From contig NZ_FMXN01000010.1 of NCBI RefSeq assembly GCF_900104245.1, positions 1 to 64,000 of the forward strand: a DNA stretch of 64,000 nt, read 5' to 3'. Made by a program: the position numbers and the translations under genes. Below, piece by piece: positions 1 to 64,000 of this stretch. The stretch comes from Pseudidiomarina indica (lineage in GTDB: Bacteria > Pseudomonadota > Gammaproteobacteria > Enterobacterales > Alteromonadaceae). Numbering within the stretch: the stretch's first letter is position 1; each line of letters begins with the position of its first letter. The notes below the pieces were generated by a model. That model ran no database searches. It had not been told where the DNA came from and saw only the letters and a list, made by a program, of their open reading frames with translations.

Positions 1-79
1 ACGACGTTGATAGGCGGGATGTGGAAGCGTAGTAATGCGTTGAGCTAACCCGTACTAATTGCCCGTGAGGCTTAACCAT
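1..79 (+). rRNA. rrl: 23S ribosomal RNA, 3' end (partial)
   Basis: The first ~79 bases match from memory the 3' terminus of gammaproteobacterial 23S rRNA, including the GCGTTGAGCTAACC block and the closing GTGAGGCTTAACC. The gene starts upstream of the window. The 116-base spacer to the 5S gene (80-195) shows no tRNA. Confidence 0.95.
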
Positions 80-195
80 ACAACACCGAAAGTGTTTTGG
101 TTGTGTGAATGCGACATAAGTTCGAGCTTTTACCGACGTGATGGTGAGAGTGGCATCGTTTTTATAATCAGTGCGTTGATATTGTTACCAGTTTT

Positions 196-314
196 TGCCT
201 GGCGGCCATAGCGAAGTGGAACCACCTGATCCTTTCCGAACTCAGTAGTGAAACGCTTCAGCGCCGATGGTAGTGTGGGGCCTCCCCATGCGAGAGTAGG
301 ACACTGCCAGGCTT
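196..314 (+). rRNA. rrf: 5S ribosomal RNA
   Basis: The ~119-base segment starts TGCCTGGCGGCC and ends CTGCCAGGCTT, so its two ends pair as in all 5S rRNAs. It contains the conserved CCGAACTCAG and GCGCCGATGGTAGTG stretches. It is the last gene of the rRNA operon and is followed directly by a terminator. Confidence 0.96.
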
Positions 315-322
315 CAAATGCG

Positions 323-353
323 AACCCCGAGCTTCACCGCTCGGGGTTTTTTT
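323..353 (+). terminator. Rho-independent terminator of the rRNA operon
   Basis: A perfect 10-bp stem (AACCCCGAGC / GCTCGGGGTT) with a six-base loop is followed by a run of T. It lies nine bases after the 5S gene. Confidence 0.93.
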
Positions 354-436
354 ATGCCTACGTTTTACCTTTCTCTACGTCTGAACCGTCTATCTAATAA
401 CCATTTGTTCTTGTTTTTTTCTGAGCATTCTCTAAA

Positions 437-466
437 GTGAAGATGTAACTGGTGAAAAAATATAAT
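437..466 (+). promoter_or_regulatory. Candidate sigma-70 promoter for the TonB-dependent receptor
   Basis: A perfect TATAAT -10 box lies at 461-466. A weak -35 (GTGAAG, 437-442) sits 18 bases upstream. It is the only good -10 in the 150 bases between the rRNA terminator and the receptor start at 505. I see no clear Fur-box palindrome. Confidence 0.4.
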
Positions 467-504
467 TTAATTCACAGCATGATAGTCTTTGGAGAGGCGT
501 CACC

Positions 505-2916
505 ATGAAAATATCGACCGTACGTATCGCGCTATTAACCGCCATTTCTCCTGCGTTTATCGTAGCGGGACCGGCAGTGGCACAAACCCAAGAAGAGAAT
601 ACCGTAGAAGCGGAAGAGCGGATTCAAGTCGTAGGATCTCGATTATCCTATCGAACGGCGACGGATGGTTCCGCACCCGTTGATATTATTTCAGGTGAAG
701 ATCTGGCAGCGAGCGGAATCACCGAAACCGCAAGGGCATTACAGTACGCCGTGCCAAGTTTTAACTTTCCATCATCGTCGGTCACTGACGGTTCAGACGC
801 GGTTCGTCCGGCATCGTTACGAGGTTTATCGCCTGACCATACGTTAGTTCTAATTAACGGCAAACGGCGCCATAGCAGTGCCTTGGTGCATCTTAACGGG
901 ACCACAGGTCGAGGCAGTTCAAACGTTGACTTAAACGCTATCCCGATTTCAGCGATTAAGCGCATCGAAGTCCTGCGAGATGGTGCAGCGGCATTGTATG
1001 GCTCTGATGCTATTGCGGGTGTGATCAATATTGTCTTAAAAGACCAGGCGGAAGGCGGTAGTGTTTCCGTCAATGGCGGCCAAACCTTTGAGGGTGATGG
1101 TGAACAATATAAAATCCATGGCAACGTGGGGTTACCCATTGGGCAAGCAGGTTCGTTAACCCTTGCTGCAGAGTACCATCATAAGAATAAAACCAATCGT
1201 GCGGGGCTCGACCCACGTCAACAATATCCATTAGTGAATGGCGACCCTGACCCTCGCGAGGAAACCTTTGATCGGTTAAGCCACCATGTTGGGGATGCGT
1301 CCTTTGAGAATACCGCCATTTTTGCCAACTTAAAGGTACCGACTTCAGGCGAATCCATGTTTTACGCGTTTGCAGGTTATAGCGATCGAACCTCTCAATC
1401 GGGGGCGTTTTATCGCCGCGCCTTGGATGATCGCAACCTAATTGAAGTTTACCCTGACGGGTATTTGCCGTTGTTAACACCAGAAACCAACGATAGCAGT
1501 ATTGTGGGAGGCTATCAGTTCAAGCTCGGTGACTGGGATGTTGATGTCAGTGCCGGTTATGGCCGCAGTGAGTTTCAGTACCGCTTAGAGAACTCATTGA
1601 ACGCTTCGTTAGGGCCCAGTACCCCGACAGAATTTGATGCGGGAACCTTAATCATGGAAGAAACCAATGCGTCCATTGATTTTCAGCGGTTTGTCCCGTT
1701 TGCTAATAACTCTGATTTGTCCATTGCCTTTGGGGTCAGCTATCGGGAAAACGCCTACGAAATCGAGGCTGGTGAAGAGTCATCGTACATTAATGGAGGC
1801 TACGCCAACCGGCCTGGCGGCAGCCAAGGCTTCACCGGGTTTATGCCAGAGTCCGAAGTGGATGAATCGCGAGACAATATTGGCGCCTATGTTGAGTTTG
1901 AGAATATGCTGACTGATCGCTTCCAATGGGGCGCTGCCATTCGTTATGAAGATTATTCAGACTTTGGCAGTAATACCAGTTGGAAGTTGTCCGGTCGTTA
2001 TGACTTCAATGATAATTTTGCGTTGCGTGCAACCGCGAACACCGGGTTCCGAGCGCCTAGCGTGCAGCAAATCTATTTCACCAATATTTCCACGTTGTTT
2101 GTGAACCGTAACGGTGAACTGGTGCCTGAGCAGTCGGGAACCTTTAACAATATCAGCCCTGTTGCCCAAGCGTTAGAGCTTGGAGCCCTGCAACCAGAGG
2201 AGTCGCAAAGCTTTAGCATGGGCTTGGTGTGGAATGGGGATAATGATCTCTCGTTAACGGTCGACGCGTTTAGAATCGCTATTGATGATCGGATCATTTT
2301 ATCAAGTTCGTTGATTCCTAGTGACTCCCCAGCGGTTGCGGATGCTTTAGCGGCTGCAGGCGCAGATAACGCACGCTTCTTTATCAATGCCGTTGATACC
2401 ACCACCACCGGGGTCGATGTGGTGTTGACCAAAGACATCGCCTTGCAACGAAGCGATTTGCGAGTCCAAATGGCCTACGGTTACAACGAAACCGAAGTGG
2501 ATGGGGTGCACTTACCACAGATTCTGGATGGGTTAGAAGATAAATTGTTTGATAACGTTGAAAGAACTCGCATGACGCGGTCAGTTCCACGTCACAGCGG
2601 GGTGTTCTCGCTGACCCATCGGATTCAAGATTTTGAAACGCGCTTAGCCTTTAATTACTTCGGTGATTATGTGCTAGAAAATAATGCGGGTTTACAAACT
2701 AAGTTCGGTGGCAAGTGGATTACGGATCTTTCCGTTCGTTATCGCATCACGGACCAATTGAACGTGAGCGTTGGGGGACAGAACTTGTTCGATGTTTATC
2801 CTGATGAACAAGATCCGTCGAACCAATTTAATGGTATTTTCATCTACCCAAATACCAACGCACCCTTCGGATTTAACGGTGGCTATTACTATGCGGAGTT
2901 AACTTACGCGTTTTAG
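505..2916 (+). CDS. TonB-dependent outer-membrane receptor, substrate unknown
   Basis: An 803-residue outer-membrane receptor that would import a scarce ligand using TonB energy. Residues 1 to ~26 form a signal peptide (ends AVAQ). A TonB-box-like ERIQVVGSR segment (~38-46) is followed by a plug domain to ~160, with the typical LRDGAAALYGSDAIAGVINI stretch, then a long beta-barrel with a GFRAPS motif near 516. The C-terminus is a canonical YAELTYAF ending in Phe. The start is fixed by GGAGAG at 491-496. It is a lone gene between two terminators with no TonB, ExbBD or regulator beside it. The family covers siderophore, vitamin, sugar and peptide uptake, and nothing here decides which. Confidence 0.9.
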   Translation: MKISTVRIALLTAISPAFIVAGPAVAQTQEENTVEAEERIQVVGSRLSYRTATDGSAPVDIISGEDLAASGITETARALQYAVPSFNFPSSSVTDGSDAVRPASLRGLSPDHTLVLINGKRRHSSALVHLNGTTGRGSSNVDLNAIPISAIKRIEVLRDGAAALYGSDAIAGVINIVLKDQAEGGSVSVNGGQTFEGDGEQYKIHGNVGLPIGQAGSLTLAAEYHHKNKTNRAGLDPRQQYPLVNGDPDPREETFDRLSHHVGDASFENTAIFANLKVPTSGESMFYAFAGYSDRTSQSGAFYRRALDDRNLIEVYPDGYLPLLTPETNDSSIVGGYQFKLGDWDVDVSAGYGRSEFQYRLENSLNASLGPSTPTEFDAGTLIMEETNASIDFQRFVPFANNSDLSIAFGVSYRENAYEIEAGEESSYINGGYANRPGGSQGFTGFMPESEVDESRDNIGAYVEFENMLTDRFQWGAAIRYEDYSDFGSNTSWKLSGRYDFNDNFALRATANTGFRAPSVQQIYFTNISTLFVNRNGELVPEQSGTFNNISPVAQALELGALQPEESQSFSMGLVWNGDNDLSLTVDAFRIAIDDRIILSSSLIPSDSPAVADALAAAGADNARFFINAVDTTTTGVDVVLTKDIALQRSDLRVQMAYGYNETEVDGVHLPQILDGLEDKLFDNVERTRMTRSVPRHSGVFSLTHRIQDFETRLAFNYFGDYVLENNAGLQTKFGGKWITDLSVRYRITDQLNVSVGGQNLFDVYPDEQDPSNQFNGIFIYPNTNAPFGFNGGYYYAELTYAF

Positions 2917-2947
2917 TCGAGTTCGTCGATTCCACTAAAATATGAGC

Positions 2948-2981
2948 AAAGCCACTACCGGGAAACCGGAGTGGCTTTTTT
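2948..2981 (+). terminator. Rho-independent terminator after the TonB-dependent receptor
   Basis: The stem AAAGCCACT.CCGG / CCGG.AGTGGCTTT has one bulged A, a GAAA loop and a T-run. It begins 32 bases after the receptor stop codon. Confidence 0.9.
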
Positions 2982-3085
2982 ATTGGCTTGAAACACCGCT
3001 CTAATTGGCTTAAATAACCTGGTACGCTTCTTGCATTTACTCTACTAACGTCATCTATTCTTAAATCAATGTTAGGAGAGAAATT

Positions 3086-3397
3086 ATGAGTCGTCGCAGT
3101 TCACGCATTTGGATTGTCTTAGGCGTTCTGGCTGCTATTGTTTTTGCAGACGAAATTTTCAGTCTATTAGGAACAGTCATCGGAGTTCTGTTTAGTATTG
3201 GAATTACGGGTTTATTGATCCTTGGCTTAGCGATTGGAGCCTTTGCCCTAGCGCTGTTTATTGGTTGCAGTGTAGGCGTAGCTCTCATTATCGCCAGTGT
3301 CGCTTTGGTCTTTAGTTTATTCGGTTGGTTACTGCCATATTTATTAGTCGGCTTTTTAGTTTATTTGCTAGTTCGTAAAAAACCGAATACTGTGTAG
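3086..3397 (+). CDS. Small hydrophobic membrane protein, unknown function
   Basis: A 103-residue protein that I do not recognise. After a basic N-terminus (MSRRSSR) it is almost continuously hydrophobic and could form three or four membrane helices (about 8-30, 32-56, 58-75, 77-95). It ends with a basic RKKPNTV tail, suggesting a cytoplasmic C-terminus. The ribosome site TTAGGAGAG precedes the ATG. The next gene, a copper chaperone, starts 31 bases later on the same strand, so co-transcription is possible. No catalytic motif is visible. Confidence 0.7.
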   Translation: MSRRSSRIWIVLGVLAAIVFADEIFSLLGTVIGVLFSIGITGLLILGLAIGAFALALFIGCSVGVALIIASVALVFSLFGWLLPYLLVGFLVYLLVRKKPNTV

Positions 3398-3428
3398 GGG
3401 AGACTCAACAACCCACATGGAGTAAAGG

Positions 3429-3857
3429 ATGCGCATATTAAGAAGCTTACTACTGGGCGTTTTACTGGTTCCCTTTCACTTACAAGCCGCTCAAGTGGAA
3501 ATCCATCAGCCTTGGCTGAAGGAGACGATTCCTGGGAGCGAAAATGGTGCCGCTTACCTGACCCTAACGAACACAGGCAGTGAGCCTTTGACATTGGTCG
3601 GGGCCTCAACAGCGGCTGCTCGATTAACCGAAATTCACCATCATCGCATGGCGGACGGTATGATGATCATGGAGCAGCTTCCAGAGCTAATCTTGCCCGT
3701 TGGTGAACCCGTGGTGTTTCAACCGGGCGGCCATCATTTAATGCTGTTTGGTATTAGTCAACCCTTTAAGCCAGGTGATACTGTGGATTTTGTACTCCAA
3801 TTTAGTGATGGAAATGAGGTAACATTCACTGCTGACGTACGTTCAATCCACGATTAA
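3429..3857 (+). CDS. PCu(A)C family periplasmic copper chaperone
   Basis: A 142-residue exported protein with a signal peptide ending near LQAAQ (residue 21). The mature part carries the PCu(A)C copper-binding layout: a His cluster at 70-72, Met at 74 and 81, and an HLM motif at 103-105 about 22 residues later. The family carries Cu(I) in the periplasm, often to cytochrome oxidase Cu(A) sites; no oxidase assembly gene (Sco, CtaG) is adjacent. GGAG precedes the ATG. The TIGR04219 gene follows after 11 bases, so the two probably share an mRNA. A role with the facing ABC/DUF3299 operon is an inference from proximity. Confidence 0.88.
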   Translation: MRILRSLLLGVLLVPFHLQAAQVEIHQPWLKETIPGSENGAAYLTLTNTGSEPLTLVGASTAAARLTEIHHHRMADGMMIMEQLPELILPVGEPVVFQPGGHHLMLFGISQPFKPGDTVDFVLQFSDGNEVTFTADVRSIHD

Positions 3858-3868
3858 AGGATCACACC

Positions 3869-4618
3869 ATGAAAAAACTAGCCATAGCCGCCGCGCTTCC
3901 TACACTGTTGTTAGCGGGAACGGCACAAGCCGACACGTTTTTGGGACTCTATGTGGGGGCTCAGGTTTGGGACACCAGTAATAGCGGACAGTTTGGTTCG
4001 GGGAATGGCAACCAAGGGTTTGATTTCACGGATGAGAAACAAACCAGTTTCTATGCTGCTTTTGAGCATCCGATTCCGCTGCTTCCCAATATTAAAATTC
4101 GGGAAAATGAATTAGTGACCTATGGCCTCACCACGCTCAATCAAGATTTTACCTTTAATGGGCAAGTGTATAGTGCCAATGACACCATCAATAGCTACGT
4201 GGATTTAAGCCATACCGATCTCACCCTCTATTATGAACTTTTGGATAATGACCTAGTCTCTTTAGACTTGGGTCTGACCGGTAAAAAAGTGGACGGGTGG
4301 CTGTCGATTCGTGAAGGCACTTATGAGAATGGGATTCGCAGTGATGGTTGGGTGCCCACTGGCTATGCTCACTTGCGTGTCGGTATCCCCATGACAGGGT
4401 TCACCTTGTATGGGCTTGCGAATGCGGTAAGCATCGATGACAGCGACGTGCGCGACCTTGAAGTGGGCGTGGAGTATCGTTTGGTGGATAGCCTGGCACT
4501 GGATTTGCATTTGCAGGTAGGTTATCGCGATATTCAGATTGAATTGGATGACCTCGACGGCATTGATTCCGACTTAAAATTTAAAGGGCCCTACTTAGGA
4601 TTAGAAATTCATTTCTAA
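3869..4618 (+). CDS. TIGR04219 family outer-membrane beta-barrel protein
   Basis: A 249-residue protein with a signal peptide (cleavage near AQA-D at 22) and alternating beta strands. The FLGLYVGAQVW start and the terminal GPYLGLEIHF ending in Phe fit the small outer-membrane barrels named TIGR04219. The function of this family is not known. AAGGA precedes the ATG with good spacing. It follows the copper chaperone and is convergent with the DUF3299 gene, 28 bases apart. Confidence 0.85.
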   Translation: MKKLAIAAALPTLLLAGTAQADTFLGLYVGAQVWDTSNSGQFGSGNGNQGFDFTDEKQTSFYAAFEHPIPLLPNIKIRENELVTYGLTTLNQDFTFNGQVYSANDTINSYVDLSHTDLTLYYELLDNDLVSLDLGLTGKKVDGWLSIREGTYENGIRSDGWVPTGYAHLRVGIPMTGFTLYGLANAVSIDDSDVRDLEVGVEYRLVDSLALDLHLQVGYRDIQIELDDLDGIDSDLKFKGPYLGLEIHF

Positions 4619-4629
4619 GCGGACCCATG

Positions 4630-4661
4630 AAGCCCTATGAACGGAATTAGTAATAGGGTTT
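4630..4661. repeat. Stem-loop between convergent genes
   Basis: A 9-bp inverted repeat with one G-U (AAGCCCTAT / ATAGGGTTT) spans the stop of the DUF3299 gene and the gap to the TIGR04219 gene. There is no T-run on either side, so it is only a possible 3'-end hairpin. Confidence 0.35.
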
Positions 4662-5135
4662 GACCGTGGCGGCTGTCATCCGATAGCCGACCACTGCAAT
4701 ATCGCCTTCAACCCGCTGTACTTCAATAACACCCTCAACCCAAACCGCATCAAAGGTATCCTCGTAGCGCACACCCGTTGGGAAATCCACCAGTACAATT
4801 TGATTGGGGGGTGGGGGTGGCACATGAATACAAGCACCAAAATACGGCACCAACAAAAATTGGGTGACTTTGTCCGCATCGCCCTCAAGCTGAACAACGT
4901 ACCCCGGAATCCGAATCTTTTTACCATCTAAACTTGGCACCATCGGGGCGTCGAGCTCAGGTTGAATGGCAAGCTCTGGGTTGGCATCGTAGAAGGCTTG
5001 GCTTTTCACTGGAGGTGGTTTGTATCCTTCAGGAACTAATTCTTTCCAATGAGTGGTGTGATAGGTGTCGGCGTGGGCGCTCAATGGCATGCAGGCCAGC
5101 CATACCATGGCCAGAATAGAGGCAACGTAGTTCAT
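4647..5135 (-). CDS. DUF3299 domain-containing exported protein
   Basis: A 162-residue protein with a signal peptide (cleavage near AHA-D, residue 22). The mature part has the DUF3299 hallmarks: WKELVPEGY near 31, a KKIRIPGYVV segment and the FGACIHVPPPPPNQ motif near 100, which holds the only cysteine of the mature protein. Function is not established for the family. Its ATG overlaps the permease stop by four bases, so the three genes 7083-4647 are translationally coupled. Context makes it a periplasmic partner of the ABC system, possibly in metal handling; that is inference. Confidence 0.85.
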   Translation of the reverse strand: MNYVASILAMVWLACMPLSAHADTYHTTHWKELVPEGYKPPPVKSQAFYDANPELAIQPELDAPMVPSLDGKKIRIPGYVVQLEGDADKVTQFLLVPYFGACIHVPPPPPNQIVLVDFPTGVRYEDTFDAVWVEGVIEVQRVEGDIAVVGYRMTAATVKPYY

Positions 5136-6376
5136 AGTCGAATTGTGAGTCCATCTGCTAACGCGTTACGATAGGCTCGCCACGCGGGAATTAAACTTAA
5201 CAAAACACCGGCAACGACAATCGCACCTGTCAACGTGAGTTCAGCCGTCGTCAATGGCGTTGCGCGTAATAACATACCAGTGTGTTCTAACAAAAGGTTG
5301 GAACCTAAGTGAACGATTAAAAACAGCAAACCGATCCCTAAGCCTACCCCAGCAAGGGTTAACAAAAAAGCTTCGCTGACTAGGAGGCCGAAAATAGTGA
5401 GTGGCCCCGCACCAATGGCTCGCAGTACGGCCATTTCTCGGCGGCGTTCTCGCAGACTGGCTAACAATGTCGTCAGCATGCCCAGCAAGCCGGTTGCGAC
5501 TACGAGCGTTGAAACAGCAAACAAAGCTTTTTCGAAGAGATTCAAAGTACGCCATAACTCAGTCAACGCAAGTCCGGGCATGATCGCGGTGAGGGGCTCC
5601 CCACCGTAGGTGTTAATTTGTCGCTGTAGCCGCAAGGCAAGAGGTTTATTCGTTAGACCAATTAAGACCGCACTGAGTGAGTAAACCGGCGGCTCATGAG
5701 CATGCTCATGCTCATGCCCATGAGAGGCGTCATCGATAAATTCCCCATGCACTAACCCAAGCCCAGCCAAGGGAATGTAGATGGCTTGATCGGCAGGGGT
5801 TGCGGTGGCTGCCAACACACCACGCACTACAAAGGCATGGGTATCATGGTCACTAAAGCTAATCCCCCCAGCACCGTGAGAGATGGTGAGTTCCGCACCG
5901 ACCGTCAGGTTCATCCGTTGGGCGACTTCGGCCCCAACTACCGCACCGATAGGGTCATCTTCGCTAAACCACGCCCCTTGGAGCAGCTTCAGAGGTTGCT
6001 GATTGGCATAGCGAAAGTGGTCAAAATAAGCTGGGGTGGTGGCCACCACAGGATAGCCGGCAAAGCTATCCCCTAAGGCAATGGGAATATGCCATGCAAC
6101 GCCCGGTAATTTTTGTAAATACTCGTAACTTTCCCAACGGATCGCATTGGTCATGGCGCCAATATGGAACACGCTACTTAACAGCAGCTGGGTGGAACCA
6201 GTACGAGGCCCTACAATGAGATCGGTTCCTGAAATGGTGTTGGCAAAGTTTTCTTGGGTTTGGGTGCGAACACGCTCCACCCCAAGTAATAATAAGGTAC
6301 TGACCGCAATTGCTAGGAGGGTTAACCAAGCGCTTGTTTTCCGATTCATTAAACTAGCAAACGCAAGCCGAATCAT
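5132..6376 (-). CDS. MacB/FtsX-type ABC transporter permease with His-rich loop
   Basis: A 414-residue permease with one N-terminal membrane helix (about 17-33), a large periplasmic domain (about 40-275), and three C-terminal helices (284-306, 328-352, 380-398). This is the type VII (MacB/FtsX/LolCE) layout, which works by moving periplasmic substrates or signals rather than by classic import. Unusually, residues 219-228 form a His/Glu-rich run (HGHEHEHAHE) in the periplasmic domain, a likely Zn or Cu binding segment. Both ends overlap their neighbours by four bases (ATGA). It resembles, from memory, the permease of the zinc-regulated zrg set of Vibrio cholerae, but the substrate is unproven. 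Confidence 0.88.
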   Translation of the reverse strand: MIRLAFASLMNRKTSAWLTLLAIAVSTLLLLGVERVRTQTQENFANTISGTDLIVGPRTGSTQLLLSSVFHIGAMTNAIRWESYEYLQKLPGVAWHIPIALGDSFAGYPVVATTPAYFDHFRYANQQPLKLLQGAWFSEDDPIGAVVGAEVAQRMNLTVGAELTISHGAGGISFSDHDTHAFVVRGVLAATATPADQAIYIPLAGLGLVHGEFIDDASHGHEHEHAHEPPVYSLSAVLIGLTNKPLALRLQRQINTYGGEPLTAIMPGLALTELWRTLNLFEKALFAVSTLVVATGLLGMLTTLLASLRERRREMAVLRAIGAGPLTIFGLLVSEAFLLTLAGVGLGIGLLFLIVHLGSNLLLEHTGMLLRATPLTTAELTLTGAIVVAGVLLSLIPAWRAYRNALADGLTIRL

Positions 6377-7083
6377 TGCTGAACTCCTGTCGCTTGGTTA
6401 ATTTCACCCAATTCAATCGCACGTTCAAAGTGATGTGCAAGGCTGCCGTCGTGGGTGACAAACAAGAGCGTTGTGCCATGGGCCTGGCAGGCGTCAAACA
6501 GAACTTCGATAAAGTTATCCCGATGGTCGCTGTCGAGCGCAGAGGTTGGCTCATCAGCAATAATAAGGGCTGGGTGACCGAATAATGCACGCGCCGCGGC
6601 AACTCGCTGCTGTTGACCGACACTGAGTTGATGGGCTGGCCGCAAACTATCTTGTTCGCTTAACCCCAGCTGCTGTAACAGTTGGAGTGCTAATTCACGG
6701 GGTGTGCCGGTTGCTTTAGCGAGGCGTTGAACCCGGGCGGGCGCAAATTTTGCTGCCAACATGACATTCTGCACCGCAGATAGGTATGGAAGTAAGTTAA
6801 ATTGCTGAAAGATATAGCCTATTTCATTGGCGCGTAACCGATCACGTTGCCGCTGCGACAACTTGGCGAGGTCTTGCCCCAGCACCTGAACTTGATTGGG
6901 TTTGGCTTGATGAACGCCGGCTATCAGGCTGAGTAGCGTTGATTTACCGGACCCGCTGGCCCCCCGCAATAACACACGTTCGCCGCGTTCAATTTGCAGG
7001 TGAGGAATTTGGAGCAGCGGGGTGGAGGCACCTGGCCATTGGAACGCTAATTGACGCAGCTCAATGCAGGTGCCTTGTGTCAT
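6373..7083 (-). CDS. ABC transporter ATP-binding protein (MacB/LolD type)
   Basis: A 236-residue ATPase with Walker A GASGSGKST (41-49), a Q-loop FQQFN, signature LSVGQQQR (153-160) and Walker B LIIADEPTSALD (173-184). I chose the ATG at 7083, just after the ppa stop, because a longer reading frame to 7158 runs inside ppa and adds 25 low-complexity residues before the conserved domain. The signature SVGQ in place of SGGQ is common in LolD/MacB-type ATPases. It pairs with the overlapping permease. Confidence 0.9.
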   Translation of the reverse strand: MTQGTCIELRQLAFQWPGASTPLLQIPHLQIERGERVLLRGASGSGKSTLLSLIAGVHQAKPNQVQVLGQDLAKLSQRQRDRLRANEIGYIFQQFNLLPYLSAVQNVMLAAKFAPARVQRLAKATGTPRELALQLLQQLGLSEQDSLRPAHQLSVGQQQRVAAARALFGHPALIIADEPTSALDSDHRDNFIEVLFDACQAHGTTLLFVTHDGSLAHHFERAIELGEINQATGVQQ

Positions 7084-7084
7084 G

Positions 7085-7615
7085 TTACTGCTGCTTGGCA
7101 CGTTCGAAGGAGGAGACAATTTCGTCTTTAGCGGCATTGATGTCGCCCCAGCCATCAATTTTCACCCACTTCCCTTTTTCTAACTCTTTGTAACGCTCAA
7201 AGAAGTGCATGATTTGTGCTTTTAGCAGCTCAGGTAAATCGCCAATGTCTTGAATGTGATCGTATTCTTTGGTCAATTTACTCACCGGTACCGCAATCAC
7301 TTTCGCATCTTGTCCTGACTCGTCGGTCATATGCAAGACACCAACAGGACGGCATTTGATCACTGAGCCTGGTTGGAGCGGGTAAGGTGTTGGCACCAAC
7401 ACATCGACCGGGTCACCATCCAGTGACAACGTTTCGTTGATGAAACCATAATTGCACGGATAAAACATCGGAGTTGCCATAAAGCGGTCAACCCATAAGG
7501 TGCCGGTGTCTTTATCCACTTCATATTTGATTGGATCAGCATTTGCTGGGATCTCAATGATAACATTGACTTCTTCTGGCAGGTTTTTTCCTGCACTGAC
7601 GTGACTTAGGCTCAT
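7085..7615 (-). CDS. ppa: Inorganic pyrophosphatase
   Basis: A 176-residue soluble family I pyrophosphatase (E. coli Ppa is 176), hydrolysing the pyrophosphate released in biosynthesis. Visible motifs include the substrate-binding KYEVDKDTG and the metal-binding signature DGDPVDVLV (around 65-73). It lies 42 bases downstream of fbp on the same strand and one base ahead of the ABC ATPase gene. Confidence 0.97.
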
Positions 7616-7657
7616 GTGCTTTCCTGTGGTTAAAACGATAAAAATAATGGGGTCGTA

Positions 7658-8659
7658 TTATACGGGCTTGCTATCTAATTGCGAACCCTCTTCATAGCGA
7701 AGATAGCGCAAACAGGTTGCAACTTCGTTTCTGGCTCCTAAGATAACGCCAACCCGTTGGTGAATATCCGTTGGAACGATATCGAGGATACGTTCTTCGC
7801 CACTGTGAGCAGCACCGCCGGCCTGTTCCACCAGCCATGCCATGGGGTTCCCTTCATACAGTAGGCGTAGCTTGTAAGGTTTATCCATGGAGCGCGCATC
7901 CCAAGGGTAGGCAAATAAGCCACCGCGGCATAAAATACGATGCACATCAGCCACCATGGCAGCGACCCAGCGCATATTGAAGTTTTTAGCACGCGGGCCA
8001 CTGGTGCCTGCCAGCAAGTCATCAATATAATTTTGCATGCCTTCTTGCCAATGGCGGAAGTTGGACATATTGATTGCAAACTCAGTGGTTTCAGGCTCAA
8101 TGGTAAGATTCAGGTTGGTGACCAGAAATTCGCCCACAGTTTGGTCTAAAGTCAGCACTCGGACCCCTTTCCCCGTGGTAAAGACCATCATGGTCGACGG
8201 GCCATAAAGAATATACCCCGCCGCAATCTGATTGCGTCCCGGCTGTAAAAACATGCTCGCATCGCGCGGGCCATCTTGCGGCACTGGCAGAATCGAGAAA
8301 ATGGTACCAACCATGCTGTTAATATCGATATTAGAACTGCCATCAAGGGGGTCGAAGGCCACCAAATATTCCCCTTCGGGGTGGCCGAGGACAATCCCTT
8401 CTTCTTCTTCAGACGCCACGGCTGCCACGTGCTGACATTCGAGCAAAATCTCTTTAATTAATTGGTTCGAGAGAATATCGAGCTTCTTTTGGGTTTCCCC
8501 TTGAATATTTTCAGATAACGTGGAACCGAGTACTCCTGCAAGCTCACCTTGCCCGACGCGGAATGAAATCTCTTTGGCACAAGTCTGCAATGAGTTAATC
8601 ACTGATATGAGTGCTTCGTCGACCTGATCGTTACGTAAGGTCGGAGTTAGGCGCTGCAT
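7658..8659 (-). CDS. fbp: Fructose-1,6-bisphosphatase, class I
   Basis: A 333-residue gluconeogenic enzyme converting fructose-1,6-bisphosphate to fructose-6-phosphate. Metal-binding residues are in SEEEEG and the signature [11 protein letters not shown] near residues 102-112. Length matches E. coli Fbp (332). It is divergent from mpl, with a 149-base intergenic region, and probably heads a transcript continuing into ppa. Confidence 0.97.
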
Positions 8660-8808
8660 GGAACCCTCTTAATTATTCTGGTTGAATACGAACAGTTGAA
8701 GAAATGTGGCTAAGTTTACCGCAATTTTTTGCAAATTTCTTGTGCAGATTAACCGTGTAATTAAGCCCCATGATACACTACCGAAAACAGCGGTTGCGAG
8801 AGAGATTC

Positions 8809-10164
8809 ATGCACATTCATATTCTTGGAATCTGTGGCACTTTTATGGGGGGGGTCGCAGCATTAGCAAAGGCTTTGGGGCACCATGTGACGGGGAGTGA
8901 TCAGCACGTTTACCCGCCCATGAGTGATCAACTGCGGCAGCTTGGGATTGAATTAATTGAAGGCTATGATGCCAGTCAACTCACACCAGCACCTGACTTG
9001 GTGATTATCGGTAACGCGTTAAGCCGTGGGAATCCAGCGGTTGAAGCCGTGTTGAATTTACGCATCCCTTATGTGTCCGGCGCACAATGGCTACATGACG
9101 CTGTTTTGCAGCATAAATGGGTGCTAGCAGTGGCGGGCACTCACGGGAAAACAACCACCGCCAGTATGTTAACTTGGCTGTTGGACTATGCGGGGCTGCA
9201 CCCTGGCTTTTTAGTGGGCGGAGTGCTCGCAAATTTCCAGCAGTCTGCACGCCTCGGGGAAAGTGATTTCTTCGTCATCGAAGCCGATGAATACGATACT
9301 GCGTTTTTCGATAAACGTTCAAAGTTTGTGCACTATTGTCCGAGCACGCTGATTCTCAATAATCTTGAATTTGACCATGCGGATATTTTCCCAGATTTAA
9401 GTGCTATTCAACGCCAATTTCATCATTTGGTCCGTGTGGTGCCAGGTTATGGTCGCATTCTCTATCCGCACTCAAGCCAAACACTGCAAGAAGTACTTGC
9501 CCAAGGGGTCTGGAGTGAAACGGTGGGTATGGGCAGCGCCCAAAGCTGGTCAACCGAACTGCTGCATGCCTCAGGCAGCGCCTTTAAAGTGTTTTACCAA
9601 GGCGTTGAGCAAGGCATCGTCGAATGGGATCTTATTGGTCAACACAACGTGGACAATGCATTGATGGCGATTGCGGCCGCTCACCATGTTGGCGTTCCTG
9701 CAGATGTTAGTTGCGCAGCGCTGCACCAGTATCGCAATACGAAACGTCGTCTAGAATTACTGGGAACAGTGAATCAGGTGAGTGTTTATGATGACTTTGC
9801 GCACCACCCCACCGCGATTCAGACGACTCTTGATGGCATGCGTAAAAAAGTTGGCTCGGCACGAATTTTGGCGGTTTTGGAGCCACGCTCCAATACGATG
9901 AAGTTAGGCACCATGGCCGATGAGTTGGAGCAGTCATTAGCCCTAGCCGATGAGGTTTTTATGTTGCAGCCAGACCATGTACAATGGGCGGTCACTGACA
10001 AAGTACCCCGTGCTTTCGTGGGGCAGACTGTGGCGCAGTTGTTGGCGCTGTTAGGTGAAGCGGTGCGCCCAGGTGATCATGTCGTGATTATGAGTAATGG
10101 CGGCTTTGGCGGCATTCATCAGCAGTTATTAACCCAGTTATCTGCCTTGCAGTTGTCAAACTAA
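8809..10164 (+). CDS. mpl: UDP-N-acetylmuramate:L-Ala-gamma-D-Glu-meso-DAP ligase
   Basis: A 451-residue Mur-ligase-family enzyme that joins recycled murein tripeptide to UDP-MurNAc, returning wall peptide to synthesis. The N-terminal HILGICGTFMGG Rossmann motif (4-15), the ATP-binding GTHGKTTT (110-117) and YDDFAHHPTA late in the sequence are typical. I place the start at 8809 after a GAGAG ribosome site; an upstream ATG at 8770 adds 13 basic residues not expected in the family. A run of eight G at 8847-8854 encodes the conserved Met-Gly-Gly. Confidence 0.95.
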   Translation: MHIHILGICGTFMGGVAALAKALGHHVTGSDQHVYPPMSDQLRQLGIELIEGYDASQLTPAPDLVIIGNALSRGNPAVEAVLNLRIPYVSGAQWLHDAVLQHKWVLAVAGTHGKTTTASMLTWLLDYAGLHPGFLVGGVLANFQQSARLGESDFFVIEADEYDTAFFDKRSKFVHYCPSTLILNNLEFDHADIFPDLSAIQRQFHHLVRVVPGYGRILYPHSSQTLQEVLAQGVWSETVGMGSAQSWSTELLHASGSAFKVFYQGVEQGIVEWDLIGQHNVDNALMAIAAAHHVGVPADVSCAALHQYRNTKRRLELLGTVNQVSVYDDFAHHPTAIQTTLDGMRKKVGSARILAVLEPRSNTMKLGTMADELEQSLALADEVFMLQPDHVQWAVTDKVPRAFVGQTVAQLLALLGEAVRPGDHVVIMSNGGFGGIHQQLLTQLSALQLSN

Positions 10165-10176
10165 CAAGGAAATTTC

Positions 10177-10803
10177 ATGAACCAATCCAGTGTCACAGTG
10201 GCGATTACCGGCGCCTCAGGTGCGCCTTATGCCATGCGCCTGATTGAATGTTTGCTCGCGCAGCAGCAACACCTGCATGTGGTGATGTCGAGTGCTGCTC
10301 GGGTCGTGTTTGCGACCGAACTTGGTTGGCAGTTACCGGCAGCCCCAGCAGCACTGGCCGAAGTGTTACGAGCGCATTTTCAAGTGAGCGACGAGCAATT
10401 GCAGGTGTACGGGAAAGAAGAGTGGTTTTCACCTATCGCATCCGGTTCAGCAGCACCCAAACGAATGGTGATTTGTCCTTGTTCAACGGGGACGCTGAGT
10501 GCCATTGCGCATGGCAGCAGCGATACCTTAATCGAGCGGGCCGCCGATGTGGTCATTAAAGAACGGGGGCAGTTGATCGTGGTGCCACGTGAAATGCCGC
10601 TATCACCCATTCATTTGGAAAATATGCTGCAATTAGCCCGTCTTGGGGTCACCGTTATGCCGGCTGCCCCAGGTTTTTATCACCAACCCACCAGTGTTCA
10701 AGACTTGGTGGACTTTGTGGTGGCACGGATACTTAATCATCTTGGTTTAGACCAAACAATTCAGCCGCGCTGGGGTTATGGCGAGGAGTATCATTCGAAA
10801 TGA
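10177..10803 (+). CDS. ubiX: Flavin prenyltransferase UbiX
   Basis: A 208-residue enzyme that prenylates FMN to make the cofactor used by the decarboxylase UbiD in ubiquinone synthesis. It has the FMN-binding TGASGAPYA (11-19), the SSAARVV segment near 35 and the [29 protein letters not shown] block. Lengths agree with the family (~190-210). An AAGGA ribosome site precedes the ATG, 12 bases after mpl. Its stop overlaps the yadG start by four bases. Confidence 0.95.
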
Positions 10804-11747
10804 AAGCATTATCAATTCGTGGATTAACGAAAACCTATAAAGGGGGCCATGTAGCCCTCAAAGGCATCGATCTCGATGTGCAAGCGGGAGACTTTTTTGC
10901 GTTGTTGGGCCCCAACGGGGCAGGTAAATCAACAACGATTGGTATTATTTCGTCACTGGTCAATAAAACCAGCGGTACGGTGTCGGTCTTCGGTTATGAC
11001 CTGGACACGCAATTGACGGATCTAAAACGTCAAATTGGGTTGGTTCCACAGGAGTTTAACTTCAACCAATTTGAAACCGTGCAACAGATTGTCGTAAACC
11101 AAGCGGGGTATTACGGAGTGCCCCGTGAAGTCGCTAAACAACGATCCGAAAAATACCTGAAACAACTGAGCCTTTGGGATAAACGTAATGCACCCGCACG
11201 GAACCTATCTGGGGGCATGAAGCGACGCTTGATGATTGCCCGTGCGTTATTGCATGAGCCAAAATTATTAATTTTAGACGAACCCACAGCAGGGGTAGAT
11301 ATTGAATTGCGGCGCAGCATGTGGGACTACCTTGAGGCCATTAACCGTCAAGGTATCACCATTATTCTCACGACGCATTATTTAGAAGAAGCAGAATCTT
11401 TATGTCGCAACATTGCCATTATCGATCAAGGCGTCATTATTGAAAACACCTCGATTAAAGGCTTGTTGGCAACCCTCAACCGTGAGACTTTTATTCTGGA
11501 TTTAGCGCCGACGATGGGGGCTGGAGCAGCAGCTGGCCTGCAACTCGAAGAGTTTCAGTGGCGGGTCATTGATGATCACACCATTGAAGTCGATGTGGAG
11601 AAAAGCCAAGGGCTCAATCGCGTGTTTGAGCAATTGAGTGCTCAAGCTATCAAAGTCGTGTCCATGCGTAACAAAGCGAACCGACTCGAAGAGCTGTTTG
11701 TTGATTTGGTTGAAAAAGGTCGTCAGCCAGCAGAGGTAGGAGCTTAG
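10800..11747 (+). CDS. yadG: ABC exporter ATP-binding protein, YadG type
   Basis: A 315-residue ATPase with Walker [10 protein letters not shown] (37-45), signature LSGGM (136-140) and Walker B LLILDEPT (156-163), followed by a ~90-residue C-terminal extension as in E. coli YadG (308). It pairs with the ABC-2 type permease one base downstream. The E. coli yadGH genes also lie near the pan genes. The exported substrate is not known. Confidence 0.92.
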
Positions 11748-11748
11748 T

Positions 11749-12525
11749 ATGCGGTCGTCGATTAGTTATATCGCTTTAAAAACCATTTGGATTAAAGAAT
11801 GCACGCGTTTTTTGCGTATTTGGATTCAAACCTTGGTGCCGCCTGCTATCACCATGACGTTATACTTTGTCATTTTCGGCAGCATTGTGGGCCAACGGAT
11901 TGGTGAAATGGGTGGCCGCCCATATATGGAGTTTATTGTTCCAGGGCTGATTATGATGGCCGTGATCACCAACTCCTATGCCAACGTGGCATCATCATTT
12001 TTTAGTGCTAAATTCCAACGAAATATTGAAGAGATGTTGGTGGCACCGGTTTCCCCAGCTGTCATTATCGGTGGTTATGTGGGAGGTGGGCTGGCGCGAG
12101 CGCTCTTGGTTGCATGCATTGTAACCCTGGTATCGTTTCTGTTTGTGAGCCAGGTAAGCGTCCACAACCTACTGGTGTTGGTGGTTACCGTGGTGCTGAC
12201 TTCCACGTTATTCTCACTGGGCGGATTGATTAATGCGGTGTACGCTAGATCATTCGATGATATTTCGATTGTCCCGACCTTTGTGTTGACGCCACTAACC
12301 TATCTCGGTGGTGTGTTTTTCAGTATTTCCTTGCTGCCAGACGTGTGGCAAACCATCGCCCAAGTGAATCCTATTTTGTATATGGTGAACGCATTCCGCT
12401 TTGGTTTCTTAGGAATTTCCGATGTCAGTATAACGGCTGCATTAGGCGTTATTATTGGATTTAACTTGATTCTCTTTATCACTGCGTACACTTTGTTGAA
12501 GCGCGGTGTAGGTATTCGCTCGTGA
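11749..12525 (+). CDS. yadH: ABC-2 type exporter permease, YadH type
   Basis: A 258-residue permease with about six membrane helices and an ABC-2 domain. The internal PGLIMMAVITNSY and LTPLTYLGGVFFSISLLP segments are characteristic of the YadH/NodJ-like group. E. coli YadH is 256 residues. It starts one base after yadG and its stop overlaps the next gene's ATG by four bases, so all three are likely coupled. Confidence 0.92.
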   Translation: MRSSISYIALKTIWIKECTRFLRIWIQTLVPPAITMTLYFVIFGSIVGQRIGEMGGRPYMEFIVPGLIMMAVITNSYANVASSFFSAKFQRNIEEMLVAPVSPAVIIGGYVGGGLARALLVACIVTLVSFLFVSQVSVHNLLVLVVTVVLTSTLFSLGGLINAVYARSFDDISIVPTFVLTPLTYLGGVFFSISLLPDVWQTIAQVNPILYMVNAFRFGFLGISDVSITAALGVIIGFNLILFITAYTLLKRGVGIRS

Positions 12526-13226
12526 CCCAATTATCCCGTCCCGTAACTACGAACCAGCATGGCAACCATGATGATTTGGTTGCCGTTGTGATGCGGCACT
12601 TACGCACACCATTTCGTAAGCCTATTCAAGACCATAATCGTGAAGCATTCGATGAAGTGCAAAAGTTGGTGATGGATTGGCAAGGGCCGATTATTCTCGA
12701 TTCCTGCTGTGGTGTTGGAGAAAGTACGGCAGTGCTCGCTGATCAGAATCCTGACGCGTTAGTGATCGGGGTGGACAAGTCTGCTCATCGTCTTGCCCGT
12801 CATGCACATTATGAACGGGCTGCCGCGGGGCAGCGCTACCTATTGGTGCGCGCCGACTTGAATGATTTCTGGCGATTGGCGGTGGCGGCGCATTGGCATC
12901 TGGATCAGCATTATATTCTGTACCCGAACCCCTGGCCGAAAGCGGCGCATCTTGGACGCCGTTGGCATGGCAGTCCGGTGTGGCCCTATGTGCTAGGGTT
13001 AGGGGGCACCTTGGTGATGCGCTCGAACTGGGCGATTTATTTGACGGAAGTGGCCAGTAGTCTCGCTTTAGTCAATTGCCAAGCCACATTAACGCCGCTG
13101 CTGGCGCGCCATGAACCGATGACCCCGTTTGAGCGCAAGTACCAACGAAGTGGGCAGCAATTGTGGGAGTTACGAGCGCAGTTGCCAGAAGACGGTCGCT
13201 ATTTTTCTGCCATCGAGGCAGAATAA
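12522..13226 (+). CDS. TrmB-like SAM-dependent methyltransferase
   Basis: A 234-residue protein with a Rossmann methyltransferase fold. Motif I is DSCCGVGEST (60-69), then a VIGVDKS strand, and YPNPWPK at 134-140, which resembles the signature of the TrmB tRNA (guanine-46-N7) methyltransferase family. The motif I sequence differs from that usual in TrmB (EIGFG-type), so this is probably a divergent paralogue and its substrate is uncertain. It overlaps yadH by four bases. Its proper name and target need a family comparison. Confidence 0.75.
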   Translation: MTQLSRPVTTNQHGNHDDLVAVVMRHLRTPFRKPIQDHNREAFDEVQKLVMDWQGPIILDSCCGVGESTAVLADQNPDALVIGVDKSAHRLARHAHYERAAAGQRYLLVRADLNDFWRLAVAAHWHLDQHYILYPNPWPKAAHLGRRWHGSPVWPYVLGLGGTLVMRSNWAIYLTEVASSLALVNCQATLTPLLARHEPMTPFERKYQRSGQQLWELRAQLPEDGRYFSAIEAE

Positions 13227-13260
13227 TGCCTGCCGTTGTTAGCGAATAAGGACTCTATTT

Positions 13261-14922
13261 TTGAGCGACAACAAATTTGCTGAAGTCAGCCAAGAAGCGT
13301 TATTGAAAATTTTTACGATTCCGGAAGCTCCGGATTCGACGCTTGGGCGCATCGAAAAACATTTGTCAGAGAACCTGATGGGCTTTTTAGGTGAGCGCAT
13401 TGTTGCGCGTGAAAAGCCATTGCATGAAATTGAACAAAAATTTAATGCCAGTCAGATTCCAGAAGAACCACGGTATGTGTCCGATCACACTGAGTTTTTG
13501 CTCAATAATTTAGTCGCCCACTCGGTGAATACAGCGTCACCACGGTTTATTGGCCACATGACGTCAGCACTGCCGTATTTTCTGCTGCCGCTCGCCAAGC
13601 TCATGGTAGGGCTGAATCAAAACCTGGTCAAAATTGAAACATCCAAAGCGTTTACGCCCCTTGAACGGAACGTTTTGGGAATGCTGCACCATCTTGTCTA
13701 TCAGCAAGACGATAGTTTTTATCAACATTGGATGCATAGCGCCCAACACTCCTTGGGCGCCATGTGCTCCGGTGGTACCGTCGCCAACATGACGGCCCTG
13801 TGGGTAGCTCGTAACCTTTTATTAAAACCCGATGAACAGTTTGCCGGCATCGCTGCTGAAGGTTTGGCCGCGGGCTTAGCGCATTATGGTTATCGCCGGT
13901 TAACCGTCATGGTATCTGAACGGGGGCACTATTCGCTCGGCAAAGCAGCCGATGTGTTAGGCATTGGCCGCCGCAACTTGATCGCTATCCCAGCTGATGA
14001 ACATAACCGCATTCGCGTGGATGAACTGCGCAAGGCCTGTGCTGAAGTGGTCGCTGATGGCGGGCACGTGTTAGCCATTGTTGGGGTTGCTGGCACCACC
14101 GAAACAGGGCATATCGATCCGTTGAACGAGTTGGCGGATGTTGCCGAAGAAGTGGGAGCTTTCTTCCATGTGGACGCGGCGTGGGGTGGGGCCACCTTAC
14201 TGTCGAAAAATCACCGCCATTTGTTAGCTGGGATTGAACGAGCCGATAGTGTCACCATTGATGCCCATAAGCAGATGTATGTGCCAATGGGGGCTGGGAT
14301 GGTGCTATTTAAAGACCCTAGCATGGTGCGAGCCATCGAACATCATGCGGAATATATTATTCGACATGGTTCGAAAGACCTCGGCGCCCATACCCTAGAA
14401 GGCTCACGTCCAGGCATGGCGATGCTGATTTATTCCGCACTGCATGTTATGGGGCGGCGGGGATTCGAGTTACTGATTGATCAAAGCATCGCTCGCGCCC
14501 AGATGTTTGCGAGTTTGATTGCAGAGCAAGATGATTTTGAAGTCATCACCGAGCCTGAGCTCTGTATTCTGACCTATCGGTTTGTTCCTACTCGGGTAAA
14601 ACAGTTGATTCAAGATGCGACGCCTGAGCAGGTGCGGCGTATTACGCCACACTTGAATGCGTTAACCCGCTTTATTCAGAAGCGTCAGCGTGAAACGGGG
14701 CGTTCATTCGTGTCGCGGACAAAACTAACGCCATCACAGTATTATCGTGAGCCCACGGTGGTATTCCGGGTGGTGCTAGCGAACCCGTTAACGACTAAAG
14801 AAATGTTAGTAGAGGTGCTGCAAGAACAGCGTGAAATTGCCGCGCAAGCGATGAGCTTACGCGGCGCCCTGCATACAGAACTGCGTGAATTAGGGTTATT
14901 GCGTGATGCCGCGTTACGTTAA
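13261..14922 (+). CDS. panP: PLP-dependent aspartate 1-decarboxylase PanP
   Basis: A 553-residue group II pyridoxal-phosphate decarboxylase. PanP makes beta-alanine from aspartate for pantothenate, replacing the pyruvoyl enzyme PanD. The PLP lysine is K337 in [17 protein letters not shown] at 303-310 binds the cofactor. Translation starts at TTG 13261 with AAGGA eight bases upstream; an in-frame stop at 13240 rules out an earlier start. It is convergent with panC, the stops overlapping by four bases, and panB follows panC. That context, rather than the fold, separates PanP from glutamate decarboxylase. Confidence 0.88.
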
Positions 14923-15755
14923 CGGACAAATTGTACGTTATCGATAAGGCGTGTTGTGCCTAAATAGACGGCTGCTAGTAGCACTAACTGGTGATCAGAT
15001 GGAGTCGCGGCCGCTAAATCTGGAGTGCGTCGCAATTCCAAATAATCTATCCGAAAGCCACTTGCGGTAAGTTGCTCTTGGGCGTGATTTAACACCTCAC
15101 TGAAGCTGCCACCTGCTTGAATGCGGGTCACGCTTTGCTGGAGCGTTTGATACAACTGAGGTGCGATTGCTCGCTCTTGAGTGCTCAGATACCCATTCCG
15201 CGAGCTTAACGCTAGGCCATCCGCTGCTCGTTCTGTCGGCATGCCCACAATAGCAACCGGCAAACTGAGATCGTTCACCATCAAACGAATCACTTGCAGT
15301 TGCTGGAAATCTTTCTCACCAAACACTGCGACATCGGGTTGTACCATATTCATCAATTTTGCGACTATGGTGGCGACGCCACGAAAGTGTCCTGGGCGAC
15401 TGGCCCCGCACAGAATTTCAGAAACACCTGGCACGTCAATATAAGTCTGCTGATCCAGCCCACGGGGGTAAACGTCTGCGACAGTGGGGGCAAAGACGAG
15501 GCTGGCGCCACGCTCACTCACGGCAAGGCAATCTGCTTCGAGCGTGCGTGGGTATTGGTCCAGATCCTCATGCGCGCCAAACTGCATCGGGTTCACGAAA
15601 ATACTGACCACCACTTGGTCGGCGTGCTGTTTGGCTAAATCGATGAGTTTTAAGTGCCCCTCATGCAAGTTTCCCATGGTGGGCACTAGAGCGATCGACG
15701 TCTGCTGCTGGGACCGCCATCCCCGTAATTCTTCAAGGCTTTTTAATAATTGCAT
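14919..15755 (-). CDS. panC: Pantoate-beta-alanine ligase
   Basis: A 278-residue enzyme joining pantoate and beta-alanine with ATP to give pantothenate. The HIGH-like [10 protein letters not shown] motif is at 25-34, [10 protein letters not shown] near 50, and [10 protein letters not shown], the family's KMSKS-region equivalent, near 180. It lies five bases downstream of panB, so the two form an operon. Its 3' end meets panP. Confidence 0.96.
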
Positions 15756-15760
15756 TGCAA

Positions 15761-16555
15761 TTACTCGAACGAATGTTCAGGCCCAGGGAATGAACCGTCT
15801 TTCACTTGTTGGATATAAAGCTGAACAGCAGCGGTTAAATCGCTGGTTTCAGCTAAGAAGTTTTTGACAAACTTTGGTATGTAATCGCTGTTTAAACCAA
15901 ACATGTCGTGCATCACCAAAATCTGACCATCGGTTTTAGCGCCGGCACCAATGCCAATGACTGGAATGCTTAATTTGCTACTAATTAATTCACCCAGTTC
16001 TGTTGGAACGCACTCAAGTACGAGCATCTGTGCACCCGCTTGTTGAACGGCCAATGCTTGGCGGACGGTGTTTTCTGCCATCGCTTGCTCGCGACCCTGA
16101 ACTTTGTAGCCACCTAGTACGTTAACAGATTGTGGCATGAGGCCTAAGTGAGCACAGACCGGCACGCTCCGCTCAACCAGCATGCGAATGGTATCAACTA
16201 ACCACTCTCCGCCTTCAAGCTTGACCATATTCGCGCCAGCACGCATTAATTTTGCGGCTTCAAGACATGCTTGCTCAGGTGTGGCACAGGTCATAAAGGG
16301 CATATCGGCAATAACGAACGCATCAGGTGCGCCACGACGAACCGCTTCGGTATGGTAGACAATTTGTTCGACTGTGACAGGAAGCGTGGACGTTTGTCCT
16401 TGCACGACGTTCCCCAAAGAGTCACCGACTAACATGAAATCAATGCCACATTGGGCGAATAATTTGGCAAAGGTGGCGTCGTAAGCGGTGAGTGAGGTGA
16501 TTTTTTCACCCGCGGCTTTCTTTTGAATCAATTTAGAAATAGTCATACCTGCCAT
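15761..16555 (-). CDS. panB: 3-methyl-2-oxobutanoate hydroxymethyltransferase
   Basis: A 264-residue enzyme (E. coli PanB 264) transferring a hydroxymethyl group to ketoisovalerate, the first pantothenate step. [23 protein letters not shown] (DS at 45-46 binds the metal) and KLEGG are visible. The ATG at 16555 is preceded by AAGGAG six bases away; a longer frame from 16579 would begin before that site. First gene of panB-panC. Confidence 0.96.
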
Positions 16556-16594
16556 GGCACACTCCTTAATGGCAATCACATTCGGTCGATTGTA

Positions 16595-17074
16595 TCAGGT
16601 AATTTTTATGAGATCATGGTCAATCATTGTGGTCAATAGCGTACTGATTGACCGACCGTCGGGGAGTTGCAGCTGTGGCGCAAGCTCTGCCAAGGGCACC
16701 ACCACAAAGTCGCGCTCCGCGATACCAGGGTGCGGAACGGTCAATCGTGGCTCTTGAATCTGTTGGTGATCATAGAGCAACAGATCGAGATCTAATGTTC
16801 GAGGCCCCCAATGGCGTAGCCGCTGACGGCCGTACTGCTGCTCGATAGCTTGCAATTCATCCAGCAATGTTAGCGGGGCTAACGCCGTGTGGAATTCAGC
16901 AACCGCATTCACATAATCGGGTTGATCTTGCGGGCCCATAGGCTTGCTCCGATAAAACGAGCTGACCTTGAAGTGATGCAACTCAGGGTGTTGCTGCAAG
17001 GTTTGTACCGCTTGCTTGAGGGTCGATAATGGATCCGCTAAGTTTGCGCCTAAGGCAATATATACATGTGCCAT
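16595..17074 (-). CDS. folK: 2-amino-4-hydroxy-6-hydroxymethyldihydropteridine pyrophosphokinase
   Basis: A 159-residue folate enzyme that activates hydroxymethyldihydropterin with ATP. It starts MAHVYIALGANL and has the family signature GPRTLDLDLLLYD near residues 90-102. The ATG at 17074 follows an AGGGGA ribosome site and lies eight bases after the pcnB stop; the longer open frame overlaps pcnB and is not expected to be translated. The pcnB-folK order is as in E. coli. Confidence 0.95.
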   Translation of the reverse strand: MAHVYIALGANLADPLSTLKQAVQTLQQHPELHHFKVSSFYRSKPMGPQDQPDYVNAVAEFHTALAPLTLLDELQAIEQQYGRQRLRHWGPRTLDLDLLLYDHQQIQEPRLTVPHPGIAERDFVVVPLAELAPQLQLPDGRSISTLLTTMIDHDLIKIT

Positions 17075-17082
17075 GTTGTCCC

Positions 17083-18474
17083 CTAAGACGTCGCTTTCGG
17101 ACGCCGCCGTCGCCCCCCTCGTCGGCCGCGTTTTTTCGGCGACTGACTGGGGCCACTGGCTGCCAGTGCTTCGACTTGAGCTGGCTCGGATTGCAACCGC
17201 GTCCAAAACTGTGCCCGTTGTTGGAGCTCACGCTGTTCGCTAGGTAGGGCGGTTTGCGCACGTAACACCAAAAAGTCATACGCAGCCCGAAATCTTGGAT
17301 GCACCAGCAACGTTTGGATTCGTTTTCCTTTGGCACGTTCCATGCGGTACTGCAATTGCCAGATTTCACGCGTCGGAATTGTCAATCGTTTAGGAATCGC
17401 GATGGTTTGCTGTTGTCGGCCTAGCACATCGGCCGCGGCGACGTTGAGTGCATCAGAAACAGGGAGACCACTTTCTACCGTCAATTGTTCCAACCGTGCT
17501 TGCAATGGCCACCATAGCAGGGCGGCAAACAAATAGGCGGGGGTGATGTGTAATTCATTACGGACGCGCTCGTCGGTGTCGCTAAATGTTTGACGTAACA
17601 TTTGATAAGGGGCGTCGTCAGGTGTTTTTAAGTAGCTCTTTAAAATTGGGAAGAACTGTTGAAACAACTGGTATTCCACCAACATATCGAAGTTGGCGAG
17701 CCCTTTGCCGGCGGTAAATAGCTTGAGAAATTCCTCAAATAAACGCGCTGGTGGGATATTTTGTAGTAGTGGCGCCAGTTCACGAATGGGGTCGGCAACA
17801 CTTTCATCCATGCGCATATTCAGCTTGGTCGCGAACCGTACTGCCCGTAGCATGCGCACCGGATCTTCCCGATAGCGAGTCACGCTGTCACCAATCATGC
17901 GGATCGTGCCGGCTTCGATATCACGTAAGCCATCGGCAAAATCAAGGATGCTAAAATCGGCAATATTGTAGTAGAGCGCATTGATGGTGAAGTCACGGCG
18001 CTGCGCATCTTCTTCAATGGTGCCATAGACGTTATCGCGTAGCAGCATTCCTTTATCGTTTTGCACGGCTTTGCTATTGGCACGTTCATCATCTGTAAGG
18101 TCATGATGTCCGCGGAAAGTGGCAACCTCGATAATCTCACGGCCGAACACCACATGAGCCAAGCGGAAACGACGACCGATGATACGGCAGTTACGAAAGA
18201 GCTTACGGACTTGCTCAGGGGTTGCGTTTGTGGCGATATCAAAATCTTTAGGCTGTAACCCCAAAATCAGGTCACGCACACAGCCGCCCACCAAGTACGC
18301 TTGGTAGCCAGCATGATGCAACCGATACAACACCTTTAGGGCAGGCGGTGAAATATCTTTGCGTGATATAGGGTGCTTATCGCGAGGAATAACTTTGGGC
18401 TTAGCGAGAATATTTTGTGGCAGTTGAGGGTGCTCCGTGGGGCGCTTGAAGGCGCGCTTCGCTAAGGCTTTCAT
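17083..18474 (-). CDS. pcnB: Poly(A) polymerase I
   Basis: A 463-residue enzyme adding 3' A tails that promote RNA decay. The nucleotidyltransferase core shows LVGGCVRDLI (61-70) and the catalytic pair in KDFDI (D77, D79), followed by the RNA/ATP-binding RRDFTINAL segment and the ERA-type RYREDPVRMLRAVRF motif. The C-terminus is a very basic tail (GRRGGRRRRPK), usual for PcnB rather than the CCA enzyme. It sits 43 bases downstream of gluQ. Confidence 0.95.
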   Translation of the reverse strand: MKALAKRAFKRPTEHPQLPQNILAKPKVIPRDKHPISRKDISPPALKVLYRLHHAGYQAYLVGGCVRDLILGLQPKDFDIATNATPEQVRKLFRNCRIIGRRFRLAHVVFGREIIEVATFRGHHDLTDDERANSKAVQNDKGMLLRDNVYGTIEEDAQRRDFTINALYYNIADFSILDFADGLRDIEAGTIRMIGDSVTRYREDPVRMLRAVRFATKLNMRMDESVADPIRELAPLLQNIPPARLFEEFLKLFTAGKGLANFDMLVEYQLFQQFFPILKSYLKTPDDAPYQMLRQTFSDTDERVRNELHITPAYLFAALLWWPLQARLEQLTVESGLPVSDALNVAAADVLGRQQQTIAIPKRLTIPTREIWQLQYRMERAKGKRIQTLLVHPRFRAAYDFLVLRAQTALPSEQRELQQRAQFWTRLQSEPAQVEALAASGPSQSPKKRGRRGGRRRRPKATS

Positions 18475-18517
18475 TCGGTTAATAATAAGTGCTTCTCCAG
18501 TAACCTTCTTTCATTGG

Positions 18518-19390
18518 TTATATTGTATCCTGTGGGCTCGTTGCATGGAAGCGTTTGGCTTGCCATTGTTGTACGCTATCTTGAATGATCTGCGGCAGTG
18601 GCTGAGTGCGTGTCGGGCGCAGGCCTAAAAACTGCAGTGCTGCTACGAGCTGTGCCTTGGCATTGCTTTCTTCTAAGGCTGGCGCATGATTTTGTTTACT
18701 GAGTTTGCGTCCTGCTGAGTCGAGCGCTAGTGGCACATGTTTAAAACTCGGGACTCGATGAGTGAAATAGCGCCATAGGTTTAGTTGCCAGCTGGTAGCA
18801 GTCAGTAAGTCCTCACCTCTCACAATATCCGTCACCCCTTGGTCAATGTCATCAACCACGACGGTGAGTTGATAGGTAAATAACCCATCCCGTCGAAATA
18901 ACACAAAATCTTCTGCTGCAAATGCGGGGTCTAAGGTGATGTGTCCTTGCCAACCATCGATAAATTGCAGGAGCGGATCATCATTACGAAAACGGATTGC
19001 AAATGGGGAGCTGATGACGGATTTGGTGCGGCAAACACCGGTGTAGTATGGACCTTGAGCTTTGATTTGCTTGCGAGTGCAATCGCAGTGGTAAGTACGT
19101 TGCTGCTGATGAAGTTGAGTCAGGGCTTGTTGATAACGTTCCAAACGTTGGCTTTGATATAAAATAGTGCCGTCCCAATGTAACTCATGTTGTTTCAATT
19201 GTTCCAAAATGAGTTGGTCAGCGCCACTGACGGTACGGGGGGTATCGATATCTTCAATGCGGACCAACCAGCGGCCCTGGTGAGCGCGGGCATCTAAATA
19301 ACTGGCAAGCGCTGCAATGAGGGAGCCAAAATGTAAGGGCCCCGACGGAGTCGGGGCAAAGCGGCCACAGTATGGAAGCGTTGCGGGCAT
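18518..19390 (-). CDS. gluQ: Glutamyl-queuosine tRNA(Asp) synthetase
   Basis: A 290-residue paralogue of the GluRS catalytic domain that attaches glutamate to queuosine-34 of tRNA(Asp). It has FAPTPSGPLHFGSL (HIGH-type motif ~10-23), a zinc site YHCDC...YTGVC near 100-120, and RKLSKQNHA as the KMSKS equivalent. There is no anticodon-binding domain, which separates it from GltX. The start lies one base after the dksA stop, the same dksA-gluQ pairing known from E. coli. Confidence 0.95.
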   Translation of the reverse strand: MPATLPYCGRFAPTPSGPLHFGSLIAALASYLDARAHQGRWLVRIEDIDTPRTVSGADQLILEQLKQHELHWDGTILYQSQRLERYQQALTQLHQQQRTYHCDCTRKQIKAQGPYYTGVCRTKSVISSPFAIRFRNDDPLLQFIDGWQGHITLDPAFAAEDFVLFRRDGLFTYQLTVVVDDIDQGVTDIVRGEDLLTATSWQLNLWRYFTHRVPSFKHVPLALDSAGRKLSKQNHAPALEESNAKAQLVAALQFLGLRPTRTQPLPQIIQDSVQQWQAKRFHATSPQDTI

Positions 19391-19391
19391 A

Positions 19392-19844
19392 TTAGGCCCC
19401 AGTTAATTGCTTCTCTTTAATTTCAGCGAGGGTTTTGCAGTCGACACACATGTCAGCAGTTGGACGTGCTTCGAGTCGACGAATACCAATTTCTATCCCG
19501 CATTGCTCACAGTAACCGAAGTCATTTGCTTCAATTTGCTGGAGCGTTTTTTCAATCTTTTTGATTAGTTTGCGTTCGCGATCGCGGGTCCGCAATTCTA
19601 AACTGAACTCTTCTTCTTGCGCAGCACGATCAACCGGATCAGGGAAGTTCGCTGCTTCATCTTTCATGTGATGCACGGTTCGATCAACTTCTTCGCGAAG
19701 TTGAGCTCGCCATGCTTCAAGAATCTTACGGAAATGCGCACGTTGCGCCTCATTCATGTACTCTTCATCCGGCCCGAGCTCATAGGGCTCTAAACCAGCT
19801 TGTGCCAGAATGCCATGGGCTTTTTTCGGCTTTCCTTGAGGCAT
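19392..19844 (-). CDS. dksA: RNA polymerase-binding transcription factor DksA
   Basis: A 150-residue protein (E. coli 151) that enters the RNA polymerase secondary channel and, with ppGpp, adjusts rRNA and amino acid gene transcription. A coiled coil (about 35-105) contains a [11 protein letters not shown] tip with the key Asp residues, followed by a four-Cys zinc finger (CEQCG...CVDC) and a C-terminal helix. The ATG at 19844 follows AGGAGA; the longer frame to 19988 overlaps sfsA. It appears to have its own promoter in the sfsA gap. Confidence 0.97.
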
Positions 19845-19886
19845 TTTGGATCTCCTGTATGAGACGTTAATGTTAAAAGGTCGGTA

Positions 19887-19915
19887 CATATACCAGAAAG
19901 CAAAGGGCTTAGCAA
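19887..19915 (-). promoter_or_regulatory. Candidate extended -10 promoter for dksA
   Basis: On the minus strand TTGCTA (19915-19910) is separated by 17 bases from TATATG (19892-19887), which is preceded by TGG, an extended -10. It lies 43 bases upstream of the dksA ATG, in the short gap after sfsA. Confidence 0.5.
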
Positions 19916-19926
19916 TTGATTTAGTA

Positions 19927-20658
19927 TTATGGATTTTGCTCAATCGTGATGGGTTGATTCGATACCACGATGCTTTTGAGTGGTTCAATTGCTGAGCTAC
20001 TTAAGGTACAGCTTAATGCATAAAATTCAACCCCAGCAGCAGCGGCTTGAATGCACTGGGTCGCATAAGCAGGGTGGATATGGTGGGCGGCACTGACAAT
20101 TTCAATCCCTGTGTGCATCACCACATATAACACCACCGCACGATGCCCATCAGCAACCATGTCTTGAAGGCTTAGCAAGTGAGCAAGCGCTCGCTCACTG
20201 ACTGTGTCGGGGAAATAACCTTGGGAGCCTTCGGCTAAGGTGACACTTTTTACTTCGATATAGGTTTCGCGTTCGTCGGCATCCAGTCCGAACCAATCGA
20301 TGCGACGGTTATCATAACCATACTTGCGCTCAGCGGTGAGTTGGGTGAGGGGAACCAATTGTGAAATCACCTGTTGTTGCAGCGCCTCTCCGGCAACTTG
20401 GTTGGCCCGCTGTGTATTCACACAGATCAGATGACCAGCTGCCGTTTCGGCGAGCTCCCAGGTGTACGGGTATTTGCGTTTTGGGTTGGGGGACTCACTT
20501 AACCATACCCGCATGCCGGGCTCCGCACACCCAGTCATTGCTCCAGTATTGGGACAATGAACTGTGATAATATCGCCATTGGGTAACTCAACATCGGCAA
20601 GGAAACGTTTGTACCGCTTTATTAACACAGCGGGCAATAAAGTCTTGTGAAACTGCAT
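19927..20658 (-). CDS. sfsA: Sugar fermentation stimulation protein SfsA
   Basis: A 243-residue protein (E. coli SfsA is 234). The N-terminal ~80 residues form an OB-like part with [12 protein letters not shown] and [11 protein letters not shown]; the rest has a nuclease-like core (EVKSVTL near 135). A DNA or maltose regulatory role was proposed for the E. coli protein; the biochemical function is unsettled. I chose the ATG at 20658 after GAGG; in-frame starts at 20670 and 20709 have worse ribosome sites. It is divergent from pepB (68 bases) and followed by dksA as in E. coli. Confidence 0.92.
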
Positions 20659-20726
20659 TGTCACCCTCATATAGCTTCGATAGGATAGAATTATCAACGT
20701 CAAAACCATACTGGGAGCGTAATCGC

Positions 20727-22013
20727 ATGTCTAGCACTGTAGCTGTCTTCATTTCTACCACACCACCAACTTCAACTGCTTGGAAAGCAAGCTCTGCTGT
20801 GATTCTAGGAGATGCGGGCGCCACCATTTATGTGGGTGAGCAAGAAGCCGATAATTTGCGGAAAATTCAAAAAGCAGGGCGTCAATTGGATGCGATGGGC
20901 GTGGTTGCTGTTTCACTACAAGGCGCAGAGTGGAATTTGGAACGGCAGTGGGCCTTTGCCAAAGGCTATAGCGATACCTTATCGACCAATCGTATTCAAT
21001 GGGCCAGCGATGCTGAGCAATTAACGTCGTTACAAAGCACGGCGGCTTGGGTACGTCGTTTGATTAATCTTCCGCCCAATGAAATTTATCCTGAATCATT
21101 AGCACAACAAATTGCTGCTCAAGTACAGCAAGTGGGTGGTGCTGCAGTGACCGTGACCACCCTGGTGGGCGACGAATTGTTGGCACAGGGCTGGAACGGT
21201 ATTCATACCGTGGGGCGCGCGAGCAAACGGCCACCGGTGATGGCGGTGATTGATTACAATCCGAGCCAACAAGTCGATGCACCGATTGATGCCGTATTGG
21301 TTGGCAAAGGCATCACCTTTGATAGCGGTGGTTACAGCATTAAAAGCAGCGAAGGCATGGTCACCATGAAATGTGACATGGGAGGCGCTGCTACGCTTGC
21401 GGGTGCTTTGGTGCATGCCATTGAGCAAGGGTTACAAAAGCGCGTTCAGCTGGTGATCTGTAGTGCTGAAAACTTAATTGATGGCAATGCCTATAAACTA
21501 GGCGATATTATTACCTACAAAAATGGCACCACGGTTGAAATTGTTAACACGGATGCGGAAGGACGCTTAGTCCTAGCTGACGGCCTGCTGTATGCAGGTG
21601 AAACCAAGGCTCCTTTAGTCATTGATGCCGCTACCTTAACCGGCGCCGCACAAGTTGCAGTGGGCACTGACTACAATGCATTATTTAGCGTTGATGATGC
21701 CTTAGCAGAACAAACCTTGCAGACGGCAGCACAGCAGCACGAGTTGTTGTGGCGTTTACCGCTGAATACGTGGCACCAAGAAAATTGCCCATCGGCAGTC
21801 GCTGATACGGCCAACAGCCGTCCACAGAAAGGAGGCGGTTCGGGTGGCGCGAGTAATGCGGCTGGCTTTTTATTACGCTTTGCTCCGAACCAAGGGCAAG
21901 GTTGGTTACACTTCGATATCGCGGGTGCTTACCATAATAGCGGCACCTCCATGTGGGCAACCGGTGCAACCGCTCTAGGCTTCCGTACCATTGCGGCGAC
22001 CTTGTTGAAGTAA
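20727..22013 (+). CDS. pepB: Aminopeptidase B (M17 family)
   Basis: A 428-residue leucyl-aminopeptidase-family enzyme (E. coli PepB 427) degrading peptides in the cytoplasm. The two-metal site is visible: K194, D199, D217, and NTDAEGRLVLADGL with D276, E278 and R280. MKCDMGGAA around 214-222 is also typical. The start at 20727 is preceded by GGAG; the longer frame to 20658 would overlap the sfsA start and adds residues outside the family. hrpB follows after three bases. Confidence 0.92.
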   Translation: MSSTVAVFISTTPPTSTAWKASSAVILGDAGATIYVGEQEADNLRKIQKAGRQLDAMGVVAVSLQGAEWNLERQWAFAKGYSDTLSTNRIQWASDAEQLTSLQSTAAWVRRLINLPPNEIYPESLAQQIAAQVQQVGGAAVTVTTLVGDELLAQGWNGIHTVGRASKRPPVMAVIDYNPSQQVDAPIDAVLVGKGITFDSGGYSIKSSEGMVTMKCDMGGAATLAGALVHAIEQGLQKRVQLVICSAENLIDGNAYKLGDIITYKNGTTVEIVNTDAEGRLVLADGLLYAGETKAPLVIDAATLTGAAQVAVGTDYNALFSVDDALAEQTLQTAAQQHELLWRLPLNTWHQENCPSAVADTANSRPQKGGGSGGASNAAGFLLRFAPNQGQGWLHFDIAGAYHNSGTSMWATGATALGFRTIAATLLK

Positions 22014-22016
22014 TTC

Positions 22017-24461
22017 ATGGCGACACCACAGGCGCTTCCAGTTACCGCGCTGATTGATGATGTTTTGCGGTTACTACCGAGTGCGCCTGTGGTGTTAGAA
22101 GCACCTCCAGGCGCCGGTAAGTCAACCGCGCTGCCGTTAGCATTATTACACGCACCGCAGTTTGCGGAACGGCAAATCTACTTACTCCAGCCGCGTCGAA
22201 TCGCGGCGCTTTCCATTGCGCAATATTTGGCCGAACAATTGGGTGAGGCTGTTGGTGAAACGGTCGGCTACCATATTCGTGGCGAGGCCAAGTTTTCCGC
22301 ACGAACACGCCTCCTGATCCTCACCGAAGGCATGTTCACGCAATACATTCAACGCGATCCGGAATTAGCACAGGTCGGCTGCGTTATTTTTGATGAGTTT
22401 CATGAACGCCACTTGGCTACCGACTTAGGGTTAGCCATGGCTTTAGAGTGTGCTGGGTTACGTGATGATTTAGCCCTGCTCGTGATGTCAGCTACGTTGC
22501 CCGCCGATACGATTGCGGCTTGGTTAGGCACTGCTCACGTCCTTAAAACAGCTGGCCGACAGTATCCCATTGAGGTTCATTATCGCCCTCCCACAGCAAC
22601 TCAGTCGTGGCTGGCTGCAATCCCTGCGGTAATTCAAGAAGCCATGCAGGTAGCTGAACACGGAGTGTTGGTCTTTGTGCCAGGGCGTCGGGAAATCGAG
22701 ATTTTGTCTGAGCGTTTTGCGGGAACGCCGGGTTGGGATGTGATGCCATTGCATCGCCAGGTGCCGTTGGCAACCCAGCGGCGCGCGCTAAAGCTGGAGA
22801 CGCAACATCAGCGCCGTTTGGTGATAGCGACCAACATTGCGGAAACCAGTATGACCATTGCCGGCATTGACGTGGTGGTTGATAGCGGGCGTGAGCGGCA
22901 GGCGTTATTTTATCCGCAACATGGGGTGACCAAGTTGGTGACCCGTCGTATCAGTTTAGCCTCCGCCACTCAGCGTGCGGGGCGTGCGGGTCGCCTGCGC
23001 CCCGGCCAATGTTTTAAACTTTGGGGGAAAGCAGACGAGCACGGCATGCGGCAGTACCAACCTGCTGAAATCGAGACAGCGGATTTAACCGGATTTCTGT
23101 TGGAATGTTTACGCTGGGGTGCCCCTCCAAGTCAGCTCCAATTTTTGACGCCTCCTAATTCTGGTTACTTGGAACAAGCGGAGCAGCTGCTGGAGCAACT
23201 CGGCTGCTATGGGGTGGCGGGTGGCTTGTCATCTTTAGGGCGACAAATTGCAGCGTTAGGGACGGACCCGCGTTGGGCAACCATCCTGATTCACGCACAA
23301 CAGGAGTCGCCACAGCACGCAGCAACGGCAGCGTGGTTGGTTGCACAATTGGAATACCAAGTAGCCCCTCAGCATTTTCCGCTGGCACCGCGCCAATTGA
23401 CTGAACCCATGCAGCGACGCTATCGACATTGGCGGCAACAGCTAGGTATTCAGCCGCAAACCGAACCCAATGACGCGTTGATCACGTCGGTATTATTGTG
23501 GGGGTGTGGTGATCGCATTGCGCAGCGACGAGGTGCCACCGACCGTTATTTATTGAGTAACGGTGCGGGTGCCATGTTCCATGAGAGCGATTTAAGAGCT
23601 CGGGAGCCTTGGTTGTTGGTACTGGATATGATGCTTTCAGAGCACCATCGGGATGCTGTCATTCAGCTGGCGTGGTCACTTAGTGAGGCCGATTTAGAGC
23701 ACCCCGCAGTGCCTCGCGAGCAACAGTTGCAAGTACGTTGGCACGGCCCGCAACAACGTTTGCGAGCCGTGGCAGAGGAACGCATCGGTGCCATTGTGGT
23801 GCGGGAGCGGCAGCATACTGACGCGATTGACGATGCCACCCGAGCGCGTGCGCTGACTCGTTATTTGCAAGAGCAATTGCAGCAACACGGCTGGCAGGCA
23901 TTGCAATTACCCCCGTTTACCCAGCAATGGCTGGCGCGCATGGCGTTATTTGAGCAAGTGCTGGCGCCTGCGGATTGGCCGTCGTTTGCCTTACCAGAGC
24001 TGATTGATCAATTGGCTGATTGGGCGGCGCCTTATTGGCAACACATTGATAGCCTTGTACAACTGCAAACGTGGGACCCGTTGACGGCGCTGCAGGCACG
24101 CTTGACCTATCAGCAATTACAGGAATTTGAGTCGGCGTGTCCGACATCCTATCAGGTGCCAAGTGGACGCACGTTGAAGATTGATTACACCCATCAACCG
24201 CCCATTGTGGCAGCCAAGTTACAAGAGTTATTTGGAACTCCTGTTACTCCTAGCGTTTGCGCGGGTAAAATAAATCTTACCTTAGATTTACTTTCCCCAG
24301 CAGGTCGGTTGTTGCAACGCACCGCTGATTTAGCTAGCTTTTGGCAAACCGCCTATCCGGCAGTACAAAAAGAAATGAAAGGACGGTATCCCAAACATCC
24401 GTGGCCTGATGATCCTCTGCAAGCAGAAGCAACGATTAAAGTGAAGAGACAACGACAATGA
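22017..24461 (+). CDS. hrpB: ATP-dependent helicase HrpB
   Basis: An 814-residue DEAH-family RNA helicase. Walker A PPGAGKST is at 30-37, the motif II variant is DEFH in DEFHERHL, motif III SATL, and motif VI QRAGRAGR. HA2/OB and C-terminal HrpB domains complete it, with the usual ~810-residue length. Cellular substrate unknown in any species. It overlaps mrcB by four bases, the hrpB-mrcB order being shared with E. coli. Confidence 0.95.
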   Translation: MATPQALPVTALIDDVLRLLPSAPVVLEAPPGAGKSTALPLALLHAPQFAERQIYLLQPRRIAALSIAQYLAEQLGEAVGETVGYHIRGEAKFSARTRLLILTEGMFTQYIQRDPELAQVGCVIFDEFHERHLATDLGLAMALECAGLRDDLALLVMSATLPADTIAAWLGTAHVLKTAGRQYPIEVHYRPPTATQSWLAAIPAVIQEAMQVAEHGVLVFVPGRREIEILSERFAGTPGWDVMPLHRQVPLATQRRALKLETQHQRRLVIATNIAETSMTIAGIDVVVDSGRERQALFYPQHGVTKLVTRRISLASATQRAGRAGRLRPGQCFKLWGKADEHGMRQYQPAEIETADLTGFLLECLRWGAPPSQLQFLTPPNSGYLEQAEQLLEQLGCYGVAGGLSSLGRQIAALGTDPRWATILIHAQQESPQHAATAAWLVAQLEYQVAPQHFPLAPRQLTEPMQRRYRHWRQQLGIQPQTEPNDALITSVLLWGCGDRIAQRRGATDRYLLSNGAGAMFHESDLRAREPWLLVLDMMLSEHHRDAVIQLAWSLSEADLEHPAVPREQQLQVRWHGPQQRLRAVAEERIGAIVVRERQHTDAIDDATRARALTRYLQEQLQQHGWQALQLPPFTQQWLARMALFEQVLAPADWPSFALPELIDQLADWAAPYWQHIDSLVQLQTWDPLTALQARLTYQQLQEFESACPTSYQVPSGRTLKIDYTHQPPIVAAKLQELFGTPVTPSVCAGKINLTLDLLSPAGRLLQRTADLASFWQTAYPAVQKEMKGRYPKHPWPDDPLQAEATIKVKRQRQ

Positions 24462-26746
24462 CCCGAAAGAAAAAACGCCCGCAGCAATCCACATCCTGGT
24501 TGCGTCGATTGGTGGTGTTGGGCTTAAAGCTTGCCGTGGTGGGGGCAGTGATTCTGCTGGGTTATCTCATTTATTTAGATGCTAGTTTAACGCAGCGTTT
24601 TAGCACTGAACGCCATGAGGCCCCTGCATTAGTGTATGGTCGTAGCTTAACCTTAGCGCCGCAAGCACCGATCACGCGAACCGAGGTGATAGCTGAGTTG
24701 CAGCGGTTAAATTATGAACAGACGCAGCAGGTAACGGATACCGGGCAATATCGATTGACCCAGTATGGGCTTGAAATTTATCGTCGCCCCTTTGATTTTG
24801 CAGATGGGCCGCAAATGGCCCAGCGCTTCCAAGTGAATTTTGCCGGAGAACGAATCCAGTCGCTGCAAAGCTTACCCAACAGCCGTTCCTTGGAACGCGT
24901 ACAACTAGAGCCTCCCTACATTGGTCGGTTGGCCGGGGGGAGTGAAGAAAATCGGTTGTTGGTGGGGTTAGAACGGGTCCCAAGCTTACTCATCGAAACT
25001 CTTCTATTGGTTGAAGATCGGGATTTTTATCATCACTGGGGCATTTCTTTTACTTCCATTGCGCGTGCTGCGGTCGCCAATATTGTGGCAATGCGAACCG
25101 TGCAAGGGGGGAGTACGCTGACACAACAGTTGGTCAAAAACTTATATCTGACTCGCGAGCGTACGCTGTGGCGGAAAGCGAACGAGGCCTTGATGGCGTT
25201 GGTGCTGGACTACCGCTTTAGCAAAAACGAAATTCTAGAAACCTACTTGAACGAAGTTTATTTTGGTCAAGATCACGGCTCTGCGGTGCATGGCATTGGC
25301 CTTGCCAGCCGCCTGTATTTTGGCAAACAAGTGGAAGAACTCGACCCTGCGGACATTGCGTTGTTAGTGGGGGTAATTAAAGGGCCCTCCTATTACGACC
25401 CGCGGCGTTATCCTGAACGTGCGCAGCAACGGCGAGATTTAATTCTCCAGCTGATGTTCAATGATCATTTAATCAGCCAAGCCGATTATGTCCGTAGTGT
25501 GAACCAACCGATTATTCCACCGGGTTCTGGGCGGTTGGTAACCGCTAACTTACCGCACTATATGGAACTGGTGAAATACGAGTTGGGGCAATTGCGTTTG
25601 CCCGATGACTGGCAGTATGAAGGGCTAAGAATTTTCACCTATTTTGATCCGGCGGCGCAGTTGGCTGCCGAACAAGCGGTGCAACAACAGTTACCGCAAA
25701 TTAGCCAAGACAATGAGTTGCAAGTAGCTGTGGTGGTGGCCAATCACCAGCAGGCAGGCGTTGCTGCCGTGGTGGGTGACCGTAATCCACGGCGCGTTGG
25801 CTTTAACCGTGCCGTGGCAGCGATACGTCCGGTGGGGTCACTGATTAAACCACTGATTTATGCAGAGGCATTTCAGCAACCAGGAACCTTGGAACTCGGC
25901 TCCATGGTACACGATGAACCCTTGCTACTGCAGCGCCAAGGGCAACCCGATTGGGAGCCGCAAAACTATGATCGTGAGTTCAACGGCCCGATGTTGGCCT
26001 ACGATGCCTTGGTGCAATCACGCAACTTACCTGCTGTGCGAGTTGGTTTAGAGGTTGGAGTGGAACGGCTCAGCGCGGTGTTGCAGCAAAGTGGTGTGGA
26101 TTCCCCCATCCCGCAAGTGCCAGCTATTACGTTAGGCGCGGTGGCGCTGTCGCCATTGGTGGTGACAGAAGTGTATAGCATGCTCGCGCAACAAGGGGTG
26201 CACCGTCCGTTACAAAGTATTCAAGCAGTGACCAACCATGAGGGCATTGGTATTTATCAGCGGCCGCCTGTTGCGGGGCAGCGGGTGTTTGATGAAGCAG
26301 CCGGGTTTTTAATCAACTTTGGGTTGCGCGGGGTGGTAAATGAAGGTACCGGCCGGGGGCTGGTTGAGTCATTTGGGCTGAATAAACTTGCCGGTAAAAG
26401 TGGCACCACCAATGACTATCGCGATAGCTGGTTTGTGGCCTATGATCACCAGCATGTCACCACGGTGTGGTTGGGGCGCGATGACAATCAGCCGATTTAT
26501 TTAACCGGCAGTCGGGGCGCGTTACGGGTGGCGCAGCAAGTGCTCACCGCCATGCCGTTGCATCCATTGCAATTGAGTGCCCCAGCAACCATCACCGCCG
26601 GTGGGTTCCATCCGGAGTTGGGTATTCGCATTCCCACTCATTGTGAGCATGCGCGGTTGTTTCCTGCGGTCCATAAAAAATTACCCGAGAACCTGGGGTG
26701 CTCGGGTAATATTGAAGAAAAATCTTGGTGGCAGCGGTTATTTTAA
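24458..26746 (+). CDS. mrcB: Penicillin-binding protein 1B
   Basis: A 762-residue bifunctional murein synthase anchored in the inner membrane. It has a basic cytoplasmic tail, one helix (about 18-40), a UB2H-like region that binds the lipoprotein activator LpoB, a GT51 glycosyltransferase with catalytic E186 (LLVEDRDF) and [12 protein letters not shown], and a transpeptidase with SLIK (Ser461, Lys464), SRN near 519 and KSGT near 647. Its 3' end overlaps the convergent hemL by nine bases and hosts the probable hemL terminator. Confidence 0.95.
26674..26709 (-). terminator. Probable hemL terminator inside the mrcB coding sequence
   Basis: Read on the minus strand, a 9-bp perfect stem (TTACCCGAG / CTCGGGTAA, loop 11) is followed by TTTTTT. 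It starts 28 bases beyond the hemL stop at 26738, and every base is also mrcB coding sequence. Confidence 0.75.
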
Positions 26747-28021
26747 CGCGGCAAATGCGACTTCTGCTGCGGCCAAGGTTGCGTCGATATCGGCGTCGGT
26801 GTGAGCGGCTGACATAAAGCCCGCTTCAAATGCTGAAGGTGCTAAGTACACCCCTTGCTCTAGCATGCTGTGATAGAACTTCCGGAAATGTTCTAAATTG
26901 CACTGGGTTGCTTGGGCATAGGTGGTCACTTCACTGGCGGTAGTAAAGAAGAAACCAAACATCGAACCCGCGCGGTTCGTGGTGAAAGGAATTCCTGCTG
27001 CATCGGCACGTTGTTGCATGCCATCAACCAGCTTATCCACCTTGGCGTATAAGGCAGGGTAGAGTTGCTCATCGTCGAGTTGGGTTAAAGCTGCTAATCC
27101 AGCAGCCATGGCCACTGGGTTGCCTGACAAGGTGCCTGCTTGGTACACCGGCCCGATAGGGGCAATGAAATCCATGATTTCACGTTTGCCACCGAAAGCA
27201 CCAACCGGCATGCCACCACCAATCACTTTCCCTAAAGTGGTCAAATCTGGAGTGATTTGATAACGCTCTTGTGCGCCACCACGGGCGACCCGGAAACCGG
27301 TCATGACCTCGTCAAAAATTAACACACTGCCGTAGCGGTCACAGACCTCGCGAAGCCCTTCCAAGAAGCCCGGAACAGGGGGAATACAGTTCATATTGCC
27401 GGCCACAGGTTCAACGATGATGGCAGCGATTTGATCACCGACTTCAGTAAACACCTGTTCGACTGACGCGAGGTCGTTATAGGTGACGGTTAATGTGTGT
27501 TTAGCGAAGTCTTCTGGAATTCCTGGTGAGTTTGGAACGCCCAGGGTGAGGGCGCCTGAACCTGCTTTAACAAGCAAAGCATCGGCGTGTCCGTGGTAGC
27601 AGCCTTCAAACTTGAGGATTTTGTCTCGTCCCGTGAAACCACGCGCTAAGCGGATAGCGGTCATGGTGGCTTCCGTTCCTGAGTTCACCATGCGAACTTT
27701 CTCAATAGACGGCACCAAGGCTTTAATTTTTTCTGCCATGGTGACTTCGTTCGCTGTTGGCGTACCAAAGCTGAGCCCACGATCAACGGCTTGATGGGTC
27801 GCCTCACGGATCGCTGGATGGTTGTGGCCTAAAATCATGGGGCCCCACGAGCCAACGTAATCGATGTAACGTTTACCATCGGCGTCATACATGTAAGCAC
27901 CGTCGGCACGCTCAATAAATACCGGTGAACCGCCAACGCCATTAAAAGCGCGTACAGGCGAGTTGACGCCCCCAGGAATACTTTGCTGGGCTTGTTTAAA
28001 TAACTCATCAGAACGTGACAT
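26738..28021 (-). CDS. hemL: Glutamate-1-semialdehyde 2,1-aminomutase
   Basis: A 427-residue PLP enzyme making 5-aminolevulinate in the C5 heme pathway. The PLP lysine is in [18 protein letters not shown] near residue 265; [15 protein letters not shown] and [10 protein letters not shown] are typical. Length equals the family norm (426). It is 27 bases downstream of pyrB and ends within mrcB. hemJ, two genes upstream on the same strand, belongs to the same pathway. Confidence 0.96.
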
Positions 28022-28048
28022 TCATTTCCTCATCATCGTTAAAAGGGA

Positions 28049-29065
28049 TTAATAACTGTGACGCTTTTCGCTGTACCAGTTGACGTCGCACTCATACTTT
28101 TCAATGAGATCAGCCACTCCTAAAGTGAGTGCAAATAAAGCCATGCGAATCAGGACACCATTATCAGCTTGACGGAAAATGGCCAAATTAGGATTTTGGT
28201 TTAAATCATTATCCAACTCATTTGCTTCTGCACGGGAATCGCGCGGCAATGGGTGCATAATCACGGTATTAGGCTTGTAGTGCTTGGTATAAATTTCACT
28301 ATTTAAGCGGAACTTGCCCCGATATAAATCTGCTTCTTGTGGGGTGGTGAAACGCTCTTGTTGAATCCGTGTTTGGTACACAATATCGGCGTCTAATAAC
28401 CCTGCAACTTGGTCAGTAATGGTAATTTGATGGTTGCCGCGCACCAGCTCGTCGATAATGGCATCTGGCATGGCCAATTCTTTCGGTGAAATCAGCGTAA
28501 ACCGGATATTTTTATACATGGCCAGCAAGCGTGAAAGTGAATGGACCGTACGGCCAAACTTCAAATCACCAATCATGCAAATATGCATGCCATTAATATC
28601 GTGTCCATGATGCTGCAATTCTTTTTTGATGGTATACAAATCAAGCAGGGCTTGGGTGGGGTGTTCATTGGCACCATCCCCACCGTTAATGACAGGAACC
28701 CGACTGCCTTCTGCAAATTCAGCGACGGAACCTGATTTTGGGTGGCGCATGGCAATAATATCGCTATAACTGCTCAATACCCGTGCGGTGTCATAGAGTG
28801 ACTCACCCTTTGCGAGTGCGGAACTCTCCATACCGGTGGTTTCACGAACCTCTCCGCCCAATAGGTTAAAGGCGGTTCCAAAACTCACTCGAGTACGGGT
28901 AGAGGGTTCAAAAAATAAGTTCCCTAAAATAGCTCCATCCAAAACTTTCGTACGTTTTTGGCGGCGGGCGTATGGCTGCATACGGTCGGCCGTTTGAAAA
29001 ACGGTTTGGATACTATCGAGGTCGAATTGCTCTACGGAAAGGATATTAGAACCGGTAAAGTTCAT
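28049..29065 (-). CDS. pyrB: Aspartate carbamoyltransferase catalytic subunit
   Basis: A 338-residue enzyme of pyrimidine synthesis joining carbamoyl phosphate and aspartate. It has the carbamoyl-phosphate motif FEPSTRTRVSF near 50-60 and HPLPRDSRAEAN with the conserved HPLPR. It is ~27 residues longer than E. coli PyrB (311), partly by a C-terminal tail. No pyrI regulatory gene is adjacent, so allosteric control is uncertain. I prefer the ATG at 29065 (CAGGG upstream) over a GTG at 29095. Confidence 0.92.
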   Translation of the reverse strand: MNFTGSNILSVEQFDLDSIQTVFQTADRMQPYARRQKRTKVLDGAILGNLFFEPSTRTRVSFGTAFNLLGGEVRETTGMESSALAKGESLYDTARVLSSYSDIIAMRHPKSGSVAEFAEGSRVPVINGGDGANEHPTQALLDLYTIKKELQHHGHDINGMHICMIGDLKFGRTVHSLSRLLAMYKNIRFTLISPKELAMPDAIIDELVRGNHQITITDQVAGLLDADIVYQTRIQQERFTTPQEADLYRGKFRLNSEIYTKHYKPNTVIMHPLPRDSRAEANELDNDLNQNPNLAIFRQADNGVLIRMALFALTLGVADLIEKYECDVNWYSEKRHSY

Positions 29066-29144
29066 GCTGAATGGCCCTGCGGTGATTGCACACACTGGGC
29101 CAATACTTTAGCAGAAAACGGCCATAAAAAGAATGTTTTTTGGC

Positions 29145-29570
29145 TTAAAATGGTTTCACCACTGCCAAGATAATAATGGCGAAGAGTGCGAACACTGGAA
29201 CTTCATTGAAGACTCGGTAAAAGAACGGGCTCCGGATGTTCTGCTGGTTCCTAAAATCCTTGAGTAATTTAAAACAATAGCCATGGTAACCGTAGAGCAA
29301 TGCGACGATGACTAGTTTGGCATGGAGCCAAGCACTGGCTTTTATCCAAGCGCTGCCGTAGCTCCACATTAAGGCCAGGCCAAACACCAAGGTTAAGACA
29401 GCAAACGGCGTAATGAAGTACAATAAGCGACGCTCCATGATTTGGAACTGCTCGTTGATTTCACCCGTTGGGTTTTGTGCGTGGTAAACGAATAAACGTG
29501 GCAGGTAAAATATTCCGGCAAACCACGCGACCATAAAAATGATATGTAGAGCTTTGAACCAAAGAATCAT
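29145..29570 (-). CDS. hemJ: HemJ-type protoporphyrinogen oxidase
   Basis: A 141-residue membrane protein with four predicted helices, of the UPF0093/HemJ family that oxidises protoporphyrinogen IX in many bacteria lacking HemG and HemY. The LHIIFMVAWFAGIFYLPRLFVYH start with an early conserved His, and WLHAKL near 82, are typical. It is transcribed before pyrB and hemL (gaps 79 and 27 bases), so the three may share a transcript. It is divergent from the DUF6776 gene. Confidence 0.9.
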   Translation of the reverse strand: MILWFKALHIIFMVAWFAGIFYLPRLFVYHAQNPTGEINEQFQIMERRLLYFITPFAVLTLVFGLALMWSYGSAWIKASAWLHAKLVIVALLYGYHGYCFKLLKDFRNQQNIRSPFFYRVFNEVPVFALFAIIILAVVKPF

Positions 29571-29653
29571 GGCTATTCCATTTTCTAATTTAAAGTTGCG
29601 TCAGTCGATGAGCCTGCGTAGCATGGCACCAAATTTAATAGCGACAATCGGTC

Positions 29654-30364
29654 ATGAACGAAAAACAAAATATCATAACGGCGGCATTAGTCCATCGGTT
29701 TGGTGGCGGCTTGGTGATCGCTCTAGCCATTCTTGTTGGTATTTTAATCGGCTATTTAGGCGGTCACTGGCATGTGTTGCAGTTGCAGACCCAAGTGAAA
29801 GAGCAGCGCGAAACCATCGATGCCTTATATGAGCGGGCCGAAACCTACGACTATCAACAACACATCGCCATGGTTGAGTTGGGGATTGAACGCGCGGCCA
29901 GCCAAGGGTTGCAGCAAGAATTACTAATGGCCCAAGATGAAAACTTTGCCTTGCGACGTGAGTTGACGTTTTATCAGAAAATTATGGCACCCGAAATGGA
30001 AGCCAGTGGTGTGGTCATTGACTCGCTAGAAATTCAGCAAAACTTGGCTGAAGATCACTATCACTTCCGCATTGCGGTACTGCAAATGGAGCGCTTGCGA
30101 AATTTAACCAAAGGGGAAATTTCAATGCGCTTGTATGGCCGCAAAGACAATCAATTGGCCAGCTTCGACCTGCTGACTTTAGCCAATATCGATGCGAAAG
30201 ATCGCCAATTTAATATGCGTTATTTTACCGTGATGGCGGGCGACTTTATTTTACCAGCAGACTTTCTTCCTGAGCGTATTGAGGTGGAAGTGAGTGTGGC
30301 AGGAACACGACAAACCCTTACGCGAAGTTTTTTCTGGAGTCAGCTGCTCCAAGGCAATACTTGA
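29654..30364 (+). CDS. DUF6776 family membrane-anchored protein
   Basis: A 236-residue protein with one N-terminal membrane helix (about 18-40), a coiled-coil segment (about 45-110, rich in Gln/Glu), and a C-terminal beta-rich domain presumably in the periplasm. I recognise it as the DUF6776 type found upstream of erpA in marine Gammaproteobacteria, sometimes with a bactofilin gene between; none is present here. Function unknown. No strong ribosome site precedes the ATG. Confidence 0.75.
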
Positions 30365-30422
30365 CCAGTTTGGTAAGGTAAGAGAAAATAGAGGCGGTTT
30401 AAACGAGAGGTACCATAACGCT

Positions 30423-30770
30423 ATGTCAGATGTCGCACAGGCCATGCCAATTCAATTCACAGACGCTGCAGCTAATAAAGTGAAAGCGCTGATTGCTGAG
30501 GAAGAAAATCCCGCATTGAAGTTACGTGTCTACGTGACCGGTGGTGGCTGTTCAGGATTCCAGTATGGGTTTACTTTTGATGAAAACACGAACCCAGGTG
30601 ACATGGAAATTGAGAAGAATGGCGTCACTTTGGTCGTTGACCCCATGAGCCTACAATACTTGGTAGGCGGCATTGTGAACTATGAAGAAGGTTTGCAAGG
30701 CGCGCGCTTTTTCGTCGAGAATCCAAATGCGACGACTACCTGTGGTTGTGGGTCAAGTTTCTCCATCTAA
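30423..30770 (+). CDS. erpA: Iron-sulfur cluster insertion protein ErpA
   Basis: A 115-residue A-type carrier that delivers Fe-S clusters to target enzymes, for example those of isoprenoid synthesis. The three cluster cysteines are in GGGCSGF (about residue 43) and TTCGCGSSF (about 107 and 109). Length is the family norm (114). I start at 30423; an upstream frame from 30294 overlaps the DUF6776 gene. The GAGAGG site is somewhat distant (12 bases). Confidence 0.95.
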
Positions 30771-30830
30771 GGATGAGATCATGCGCTCCGTCGGTTAGAA
30801 TGGTGACACACATTCTAAGCGAGGTATTTT

Positions 30831-32141
30831 ATGAGCGCATACTCAGACCATATCGCGACCGTTCAGGCGAGATTCGATGCTGCCTTAGCAGCAACTGGCC
30901 ATGAAGCGGTCTTCATTTACGCGGGGCAACCGCGCAACGCATTTCTAGATGATAATGCCGCACCATTTCGGGTCAATCCATTATTTAAGTATTGGGTTCC
31001 CATCACTGAAAACCCTCAAAGTGCGCTGTACTATCAACCCGGACACCAACCCGTTGTCTTTTTGTATCAACCCCGTGATTACTGGCATGCAACGCCCGTA
31101 GTACCTGCTGGGGATTGGCAACAGCATGTTGATTTAGTCGTTATTGACGACATCAATAAAATTCCTGCGTGGTTGGGTGAGCGCCTCAGCAAGGCGGCGT
31201 TTATCGGTGAAGACTTTGCTGAGCCTGTCGCCAGCTGGAAGGTTGCTGCACGCAACCCGGCTGCACTGATTGACCACTTGCACTATCACCGAGCGGTAAA
31301 AACAGCTTGGGAACTCGACAACATGCGCCACGCAAACCGCTTGGCTGCGACCGCTCATTTGGCGGCTCGTGATGCATTTTTTGCTGGCGCAAGTGAATTG
31401 GAAATTCACCATGCGTATTTAGCCGCGATTAATGTCCGTGAAAGCCAAGTTCCATATAACAGCATTGTGGCATTAAACGAAAATGGCGCGGTGTTGCATT
31501 ACGATAACTATGGCACTCAAGCGCCCGCTGAAGCGCGTTCATTTTTGATTGATGCAGGTGCCCTTTATCAAGGTTATTGCGCCGACATTACTCGTACCTA
31601 TAGCCGTGAAAATGGATTCTTCCAAGAATTGATTGAAGCGATGGATACGGCGCAACAGCAATTAATTAGCGAGATTAAGCCGGGTGTGAATTATCTGGAT
31701 TATCATGTGAGTCAGCACCTGAAAATTGCCAAAATTTTGAGCGACTTCGGGTTTGTGAAAGGCACGCCTGAAAGTATTTATGAGCAAGGCTATAGCAGTG
31801 CTTTCTTCCCACACGGCCTTGGTCACTTGATTGGTTTGCAAGTGCATGATGTCGGCGGTTTCTTGGCGAATGATGCCGGTGAGACGATTTCACGCAATGA
31901 GCGCCACCCGTTTTTACGTTTGCTACGCGATGTTGAAGTGGGTCAGGTCTTTACCATTGAGCCGGGGTTATATGTGGTCGATCAACTCTTGGAAGAGTTT
32001 GCAGGCAACGCTGACTTTAATTGGGACCGAATTGCGGAGCTTCGTCCGTATGGTGGTATTCGAATTGAAGACAGTGTGGTTGTTGGCGTGAACGGTGATA
32101 ACGAAAACTTATCGCGTGATGCTTTCGCTGCAATTCAGTAG
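30831..32141 (+). CDS. pepQ: Xaa-Pro dipeptidase
   Basis: A 436-residue M24B metallopeptidase cleaving dipeptides with C-terminal proline. The creatinase-like N-domain precedes a pita-bread fold with metal ligands in LIDAGALYQGYCADITRTYS, FPHGLGHLIGLQVHD, and TIEPGLYV. Length matches E. coli PepQ (443). GCGAGG precedes the ATG. Its stop is followed by a 10-bp hairpin shared with the end of anmK. Confidence 0.95.
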   Translation: MSAYSDHIATVQARFDAALAATGHEAVFIYAGQPRNAFLDDNAAPFRVNPLFKYWVPITENPQSALYYQPGHQPVVFLYQPRDYWHATPVVPAGDWQQHVDLVVIDDINKIPAWLGERLSKAAFIGEDFAEPVASWKVAARNPAALIDHLHYHRAVKTAWELDNMRHANRLAATAHLAARDAFFAGASELEIHHAYLAAINVRESQVPYNSIVALNENGAVLHYDNYGTQAPAEARSFLIDAGALYQGYCADITRTYSRENGFFQELIEAMDTAQQQLISEIKPGVNYLDYHVSQHLKIAKILSDFGFVKGTPESIYEQGYSSAFFPHGLGHLIGLQVHDVGGFLANDAGETISRNERHPFLRLLRDVEVGQVFTIEPGLYVVDQLLEEFAGNADFNWDRIAELRPYGGIRIEDSVVVGVNGDNENLSRDAFAAIQ

Positions 32142-32164
32142 TCCCTTAAGGAAACCTTAAGGGA
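32142..32164. repeat. Perfect hairpin between convergent pepQ and anmK
   Basis: TCCCTTAAGG-AAA-CCTTAAGGGA, a 10-bp perfect stem, begins at the base after the pepQ stop and includes the anmK stop codon. There is no T-run on either strand, so it may protect 3' ends or terminate weakly in both directions. Confidence 0.55.
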
Positions 32165-33281
32165 GGTATAACCCTCCTAAAATGGCCGGACGACTCGCTC
32201 CGGTCACTGCAGGCAAGTTGCCTGGTTGGCGCGTCATAAAACAACGTGCGAGCCAGGCGAATGCCATCGCTTCCACATGTTGTGGGTCCACTCCTAGGGT
32301 ATCGGTGGAATGCCAGCCGAGCGCCGGTGCTAAGCGCTTAAACGCTGCTTGTAAAACCGGGTTAGCAACCCCTCCGCCAGCCACAAAGACTTCGTGAGGC
32401 AACTGGGGCAACCAGCGCTGTATTGCATCAATCACGGTGCGTGCCGTTAATTCGACCAAGGTTGCTTGGATATCGGCGGGGGCATAAGCATTGAGATCAC
32501 CGCTGAGTTGATGCAGCCACGCGAGATTAAAATCATCACGCCCGGTACTTTTGGGAGGGGCTTGATGAAAGTAATCAAACGCCAGCCATTGCGCTAACAA
32601 CGACTCACAAACCTGACCTTGTGTGGCAAACTGCCCATCGCGGTCGTAGCTTTCTGCTGCCTTCGGGTGACAATGCCGATACCACTGATCCAGCAAGGTA
32701 TTCGCAGGCCCGGTATCAAAGCCTAACACTTGCTCAGCACTGCCCGGAAGCCAAGTAATATTGGCAATGCCACCGAGATTCACAATCACCCGAGGCACCT
32801 CGGGTTGCTTAAACATGGCTTGATGAAAAGCCGGCACCAAGGGTGCTCCTTGGCCTCCTAAGGCCATATCTTTACGACGAAAATCAGCCACCACTGGAAT
32901 ACCTGTTTGTACCGCAAGGGTATTGGGATCCCCAAGTTGGATGGTATAAGCAGGGTGACCTTCAGGGTGATGACGAATGGTTTGCCCATGGCTACCAATG
33001 GCTTGAATACGCGTTGGCTCAACAGCGCATGTGGTCAGAAGTTGCTGTACGGTGGTGGCGCAAAACTCAGCAAAGAGCTGATCCGCCTCGGCCAGCTGGT
33101 GAATTTCATTGGTTGCTGGTTGACACAATCGGTGAAGACGTTGTGCTAGTGGGGTCGGAATCGGAGCATGGGAATGCGCAATGAGTTCTGGGGCTGAACC
33201 GCTGAAATCTACCAGCACGACATCAAGGCCATCCATGCTGGTGCCGGACATCAGCCCGAGGTAGAACTCTTGCGTCATCAT
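32157..33281 (-). CDS. anmK: Anhydro-N-acetylmuramic acid kinase
   Basis: A 374-residue kinase opening and phosphorylating 1,6-anhydroMurNAc from murein turnover to MurNAc-6-phosphate. It starts FYLGLMSGTSMDGLDVVLVDF, with FDTGPANTLLDQW and VAGGGVANP typical of the family; E. coli AnmK is 369. The start codon overlaps the mepM stop by one base (TAATGATG, two possible ATGs), so it is coupled to mepM. Confidence 0.95.
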   Translation of the reverse strand: MMTQEFYLGLMSGTSMDGLDVVLVDFSGSAPELIAHSHAPIPTPLAQRLHRLCQPATNEIHQLAEADQLFAEFCATTVQQLLTTCAVEPTRIQAIGSHGQTIRHHPEGHPAYTIQLGDPNTLAVQTGIPVVADFRRKDMALGGQGAPLVPAFHQAMFKQPEVPRVIVNLGGIANITWLPGSAEQVLGFDTGPANTLLDQWYRHCHPKAAESYDRDGQFATQGQVCESLLAQWLAFDYFHQAPPKSTGRDDFNLAWLHQLSGDLNAYAPADIQATLVELTARTVIDAIQRWLPQLPHEVFVAGGGVANPVLQAAFKRLAPALGWHSTDTLGVDPQHVEAMAFAWLARCFMTRQPGNLPAVTGASRPAILGGLYLP

Positions 33282-34612
33282 TAGAGCATGGCCAAATAGA
33301 GCCGCTTACTATCGTTTAATACTGCGAGGCGTTCTTGAACGGTGGCACGGAATACCGGTAACTCATCGGCCACTAATGACTCTGCCTGAGGCAATTTAAC
33401 AGTGCGCGGATTGCGGTGCACGCCATCCACTAAAAATTCATAGTGCAGATGAGGCCCTGTAACGCGGCCTGTGGCTCCTACGCGACCGATCAAATCACCT
33501 TGTTTGACTCGCTGTCCATTCTTGACCAAACGCTTGCTCAAGTGGAGGTACTTGGTGACATAGCGCTCACCATGCTGAATAAATACGTAGTGACCGTTGA
33601 GGTTGTTGTAGGCGCTGGCAATGACTTTACCTGCACCAGAGGCCATGACGGGCGTTCCTACCGGGGCGGCATAGTCAATACCGTTGTGTGGCCTAACTTG
33701 CCCGGTGACTGGGTGCAGTCGGCGCGGGTTAAAGTTGGAACTAATATAGTTAAACTTCACCGGCGAGCGTAGGAATGATTTACGCATGGCTCGGCCTTGC
33801 GCATTATAAAACTCGTCATTGGTATGGCGGAATGCTTGATAGTGTTCACCGCGGTTGACGAATTCAGCCGCTAAAATGCGACCATAGCCGATAAACTCAC
33901 CTTCAGCGTACTGCTTCTCGAAAAGGACGCTGAATTCATCCCCTTCGCGTAAATCCAAGGCAAAGTCGATATCCCAACCGAAGATATCAGCAATACTCAT
34001 GATTTGGCCTTCGGTTAACCCCGCGTCAATACCCGCATTCCAAAAGCTGCTTTGGATTCGAGCATGGGCTGTTTCGGTACGGATTTCTATGGCAACGGAT
34101 TCAATTTCGCTGACGAATCCATTGTCAGTGCGCGAGACAATCAGCGTATCGGTTGCATTCATCTGGTAGGCTAACTGCACTAATTCATCGTTTTCGTCAC
34201 GAGCAAAGCGCAGAGTATCGCCAGGATGAATTCTTCGTAACACTTTATCGGCTTGTGGATCTTGGGTGACACGGTACAACTGCTGGGGGCTGAACCCCAT
34301 GTGATCGAAAATACGGGCCAGCGAATCGCCACTGCGAACTTCGTAGCCACTCCAACGAATGCTGGCTTCATTGGATTGCTCGGCATTTTCAGCAGGTGAG
34401 CTTACTTGCAACGGCAGCTGATAGCGTTGGCCAAGAATCAATTCTTGTTGATCAATCACTTTTGGTGCATCGGCATGACGGGATGCCGTTGCTGGGTCGG
34501 AAGGTAGCAGCAATGCAAGTAGTATCAAGACACAGACAAGGCTGAGCAAGACCTGATGCCGACGAGGTAAAGCGGCAATAAACCGAGTAATTGACGTTGG
34601 AATTGACATCAT
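33281..34612 (-). CDS. mepM: Murein DD-endopeptidase, MepM-like (M23)
   Basis: A 443-residue membrane-anchored hydrolase that cuts peptide cross-links so new glycan can be inserted. An N-terminal membrane helix (about 20-38) precedes an OapA/LysM-like region (GDSLARIFDHMGF) and a C-terminal M23 domain with HNGIDYAAPVG, then HLHYEF with the zinc histidines. Length agrees with E. coli MepM (440). It is divergent from tyrS, as in many Gammaproteobacteria, and coupled to anmK. Confidence 0.94.
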   Translation of the reverse strand: MMSIPTSITRFIAALPRRHQVLLSLVCVLILLALLLPSDPATASRHADAPKVIDQQELILGQRYQLPLQVSSPAENAEQSNEASIRWSGYEVRSGDSLARIFDHMGFSPQQLYRVTQDPQADKVLRRIHPGDTLRFARDENDELVQLAYQMNATDTLIVSRTDNGFVSEIESVAIEIRTETAHARIQSSFWNAGIDAGLTEGQIMSIADIFGWDIDFALDLREGDEFSVLFEKQYAEGEFIGYGRILAAEFVNRGEHYQAFRHTNDEFYNAQGRAMRKSFLRSPVKFNYISSNFNPRRLHPVTGQVRPHNGIDYAAPVGTPVMASGAGKVIASAYNNLNGHYVFIQHGERYVTKYLHLSKRLVKNGQRVKQGDLIGRVGATGRVTGPHLHYEFLVDGVHRNPRTVKLPQAESLVADELPVFRATVQERLAVLNDSKRLYLAML

Positions 34613-34651
34613 AACGTTCCGATTGTTAGCGCATCTTCTTTTTCTAGTAAG

Positions 34652-34657
34652 ATTATA
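34652..34657 (-). promoter_or_regulatory. Candidate -10 box for mepM-anmK
   Basis: A perfect TATAAT on the minus strand lies ~40 bases upstream of the mepM ATG. No good -35 hexamer is seen at the proper distance. Confidence 0.35.
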
Positions 34658-34714
34658 GAGTGCAGAATAATACGAAATATGGCGAGTTTCCAGTCAATTT
34701 ACGAATAATTACGC

Positions 34715-34743
34715 TTAAAAGACTTCTTGAAATAACATACAAT
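34715..34743 (+). promoter_or_regulatory. Candidate promoter for tyrS
   Basis: TTAAAA (34715-34720), a 17-base spacer and TACAAT (34738-34743) precede the tyrS ATG by 45 bases. Confidence 0.38.
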
Positions 34744-34788
34744 GCAAGGGTTACAGCGTTTTTTCATTTCAGTAAGGGGAAGTAGAAC

Positions 34789-35991
34789 ATGATCGTGTCA
34801 GCGGTGGAGGCGTTTGAACAAATCGCACGTGGTACCGAAGAAATTCTTTTAGCCGATGAGTTAAAGGAAAAGTTGGCAAGTGGTAAGCCTTTGATTATCA
34901 AAGCTGGTTTTGATCCAACTGCCCCCGATTTACACCTTGGCCATACCGTATTAATCAACAAGCTACGGGTATTTCAAGACCTCGGTCATCAAGTGGTGTT
35001 TTTGATTGGTGACTTTACTGGAATGATCGGTGACCCCACCGGAAAAAACGTCACGCGTAAACCGTTATCTCGCGACGATGTGTTAGCGAACGCAGAAACC
35101 TACAAGGACCAAGTGTTTAAGATTCTTGATCCGGCCAAAACTGTGATTCGTTTTAACTCCGAATGGATGAATGAGTTAGGTGCTGCTGGCATGATCAAAC
35201 TGGCGGCCCGTCAAACCGTGGCCCGAATGCTGGAACGGGATGATTTTAAAAAGCGCTATGCGGCAGAACAACCGATTGCCATTCATGAGTTCTTATACCC
35301 CTTGGTGCAAGGTTGGGATTCGGTGGCATTAAAAGCCGATATTGAATTAGGTGGAACCGACCAGCGCTTCAACTTGCTGATGGGTCGTGAGTTGCAAAAA
35401 GACGAAGGCCAACGCCCACAAACTGTCATCATGGTGCCTTTATTGGAAGGCTTAGATGGCGTGCAAAAAATGTCAAAATCCCTAGGCAACTACATTGGCA
35501 TTACCGAACCTGCGAATGAAATGTTTGGGAAAGTGATGTCAGTTTCTGATGAGTTAATGTGGCGCTACTATGAGTTACTGAGTTTCCGCCCTCTGGCAGA
35601 AATCGAGCAATTCAAGCAAGCGGTTGCTGATGGGGCGAACCCACGTGATTTCAAAGTGCTGTTAGCGAAGGAAATTATCACCCGCTTCCATGATGAAGCT
35701 GCGGCAGAAACGGCTGAGCAAGACTTTATCCAACGCTTTAGTAAAAATGCCTTACCAGACGAAATGCCTGAGTTCACCTTAACGACCGAAAATGGCGAAC
35801 TACCCATTGGCCATGTGTTGCGCGAAGCAGAGTTAGTGAGCTCGACGTCAGAAGCGATGCGTATGATTAAGCAGGGTGGCGTGAAAATTGATGGTGAGAA
35901 GGTAACGGACACAAAACTGCTGTGCCACGCTGGTACGGAAGCGGTTTACCAAGTCGGTAAACGTAAGTTTGCGCGGATCACGTTGCGCTAG
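34789..35991 (+). CDS. tyrS: Tyrosine-tRNA ligase
   Basis: A 400-residue class I synthetase charging tRNA(Tyr). The HIGH motif is HLGH at 49-52 and KMSKS is at 227-231; an S4 RNA-binding domain forms the C-terminus. The shorter length and [14 protein letters not shown] start point to the TyrZ-like subtype rather than the 424-residue E. coli TyrS; that subtype call is from memory. GGGGAAG precedes the ATG. It is convergent with apaH, overlapping by 14 bases. Confidence 0.95.
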
Positions 35992-36814
35992 TTGTCTCAC
36001 CCGGTTGAGTAATGCGGTGGCCCGATGGCCACTGCATTAACGTCAGATAAGCTCCCCAAACACACCCCGTATCAAGACCAATAATATCTTTGCGCTGAGT
36101 TGCGCCCATAAGGGCTGCCCAGTGACCAAACACGATGGTTGTCGAACTCTCAGGACGTAAGTCAAACCACGGCTTCAGGGTTGAGGGCACGGTGGGATCT
36201 GTGGGGGCTGTTTTTACCCGCAAGTCCAAGTTCCCTTGAGCGTCGCAGAAACGCATCCGAGTCAACGCATTAATCATAAATCGCCAGCGCTCTCTAGCCA
36301 CTAATTCAGGGCTCCAGCAAGAGGGTTTATTGCCGTACATGGCGCTCAAAAACTCTGCTAGTTGCCCTTGTTGCCAGGCGCAGATGAGTGCTTGGTGTGC
36401 CTCTTCCGCATAGCGTTCTGCGTCATCAATCGACCACCCTGGGTAAATGCCAGCATGGGTCATCACCAAATGGTCATCACGGTGTAGCAAGGGGTGCTGA
36501 ATCAACCAATCGAGCCAATCCTTGCGAGCTGATTCTGTTAACGCAAGAATGTCATCCAGCCGATCCCTGGGGTCGGCCGCCCGCACCCCAGCAAGGATAG
36601 CGAGCAGATTTAAATCATGATTGCCAAGGGTGATACGCACGGCAGCACCGAGCTGGCGCAGCAGTTGCAAGCATTGTAGTGAGTTTGGCCCGCGGCCAAC
36701 GATATCCCCCACGCACCAGAGTTCATCCTGCTGTGGATCGAATGCCACTTGAGCGAGAGCCGCTTCAAGTTGCCGCGCACACCCCTGAATGTCCCCAACG
36801 AGATAGCGTGCCAT
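35978..36814 (-). CDS. apaH: Diadenosine tetraphosphatase
   Basis: A 278-residue metallophosphoesterase splitting Ap4A symmetrically; it also removes Np4 caps from RNA. Motifs GDIQGC (7-12), [10 protein letters not shown] and GNHD bind the two metals; E. coli ApaH is 280. It is the last gene of the lptD operon, six bases after apaG. Its last codons overlap the end of tyrS. Confidence 0.96.
36011..36038. repeat. Strong hairpin within the apaH 3' end, downstream of tyrS
   Basis: A 12-bp stem with one G-U pair (AATGCGGTGGCC / GGCCACTGCATT, loop CGAT) begins 20 bases after the tyrS stop. It has no T-run. It could define the tyrS mRNA end or be chance in apaH coding sequence. Confidence 0.4.
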
Positions 36815-36820
36815 GGTGAA

Positions 36821-37189
36821 TTAATGAATGATATTAGGCACCGCCAACCGAAACGTTTGGATTTCAACGTCAAAGGTTGTGCCTGTCTCTGAAACCATGG
36901 TGTAGAAGCCTTCCATCATTCCGATGGGCGTCGCAATGACTGTGCCGCTGGTGTAACTATAACTTTCGCCCGGTGCGATTGTTGGCTGCTCACCGACGAC
37001 ACCATCGCCCGCGACTCGGGTTATTTTGTGGTCGGCATCGGTAATTTTCCATGCCCGCTTTAACAATTTCACCTGATGCTCTGATTCATTGGTAATTGTG
37101 ATGGTATAGGCAAACGCATACTCACCCGCTTCCTCATTCGAGTGGGAGGCAATAAAGTGGGTTTTCACGTCAATTTTAATTTGATGCAT
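36821..37189 (-). CDS. apaG: ApaG protein (Co2+/Mg2+ efflux-associated family)
   Basis: A 122-residue single-domain beta-sandwich protein (E. coli 125). The core [13 protein letters not shown] and [20 protein letters not shown] are the family signature. Its function is debated; loss gave a cobalt phenotype in Salmonella, and the domain resembles fibronectin type III. It overlaps rsmA by 14 bases. Confidence 0.95.
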
Positions 37190-37991
37190 GATGTCCTTTG
37201 TGTTCCGTGTACCAGTTCGCCAATCGACAATAGTCTTCGATGGTTAAGGTTTCTGGGCGCGCATTGGGATCAATATTGAGCGCTTCTAATTGCTGATCAG
37301 ATAGCAATTCCTTGAGATTATTGCGAATCGTTTTCCGCCGCTGATTAAATGCAATCAGACAAATCTTATGTAAATCGGCCCGCTTGGTGACCGGGTACGG
37401 CGGATTTTCATAAGGTACCAAGCGTACCACGGCTGAATCAACTTTGGGCGCTGGCGTAAAGGCTTCTGGCGGCACCATCAACACCGGCTCGACCGCACAC
37501 GCCTGTTGAATCGCCACGCTCATTCGCCCGTAAGCTTTGGTATTGGGTTCGGCTGCTAAACGCTCGACCACCTCTTTTTGCAGCATAAAGTGCATGTCTT
37601 GGATGACATCCAATTGCTCCAGTAAATGGAAAATAAGAGGGGTGGAAATGTTATAAGGTAAGTTCCCAAATACCCGAATCGGTTGTGTTTGGGCAAACAT
37701 GCGAAAATCGGTTTTCAACGCATCACCGCGGTGCACCTTCAGCTTGTCACGCAGCTTTGGATGTTGCTCCAAACGGTCGGCGAGATCACGATCTAGTTCG
37801 ACCACGGTTAACCGCTTGACGCGGTCGGCAACCGGTTCGGTGAGCGCAGCGAGTCCTGGTCCAATTTCAACTAAATTTTCTGAGCTTTGTGGATTAATGG
37901 CATCGACAATATCGTTGATAACGAATTGATCATGCAAAAAGTTTTGTCCGAAGCGTTTCCGAGCGCGATGCCCTAAGTGTGTTTTTGTCAT
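37176..37991 (-). CDS. rsmA: 16S rRNA (A1518/A1519-N6,N6)-dimethyltransferase
   Basis: A 271-residue enzyme (E. coli KsgA 273) dimethylating two adenines near the 3' end of 16S rRNA late in small-subunit assembly. It has [11 protein letters not shown], the SAM motif [11 protein letters not shown] and the catalytic NLPYNIST. Its start overlaps the pdxA stop by four bases, so all genes from lptD to apaH form one chain. Confidence 0.97.
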
Positions 37992-38986
37992 CCAGTTACC
38001 ATATCAATGGCAGTTTTCACTGCTAAGACCGCACTGCGGTCATCAATTTGAGAAGTTCCAGCACGGTCGAGCGCCGTACCATGGTCAACCGACGTGCGAA
38101 TATAGGGAAGCCCTAAAGTGATGTTAATCGCTTGACCAAATCCTTTGTATTTTAACACAGGGAGCCCTTGGTCGTGATACATAGCGACAATCACATCGGC
38201 TGCAGCCAAATAATGTGGTTGAAAGATGGTGTCGGCGGGAAAAGGACCTTCCACCGCGATGCCACGGGACTGCAACGCTTCGATTGCAGGGATAATCTGG
38301 TCAATTTCTTCCCGACCTAAGTGACCTTGCTCGCCAGCGTGCGGGTTAAGCCCACACACGAAAATACGAGGGGAGGGCAAGCCCCACTTACGTTGCAAGT
38401 CGTCGTGAACAATCTGTAGCGTCGCTTCAACACGCTCTTGGGTAATTGCTTGAGCAACATCTTTGAGTGGTAAGTGAGTGGTAACGAGTGCCACTCGAAG
38501 CCCCTCCGTTGCCAACATCATGACCACCAGAGGGGTGTTGCTTTGCTCCGCAAAAAACTCGGTATGCCCGCTAAAGGAAACCCCAGCTTGGTTAATCACC
38601 CCTTTATGCACAGGTCCTGTAACAATGGCCGCAAACGCACCGCTTAAACAGCCATCATTTGCCTGTTGGAGCGTGTTAAGCACATAGGCTGCGTTCGCAG
38701 TATTCAGTTGCTGGGCAACCGCGGGTTCAGCCAGAGGAGAGGGCAACAGGGTCAGGGTTCCTGCTTGCTGGGGTTGGGCCGGATGCGCAGGATTATAGGG
38801 GCGCAGGGTTAAGGGCAGTTGGAGCTGAGCTGCGCGCTGGCGGAGTAATTCCGCATCAGCGATTGCAACCAGCTCGACCGGCCAATCCTGCTGTGCCAAC
38901 ATAACGGCGAGGTCAGGACCAATGCCGGCCGGTTCCCCGGGGGTGAAGGCAATACGAGCAACAGCAGGTTTCATCGGCTTACTCAA
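37988..38986 (-). CDS. pdxA: 4-hydroxythreonine-4-phosphate dehydrogenase
   Basis: A 332-residue NAD enzyme of pyridoxal phosphate synthesis (E. coli 329). [12 protein letters not shown] at the N-terminus, [10 protein letters not shown], and the metal-binding [13 protein letters not shown] are family signatures. It overlaps surA by eight bases upstream and rsmA by four downstream. Confidence 0.96.
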
Positions 38987-40265
38987 TCAAAGTAGCGATG
39001 TACGCTTGATCACGCAGTTCTTGCTGCCAGTTCTCGAGTTCTTCTTGGTATTTTCTGGAAAACAGCAATTGGTACGCATAGTTTTGTTGACTGCGCTTAG
39101 TCGCATCCAACTGACGGCGTTCCAAGACTTCCACAATGTGCCAACCAAATTGTGTTTGGAACGGCTCACTAATTTCGTTAAGTGGTAACTGCTCTACTTG
39201 GCGGCGGAATTCTTCTGCATAAATGGAAGGTTCGGCCCAGCCGAGGTCTCCACCCAGAGCGGCTGAGCCGGTATCGGCTGAGTGCTCACGCGCTGCATCG
39301 GCAAAGCTGATATCGCCATTGATAATGCTCTCACGAAGCTCCACCAGTTTTTCATGAGCTTTGCGCTCAGACAAAATGATGGATGGGGTGATCAAAATAT
39401 GGCGAGCGTTTACTTCGTTGACTTCCACTTGTTGAATACCACGCACTTCGCTCACTTTAAGAATATGGAAACCGACTCCACTACGCAGTGGGCCGATTAA
39501 GTCTCCCGCACTCTTGTCACGGACTGCATCGGCAAAAAGAGTAGGCATGGCATTAATGTTCATCCAGCCCAAATCACCGCCTTCCAGCGCTCGCGGGCCT
39601 GAAGATGCAGTAATGGCAGCTTGAGCAAAGTCTGCGCCGTCGCGCAAGCGCTCTAACAGCTGCTCAGCGCGCACCCGTGTCGCTTGAACTTCATCGGCGC
39701 TTGCACCGTCACGGAAACCAACCAAAATATGGCTTAATCGATATTCAATATCGCGCTCAGACATTTGGTTCATCGCGTCCACCAAGTTGTCGATTTCTTG
39801 TGGTGAGACATAAACCCGACGTTGAACAGTCGCACGTTGCGCTTCCGCAATCGCAATCTCTTTCCGAATTGCTTCACGATAGGTGTCCCAATCGTTCCCC
39901 ATGCGGCTAATGTTCTCGCGCAATTGGTCCACGGTAATGTCTTGCTCTTGCGCAATCATGGTAAGGCCTTGCTGCAACTGCTGATCAGAAATGGTGATCC
40001 CCATGCGCTTGGCAATTTGAAATTGCAGTTCAGAGAGCACCAATCGATCCATTGCTTGAATTCGTAATACTTTATCAGAGGGCAATTGGGTGCCACTTTG
40101 GGAAAGGGAATGCTTTACTTGCTGAACCAATTGTTCGACTTCACTTTCCAACACAATCCCATCATTGACAACAACAGCCACTCTATCTAGCACTTGCTGT
40201 GCGCCGCTTAGCCCACTGAAGGCAAGTAATGTGACGGCGATGATACCCTTTACAAATTTACCCAT
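38979..40265 (-). CDS. surA: Periplasmic chaperone and peptidyl-prolyl isomerase SurA
   Basis: A 428-residue protein (E. coli SurA 428) escorting outer-membrane proteins, including LptD, through the periplasm. A signal peptide ends near SGA-Q (22). The N-terminal chaperone domain (~25-170) is followed by two parvulin domains (about 173-275 and 284-382) and a C-terminal strand region. It follows lptD by nine bases. Confidence 0.96.
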
Positions 40266-40274
40266 GAATACTAC

Positions 40275-42551
40275 CTAGTTGCTCAAATGGAATGGGTGAC
40301 GATAACCAAACAAACTTTGCTCAATCATATCAAGTAAGCTGCGGTTATCACGGCCCAGGCCTTTTATTATAAATTGGATGCTAATCCCATTGTCGAATTC
40401 TGGAGTCCCTACTTGTGGAGGACCTCCATATAATTCAAGATTGCGGTTAATTCTACGATAGCCACTAATCCGCATTGCCCAACAGCAATCGCTGTACTGT
40501 AACGCAATGAAGGCATCGTTGGTACGACTGTTTTGTAAATCATAATACCAGTTTGAGGCTAATTGCCATCGTGGACTTAGTTCTACGACACCTAACATGC
40601 CGACTTGTTCCACATCATTCTCGAGTAAGTTGGTTGCCGTTCGATGACTCAGTTGAATCAAGTTGAATTCGTCTAAACGATATTCGAACGTGGTCTGGCT
40701 TTTCCGCGTGCTCTTATCTTCAAGGTTGTACTGAATGGAGCTATTAAAGTACATATTGTCTGAGATTCGAAAACGCGATTCGAGTGCCAAATCCGAACGA
40801 TTCTCTGCTGACACTTGATCGGTATTGAATAACTGCGTTCGGCTATTCTCGAAATAATAAATCTGACCAAAGCTGATCCGTGCCGTTTCACGGGCTTGGC
40901 GGTCAAATAAACTGGTGGATGCCCCAATGGTCACTTGGTTCGCATCGGCAATTCGGTCGAGCCCCGTAAACCGCCGCGCCCGGAATAACCCTTGATAGTC
41001 ATCTTGCATGAGAGTGGCATCATAAATACCAATCCCTGACTGATCCCGATAAGGAATATACAAATATTGAATTTGGGGTTGCAGCGTATGGGTATATGTT
41101 TCGCCTTTAATAGCGATTTCACGTTCTAAATTAATCCGTCCGCGCCAGCGAAATGTCGGCAAACTACGACTGGGGTTTTTCGAGTGCGACAAGGTTGGGT
41201 CGGCATCTTGGTTATAATAGGTGTAGGCATAGCTCAGCTCCGCCAACCAGTCATAACCGGGCTGTTCCAAGTGGTAGCTCAATTGTGGCTCAATATGAAT
41301 TCGAGTGGCGGTATCACTGCTCACGTCTTGGTTTTGGAAGTGTGATAACTCAGAAAACAAGGTGAAATTCATATTCAATGGCGCTGCCAGGGAATAGTAA
41401 CTTTTAATTTGTGGCACCGTTCGGTACGGCGAACGGTAAGTTCCTAACAACTCGAAATCTTCCACTCGCATTGACACTTGCCAGTCTTCGGAGTGGTAAT
41501 CGAGTTGGGCATGACGATATAACTGCGCATCCGCACGGCCAGCGAAATCAGAACCGAAGTCGTTGAGGTAATCGTCATCACTAATAAAGGTACCATTCAA
41601 GTAGCCCCGCCAATTGTCGCCCCAATACTGTGCTTGCTCAACGCGCCAAAGGTAGCGTGAATCGCGATCTGCTAAGGATTTGTCCTCGGCCAGGTAAGCG
41701 ACGTTGTAGTTCCCGTAACCGGTACTATGGAGCAGGCGGAATTCCGCTTGTAATTGTGCACCGCGTTCAGCCATATATCGCGGTGCAAGGGTCATATCCA
41801 TGTTCGGCGCAATATTGATGTAGTAGGGAACTTCTACTTCGAAGCCATTCTTTTGCGATGAGCCAAACGTTGGAAACAAAAAACCTGTTTTGCGAGCGTC
41901 AGTGACTGGGAAGTTGATATAGGGCATGTAAAAGACAGGCACCCCAAATAGTTCAAACTTCGCATGCCAGGCCTCTCCCCACTCTTCATCTTCACTCAAC
42001 GAAATTTGCTGGGCGCTGAGTTGCCATGCGGGGTCGTCGGTGGGGCATGTGGTAAACGTTGAGCCTTCCAACAAGATTTGCTGGGGTGACAACGAGAGTA
42101 AGTCCGCCTTGCCATGGGCTCCGCTGGCCGTTAACTGATATTTAGCGCCACTCAAAAAAGCTCGGTTTTCACCTGAGTTCAGCCGGAAATTTTCTGAGGA
42201 AACCTGCACATAGCCGTTGTTAAACAAGGTGGCACCACTCGCGTTGATGTTCCCCGTAAGCTGGTTGATTTGTGCCTGTTCGGTTTGCAGTTGTTGGTCA
42301 TCGAGTTGTACTTCAACGTTGCCAAAAAATGAGGCGACTTGCGAAGAGGACTCAATATCTGCTCGATCAGCACGAACACCAATGGCTCCCTTTTCCAGAT
42401 TATCAATGGGCTGAGAGGGGTGTTGAATTAACGGAGCAGGAACGGGGCAAATTTCGGGCACCGGCATACGCGGTGACTGTTGCGCATAAGCAACAGAGCT
42501 GCTGCAAACCAGCAAGACCGTCCACATCGGGGCCTGAAATTTTTTTTGCAT
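40275..42551 (-). CDS. lptD: LPS-assembly protein LptD
   Basis: A 758-residue outer-membrane protein (E. coli 784) that with LptE inserts lipopolysaccharide in the outer leaflet. Signal peptide to about 24, a periplasmic beta-jellyroll (OstA/LptA-like, ~60-170), then the 26-strand barrel domain. Four cysteines at 35, 169, 689 and 690 match the E. coli disulfide pattern (one in the N-terminus, one in the jellyroll, a CC pair near the C-terminus). First gene of the six-gene operon; it is divergent from amgK. Confidence 0.96.
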   Translation of the reverse strand: MQKKFQAPMWTVLLVCSSSVAYAQQSPRMPVPEICPVPAPLIQHPSQPIDNLEKGAIGVRADRADIESSSQVASFFGNVEVQLDDQQLQTEQAQINQLTGNINASGATLFNNGYVQVSSENFRLNSGENRAFLSGAKYQLTASGAHGKADLLSLSPQQILLEGSTFTTCPTDDPAWQLSAQQISLSEDEEWGEAWHAKFELFGVPVFYMPYINFPVTDARKTGFLFPTFGSSQKNGFEVEVPYYINIAPNMDMTLAPRYMAERGAQLQAEFRLLHSTGYGNYNVAYLAEDKSLADRDSRYLWRVEQAQYWGDNWRGYLNGTFISDDDYLNDFGSDFAGRADAQLYRHAQLDYHSEDWQVSMRVEDFELLGTYRSPYRTVPQIKSYYSLAAPLNMNFTLFSELSHFQNQDVSSDTATRIHIEPQLSYHLEQPGYDWLAELSYAYTYYNQDADPTLSHSKNPSRSLPTFRWRGRINLEREIAIKGETYTHTLQPQIQYLYIPYRDQSGIGIYDATLMQDDYQGLFRARRFTGLDRIADANQVTIGASTSLFDRQARETARISFGQIYYFENSRTQLFNTDQVSAENRSDLALESRFRISDNMYFNSSIQYNLEDKSTRKSQTTFEYRLDEFNLIQLSHRTATNLLENDVEQVGMLGVVELSPRWQLASNWYYDLQNSRTNDAFIALQYSDCCWAMRISGYRRINRNLELYGGPPQVGTPEFDNGISIQFIIKGLGRDNRSLLDMIEQSLFGYRHPFHLSN

Positions 42552-42698
42552 GAACCTGCTTACCTTGGGTTGTCCTTCACAATGTGCAGGGTATGATAAA
42601 GCAATTTTTATTCTGCTGCCATTTGCTAAACTCTGGTTTTTAGAGAATTTTGTCGATTAGGTTGCAATCAAGGTGAAATTTATCGTGCAGGAGAACCG

Positions 42699-43694
42699 AT
42701 GACTGATCAACGAGAACTGAAATTACAGGCATGGTGCGAGGCGGTTACAGGGTATCGTCAGCAGCAGTTGCAGCCAGTGTCGGGAGATGCCAGCTTTCGC
42801 CGCTATTTTCGTTGTTCCGATGGTCATCGGAGTTATATCGCGGTTGATGCCCCGCCGCCGCAGGAATCGCTACAGCCCTTTATGGCGGTAGCTGCTGCCT
42901 ATGCGGAGCAAGGGTTGGTCGTGCCGACGGTGGTTGCGGCTGATGAACAGCATGGGTTGATGCTGCAAGATGATCTCGGCTCCGCATTGCTGTTGGGAGA
43001 GTTGACCGCTAAGAGCATGGCTGATTACTACCAACAGGCGCTCACGGATTTGATGAAAATCATGCGAGTGACCGACACGGATTTAGGGCCACTGCCAGCA
43101 TTTGACCGTGCCTTATTAGAACGTGAATTGGCGCTCTTTCATGATTGGTTAGTGAAGACTCACTTGGGCTTAAGCATGAGTGAGCAGCAGCAACAGATGT
43201 GGGCGGAGTTTTGTGAAGCCATGATCAACAACGCCTTGGAGCAACCGCAGGTAGGGGTTCATCGCGATTTTCACTCTCGTAATATCATGGTGCAAGCAGG
43301 GCGCTTGGCCTATATCGACTTCCAGGATGCAGTGGTCGGCCCGATTACTTATGATGCCGTTAGTCTCTTACGAGATTGCTATATTGAATGGCCACCTGCT
43401 GATATCCAAGGTTTGAGCCAAGGGTTCTTTGAACAGTTACAAGCTGAGCAACTCATGACCGCCTCTGTAACCCTGTCTCAATGGCAGCGTTGGTTTGACT
43501 TGATGGGAATGCAGCGCCATACCAAAGCCGCTGGAATTTTTGCGCGGCTGTATCATCGAGATGGTAAATCAGGTTATCTGCAAGATATTCCGCGTACGGT
43601 GAATTACCTGGTGCAGGTGAGCGCTCACTATCCAGAGTTTGCGGATTATCGTGCTTGGCTGCTGAACGATATTGTGCCGGCGCTAGCGAGGTAA
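42699..43694 (+). CDS. amgK: N-acetylmuramate/N-acetylglucosamine kinase (AmgK)
   Basis: A 331-residue kinase with the aminoglycoside-phosphotransferase fold. The catalytic loop is HRDFHSRN with DFQD as the metal motif (about 188-210). With the MurU-like gene five bases downstream, it fits AmgK, which phosphorylates MurNAc at C1 in the cell-wall recycling route described in Pseudomonas. The fold alone would also allow another small-molecule kinase; the pairing decides. GGAG precedes the ATG. Confidence 0.86.
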   Translation: MTDQRELKLQAWCEAVTGYRQQQLQPVSGDASFRRYFRCSDGHRSYIAVDAPPPQESLQPFMAVAAAYAEQGLVVPTVVAADEQHGLMLQDDLGSALLLGELTAKSMADYYQQALTDLMKIMRVTDTDLGPLPAFDRALLERELALFHDWLVKTHLGLSMSEQQQQMWAEFCEAMINNALEQPQVGVHRDFHSRNIMVQAGRLAYIDFQDAVVGPITYDAVSLLRDCYIEWPPADIQGLSQGFFEQLQAEQLMTASVTLSQWQRWFDLMGMQRHTKAAGIFARLYHRDGKSGYLQDIPRTVNYLVQVSAHYPEFADYRAWLLNDIVPALAR

Positions 43695-43699
43695 CTGTC

Positions 43700-44395
43700 A
43701 TGCGCGCGATGATTCTAGCGGCAGGGCGCGGTGAGCGAATGCGACCTCTCACAGATACCGTGCCGAAACCACTGCTTCAGGTGGGGGGCAAGCCGTTACT
43801 TTATTACCATCTTGAGAAGCTGGCTGCACAAGGGGTCGACCGAGTGGTGATTAATCACGCTTGGTTGGGGCAAATGATTGAACAAGCGATTGGTGATGGG
43901 CAGCAGTTTGGCATCGAAGTGTGTTACTCACCGGAGCCCGAAGGCGGGTTGGAAACCGCAGGGGGCATTATCCGAGCGCTGCCACTATTAGGTAACAAAC
44001 CATTTTGGGTGATTAATGGTGATATTTTTACCACCTTTGACTTTTCACAGCTGCCGCGCACGTTAGCAGATCATGAAACGGCTCACTTATTATTAACCAG
44101 TAACCCCGCGCATCATCCGCAGGGAGACTTTAGTGTCCAGCACGGTCTGTTACAGTTACGTAACCCGATGTGGCCCAGTTTTACTTATTCCGGGATGGGA
44201 CTTTATAGCCCGAAGTTGTTCTCTCAGTATGAACCCGGCAGTGTGCAGCATTTGAAGCTACGCCCGTTGCTCGACCAAGGCATCACGACTCAATGCATTG
44301 GCGCAACCGTGTTTGCTGACCCGTGGACCGATGTGGGGACACCGGACCGACTCGCTGCTTTAGCGGCAGCTTTCACCCATCATTCAGTGGAGTAA
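43700..44395 (+). CDS. murU: N-acetylmuramate-1-phosphate uridylyltransferase (MurU)
   Basis: A 231-residue nucleotidyltransferase with LAAGRGERMRPLTDTVPKPLL near residues 5-25 and a conserved VINGDIF metal site. MurU makes UDP-MurNAc from MurNAc-1-phosphate. The ATG at 43700 follows GAGG and lies five bases after amgK; a longer frame from 43655 overlaps amgK. djlA follows after two bases. Confidence 0.88.
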   Translation: MRAMILAAGRGERMRPLTDTVPKPLLQVGGKPLLYYHLEKLAAQGVDRVVINHAWLGQMIEQAIGDGQQFGIEVCYSPEPEGGLETAGGIIRALPLLGNKPFWVINGDIFTTFDFSQLPRTLADHETAHLLLTSNPAHHPQGDFSVQHGLLQLRNPMWPSFTYSGMGLYSPKLFSQYEPGSVQHLKLRPLLDQGITTQCIGATVFADPWTDVGTPDRLAALAAAFTHHSVE

Positions 44396-44397
44396 TT

Positions 44398-45186
44398 ATG
44401 GTTTGGGGAAAAATTCTTGGCGCAGGGTTTGGCTTGCTGTTTGCCCGCCTGCCGGGATTATTTATCGGACTTTTGATCGGCCATTGGTTTGATCGTGCAT
44501 TCAGCAAAGCGCAAGAAAGCCAAGGCTCAAATTCGCTCGGTTTTACCTATACGTTGTTTGCGGTGCTCGGGCATTTAGCAAAATCCAAAGGACGAGTCAC
44601 TGAACAAGATATCGACTACGTGAGTCGATTAATGACCGCCCTGCAGTTAGAAGGGGACGCAAGAATAGCGGCGCAGGATGCGTTTCGTGAAGGTAAACAA
44701 GCGGATTTTCCAGTGGCTGATCAGGTGCGCTCGTTGCGTGCGCAATTTGCCTGGCGTCGAGATTTATTGCAGTTTTTTCTTGAGCAATTATTGATTGTTG
44801 CACTCCAAGATGGCCAGCTTGATGATGCGGAATACCAAGTATTAGTCACGGTTACCACAGCGCTTGGATTCCGCCGTGAACAATTGGATATGATGATCCA
44901 AATGGTGCAAGCTCAACAGCGCTTCCAGCAAGGGCGAGCAAGTGGTCAAGGTGCCAGCTCTGTGAGTGCTGAACAACAGTTGGAGAATGCTTACGCGATT
45001 CTTGGTGTCAGCCGTTCCGCAAGTTTTGCGGAAGTGAAGAAAGCCCATCGACGGATGATGAATAAACATCACCCAGATAAGTTGGCCGCACAAGGGCTCC
45101 CGCCTGAAATGCGGGAACAGGCACGGGTGAAATCCCAAGAAATTCAAGCCGCCTATGAGCTGATTAAAACTCAGCTGGGCAAGTAA
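44398..45186 (+). CDS. djlA: Co-chaperone DjlA
   Basis: A 262-residue membrane-anchored DnaJ-like protein. It has one N-terminal helix (about 9-28, Gly-rich as in E. coli DjlA, which dimerises through it), a TerB-like domain (about 55-170), and a C-terminal J domain with HHPDKL, the DnaK-stimulating HPD motif. The ATG at 44398 follows GGAG and is two bases after murU. Its end overlaps rluA by 23 bases, convergent. Confidence 0.94.
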   Translation: MVWGKILGAGFGLLFARLPGLFIGLLIGHWFDRAFSKAQESQGSNSLGFTYTLFAVLGHLAKSKGRVTEQDIDYVSRLMTALQLEGDARIAAQDAFREGKQADFPVADQVRSLRAQFAWRRDLLQFFLEQLLIVALQDGQLDDAEYQVLVTVTTALGFRREQLDMMIQMVQAQQRFQQGRASGQGASSVSAEQQLENAYAILGVSRSASFAEVKKAHRRMMNKHHPDKLAAQGLPPEMREQARVKSQEIQAAYELIKTQLGK

Positions 45187-45820
45187 AGTGTAGTCGTTGC
45201 TGCGTTGTTGGATGGTCAAAAGCCAACGATTCCGCGTGTAGCAACAACCGCTCTGCCGCAGCAAATGCGGCAGGGTCTGCATAAAACTTATCGCCGCGAA
45301 TGGGCGTTCCTAGCGCTTGCATGTGCACTCGAAGCTGATGAGAGCGCCCTGTGTAAGGCTCCAAATAAACAATGTCTCCCAGCTTATCGTGGCCAATAAC
45401 CTGATAAAACGTCAGAGCATGACGACCTTCCCATAAATCGACCATCTGCCGCGGGCGATTGGGCCAATCACAGCGCATGGGAAGTTCAATGGCGCCTCGT
45501 GTGGCAGGCAGATGGCCAGCTACTTTCGCCACATAACGTTTCCCTACGGAGCGCCGCTCAAACTGGCGCTGCAAGGCCGCCTGGGCCGTTTTGTTGTGAG
45601 CAAATACCAGTAATCCTGAGGTCGCCATGTCCAACCGATGAACTACACGAATATCCGGGCAGGCGTAGCTGAGGCGAGTCCATACCGAATCACGATGCTC
45701 CAATGCTTTACCGGGCACGCTTAGGAGCCCACTGGCTTTGTTGACCACCACAATATCGTCATCCTGATAACGGATGTCTAAGAAAGGAGTGGTGGCCGGT
45801 GCGTAATGAAGTAATGTCAT
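45164..45820 (-). CDS. rluA: Dual-specificity RNA pseudouridine synthase RluA
   Basis: A 218-residue enzyme (E. coli 219) making pseudouridine 746 in 23S rRNA and 32 in some tRNAs. The catalytic Asp is in VHRLDMATSG near residue 63; GRSHQLRVHMQALG is typical. No S4 domain is present, which fits RluA rather than RluC/D. It overlaps the end of rapA by four bases, as these genes are also paired in E. coli. Confidence 0.95.
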   Translation of the reverse strand: MTLLHYAPATTPFLDIRYQDDDIVVVNKASGLLSVPGKALEHRDSVWTRLSYACPDIRVVHRLDMATSGLLVFAHNKTAQAALQRQFERRSVGKRYVAKVAGHLPATRGAIELPMRCDWPNRPRQMVDLWEGRHALTFYQVIGHDKLGDIVYLEPYTGRSHQLRVHMQALGTPIRGDKFYADPAAFAAAERLLLHAESLAFDHPTTQQRLHFTCPAEF

Positions 45821-48495
45821 TCAGGTATATTAATGATGATTCGTGCTGCATCCAATTGTAACAGAGGCTGTGCAAAAGCCTCCAGTAACCCTGCTTGCCG
45901 ATGTTGTATCGCGAGAATTTCACTGGGGCGGACATAAGGGTTACGCTGTTGCAATTGCTGGAGGCGCGTCAACTCCCGCTCTAGCTGTTGCTGCATGGCT
46001 GCCGATGCCTGCGCTAATGCTTGTTGTTGTTGCTGTTCGGCCGGCTCTAACGCCCCTTGGATATGCTGCTGACAATCACTTCGAAGTTGCTTAAGAATGA
46101 GCTTTGCTTGCTTTTTATCCACAAAGTGAAGCTGGCGCTCAAGCACTTCCGCTGCCACTTTGTCGGTTAAATCTCGCCCTTTGCTATCCAGCAAAACTCG
46201 GAAGTTATGATGCGGATAAAACTCTTGCACGGCTAACTGGCGCGGTGCGAGCACACGGCTGCTGAAGTGTAGTTCGATAAACCACACACCTACTGCCAAT
46301 GCTTTGTTCTGTAACTTGGCCACCGCTGTGCAGCCAAACACGTCGTTGGTTAATAGCTCCATCGCTTGTTGGACAAAAGGGTGGTCCCAGGTAAGGAAGG
46401 TCACATCATCGTGAATCAATGCATACGAGCGTGAAAAAGTGATGGCCAACCCTTCGTCAGGAACGCCTGCCAGTGGCACGCGTAAGTACTCGGTAGGCCG
46501 TAACCAGCCATAGTGTTCATCGGCACGTTCATAGTCGACACCAAACCGCTCCCAAAACTCTGTCATAAACTGTTCTAACTCAGCGGGCCGCTGCAATTCG
46601 TCAATGGCTTGCGTAAGCGCTTGTAGGTGGTGCGGGCGGTAAGCATTGAGTTCTTGCAAGCGATCCCGACCAGCATCGGCCGCGGCACGGAGTGCTGCCG
46701 CTTGTGTTTGCGTCGCTTGAATGAGCTGTTCAACCTGCGCCTGATCGAATTCTGGGGTCGCCACGGTTTGGCAAAGTTGCTGGATTACCTGTTCAAACTG
46801 CTCGTATAGCAATGAACCAATCGCGTTTGGTTGGGTAAAGGCATCCATCGCTTGATACCAAGCGAACAGAATCTCTTCCGGCGTGTTGGGGACAATTGGA
46901 ACATGCAGATGGATGGCCTGTTGTTGGCCAATGCGGTCCAACCGACCGATGCGCTGTTCCAATAAATCAGGGTGAGTTGGTAAATCGAAGAGAATCAAAT
47001 GTTGTGCAAACTGGAAATTACGCCCTTCGCTGCCAATTTCTGAACATAACAGCAGCGGGCAGCCATCTTCTGGGCTAGCAAAATAGGCCGCTGCCCGGTC
47101 ACGTTCTACCAAGGTGAGGTGTTCATGGAACACCGCTGCATGAATGCCGTGCTGGACGCGCAACATTTCATGCAACGTTAAGACCATTTCGGGTGTGCGG
47201 CAAATTAATACAAACTTTTGCTGTTTATGTTTTTTTAAGAGCTCCACCAGCCATAAGAAGCGAACTTGCAACGCATCGCCGCTGCTGAGTCGCTCCGCGT
47301 GTAGCTGACGCACCGGGAACCCACCAATATGACGGCGGCTATTACGGAACATGACGCGTCCCGTTCCATAGGAGTCTAAGAGGTCATCAAGTGCCGCATC
47401 GTCGCCCGCTGCAGCAAGGGCTTCCGCTTGTGGGGCAAGGTCGCGATAACGTTCTTGCTCGGCAAGGAACGCCTCATAGTCAACAAAGCGATCAGGGTCA
47501 AGCAATTGCAAGCGTGCAAAGTGTGCTTCCAGCCCCGCTTGTTCCGGGGTTGCCGTTAAGAGCAAGACGCTGTCGATGTGTTGGGTTAATTGTTGGAGTT
47601 TTTGGAAGCGTGGTTCCGCCGGTTTGATTTGATGCACTTCATCGGCGACCAGCAAATCCCAGTCAACTTCCAATAATTCCGCGGACCAGAACGGATGATC
47701 CAACAAGGATTGTGGAATTAAAACCAACTGTTCGCTGGCAAACACCACTTCACCGCTACTTGCTGCTTGTTCGCAACGTTCTTGATCGAACAGACTAAAG
47801 TTCAAGTTAAAGCGGCGCAGCAATTCAACCAGCCACTGGTGCGCTAAGCTATCAGGGACGCAAATCAAAATACGTTCAGCGCGACCTGTTAGTCGTCGAC
47901 GCTGAATGATCAGTCCTGCCTCAATGGTTTTTCCTAATCCCACCTCATCAGCCAAGAGTACCCGAGGGTGATGGCGATCAGCGACTTGTGAGGCCACGTA
48001 AAGTTGGTGCTCTAACAGATCAACCCGCGCGCCAATAAGGCCGACAGCAGGGCTTTGTTGCCAGCGTTGGAGATGATGGTGTGCCATCTGCCGCAGGCGA
48101 AACATATCCAAACGGTCCGTTTTACCGGCTAAAATCCGCGTGAGCGGGTGATGGGTTGCGACTTGGGCAGCGAGTTGAACTTCGGGTACGGTAACTGAGG
48201 TGTTGGTATCCGTACGAATGCCTTGATAAACAAGCAAACCCGCTTGCTCGCTGACGCTCGTTACTCGAAATGTCCAGCCATCACCGTGCTGTCCTTGCTC
48301 ATCAGGGAGTAACCGAAAGCGAGCTAATGGCGCATCATGGCAGGCGTAATGGCGATCTTCCCCGGTCACAGGAAAGAACACCGTGACGATTCGTCCTTGT
48401 TGCTCGGTGACAATACCAAGCCCTTGCTCCATTTCAGTTTCGCTGAGCCAGCGCTGTCCAGGGATAAATTGTGTGGATGTTGTTCTTGCTACCAT
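45817..48495 (-). CDS. rapA: RNA polymerase-associated ATPase RapA
   Basis: An 892-residue SWI2/SNF2 protein that binds RNA polymerase and helps its recycling. Tudor-like N-terminal domains (~1-110), Walker A DEVGLGKT (183-190), motif II DEVH (285-288; E. coli has DEAH), LTATP at 313-317, and QRIGRLDRIGQ as motif VI. It is 76 residues shorter than E. coli RapA (968). It is divergent from the PIN-PhoH gene and coupled to rluA. Confidence 0.94.
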   Translation of the reverse strand: MVARTTSTQFIPGQRWLSETEMEQGLGIVTEQQGRIVTVFFPVTGEDRHYACHDAPLARFRLLPDEQGQHGDGWTFRVTSVSEQAGLLVYQGIRTDTNTSVTVPEVQLAAQVATHHPLTRILAGKTDRLDMFRLRQMAHHHLQRWQQSPAVGLIGARVDLLEHQLYVASQVADRHHPRVLLADEVGLGKTIEAGLIIQRRRLTGRAERILICVPDSLAHQWLVELLRRFNLNFSLFDQERCEQAASSGEVVFASEQLVLIPQSLLDHPFWSAELLEVDWDLLVADEVHQIKPAEPRFQKLQQLTQHIDSVLLLTATPEQAGLEAHFARLQLLDPDRFVDYEAFLAEQERYRDLAPQAEALAAAGDDAALDDLLDSYGTGRVMFRNSRRHIGGFPVRQLHAERLSSGDALQVRFLWLVELLKKHKQQKFVLICRTPEMVLTLHEMLRVQHGIHAAVFHEHLTLVERDRAAAYFASPEDGCPLLLCSEIGSEGRNFQFAQHLILFDLPTHPDLLEQRIGRLDRIGQQQAIHLHVPIVPNTPEEILFAWYQAMDAFTQPNAIGSLLYEQFEQVIQQLCQTVATPEFDQAQVEQLIQATQTQAAALRAAADAGRDRLQELNAYRPHHLQALTQAIDELQRPAELEQFMTEFWERFGVDYERADEHYGWLRPTEYLRVPLAGVPDEGLAITFSRSYALIHDDVTFLTWDHPFVQQAMELLTNDVFGCTAVAKLQNKALAVGVWFIELHFSSRVLAPRQLAVQEFYPHHNFRVLLDSKGRDLTDKVAAEVLERQLHFVDKKQAKLILKQLRSDCQQHIQGALEPAEQQQQQALAQASAAMQQQLERELTRLQQLQQRNPYVRPSEILAIQHRQAGLLEAFAQPLLQLDAARIIINIPE

Positions 48496-48548
48496 GTGAG
48501 AGCTATACCGCGTCGTTCAAAATGAGGGCGCACATGGTAACGAAAATT

Positions 48549-48576
48549 ATTTTATTATTCACACCATTTTCATCAA
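48549..48576 (-). promoter_or_regulatory. Candidate promoter for rapA-rluA
   Basis: On the minus strand TTGATG (48576-48571) and TAAAAT (48554-48549) are 16 bases apart, ~54 bases before the rapA ATG. Confidence 0.4.
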
Positions 48577-48644
48577 AGTTCGTCTAACCTAGTAATGAAG
48601 ATGCATGAAATAATAATAAAGCGACAACGTTGCGTGAGGAACAC

Positions 48645-50030
48645 ATGACGGATAGCACTCCCAAATACTATATTTTAGATACCAATATTTTACTGCACGA
48701 ACCGCTCGCCTTTCTGAACTTTGATGAACATCACGTGGTGATTCCAATGGTGGTTTTGGAAGAGCTCGATATCATTAAAGACCGTCAGCGCGATGTCAGC
48801 CGAGAAGCTCGAACCGCCATTCGTTCATTGGAAAACGCATTAAAAGATGCTTCACCTGAAGAAATTCTTAACGGCGTACCACTGACCCAAATACAAGGCG
48901 CGCACCATGCCGCTGGAACCTTGTCAATTTTTCCAGATTACCAATTAAAACAGCAAGATGCGGTTTTAAACTTATCTGAAAATGATCATCGCATTATTCA
49001 AACAGCACTAGCGCTGCAGCAGCAGTGGCCCCATACCAAAGTGGTGCTGGTCACGAAAGATATTAACATGCGGCTTAAAGCCAAAGGCACCGGCGTCAAA
49101 TACGTTGAGGACTATCGTACTGACCAACTCATTGATGATATTCGCTTTTTATCGAAAGGCTTTGTCGAGATTGAAGGCGATTTCTGGGAACATGTCGGTG
49201 AAGTCACCAGTGTGCAACAAGGGCGGGATACCTTCCATGAAGTTGCTCGAGACGTTTTACCCACGGTGTTTCACAATCAATATGTGATTGATGACTCCGG
49301 GCATTTTGCGGCAAAAGTGGTGGGGTATGATGAGCATCATGTTCGTTTACATGACATTAGCTATGAACGGATGATGGGGTATCGAGCGTGGGGCATTCAA
49401 CCGAAAAATATTTATCAAGGCATGGCGTTGAATGCGTTACTTGATCCCAACCTTGATTTGGTCATTCTCACGGGGCCAGCAGGTAGCGGTAAAACATTGC
49501 TGGCATTAGCTGCCGCGTTGGAGTTGGTGGTTGAACAAGGCGTATACGAAAAGATTATTGTCACCCGGAGCACTCCCGAAATTGCAGAGTCGATTGGTTA
49601 TTTACCGGGCACTGAAGAAGAAAAAATGGCGCCTTGGTTGGCCGCCATCACCGACTCACTGGAAGTTCTCCACAAACAAGATGAGAGCATGGAGGCTAGC
49701 CTCAACTACATTATGACGAAAGCGAACATTCAGTTTAAATCATTAAACTTTATGCGTGGCCGGAGTATTCAAAATGCCATTGTCTTGTTGGACGAAGCTC
49801 AAAACCTAACGGCATCTCAATTAAAAACCATCATTACCCGCTGTGGAACGGGCACCAAGATTATTTGCTCGGGTAACTTGGCACAAATTGACAGCTATTA
49901 TCTGACTGCCGTTACCTCGGGCCTGACCTACATTGTTGAGCGATTCAAAGGTTACTCGGGCAGCGCCACGGTGAACTTGAATGGGGTGGTGCGCAGTAGC
50001 TTAGCTCAGTTTGCTGAAGAGAATCTTTAA
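48645..50030 (+). CDS. PIN-PhoH family ATPase (PhoH2/YlaK type)
   Basis: A 461-residue fusion of an N-terminal PIN nuclease domain ([12 protein letters not shown] with acidic residues near 8-14, VLEELDIIK; about 5-150) and a C-terminal PhoH ATPase (Walker A GPAGSGKT near 282, Walker [10 protein letters not shown]). PhoH2 proteins act as RNA helicases/ribonucleases in mycobacteria; the cellular role in Gammaproteobacteria is unclear. Start is the ATG at 48645 after GAGGA; a TTG 15 bases earlier is unlikely. It meets ruvX end to end. Confidence 0.9.
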
Positions 50031-50437
50031 TGCTGGTTAAAGTAATCTTCTAAGATGAGTTGGGCTGCGGCGCTATCAACAGCACCTTTTTCGAGTTGCT
50101 TATAGCCACCGCGTTCGAACAGGGATTCTTTCGCTGCGACGGTGGTTAGGCGTTCATCTTGATAGTGAATTTGAACGCCAAAGCGCCCGTGTAAACGTTG
50201 GCCAAATTTACGCGCCCGTTCGGTGAGGGGTTGTTCGGTACCATCCATATTTAATGGGAGGCCAACGACCACAAAATCCGGTTGCCATTCTTTTAACAAC
50301 CGCTCCACCAGGTTCCAATCCGGTTGCCCATCTTTGGCTTTTAGTGCCGCTAAGGGAGTTGCTGTACCGGTCATGGAATGCCCAATTGCCACACCAATAC
50401 TCATGGTGCCAAAGTCGAAGGCCAGCACTTGACTCAT
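50027..50437 (-). CDS. ruvX: Putative pre-16S rRNA nuclease / Holliday junction resolvase RuvX
   Basis: A 136-residue RNase H-fold protein (E. coli YqgF 138), implicated in 16S rRNA 5'-end processing and named as a resolvase by similarity. [15 protein letters not shown] and YQDERLTT hold acidic active-site residues. Start at 50437 gives an ATGA overlap with the algH stop; the longer frame reads inside algH. Confidence 0.94.
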
Positions 50438-51000
50438 GCGTGTCCCACATCCGAAACAATTTGCCAAGCATCCACACCGAGCTTCTTCAACGCTTTTTGC
50501 CAGCGCTCGTGGCTTGGGGTATGAAACAGAATATCGCTGTCCGCCGGAATAACGAGCCAGCTATTTTCGGCCAGCTCTTGTTCCAGTTGGCCAGCCTCCC
50601 AGCCTGAATATCCTAGGGTGAGCAGGTAATGGCTGGGCGTATTGCCACGCCCCATATCTTCCAAGATATCTTTTGACGTGGTAATGACAAGGTCATCACT
50701 TAATTGGACCGAGCTACGCCATTGTTGTTCGGCGGAGTGTAGGACAAAACCACGGTCGCGCGCTAACGGGCCGCCTGCGTAAACAGGTTTCTCAAGCTGC
50801 TGGTTTTCCGTAGGAACAACGATTTCAAGCTTGGTTAATAAATCCTCGACACTCAACTCAACGGGTTGATTGATGATGAGCCCCATTGCGCCCTCACCAT
50901 TGTGCTCACAAATATAGGTGACTGAGCGTGCAAAAAAAGGATCATCCATATTCGGCATGGCGATTAAAAAATGATTTTGCAAGCTAGCTAAGGTTTCCAT
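50434..51000 (-). CDS. algH: YqgE/AlgH family protein
   Basis: A 188-residue protein of the UPF0301 family (E. coli YqgE 187). [28 protein letters not shown] and [12 protein letters not shown] are family hallmarks. Its role is unclear; AlgH was linked to alginate control in Pseudomonas. It lies between gshB (35 bases upstream) and ruvX (overlap), as in E. coli. Confidence 0.95.
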
Positions 51001-51035
51001 TAACTCGACTACTCCTACTCAATCCATCCTTTGAA

Positions 51036-51983
51036 TTAACATAAACCAAGTTGACGTTCGATCGCTTCAAATACCTTCTGTGCGATATTTATTTCATATG
51101 CGGCCTCAATCTCGCGCACACAAGTCGGGCTGGTCACATTGATTTCAGTAACATGGTTACCAATCACATCTAACCCAACAATGGTCAGGCCGCGGCGTTT
51201 TAATTCTGGCCCCACGCGACGTGCTAACTCCCAGTCGGATTCGCTTAATGGTTGTGGTCGGCCCGTGCCACCGGCAGCAAGGTTACCACGAGTTTCACCT
51301 TGGCTAGGAATGCGGGCGAGGGCGTACGGCATGGGTTCGCCATCGATGATCAAAATACGCTTATCGCCATCAACAATCTCTGGTAAATAGCGCTGCACCA
51401 TGGTGTATTGAGTGCCATGCTGGGTGAGGGTTTCGATAATAACCCCAAGGTTATTCCCACTACTGTCGACGCGAAAAATGGAGGCACCGCCCATTCCGTC
51501 TAAGGGTTTTAAAATAATATCTTGATGTTCTTGATGAAATGCTCGAATCAGTTCTGCTTGGCGCGTGACGATAGTTGGCGGGGTGAGCTCTGGGAACCAT
51601 GCCGTGTAAAGTTTTTCGTTACAGTCACGAAGGCTTTGGGGCTTATTGACAACAAGGGCACCACGACGCTCGGCTAAATCGAGCAAGTAAGTGGCATATA
51701 AAAACTCATTATCAAATGGCGGATCTTTGCGCATCAGAATAACGTCGAACTCCCCGAGATTCATGGTTTCGGGTTGCCCCAGGGTGTAAAAGTCTGACGC
51801 CTGATCGACGACCTGAACCGTACGTGCCCGGCCCACCGGTTCACCACCGACCAACGATAGGTCATCTAAGGTGAGGTAATACATTTCGTATTGACGGGCC
51901 TGAGCTTCCAGTAAGAGGCGGAAACTTGTATCTTTATGTGGCTTTACGGATTCAATGGGATCCATAATCATCGCAAGCTTCAT
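51036..51983 (-). CDS. gshB: Glutathione synthetase
   Basis: A 315-residue ATP-grasp ligase (E. coli 316) adding glycine to gamma-glutamylcysteine. KPLDGMGGASIF forms the ATP-grasp nucleotide site and the C-terminal EINVTSPTC the metal/substrate site. Nine bases follow rsmE. Confidence 0.97.
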   Translation of the reverse strand: MKLAMIMDPIESVKPHKDTSFRLLLEAQARQYEMYYLTLDDLSLVGGEPVGRARTVQVVDQASDFYTLGQPETMNLGEFDVILMRKDPPFDNEFLYATYLLDLAERRGALVVNKPQSLRDCNEKLYTAWFPELTPPTIVTRQAELIRAFHQEHQDIILKPLDGMGGASIFRVDSSGNNLGVIIETLTQHGTQYTMVQRYLPEIVDGDKRILIIDGEPMPYALARIPSQGETRGNLAAGGTGRPQPLSESDWELARRVGPELKRRGLTIVGLDVIGNHVTEINVTSPTCVREIEAAYEINIAQKVFEAIERQLGLC

Positions 51984-51992
51984 CTGAAGTCC

Positions 51993-52730
51993 TTAGGCTA
52001 GGTCGCCAAATTGATATTGAATAACACTCAATGCAGTTAAGGCTGCGGTTTCTGTTCGTAAAATACGAGGGCCTAGCCGCACCGGTAAAAATTGCTGCTG
52101 ACTCGCCAACTCAACTTCTTCGTCACTTAAGCCGCCTTCCGGCCCAATGAGCAGCGTTAATTGGTCAGGACGCTCGGTTAACTGCTGCAGTGGGGTGGGA
52201 GCATAGGGGTCTAAGGTTAAGCGGAGGCCTGTTGGCAGGTCAGAAAACCACTGCGACAGGCTAACCGGCAAATGCACTACTGGCACAACACTTCGTCCAC
52301 TTTGTTCACACGCTGAAATCACTATTTTTTGCCATTGTTGCTGTTTTTTCAACAAGCGGTCACCGCTCAACTTCACAGTGCAACGTTCGGTAAACAGCGG
52401 GGTGATTTCATGAACGCCCAACTCAACCGACTTTTGTAACACAAAATCCATTCGCTCGCCCCGGGAAATTCCTTGGGCAAGGTGTACCCGCAGGGGGGAT
52501 TCCGAGTGATTCGGCGTCGCGCTTAGAATCCGAACGCTGATATCTCGCTTGGTCACCGCGATGATCTCGGCAGCATAATTCTGCCCATCGCCATTAAATA
52601 GCTCAATGGGTTGTCCCACCGAAACGCGTAGCACACGGCCTAAATGATGAGCAGCCTCAGCATCGAGTGTTAGCTCAAAATCAGGCTCCCAAGGCGCTGA
52701 ATCGGCTTGATAAATGCGAGGTATACGCAT
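51993..52730 (-). CDS. rsmE: 16S rRNA (U1498-N3)-methyltransferase
   Basis: A 245-residue SPOUT-class enzyme (E. coli 243) methylating U1498 in the decoding centre. The PUA-like N-terminus is followed by the knotted domain with LLIGPEGGLSDEEV and LGPRILRTETAAL. First gene of rsmE-gshB-algH-ruvX, divergent from the aminopeptidase. Confidence 0.96.
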   Translation of the reverse strand: MRIPRIYQADSAPWEPDFELTLDAEAAHHLGRVLRVSVGQPIELFNGDGQNYAAEIIAVTKRDISVRILSATPNHSESPLRVHLAQGISRGERMDFVLQKSVELGVHEITPLFTERCTVKLSGDRLLKKQQQWQKIVISACEQSGRSVVPVVHLPVSLSQWFSDLPTGLRLTLDPYAPTPLQQLTERPDQLTLLIGPEGGLSDEEVELASQQQFLPVRLGPRILRTETAALTALSVIQYQFGDLA

Positions 52731-52867
52731 TATCCCTGTCCCTCAATTTACGACATTCTGGCACGCATAGTACCATTGGAGGTGATTTTTGGCAGCCTGA
52801 AATCATTTGATTTTGTCGCTTATACCAACGATCATGGCTCTCGCCATACAACGAAGGAGAATGATGT

Positions 52868-54709
52868 ATGTCTTTGCCAAGAATTTTGTCAGCGCTGGGG
52901 GCACTCATCGCGTTAGTCATGTTGAACACGCCGGTACAGGCCGATGACGCGCACAGTTATGCGCGCATTAAACAAGTGTCTACCCCGCATCTTGAGTTAG
53001 AACTTACGGTTGATTTTGATGCCCGTAAATTGCGTGGGCAGGCAACCTATTCGCTGGCGCGCCACGATAACAGTACGCAATTATATCTAGATACCAATGA
53101 GTTGGTGATTCATCGTGCTGAATTGCTAGTGAACGATCAGTGGCAGCCGACCAAATACACCATGGGCGATATTCACCCTAGTTTAGGTCGCGAATTAATT
53201 ATTGATATTGGGCGCAGTGCGGGCCAAGTGCGGATTCATTATGAAACGGTGCCTACCGCCAGTGGGTTGCAGTGGTTAACTCCTGAACAGACCGCGGGCA
53301 AAGAGCATCCGTTTATGTTTAGCCAATCGCAACCGATTCATGCGCGCAGTTGGATTCCGATTCAAGATACGCCAGCCTTACGAATGACGTATCACGCAAC
53401 CGTTCGTACTCCGCCTGGATTATTAGCGGTGATGAGCGCCGATAACAGTCTGAGTGACGAACGTCCGGGTGAATATCACTTCAGCATGCCGCAGCCGATT
53501 CCAGCCTATTTAATCGCTATTGCAGCGGGTGACTTGGCTGTACAGGAAATCAGCGAGAACGTTGCCGTGTTCGCCGAGAGCTATATTTTAGAAGCCGCGG
53601 CATGGGAATTTGCGGATACCCCTGCCATGATTGCCGCAACCGAAGCAATGTACGGGCCATATCGCTGGGATCGTTATGATTTGTTGGTGCTGCCGCCTAG
53701 TTTCCCATTTGGTGGGATGGAGAACCCGCGCTTATCTTTTATTACGCCAACCGTGGTATCAGGGGATCGTAGTCTCATTAATTTGATTGCTCATGAGCTT
53801 GCTCACAGTTGGTCTGGTAACTTGGTCACTAACGCCAGCTGGCGTGATTTGTGGATTAACGAAGGGTTCACCAGTTACGTTGAAAATCGCATTATGGAAG
53901 CCTTGTTTGGCCGCGATCGAGCGGTAATGGAACAAGCCTTGGGGTATCAAGACTTGCTGGATGACATGTCACGCTTACCTCCACCAGACACGGTGCTGAA
54001 TATTGAGTTGGGGCGTCGTCATCCTGATGATGTCTTTTCGCAAGTGCCTTATGTGAAGGGACAGCTGTTCTTAATGTACCTAGAAGACAAATTTGGCCGC
54101 GAAACATTTGATGGGTTTTTACGCCAGTACTTTGCGGACTTTGCCTTCCAGAGCATTTCAACCGAGCAATTCAAACAGTATTTGAAACGTGAGTTGCTGG
54201 ATAAACATCCGCAAACGGTGAGCATGGAAAAAGTTGAGGAGTGGATTCATCAGCCAGGGTTACCTGAAGATGCACCGCGTCCTACGTCTGATGCGTTTGT
54301 GAAAGTGGAACAGCAAATGCAACGTTGGCTCAAAGGTGGTCAACTCGCGACAGAAGCCTGGACCACTCACGAATGGCTGCATTTTATTAATAACTTGCCG
54401 TTGGATATCTCGGCACAAAATATGGCGCGTTTAGACCAAGAGTTTCAGTTAACGCAAAGCCAGAACAATGAAATTGCTCATGCGTGGTTGAAGTTAGCCA
54501 TTATTAAAAATTATGAGCCTGCACGAGATCGTTTACATGACTATCTGATTGGCATTGGCCGCAATAAGTTAGTGAGCCCGTTATATCGCGAATTAGCGAA
54601 AACACCGGCCAACTTAAAATGGGCGCGTGAGGTGTATGAGCAAGCGAAAAAAGGCTACCACCCGTTAACGCAAACCGTTGCGGAATCTTTGTTATATGCG
54701 AATCAGTAA
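52868..54709 (+). CDS. Exported M1 family metallopeptidase
   Basis: A 613-residue zinc aminopeptidase with a signal peptide (cleavage near VQA-D, 25), so periplasmic or secreted. Substrate motif GGMEN is at 282-286, zinc site HELAH at 309-313 with E332 in NEGF, and a C-terminal helical domain of the leukotriene A4 hydrolase type. It resembles cold-active aminopeptidases of marine Alteromonadales. It may feed amino acids from peptides; it starts an apparent two-gene transcript with the dehydrogenase ten bases downstream. Confidence 0.9.
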   Translation: MSLPRILSALGALIALVMLNTPVQADDAHSYARIKQVSTPHLELELTVDFDARKLRGQATYSLARHDNSTQLYLDTNELVIHRAELLVNDQWQPTKYTMGDIHPSLGRELIIDIGRSAGQVRIHYETVPTASGLQWLTPEQTAGKEHPFMFSQSQPIHARSWIPIQDTPALRMTYHATVRTPPGLLAVMSADNSLSDERPGEYHFSMPQPIPAYLIAIAAGDLAVQEISENVAVFAESYILEAAAWEFADTPAMIAATEAMYGPYRWDRYDLLVLPPSFPFGGMENPRLSFITPTVVSGDRSLINLIAHELAHSWSGNLVTNASWRDLWINEGFTSYVENRIMEALFGRDRAVMEQALGYQDLLDDMSRLPPPDTVLNIELGRRHPDDVFSQVPYVKGQLFLMYLEDKFGRETFDGFLRQYFADFAFQSISTEQFKQYLKRELLDKHPQTVSMEKVEEWIHQPGLPEDAPRPTSDAFVKVEQQMQRWLKGGQLATEAWTTHEWLHFINNLPLDISAQNMARLDQEFQLTQSQNNEIAHAWLKLAIIKNYEPARDRLHDYLIGIGRNKLVSPLYRELAKTPANLKWAREVYEQAKKGYHPLTQTVAESLLYANQ

Positions 54710-54719
54710 GGAGCAAACA

Positions 54720-55775
54720 ATGACCACAGCAATTGGGTATGCGGCACCCGCTGCCGATCAGCCGTTAACATATTTCGAATTTCAACGACGGCCACTTACC
54801 GCCACCGATGTTGAAATCGAAATTGCCTACTGCGGCGTTTGTCACTCTGATTTGCATCAAGCTCGAAATGAATGGGGAGGCACAGTTTTTCCGTGTGTAC
54901 CCGGGCATGAAATTGTTGGTCATGTGATTGCGGTAGGTGCTCAAGTTCATCAATTTAAGGTGGGAGACACCGTGGGAGTCGGTTGCATGGTCGACTCCTG
55001 CCGTACCTGTCCAAGCTGTGAGGCAGGCCAGGAACAGTATTGTGATAGCGGTTTTGTGGGAACCTACAACGGCGCCGATAAACACTCAGGTGGGGTGACT
55101 TATGGGGGCTATTCAAACCGAATTGTGGTGGACCAAGCGTTTGTGTTACGGGTTGACCCCAGCTTGCCTTTGGCGGGTGTTGCTCCGCTTTTATGTGCGG
55201 GTATTACAACTTATTCGCCACTTCGCCATTGGGGCGTGACCCACGGGCATCGGGTTGGGGTTGTTGGGCTAGGCGGCTTGGGGCACATGGCTTTGAAACT
55301 TGCCAAAGCCATGGGAGCCGAAGTGGTGTTGTTTACGACCTCGGCCAGCAAACAAGCGGATGCGAAGCGCTTGGGCGCCGATCATGTGGTGATTTCGAGC
55401 GATGCTGAACAAATGAAAGCGTGGCGGAACTCTCTGGATTTTATCCTCAATACGGTTGCCGCCCCTCATGATCTCGATGCTTATCTCAATTTATTGCGCT
55501 TGAATGGCACCATGACGCTGGTGGGTATTCCGGCAGAAGCACACCCATCACCTTCGGCATATCAGCTGATTGCAAAGCGCCGTAGTTTGGCGGGTTCTCT
55601 CATTGGCGGCATTGCGGAAACCCAAGAAATGCTCGACTTCTGTGCTCAGCATGGCATTACCGCGGATATTGAAATGATTGCCATGGATGCCATCAATGAA
55701 GCGTTTGAGCGCATGCTCAAAAGTGACGTGAAATATCGCTTTGTAATTGATATGACAACGCTTAAACAGAAATAA
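54720..55775 (+). CDS. Zinc-dependent NAD(P) alcohol dehydrogenase (YahK/CAD type)
   Basis: A 351-residue medium-chain dehydrogenase, likely an NADPH aldehyde reductase. Catalytic zinc ligands are C41 in CGVCHSD, H63 and E64; structural zinc C94, C97, C100, C108. The coenzyme motif is GLGGLGHMALKLAKAMG. AAGGAG precedes the ATG at 54720. The natural substrate is unknown. The following 100 bases hold a MetJ-like site and a terminator. Confidence 0.9.
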   Translation: MTTAIGYAAPAADQPLTYFEFQRRPLTATDVEIEIAYCGVCHSDLHQARNEWGGTVFPCVPGHEIVGHVIAVGAQVHQFKVGDTVGVGCMVDSCRTCPSCEAGQEQYCDSGFVGTYNGADKHSGGVTYGGYSNRIVVDQAFVLRVDPSLPLAGVAPLLCAGITTYSPLRHWGVTHGHRVGVVGLGGLGHMALKLAKAMGAEVVLFTTSASKQADAKRLGADHVVISSDAEQMKAWRNSLDFILNTVAAPHDLDAYLNLLRLNGTMTLVGIPAEAHPSPSAYQLIAKRRSLAGSLIGGIAETQEMLDFCAQHGITADIEMIAMDAINEAFERMLKSDVKYRFVIDMTTLKQK

Positions 55776-55799
55776 AGACTTTTAGACGTCTAAATGTAG
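55776..55799 (+). promoter_or_regulatory. Candidate MetJ operator upstream of metK
   Basis: Three consecutive 8-mers read AGACTTTT, AGACGTCT and AAATGTAG. The middle one is the exact MetJ consensus AGACGTCT, the first matches 6 of 8 and the third 4 of 8, in the tandem register MetJ dimers use. metK is a classic MetJ target. Confidence 0.65.
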
Positions 55800-55800
55800 A

Positions 55801-55840
55801 AAAGTGAGCATGGTTCAGTTAAACTATGCTCACTTTTTTT
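55801..55840 (+). terminator. Terminator-like hairpin between the dehydrogenase gene and metK
   Basis: AAAGTGAGCAT.GTT / AAC.ATGCTCACTTT forms a 14-bp stem with one mismatch and is followed by a T-run. It probably ends the dehydrogenase transcript, but it also lies between the MetJ-like site and metK. Confidence 0.85.
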
Positions 55841-55882
55841 ATGAAATTCCGTTCATGACGTTCCTACATGAGACTGTAAAGT

Positions 55883-57031
55883 ATGGCACAGCACCTTTTT
55901 ACTTCTGAATCGGTTTCAGAAGGTCATCCCGATAAAATAGCCGACCAAATTTCTGACGCTGTTCTTGATGCCATTTTGGCGCAAGATCCACGCGCTCGTG
56001 TTGCCTGTGAAACCTATGTCAAAACGGGCATGGTTTTAGTGGGTGGCGAAATCAACACCAATGCTTGGGTTGATATTGAAGAAATCACCCGCAACACCGT
56101 CCGCAATATTGGTTACATCCACTCTGACATGGGGTTTGATGCAAACTCTTGTGCGGTGCTGAATGCCATCGGGAAGCAATCGCCTGATATTAACCAAGGG
56201 GTGGATCGCGAACGGCCGGAAGATCAAGGGGCAGGTGACCAAGGCTTAATGTTTGGTTATGCGACAAACGAAACCGAAGTGTTAATGCCAGCGCCAGTAA
56301 CCTATGCGCATCGACTGATGCAGCGTCAAGCGGAAGTTCGCAAGGAAGGGATTTTGCCGTGGTTGCGTCCTGATGCAAAATCACAGCTGACCTTTATTTA
56401 TGAAAATGGCCGTCCGGTTGGCATTGATACGGTGGTGTTATCAACGCAACACCATGAAGATGTGTCGCAACAGGAATTGCGTGAAGCAGTGATCGAAACC
56501 ATTCTGAAGCCGGTATTACCAGCCGCTTGGTTCCCAACCAAACAGGAACGGATTTTTATTAACCCAACCGGTAAGTTTGTGATTGGTGGCCCCATGGGTG
56601 ACTGTGGTTTAACTGGCCGCAAAATTATTGTGGACACCTACGGCGGTATGGCGCGCCATGGGGGTGGGGCATTCTCAGGAAAAGACCCATCAAAAGTGGA
56701 TCGCAGCGCTGCTTATGCAGCCCGTTATGTGGCGAAAAACTTGGTAGCAGCTGGGCTGGCTGAGCGGGTCGAAATTCAAATCTCCTACGCGATTGGGGTG
56801 GCTGAACCGACGTCCATCAGTATTGAAACATTTGGCACCAGCACCCATAGCGATGAAAAATTAATCGCCTTAGTGCGTCAGCATTTTGATTTGCGTCCTT
56901 ATGGCCTCATCAAGATGTTAGACCTTGAGCGCCCAATCTATTTACCAACGGCGGCGTATGGCCACTTTGGTCGTGACGAGTTCCCGTGGGAGCGAACCGA
57001 CAAAGTCGAGGCATTGCTAGCAAGTATCTAA
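55883..57031 (+). CDS. metK: S-adenosylmethionine synthetase
   Basis: A 382-residue enzyme making SAM from methionine and [21 protein letters not shown] at 11-28, [12 protein letters not shown] and [22 protein letters not shown] are signatures. E. coli MetK is 384. Ribosome site is weak (GAG). Upstream lies a MetJ-like operator. The order metK-tkt-epd-pgk-fba continues as in E. coli. Confidence 0.97.
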
Positions 57032-57043
57032 GTTTGCGTCAAC

Positions 57044-57106
57044 GCCCCGAAATGTGGAGAATACGCGCACCATTTGTGCAATTTTTCATTCGTTCAACTT
57101 CGGGGC
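57044..57106 (+). promoter_or_regulatory. Paired inverted repeat in the metK-tkt spacer
   Basis: GCCCCGAA (57044-57051) pairs perfectly with TTCGGGGC (57099-57106), the latter being the only ribosome-binding-like G-run before the tkt ATG. A short inner stem (GCAC-CATTT-GTGC) followed by AATTTTT lies between. Confidence 0.4.
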
Positions 57107-57111
57107 TTGTC

Positions 57112-59124
57112 ATGACTACAGCAGTAACAGATCGGAAACACCTAGCCAACGCAATTCGTGCGCTTAGCATGGATGCCGTTCAGCAGGCAAATTCAGGGCA
57201 TCCGGGAGCACCCATGGGCATGGCAGATATTGCTGAAGTCCTATGGCGTGATTTCTTAAAGCACAATCCGCATAACCCGCAATGGCCCGACCGTGACCGT
57301 TTCGTCTTATCCAACGGGCATGGTTCCATGCTGATTTATTCGTTACTGCATTTAACGGGCTATGAGTTATCCATGGATGACTTGCGACAGTTCCGTCAAT
57401 TGCACTCCAAAACCCCCGGCCATCCAGAATATGGTTACGCGCCCGGCATTGAAACAACCACGGGCCCTCTTGGTCAGGGAATTACCAATGCGGTTGGAAT
57501 GGCGCTCGCAGAAAAAGTCTTGGCAGCTCAGTTTAACCGTCCTGGTCATGACATTGTTGATCACTACACTTATACCTTTTTGGGTGATGGCTGTTTGATG
57601 GAAGGCATCTCCCATGAAGCCTGTTCGTTAGCGGGCACGCTTGGCTTGGGGAAACTCATCGCATTCTACGATGACAATGGCATTTCGATTGACGGAGATG
57701 TAGAAGGCTGGTTCACGGATAACACCGTGCAACGCTTTGAAGCTTACCGCTGGCATGTGATTGATCAAGTGGACGGGCATGATGCCGCTGCAGTGAAAGC
57801 TGCCATTGAAGCCGCGCAAGCCGTCACCGATCGGCCAACCTTGATTGTTTGTAAAACCATCATTGGATTTGGCTCACCGAATAAGCAAGGTTCAGAAAGT
57901 TGTCACGGCGCCCCGTTAGGCATTGATGAAATTGCGGCGGCCCGTGAACAGCTAGGTTGGCATTATCCGCCTTTCGAAATTCCAGACGATGTGTATGCTG
58001 CTTGGTCAGCGGTGGAGCAAGGTGCTGCTGCAGAAGCTGATTGGCAACAACGTTTTGCCGCCTACGCCCAAGCTTACCCAGAATTAGCTGCTGAATTCAC
58101 GCGCCGCATGGCCGGAGAATTACCGGCAGATTTCGCCCAGCAGGCCGACGCTTATATCGCGCAATTACAAGCAGAACCAGCCGCTATTGCAAGCCGTAAA
58201 GCATCACAGAATGCCTTGAATGCTTATGGTCCGTTACTCCCTGAATTGCTGGGTGGGTCGGCGGACTTAGCTGGCTCAAACTTAACCTTGTGGTCAGGCT
58301 CGCAAGGAATTTCTGCCACAGATGCTAGTGGCAATTATATTTATTACGGGGTCCGAGAATTCGGAATGTCAGCCATCATGAATGGTATTGCACTGCATGG
58401 CGGATTTACGCCCTATGGCGCGACCTTCTTAATGTTCATGGAATACGCACGCAATGCGGTTCGCATGGCTGCGCTGATGAAACAACAGAGCATTTTTGTC
58501 TACACCCATGATTCCATTGGGCTTGGCGAAGATGGCCCAACCCACCAGCCGATTGAACAGTTGGCGAGCTTACGCATGACTCCACAGTTGAGCACTTGGC
58601 GCCCCTGTGACCAAGTTGAATCTGCGGTGGCGTGGAAATATGCGTTAATGCATAAAGACGGCCCAACGGCATTGATATTTAGTCGGCAGAACCTCGCTCA
58701 ACAGGAACGTACTCCGGAACAAGTGAAAGCCATTGAACGGGGCGGCTATATTTTATTCGACAGTACGGAACAACCTGACGTCATCTTGATTGCAACAGGC
58801 TCTGAAGTAGCCTTGGCAATGACTGCAGCGAAGCGCATTGCAGGGGATGGCGTTGCCGTTCGTGTGGTGTCCATGCCATCGACGGACGTGTTTGAACAAC
58901 AAGAGCCAGCTTATCGCGAGCAGGTGTTACCAGCACAGGTAACAAAACGTATCGCAATTGAAGCGAGCATTGCCGATTATTGGTACAAGTATGTTGGCTT
59001 AAACGGCCGCATTATTGGCATGAGGACCTTCGGTGAATCCGCACCGGCAGAGCAGTTGTTTGAGCACTTTGGCTTTACCGTAGAGCAGGTGATTGCGACT
59101 GCCAAGGAGCTATTAGCCGAATGA
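57112..59124 (+). CDS. tkt: Transketolase
   Basis: A 670-residue thiamine diphosphate enzyme (E. coli TktA 663) of the pentose phosphate pathway. [24 protein letters not shown] with the ThDP/Mg motif, and [16 protein letters not shown] are visible. I place the start at 57112; the longer frame runs into metK. The product erythrose-4-phosphate is used by Epd, whose gene overlaps it by four bases. Confidence 0.96.
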
Positions 59125-60155
59125 GTGACGCACCAGCAAGAATTGCACTCAACGGTTTTGGTCGCATCGGCCGTAGCGTGCTCCGAGCCTTGTACGAACG
59201 GGGTTATCGAGACCGCATCCAAGTGGTAGCCATCAACGAGTTAGCACCGGTTGATGCGATGGCACATTTGCTTAAATATGATACGAGCCATGGCCGTTTC
59301 CAGAGCTCGGTGGTCGTTAGAGATGCACACCACCTTGAGGTGGCTGGGGATGTGATTGCCGTCTCAGCAGAGCAGCAATTACCGAACTTACCTTGGCAAG
59401 GGAAAAACATTGACTTGGTGTTGGATTGTACTGGCGTTTATGGCACCCCAGAAGATGGTCAAGCGTATGCCGAGCAAGGTTTACCGCGTGTGCTATTCTC
59501 ACAACCGGGCCGAGCAGATTTAGATTTTACGGCGATTTTCGGGGTGAATACGGAGGAGTTGCGCGCGGAGCACCGTTGGGTCTCCAATGGCTCCTGTACC
59601 ACCAACTGTATTGTGCCGGTCATTAAAGTGTTGGATGACGCGTTTGGCATCGACAGTGGTGCGATTACGACCATTCATGCCGCCATGCATGATCAGCAAG
59701 TGATTGATGCTTATCATACAGATCCGCGTTTAGCACGCGCCGCTGGGCGCTCAATTATCCCAGTGGATACCCGTTTGGCGCGCGGAATTGAGCGCATTTT
59801 GCCAAAGTTTGCGGGGCGTTTTGAAGCGATCCAAGTGCGGGTGCCGACCACGAACGTAACGGCAATGGACTTGAGCGTGACGGTGAATACCCCAGTGACT
59901 GTTGAGCAAATTAATGCGACCTTGGCTGCCGCAGCTCGAGGGCAATTAGCACCGATATTGGGCTTTGTTGATGAGCCTTTGGTCTCAATTGATTTTAACC
60001 ATGATCCGCGTTCAAGCATTGTCGATGGAACACAAACTCGGGTGGCTGACAAGCGCCTCGTGAAAGTGTTGTGTTGGTGTGATAACGAATGGGGATTTGC
60101 AAATCGAATGTTGGATACCGCGCAAGTCATGCTGACGCGGGCAGGTCATATTTAA
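59121..60155 (+). CDS. epd: D-erythrose-4-phosphate dehydrogenase
   Basis: A 344-residue member of the GAPDH family. [13 protein letters not shown] binds NAD; the catalytic Cys is in [12 protein letters not shown] near 154. Context (tkt upstream, pgk downstream) and the DTSHGRF and [14 protein letters not shown] segments indicate Epd, the first step of the deoxyxylulose-5-phosphate-independent pyridoxal phosphate path that PdxA also serves, rather than glycolytic GapA. Confidence 0.92.
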
Positions 60156-60172
60156 ATGGATGAGGCGATTAT

Positions 60173-61357
60173 ATGTCAGCTGTAATTACGATGTCAGAGT
60201 TAGATCTCGATGGATTGCGAGTTCTGATTCGTGAGGATTTAAACGTTCCAATTCGTGATGGAAAAGTTACGTCAGATGCGCGCATTCGTGCGGCGATCCC
60301 AACCATTGAAGCAGCGCTTGAAGCTGGGGCGAAGGTGATGGTGATGTCACATTTAGGTCGTCCGGAAGAAGGGGTCTACGATGCTGAGTTTTCATTGCAA
60401 CCAGTGGTTGATTACCTGAACGAAGCATTGTCAGTGCCGGTGCGTTTGGTCACGGATTATTTAGACGGCGTGGACGTGAACACCAATGAAGTCGTGGTAT
60501 TTGAAAACGTCCGCTTTAACGTCGGTGAAAAGAAAAATGATGATAAGCTGTCACAGCAACTAGCAGCATTGTGCGACGTGTTTGTGATGGATGCGTTCGG
60601 GACTGCGCATCGCGCGCAGGCTTCGACGCATGGTGTTGCTAAGTATGCTGATGTCGCATGTGCAGGACCGCTGTTGGCGGCTGAATTGGAAGCGTTAGGG
60701 AAGGCCTTAGAAAATCCAGCGCGTCCATTAGTAGCAATTGTGGGGGGGTCGAAAGTATCGACTAAGCTCACAGTGTTGGAGTCACTGTCGCAAGTGGTGG
60801 ACCAACTCATCGTGGGAGGTGGCATTGCCAACACCTTCATTGCTGCCGCTGGCCACGAAGTGGGGCAGTCGCTTTATGAACCAGATTTAATGGATGAAGC
60901 CAAGCGTCTCGTTGCCGCAGCAGAAGCAAAAGGTGGCTCGATTCCAGTTCCGACAGACGTTGTCACTGGTAAAGAGTTTAGTGCCGACGCTCAAGCAGAG
61001 ACCAAATCAGTCGCAGCAATCGCCGCGGATGATATGGTGTTTGATATTGGTCCAGTCACCGCAGATAATTTAGCTAAATTATTAGCAAAAGCGGGCACTA
61101 TTGTTTGGAATGGCCCGGTGGGTGTGTTTGAATTTGATCAGTTTGGTGCGGGAACCCAAGCCATTGCGACTGCCATTGCAAATAGCTCAGCATTTTCAAT
61201 TGCAGGGGGTGGCGATACATTAGCGGCAATTGATAAGTACGGAATCGCTGATAAAATCAGCTATATTTCAACCGGTGGTGGCGCCTTTTTAGAATTCTTA
61301 GAAGGAAAAAAACTGCCTGCTGTCGCGATTTTGGAAGAACGCGCATTAAATGGCTAA
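60173..61357 (+). CDS. pgk: Phosphoglycerate kinase
   Basis: A 394-residue glycolytic kinase (E. coli 387). [21 protein letters not shown] and GGGDTLAAI are family motifs. It lies 17 bases after epd. A run of seven G (60745-60751) encodes the conserved GGSKVS. Confidence 0.97.
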
Positions 61358-61394
61358 ACGCCAACCTTAATAGGACATTTAGGAGTAAAACAAC

Positions 61395-62459
61395 ATGGCA
61401 TTAATTTCATTACGGCAGTTGCTGGATCATGCAGCTGAATACAATTACGGCGTGCCCGCATTTAACGTCAACAACTTAGAGCAAATGCGCGCCATTATGC
61501 AGGCAGCAGATGAAACGGATAGTCCCGTTATCGTGCAGGCTTCGGCTGGTGCGCGTAGTTACGCTGGGGCGCCCTTCTTACGCCACCTGATTCTGGCAGC
61601 GATTGAAGAATGGCCACATATTCCAGTGGTCATGCATCAAGACCACGGTACGTCACCGGCCGTTTGTCAGCGTTCCATTCAATTGGGCTTTAGCTCGGTC
61701 ATGATGGACGGCTCGTTACATGCTGACGGAAAAACCCCAGCTGATTACAATTACAACGTTCAGGTCACGCAGCAAGTTGTCGCTATGGCTCATGCTTGTG
61801 GTGTGTCTGTTGAAGGCGAGTTGGGTGTGTTGGGTTCGTTGGAGACCGGAGAAGCGGGTGAAGAAGATGGCGTGGGTGCTGAAGGTAAGTTAACCCATGA
61901 TCAATTACTGACAGACCCAGAAGAAGCGGCATCATTTGTGCGCGCGACCAACGTCGACGCGTTGGCAATTGCTTGTGGAACATCCCACGGTGCTTACAAG
62001 TTCTCACGGCCACCAACGGGCGATATCTTAGCGATCGATCGCATTAAAGAAATCCATAAGCGTATTCCAAATACTCACTTAGTGATGCATGGTTCCTCAT
62101 CGGTTCCACAAGAATGGCTGAAAGTCATTAACGAATTCGGTGGTGAGATTCCAGAAACCTACGGTGTGCCAGTGGAGCAAATCGTGGAAGGCATCAAGTA
62201 CGGAGTTCGTAAGGTGAACATCGATACAGACTTACGTCTGGCATCGACGGGCGCAATTCGCCGCCACCTTGCCCATAACCCAAGTAACTTTGACCCTCGC
62301 AAATATTTGCAGGCCTCAACCGACGCGATGTACGAAATTTGTAAGGCGCGTTACGAAGCATTCGGTTGCGCAGGACAAGCAAGCAAAATCAAGCCAATTT
62401 CACTGGAAGAAATGTTTAAGCGCTACGAACGGGGCGAATTAGACGCTAAAGTGAACTAA
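61395..62459 (+). CDS. fba: Class II fructose-bisphosphate aldolase
   Basis: A 354-residue zinc aldolase. The [11 protein letters not shown] segment holds zinc ligands and [15 protein letters not shown] the family loop. The sequence is of the Calvin-cycle (CbbA-like) subtype rather than E. coli FbaA, as I remember those families. AGGAG precedes the ATG. Last gene of the carbon block; a palindrome follows. Confidence 0.94.
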
Positions 62460-62472
62460 ATTGGGGTCGCGT

Positions 62473-62516
62473 AAATGGTCTTAGTCTGTATAATTATAAA
62501 TGGGCTAAGACCATTT
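62473..62516 (+). promoter_or_regulatory. 12-bp palindrome enclosing a -10 box ahead of the DUF481 gene
   Basis: AAATGGTCTTAG (62473-62484) and CTAAGACCATTT (62505-62516) are perfect inverted repeats separated by 20 bases that contain TATAAT at 62489-62494. It may be a repressor site over a promoter or the end of the fba mRNA; no T-run follows. Confidence 0.5.
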
Positions 62517-62552
62517 CATAACATGCATAAAGTTCGAAGATTAGGGGGGTAT

Positions 62553-63347
62553 GTGCGCATCTCATTATTACCATTAACACTCGTCACCATTTTGGGAGTT
62601 GCTAGCTTGCCGGCATCAGCGAGCATCTTTATGTATGACGATGCCAGTGACTTAGATACCGAATCCAAGTCTGATTGGGATGCAAGCGCCGAACTGGGTT
62701 TGTTATTCACATCGGGTAACACTGAAACAGAAACCTTTAAAGCCAAGCTGAACCTTGCTCGAGACTTCGAAAACTGGCGCCACAAAGGCGTAGTGGATTA
62801 CTATCGTTCGGAACAGAAAGACCAAGTGAACGGTGGCACCATCCTTACCGGTGACAAGATTTTTCTTTCTGGCCAAAGTAACTATAAGTTCTCGCCTGAT
62901 AGCCGCTCTTCGTTATTTATCTTTGGTTCGTATGAAGAAGATAAATTTACAGCCTATGAATACCAAGGCACGTTTGCGGTTGGTTATGGTGCACGCTACC
63001 GTTATAGTGAAAAAATCTACACAGACTACGAAGTGGGTCCAGGTTACTCACTGAACCGCCCGATTGTAGGTGGGGTGTCGCAAGAACAAGAAACCAGCTT
63101 CATTCTTCGTTTGGCTGGTAACTTGGTGTGGGATATTTCGGAAAACTCGAAATTTAATGCCCTCGCGTCCACAGAAGTGGGTGAAGAGAACACCAAGACC
63201 CGTGCGGAAGCATCGATTTCTGCGAACATTAATAGTTCCTTGGCATTGAAATTCACAGTATCTGGAACTCATAACTCTTATTTAGAAGACGTGACGAAAG
63301 AGAAGCTGGATACCGAAACAGCTGTCACTCTCGTCTATTCGTTCTAA
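62553..63347 (+). CDS. DUF481 family outer-membrane protein
   Basis: A protein of ~264 residues predicted to be a beta-barrel of the DUF481/YdiY type. The signature region WDASAELGLLFTSGNTETETFKAKL lies near 32-56, and it ends LVYSF. I choose GTG 62553, which follows an AGGGGGG ribosome site and yields a clean signal peptide (cleavage near ASA); an ATG at 62523 would add ten residues and has no such site. Function is unknown; E. coli YdiY is acid-induced. Confidence 0.82.
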   Translation: MRISLLPLTLVTILGVASLPASASIFMYDDASDLDTESKSDWDASAELGLLFTSGNTETETFKAKLNLARDFENWRHKGVVDYYRSEQKDQVNGGTILTGDKIFLSGQSNYKFSPDSRSSLFIFGSYEEDKFTAYEYQGTFAVGYGARYRYSEKIYTDYEVGPGYSLNRPIVGGVSQEQETSFILRLAGNLVWDISENSKFNALASTEVGEENTKTRAEASISANINSSLALKFTVSGTHNSYLEDVTKEKLDTETAVTLVYSF

Positions 63348-63357
63348 GTGATTGATT

Positions 63358-63390
63358 GCGATGAGCCTTACGGCTCATCGCGATGTCTTT
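63358..63390 (+). terminator. Terminator after the DUF481 gene
   Basis: GCGATGAGCC / GGCTCATCGC (10-bp stem, loop TTAC) followed by GATGTCTTTTC lies ten bases after the DUF481 stop and covers the terC stop codon on the other strand. Confidence 0.75.
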
Positions 63391-64000
63391 TCTTTAAGGT
63401 CACAGGGTTACGGTGTTTCCGGACACGGAGATTGAGTAGCTCAACCACTAAGCTAAATGCCATCGCAAAATAAACATAGCCTTTCGGTACGTGGAACCCT
63501 AATCCCTCACCCACTAAGGTGAAGCCAATCAAGATCAAGAAGCTCAAAGCTAACATTTTGATAGTTGGATGATTATCGACAAAGTCACCGATCGCTTTGG
63601 CAGCAAACAGCATGACCAAAACTGCTGCAATAACGGCAATAATCATCACCCCCACATAGTCCACCAAGCCTACCGCAGTGATCACCGAATCCAATGAGAA
63701 GATAATATCGATGAGTGCAATTTGTACAATGATGGCACTAAAGGTGGCTGCTTTCCCCAATTGCGGAGACGACTCATCGGTCCCTTCTAACGAATGGTGA
63801 ATTTCAATGGTACTTTTCGCGAGCAGGAAGAGCCCTCCGCCGAAGAGAATTAAGTCCCGTCCCGAAAAAGAGAAACCAAATACTTCGAATAGCGGTTTGG
63901 TGAGCCCCATCACCCAGACAATGGATAGCAATAAGGCGATACGCATGCCCATGGCGAGCAGGAGGCCAATTTGCCGTGCTTTTTGCCGTTGCGATTCAGG
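63368..64000 (-). CDS. TerC family integral membrane protein (5' end outside window)
   Basis: At least 210 residues of a TerC-family protein; the frame stays open to the window edge (RQIGLLLAMGMR lies before the first internal ATG). Conserved IIFSLDSV holds an acidic residue in a helix, and six or more helices are predicted. Some family members are metal-ion transporters (for example manganese export by E. coli Alx, YgdQ/YoaE group); the exact role here is unclear. Confidence 0.9.
   Translation of the reverse strand, partial: PESQRQKARQIGLLLAMGMRIALLLSIVWVMGLTKPLFEVFGFSFSGRDLILFGGGLFLLAKSTIEIHHSLEGTDESSPQLGKAATFSAIIVQIALIDIIFSLDSVITAVGLVDYVGVMIIAVIAAVLVMLFAAKAIGDFVDNHPTIKMLALSFLILIGFTLVGEGLGFHVPKGYVYFAMAFSLVVELLNLRVRKHRNPVTLKKRHRDEP

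Follow-up and report, generated by a model that had tools for sequence, protein, structure and literature searches.

The ZrgABCDE system of Vibrio cholerae and V. parahaemolyticus, which belongs to a type of zinc-starvation system also described in Pseudomonas, combines an ABC ATPase, a MacB-type permease and a DUF3299 protein. According to the portion available of the V. parahaemolyticus work (PMC9817125, table 1), zrgA encodes a DUF2796 protein, zrgB the permease, zrgC the ATPase and zrgE the DUF3299 protein, and it has been reported that zrgA is required for zrg-dependent growth of V. cholerae at low zinc (PMC9820375). The same three protein families are found in PA4063-PA4066 of Pseudomonas aeruginosa, where the DUF3299 protein is PA4066 (structure 4hsp). 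In the sections of these works available to us, the direction of transport is read as zinc import in Vibrio and as metallophore export in P. aeruginosa, and no metal site on the Zrg permease is described. Two further systems are relevant: the MacB/LolCDE/FtsEX superfamily, to which the permease is related by its domains, and the zinc importer ZnuABC, where the component meeting zinc first, ZnuA, carries a disordered His-rich stretch, as described in the part consulted of PMC9820375.

The window of our study, a stretch of 64,000 nucleotides of Pseudidiomarina indica (contig NZ_FMXN01000010.1), contains on its minus strand three overlapping genes that, judged from their sequences, are zrgC, zrgB and zrgE of this system. 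The zrgC-like gene (6373-7083, 236 aa; PF00005 (ABC_tran), 105 bits), whose orthologues are kept in the genus, is followed by the zrgB-like gene for a MacB-type permease (5132-6376, 414 aa; FtsX 55 bits and MacB_PCD 51 bits, both above their cut-offs) and by the zrgE-like gene for a DUF3299 protein (4647-5135, 162 aa; PF11736, 146 bits). Both overlaps are formed by ATGA (6373-6376 for zrgC/zrgB, 5132-5135 for zrgB/zrgE). The DUF3299 protein has a solved relative in 4hsp (E 3.5e-33), and its residues C102 and H104 are invariant in 184/184 aligned rows. Facing these genes on the plus strand are a PCu(A)C copper chaperone (3429-3857; PF04314, 123 bits) and a TIGR04219 outer-membrane barrel (3869-4618; 247 bits against a cut-off of 105). 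By eye, the chaperone translation fits the copper motif H(M)X10MX21HXM. All these genes lie at the positions given when checked against the sequence and its open reading frames, so that the genes, overlaps and convergent neighbours described by the sequence-only reading stand, as does the likeness to the Vibrio zrg genes that it had noted, which agrees with the family assignments available for V. parahaemolyticus (PMC9817125).

Unlike in Vibrio, the zrg genes of the window directly follow ppa, the gene for inorganic pyrophosphatase (7085-7615, minus strand; NF002317, 305 bits), with a single base between the ppa stop (7085) and the zrgC ATG (7083). This adjacency is retained at all Pseudidiomarina loci long enough to show both genes, and ppa and zrgCBE are probably cotranscribed. 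In the window ppa and zrgC are direct neighbours, so that ZrgD (DUF2607) is not encoded between them. Both ppa and fbp precede zrgC on the same strand, a point absent from the sequence-only reading.

A Zur site before the ATPase gene, which that reading had proposed to look for, was searched for and not found: no Zur-like box with up to two mismatches occurs in the region, and with up to three mismatches there are only two matches, each with three, inside the coding sequences of zrgE and zrgB. Zur-like boxes lie upstream of only 1/43 ppa-linked loci against 0.7 expected, which is not above chance (L187, with ppa at a distance of 1.4 kb, is counted in this group), while they lie upstream of 13/38 loci that have at least three loop histidines and no ppa link, against 0.4 expected (His groups defined at this threshold, with four loci that have no assigned state kept apart). 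Zur control of the zrg copy in the window is thus not supported. Our searches of the open-licence PMC literature found nothing linking Idiomarina with Zur and zinc.

A second difference from the Vibrio and Pseudomonas systems, of which the latter retains the ZrgA homologue PA4063, concerns the binding protein. A genome-wide search for ZrgA/DUF2796 (PF10986) gave no match in P. indica and was positive in 0/25 Pseudidiomarina genomes, although the same search was positive in 39/78 related genomes overall; the DUF2796 partner that the sequence-only reading did not see in the window was not found in the rest of the genome either. The ZnuABC system also differs from the locus in its permease family, and the P. 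indica genome gave no match to a ZnuB-type permease (ABC-3, PF00950). Above 29 bits, ZnuB-family matches were found in 0/69 genomes of the family, against 10/11 genomes from other families with at least 151 bits. In 15 genomes of the family PF00950 matched weakly, with scores that did not exceed 29 bits, in open frames of 318-398 aa; some of these matches lie above the low family cut-off, and they may be FecCD-type permeases. The locus is a ZrgA-less variant of the known Zrg system, probably one that handles zinc.

The permease contains a variable stretch (residues 211-235; 5672-5746, minus strand), often a His-rich insert in permeases without nearby ZrgA. In the window it includes the run HGHEHEHAHE (residues 219-228; 5693-5722, minus strand), which had been singled out in the sequence-only reading. 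In the predicted model, the permease has a pLDDT of 92 and residues 211-230 one of 65-67. The run is more than a chance feature of one protein: 3-12 histidines occur at this site in all 24 scored Pseudidiomarina permeases, a set that includes the window's own and omits one truncated at the end of its contig, despite a between-species identity of 24% in the stretch against 70-76% in its flanks. Histidine makes up 21% of the loop site compared with 1.3% in permeases beside ZrgA, its codons are mixed (CAT/CAC) in 70/77 His loops, and the residue between the histidines varies. Among the open-licence PMC matches listed, a His loop in ZrgB is not described.

The loop and nearby ZrgA largely exclude each other across the permeases compared. 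Among 212 non-redundant ZrgB permeases, at least four histidines occur at the loop site in 1/105 with zrgA nearby and in 77/99 without, 42 of these 77 being from Idiomarina-type relatives; the remaining eight could not be scored for ZrgA (L045, L160, L245, L246, L258, L314, L331, L338). A zrgA gene was counted as nearby when a purpose-built ZrgA profile, seeded from loci of our survey of related genomes and then refined, matched in the fetched stretch of 1.5 to about 8 kb per side, sometimes cut by a contig end. The four-His threshold was adopted after inspection of 67 permeases; at least three histidines gives 82:2 (without versus with nearby zrgA) and at least five gives 70:0. It is important to consider that the genome contigs were scanned with six search peptides, HEHEHAHE among them, so that the sample is enriched in His-rich permeases, which biases their His state but not its link to ZrgA. 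The exclusion survives control for kinship on the tree: independent pairs were about 8:0 on the FastTree tree (8 undecided, median p 0.008) and 6:0 on the IQ-TREE tree (135 rows, starred branches; 6 undecided, p 0.03), and the loop state changed 14-15 times on the trees, never siding with ZrgA in any pair. In all four two-copy genomes read, the ZrgA-linked copy is the poorer in histidine (unlinked versus linked, 10 versus 1 in G528, 13 versus 1 in G539, 5 versus 1 in G400 and 3 versus 0 in G391). In G400, the ZrgA-linked zrgB is split across two open frames. Together, the counts, the pairs and the two-copy genomes support, at the level of sequence, the earlier idea of a loop in the permease that could stand in for ZrgA.

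The rule is mainly one-way, since 22 of the 99 permeases without nearby ZrgA also lack four histidines (five of them have three). Neither ZrgA nor a His loop was present at L344, L345, L347, L325, L334, L330 and L310, and no ZrgA substitute was recognised among the open reading frames of L193, L194, L225, L226, L230 and L231. In addition, six genomes with a His-loop ZrgB (L368-L372 and L382) also have a ZrgA gene whose fetched surroundings contain no zrgB, and the loss of ZrgA is accordingly incomplete there.

The periplasmic domain of ZrgB (about residues 46-266 in the window), in which the loop lies, carries five residues that are invariant in 212/212 permeases and are proposed as metal ligands next to the loop: Asp103 (6068-6070), His167 (5876-5878), His177 (5846-5848), Asp196 (5789-5791) and His210 (5747-5749), all on the minus strand, the last directly before the His-rich stretch. 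This D/H core is kept in 4/4 divergent relatives and is absent as a set from 3/3 Escherichia coli controls (MacB, LolC and LolE), which have other residues at Asp103, although LolE has an aligned histidine at His177. The permease belongs to the MacB/LolCDE/FtsEX superfamily by its FtsX and MacB_PCD domains and its fold (Z about 18-25 to 5xu1, LolE and MacB, compared by Foldseek and VIA-align); this core and the separate ATPase gene set it apart. A MacB tripartite pump proper was rejected, the ATPase not being fused to the permease and no MacA-type protein occurring among the eight locus proteins scanned. Outside the core, residue 248 (5633-5635, minus strand) is Phe in 103/105 ZrgA-linked permeases, and Leu or Ile without ZrgA, with Leu in the window. 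When nine positions differing between the groups were put through independent pairs, it alone reached an uncorrected p of 0.03; R109, Y67, H105, A208, Y157, P231, N78 and G112 had median p values not below 0.05 and were discarded as ZrgA-contact candidates. On the IQ-TREE tree, the p value for F248 is 0.125, for which reason we propose this residue only as a weak candidate for a ZrgA contact. Phe248 also persists in some loop-poor permeases that have no ZrgA nearby (L230, L239, L241, L249 and L326).

Our main reading, with a probability of roughly 0.6, is that this Zrg system works without ZrgA and that the flexible His/Glu-rich ZrgB loop does the zinc collecting done elsewhere by ZrgA. The loop (residues 211-235) would loosely bind periplasmic zinc and hand it to the core site of Asp103, His167, His177, Asp196 and His210, after which ZrgC, hydrolysing ATP, would power onward movement of the metal by the FtsX-type membrane domain, helped by ZrgE. 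In this scheme we infer the binding of zinc to loop and core, its hand-over and the direction of transport. Beside the exclusion of loop and nearby ZrgA, the Zur-like boxes before His-loop loci that have no ppa link and the lack of strong ZnuB matches in the family speak for this reading; the His-poor permeases without nearby ZrgA, the six genomes that still have a ZrgA gene, the split zrgB of G400, the large share of Idiomarina-type relatives among the His-loop permeases and the lack of a Zur box before the operon of the window speak against it. Two published results also count against it, as far as the available parts of the papers describe them: the His-rich stretch of V. cholerae ZrgA is itself dispensable (PMC9820375), and PA4063-PA4066 has been assigned to cobalt-pyochelin export rather than zinc import (PMC11481552).

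The latter result, obtained with PA4065, leads to the strongest rival, which we consider unlikely: the loop would sense zinc or act as a gate in an exporter in which ZrgBC, by mechanotransmission like that of MacB/LolCDE, moves a metallophore or other molecule out, ZrgA or the loop reporting periplasmic zinc. The MacB/LolE/FtsX fold would suit such a role, as would the micromolar affinity of PA4063, for which a sensor role has been suggested in the passages seen of PMC8561739 and PMC9820375; however, the V. cholerae (PMC9820375) and V. parahaemolyticus (PMC9817125) phenotypes are read by their authors, in the text available, as zinc uptake, and the invariant D/H set fits metal ligands carried by the permease itself, although such a set could equally serve a sensor. 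The loop could also be relaxed, neutral low-complexity sequence, its repeats accumulating in a tolerant linker once ZrgA no longer docks. Its widely varying length and sequence, the runs of HE or HD that make up some loops and the 22 His-poor permeases without nearby ZrgA would all be expected from this, yet we hold it to be quite improbable, given that histidine is enriched while codons and intervening residues vary, that the repeated changes of state never place the loop with ZrgA in an independent pair, and that at least three histidines persist in every scored permease of the genus.

The view of the sequence-only reading, that PCuAC and the TIGR04219 barrel cooperate with the ABC genes in one envelope system for copper and zinc, retains hardly any credence. 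Both neighbours lie next to zrg where it is linked to ppa, in Pseudidiomarina, Aliidiomarina and part of Idiomarina (among the 28 non-redundant ppa-linked loci that extend 3.2 kb or more downstream, 26 have PCuAC and 27 the barrel), a conservation that speaks for it, but either neighbour occurs in only 1/140 other non-redundant loci, L045, itself a contig fragment of Pseudidiomarina. Because the TonB receptor and fbp genes are also kept, the whole region is syntenic and this adjacency says little; moreover, PCuAC and the barrel are convergent to zrg on the opposite strand, and so probably form a separate transcription unit. We therefore rejected the copper link, with no co-occurrence beyond the Idiomarina-group loci, while for zrgCBE itself both the co-occurrence of the families and the His run in orthologous permeases, whose absence would have weakened the earlier proposal, were found.

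The mutual exclusion of His-rich loop and nearby ZrgA argues that ZrgA acts at the permease and that histidines located there can take its place, and the comparison names five invariant candidate ligands together with one weaker candidate docking residue. We tentatively suggest, at slightly less than even odds, that the binding protein was replaced several times by an unstructured His-rich loop within the permease, beside an invariant Asp/His site, and that residue 248 might mark the docking face of ZrgA. To our knowledge, no ABC metal importer of the MacB fold that does without a binding protein has been described before, so that these would be the first. As the 69 genomes of the family gave no strong ZnuB match, Zrg-type systems may be a main ABC route for zinc in these common marine bacteria.

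The ABC ATPase (6373-7083), MacB-type permease (5132-6376) and DUF3299 protein (4647-5135) are encoded on the reverse strand, downstream of fbp and ppa (inorganic pyrophosphatase); two ATGA overlaps join all three genes, a single base lies between the ppa stop and the ATPase start, and this copy is probably cotranscribed with ppa. The overlapping operon, convergent to genes for a PCu(A)C chaperone and a TIGR04219 barrel as the sequence-only reading had described it, was confirmed in the sequence. The accessible part of one report describes a Zur-repressed operon of Vibrio parahaemolyticus composed of zrgD (DUF2607), zrgA (DUF2796), zrgC (ATPase), zrgB (permease) and zrgE (DUF3299) (PMC9817125). 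Judged by sequence, the window genes correspond to zrgC, zrgB and zrgE, which both operons share, whereas ZrgA was not found in a search of the window's own genome (2.2 Mb, 31 contigs, 99.9% complete) or of 25 genus genomes; the same search was positive in 39 of 78 genomes. In the family, 235 of 295 genomes gave a DUF3299 match, 231 a ZrgB-like permease at an E-value of at most 1e-50, and 114 a ZrgA. The search of the window's own genome found no ZnuB family member; none of the ZnuB matches in 69 family genomes exceeded 29 bits (15 had a weak match of that kind), and of the 11 genomes taken from elsewhere in the same order, outside the family, 10 matched at 151 bits or more. The 103-aa hydrophobic protein encoded at 3086-3397 had no match in Pfam or NCBIfam; 23 of the 24 loci of the genus have it in this position.

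In the genus, the histidine-rich stretch of the permease occupies a single site of variable length directly after the invariant His210, with 3 to 12 histidines in all 24 scored permeases, the window included; in a scan of named genomes, the window permease had its nearest relatives in Pseudidiomarina species. According to the sequences compared, the His loop (at least four histidines at this site, window residues 211-235) and a nearby ZrgA (a profile match within the 1.5 to about 8 kb fetched on each side of zrgB) are mutually exclusive. An initial set of 127 permeases had the loop in 1 of 48 with zrgA nearby, in 61 of 68 from genomes without a ZrgA match and in 8 of 11 from genomes that carry ZrgA at another locus. 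A class-level sample provided 29 loci besides the window, all with two histidines or fewer, and ZrgA accompanied 19 of these short loci. The named-genome scan yielded 80 loci: the 26 of the Idiomarina group carry 4 to 29 histidines with no ZrgA seen, the 35 others with ZrgA carry at most one each, and at least four are present in 6 of the 19 remaining loci, where the fetched stretch showed no ZrgA. These six include the alphaproteobacteria Marinicauda and Woodsholea, a Lysobacterales MAG and a Bdellovibrionota MAG. In the combined non-redundant set of 212 permeases (ZrgA state not scorable in 8 rows), at least four histidines occur in 77 of 99 without nearby ZrgA versus 1 of 105 with it. That sole linked permease with four histidines (L216, genome G521) falls inside the His-loop group; its zrgA, between ppa and zrgC, is divergent (54 bits) and may be a relic or an intermediate. 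The most extreme loop (L117, genome G097) has 135 residues and 34 histidines in a permease of 523 aa, with no ZrgA nearby. A public MAG bears the title Klebsiella pneumoniae and is perhaps mislabelled: its zrg locus (L316) is similar to loci from uncultured proteobacteria in the same set.

The loop is not a mere DNA repeat, since 70 of the 77 loops use both His codons, the residue between two loop histidines varies (Glu, Asp, Ala, Gly, Gln, Ser, Asn and others), and histidine makes up 21% of loop residues versus 1.3% at the same site beside ZrgA. The 42 Idiomarina-type permeases among the 77 with a His loop are not independent; trees for kinship control were built with the loop columns excluded. 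On the FastTree tree (212 rows) the His state changes 14 times, and among independent pairs differing in ZrgA the histidines moved oppositely in about 8, in the same direction in none and not at all in about 8 (median p 0.008). The IQ-TREE tree (135 rows, starred branches only) gave 15 changes and pairs of 6:0 with 6 undecided (p 0.03). Four genomes were read with two zrgB copies, one beside zrgA and the other not: the linked copy has 1 histidine versus 10 in G528 (L202/L201), 1 versus 13 in G539 (L206/L365), 1 versus 5 in G400 (L367/L213) and 0 versus 3 in G391 (L373/L227); the linked gene of G400 runs over two open frames, which may reflect decay or a sequencing error.

Asp103, His167, His177, Asp196 and His210 are conserved without exception in the 212 permeases and in the four divergent relatives compared, and constitute a candidate metal site; this set distinguishes ZrgB from E. 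coli MacB, LolC and LolE, where a simple alignment does not recover it as a set (in LolE, one of the five positions is His). The ZrgB model adopts the MacB/LolE/FtsX fold with a mean pLDDT of 92, falling to 65-67 for residues 211-230. Of the permeases beside ZrgA, 103 of 105 carry Phe248, compared with 3 of the 77 that have a His loop and 6 of the 22 that have neither; position 248 was one of nine tested, with an independent-pair p of 0.03 or, on the IQ-TREE tree, 0.125. Six of the genomes read have ZrgA unlinked to a loop-poor zrgB, with Phe248 in G374, G340, G368 and G417 and Leu in G485 and G391, which partly fits a ZrgA acting in trans. ZrgE contains a Cys-x-His followed by a proline run (C102 and H104 in 184 of 184), possibly a metal site; its solved structural relative is 4hsp, identified as PA4066 of P. 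aeruginosa in the accessible part of PMC8561739, and that of PMC11481552 reports no evident zinc binding by PA4066.

The proposed link to the copper chaperone was not supported by the loci compared. Of the non-redundant ppa-linked loci of Idiomarina type, 28 extend at least 3.2 kb downstream; PCuAC lies beside zrg in 26 of these and the barrel in 27. Among 140 other non-redundant loci (120 with at least 3 kb downstream), L045, a genus fragment, is alone in having either. Synteny in the genus extends over the wider region, including the TonB receptor and fbp, and the adjacency is therefore weak evidence. At nine loci (L115, L118, L119, L128, L130, L131, L134, L136 and L138), a DUF3299 gene was found close to ppa and fbp and the fetched stretch contained no zrgB, as if only zrgE had stayed at the ppa locus. 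In G569, ZrgE stands beside ppa without zrgCB there (L366) and a ZrgA-type copy (L207) exists in the same genome; the His-loop copy was perhaps lost after the other was gained.

Zur-like palindromes (up to 2 mismatches, expectations from shuffles; His-loop loci counted here from three histidines) precede 44 of 105 ZrgA-type loci versus 1.9 expected, 13 of 38 His-loop loci without a ppa link versus 0.4, 1 of 43 ppa-linked His-loop loci versus 0.7, and none of 17 loci with neither ZrgA nor loop. These counts suggest zinc control for some His-loop forms outside the Idiomarina group; the scan gave no sign of zinc control for the window copy. The window genome encodes, in addition to Fur, a Zur-like regulator; the 119-aa stretch supplied for it scored 149 bits against a cut-off of 167.

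Several observations count against the loop as a zinc collector: fewer than four histidines are present in 22 permeases that lack a nearby ZrgA, and six genomes with a His-loop permease keep a ZrgA gene elsewhere (L368, L369, L370, L371, L372 and L382), with no zrgB in the stretch fetched. Moreover, the accessible part of PMC9820375 describes the His-rich stretch of V. cholerae ZrgA as dispensable, and therefore loss of ZrgA costs more than histidines. A P. aeruginosa relative is assigned to cobalt-pyochelin export in the available portion of PMC11481552, which also counts against a collector; the main rival, a zinc-gated exporter, seems to us unlikely. Among the papers listed in searches of the open-licence literature, as far as their text was accessible, none describes a His-rich loop in ZrgB. 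We favour, with a probability of about 0.6, the His loop as a built-in zinc collector that would gather zinc in place of ZrgA and pass it to the core site of ZrgB.
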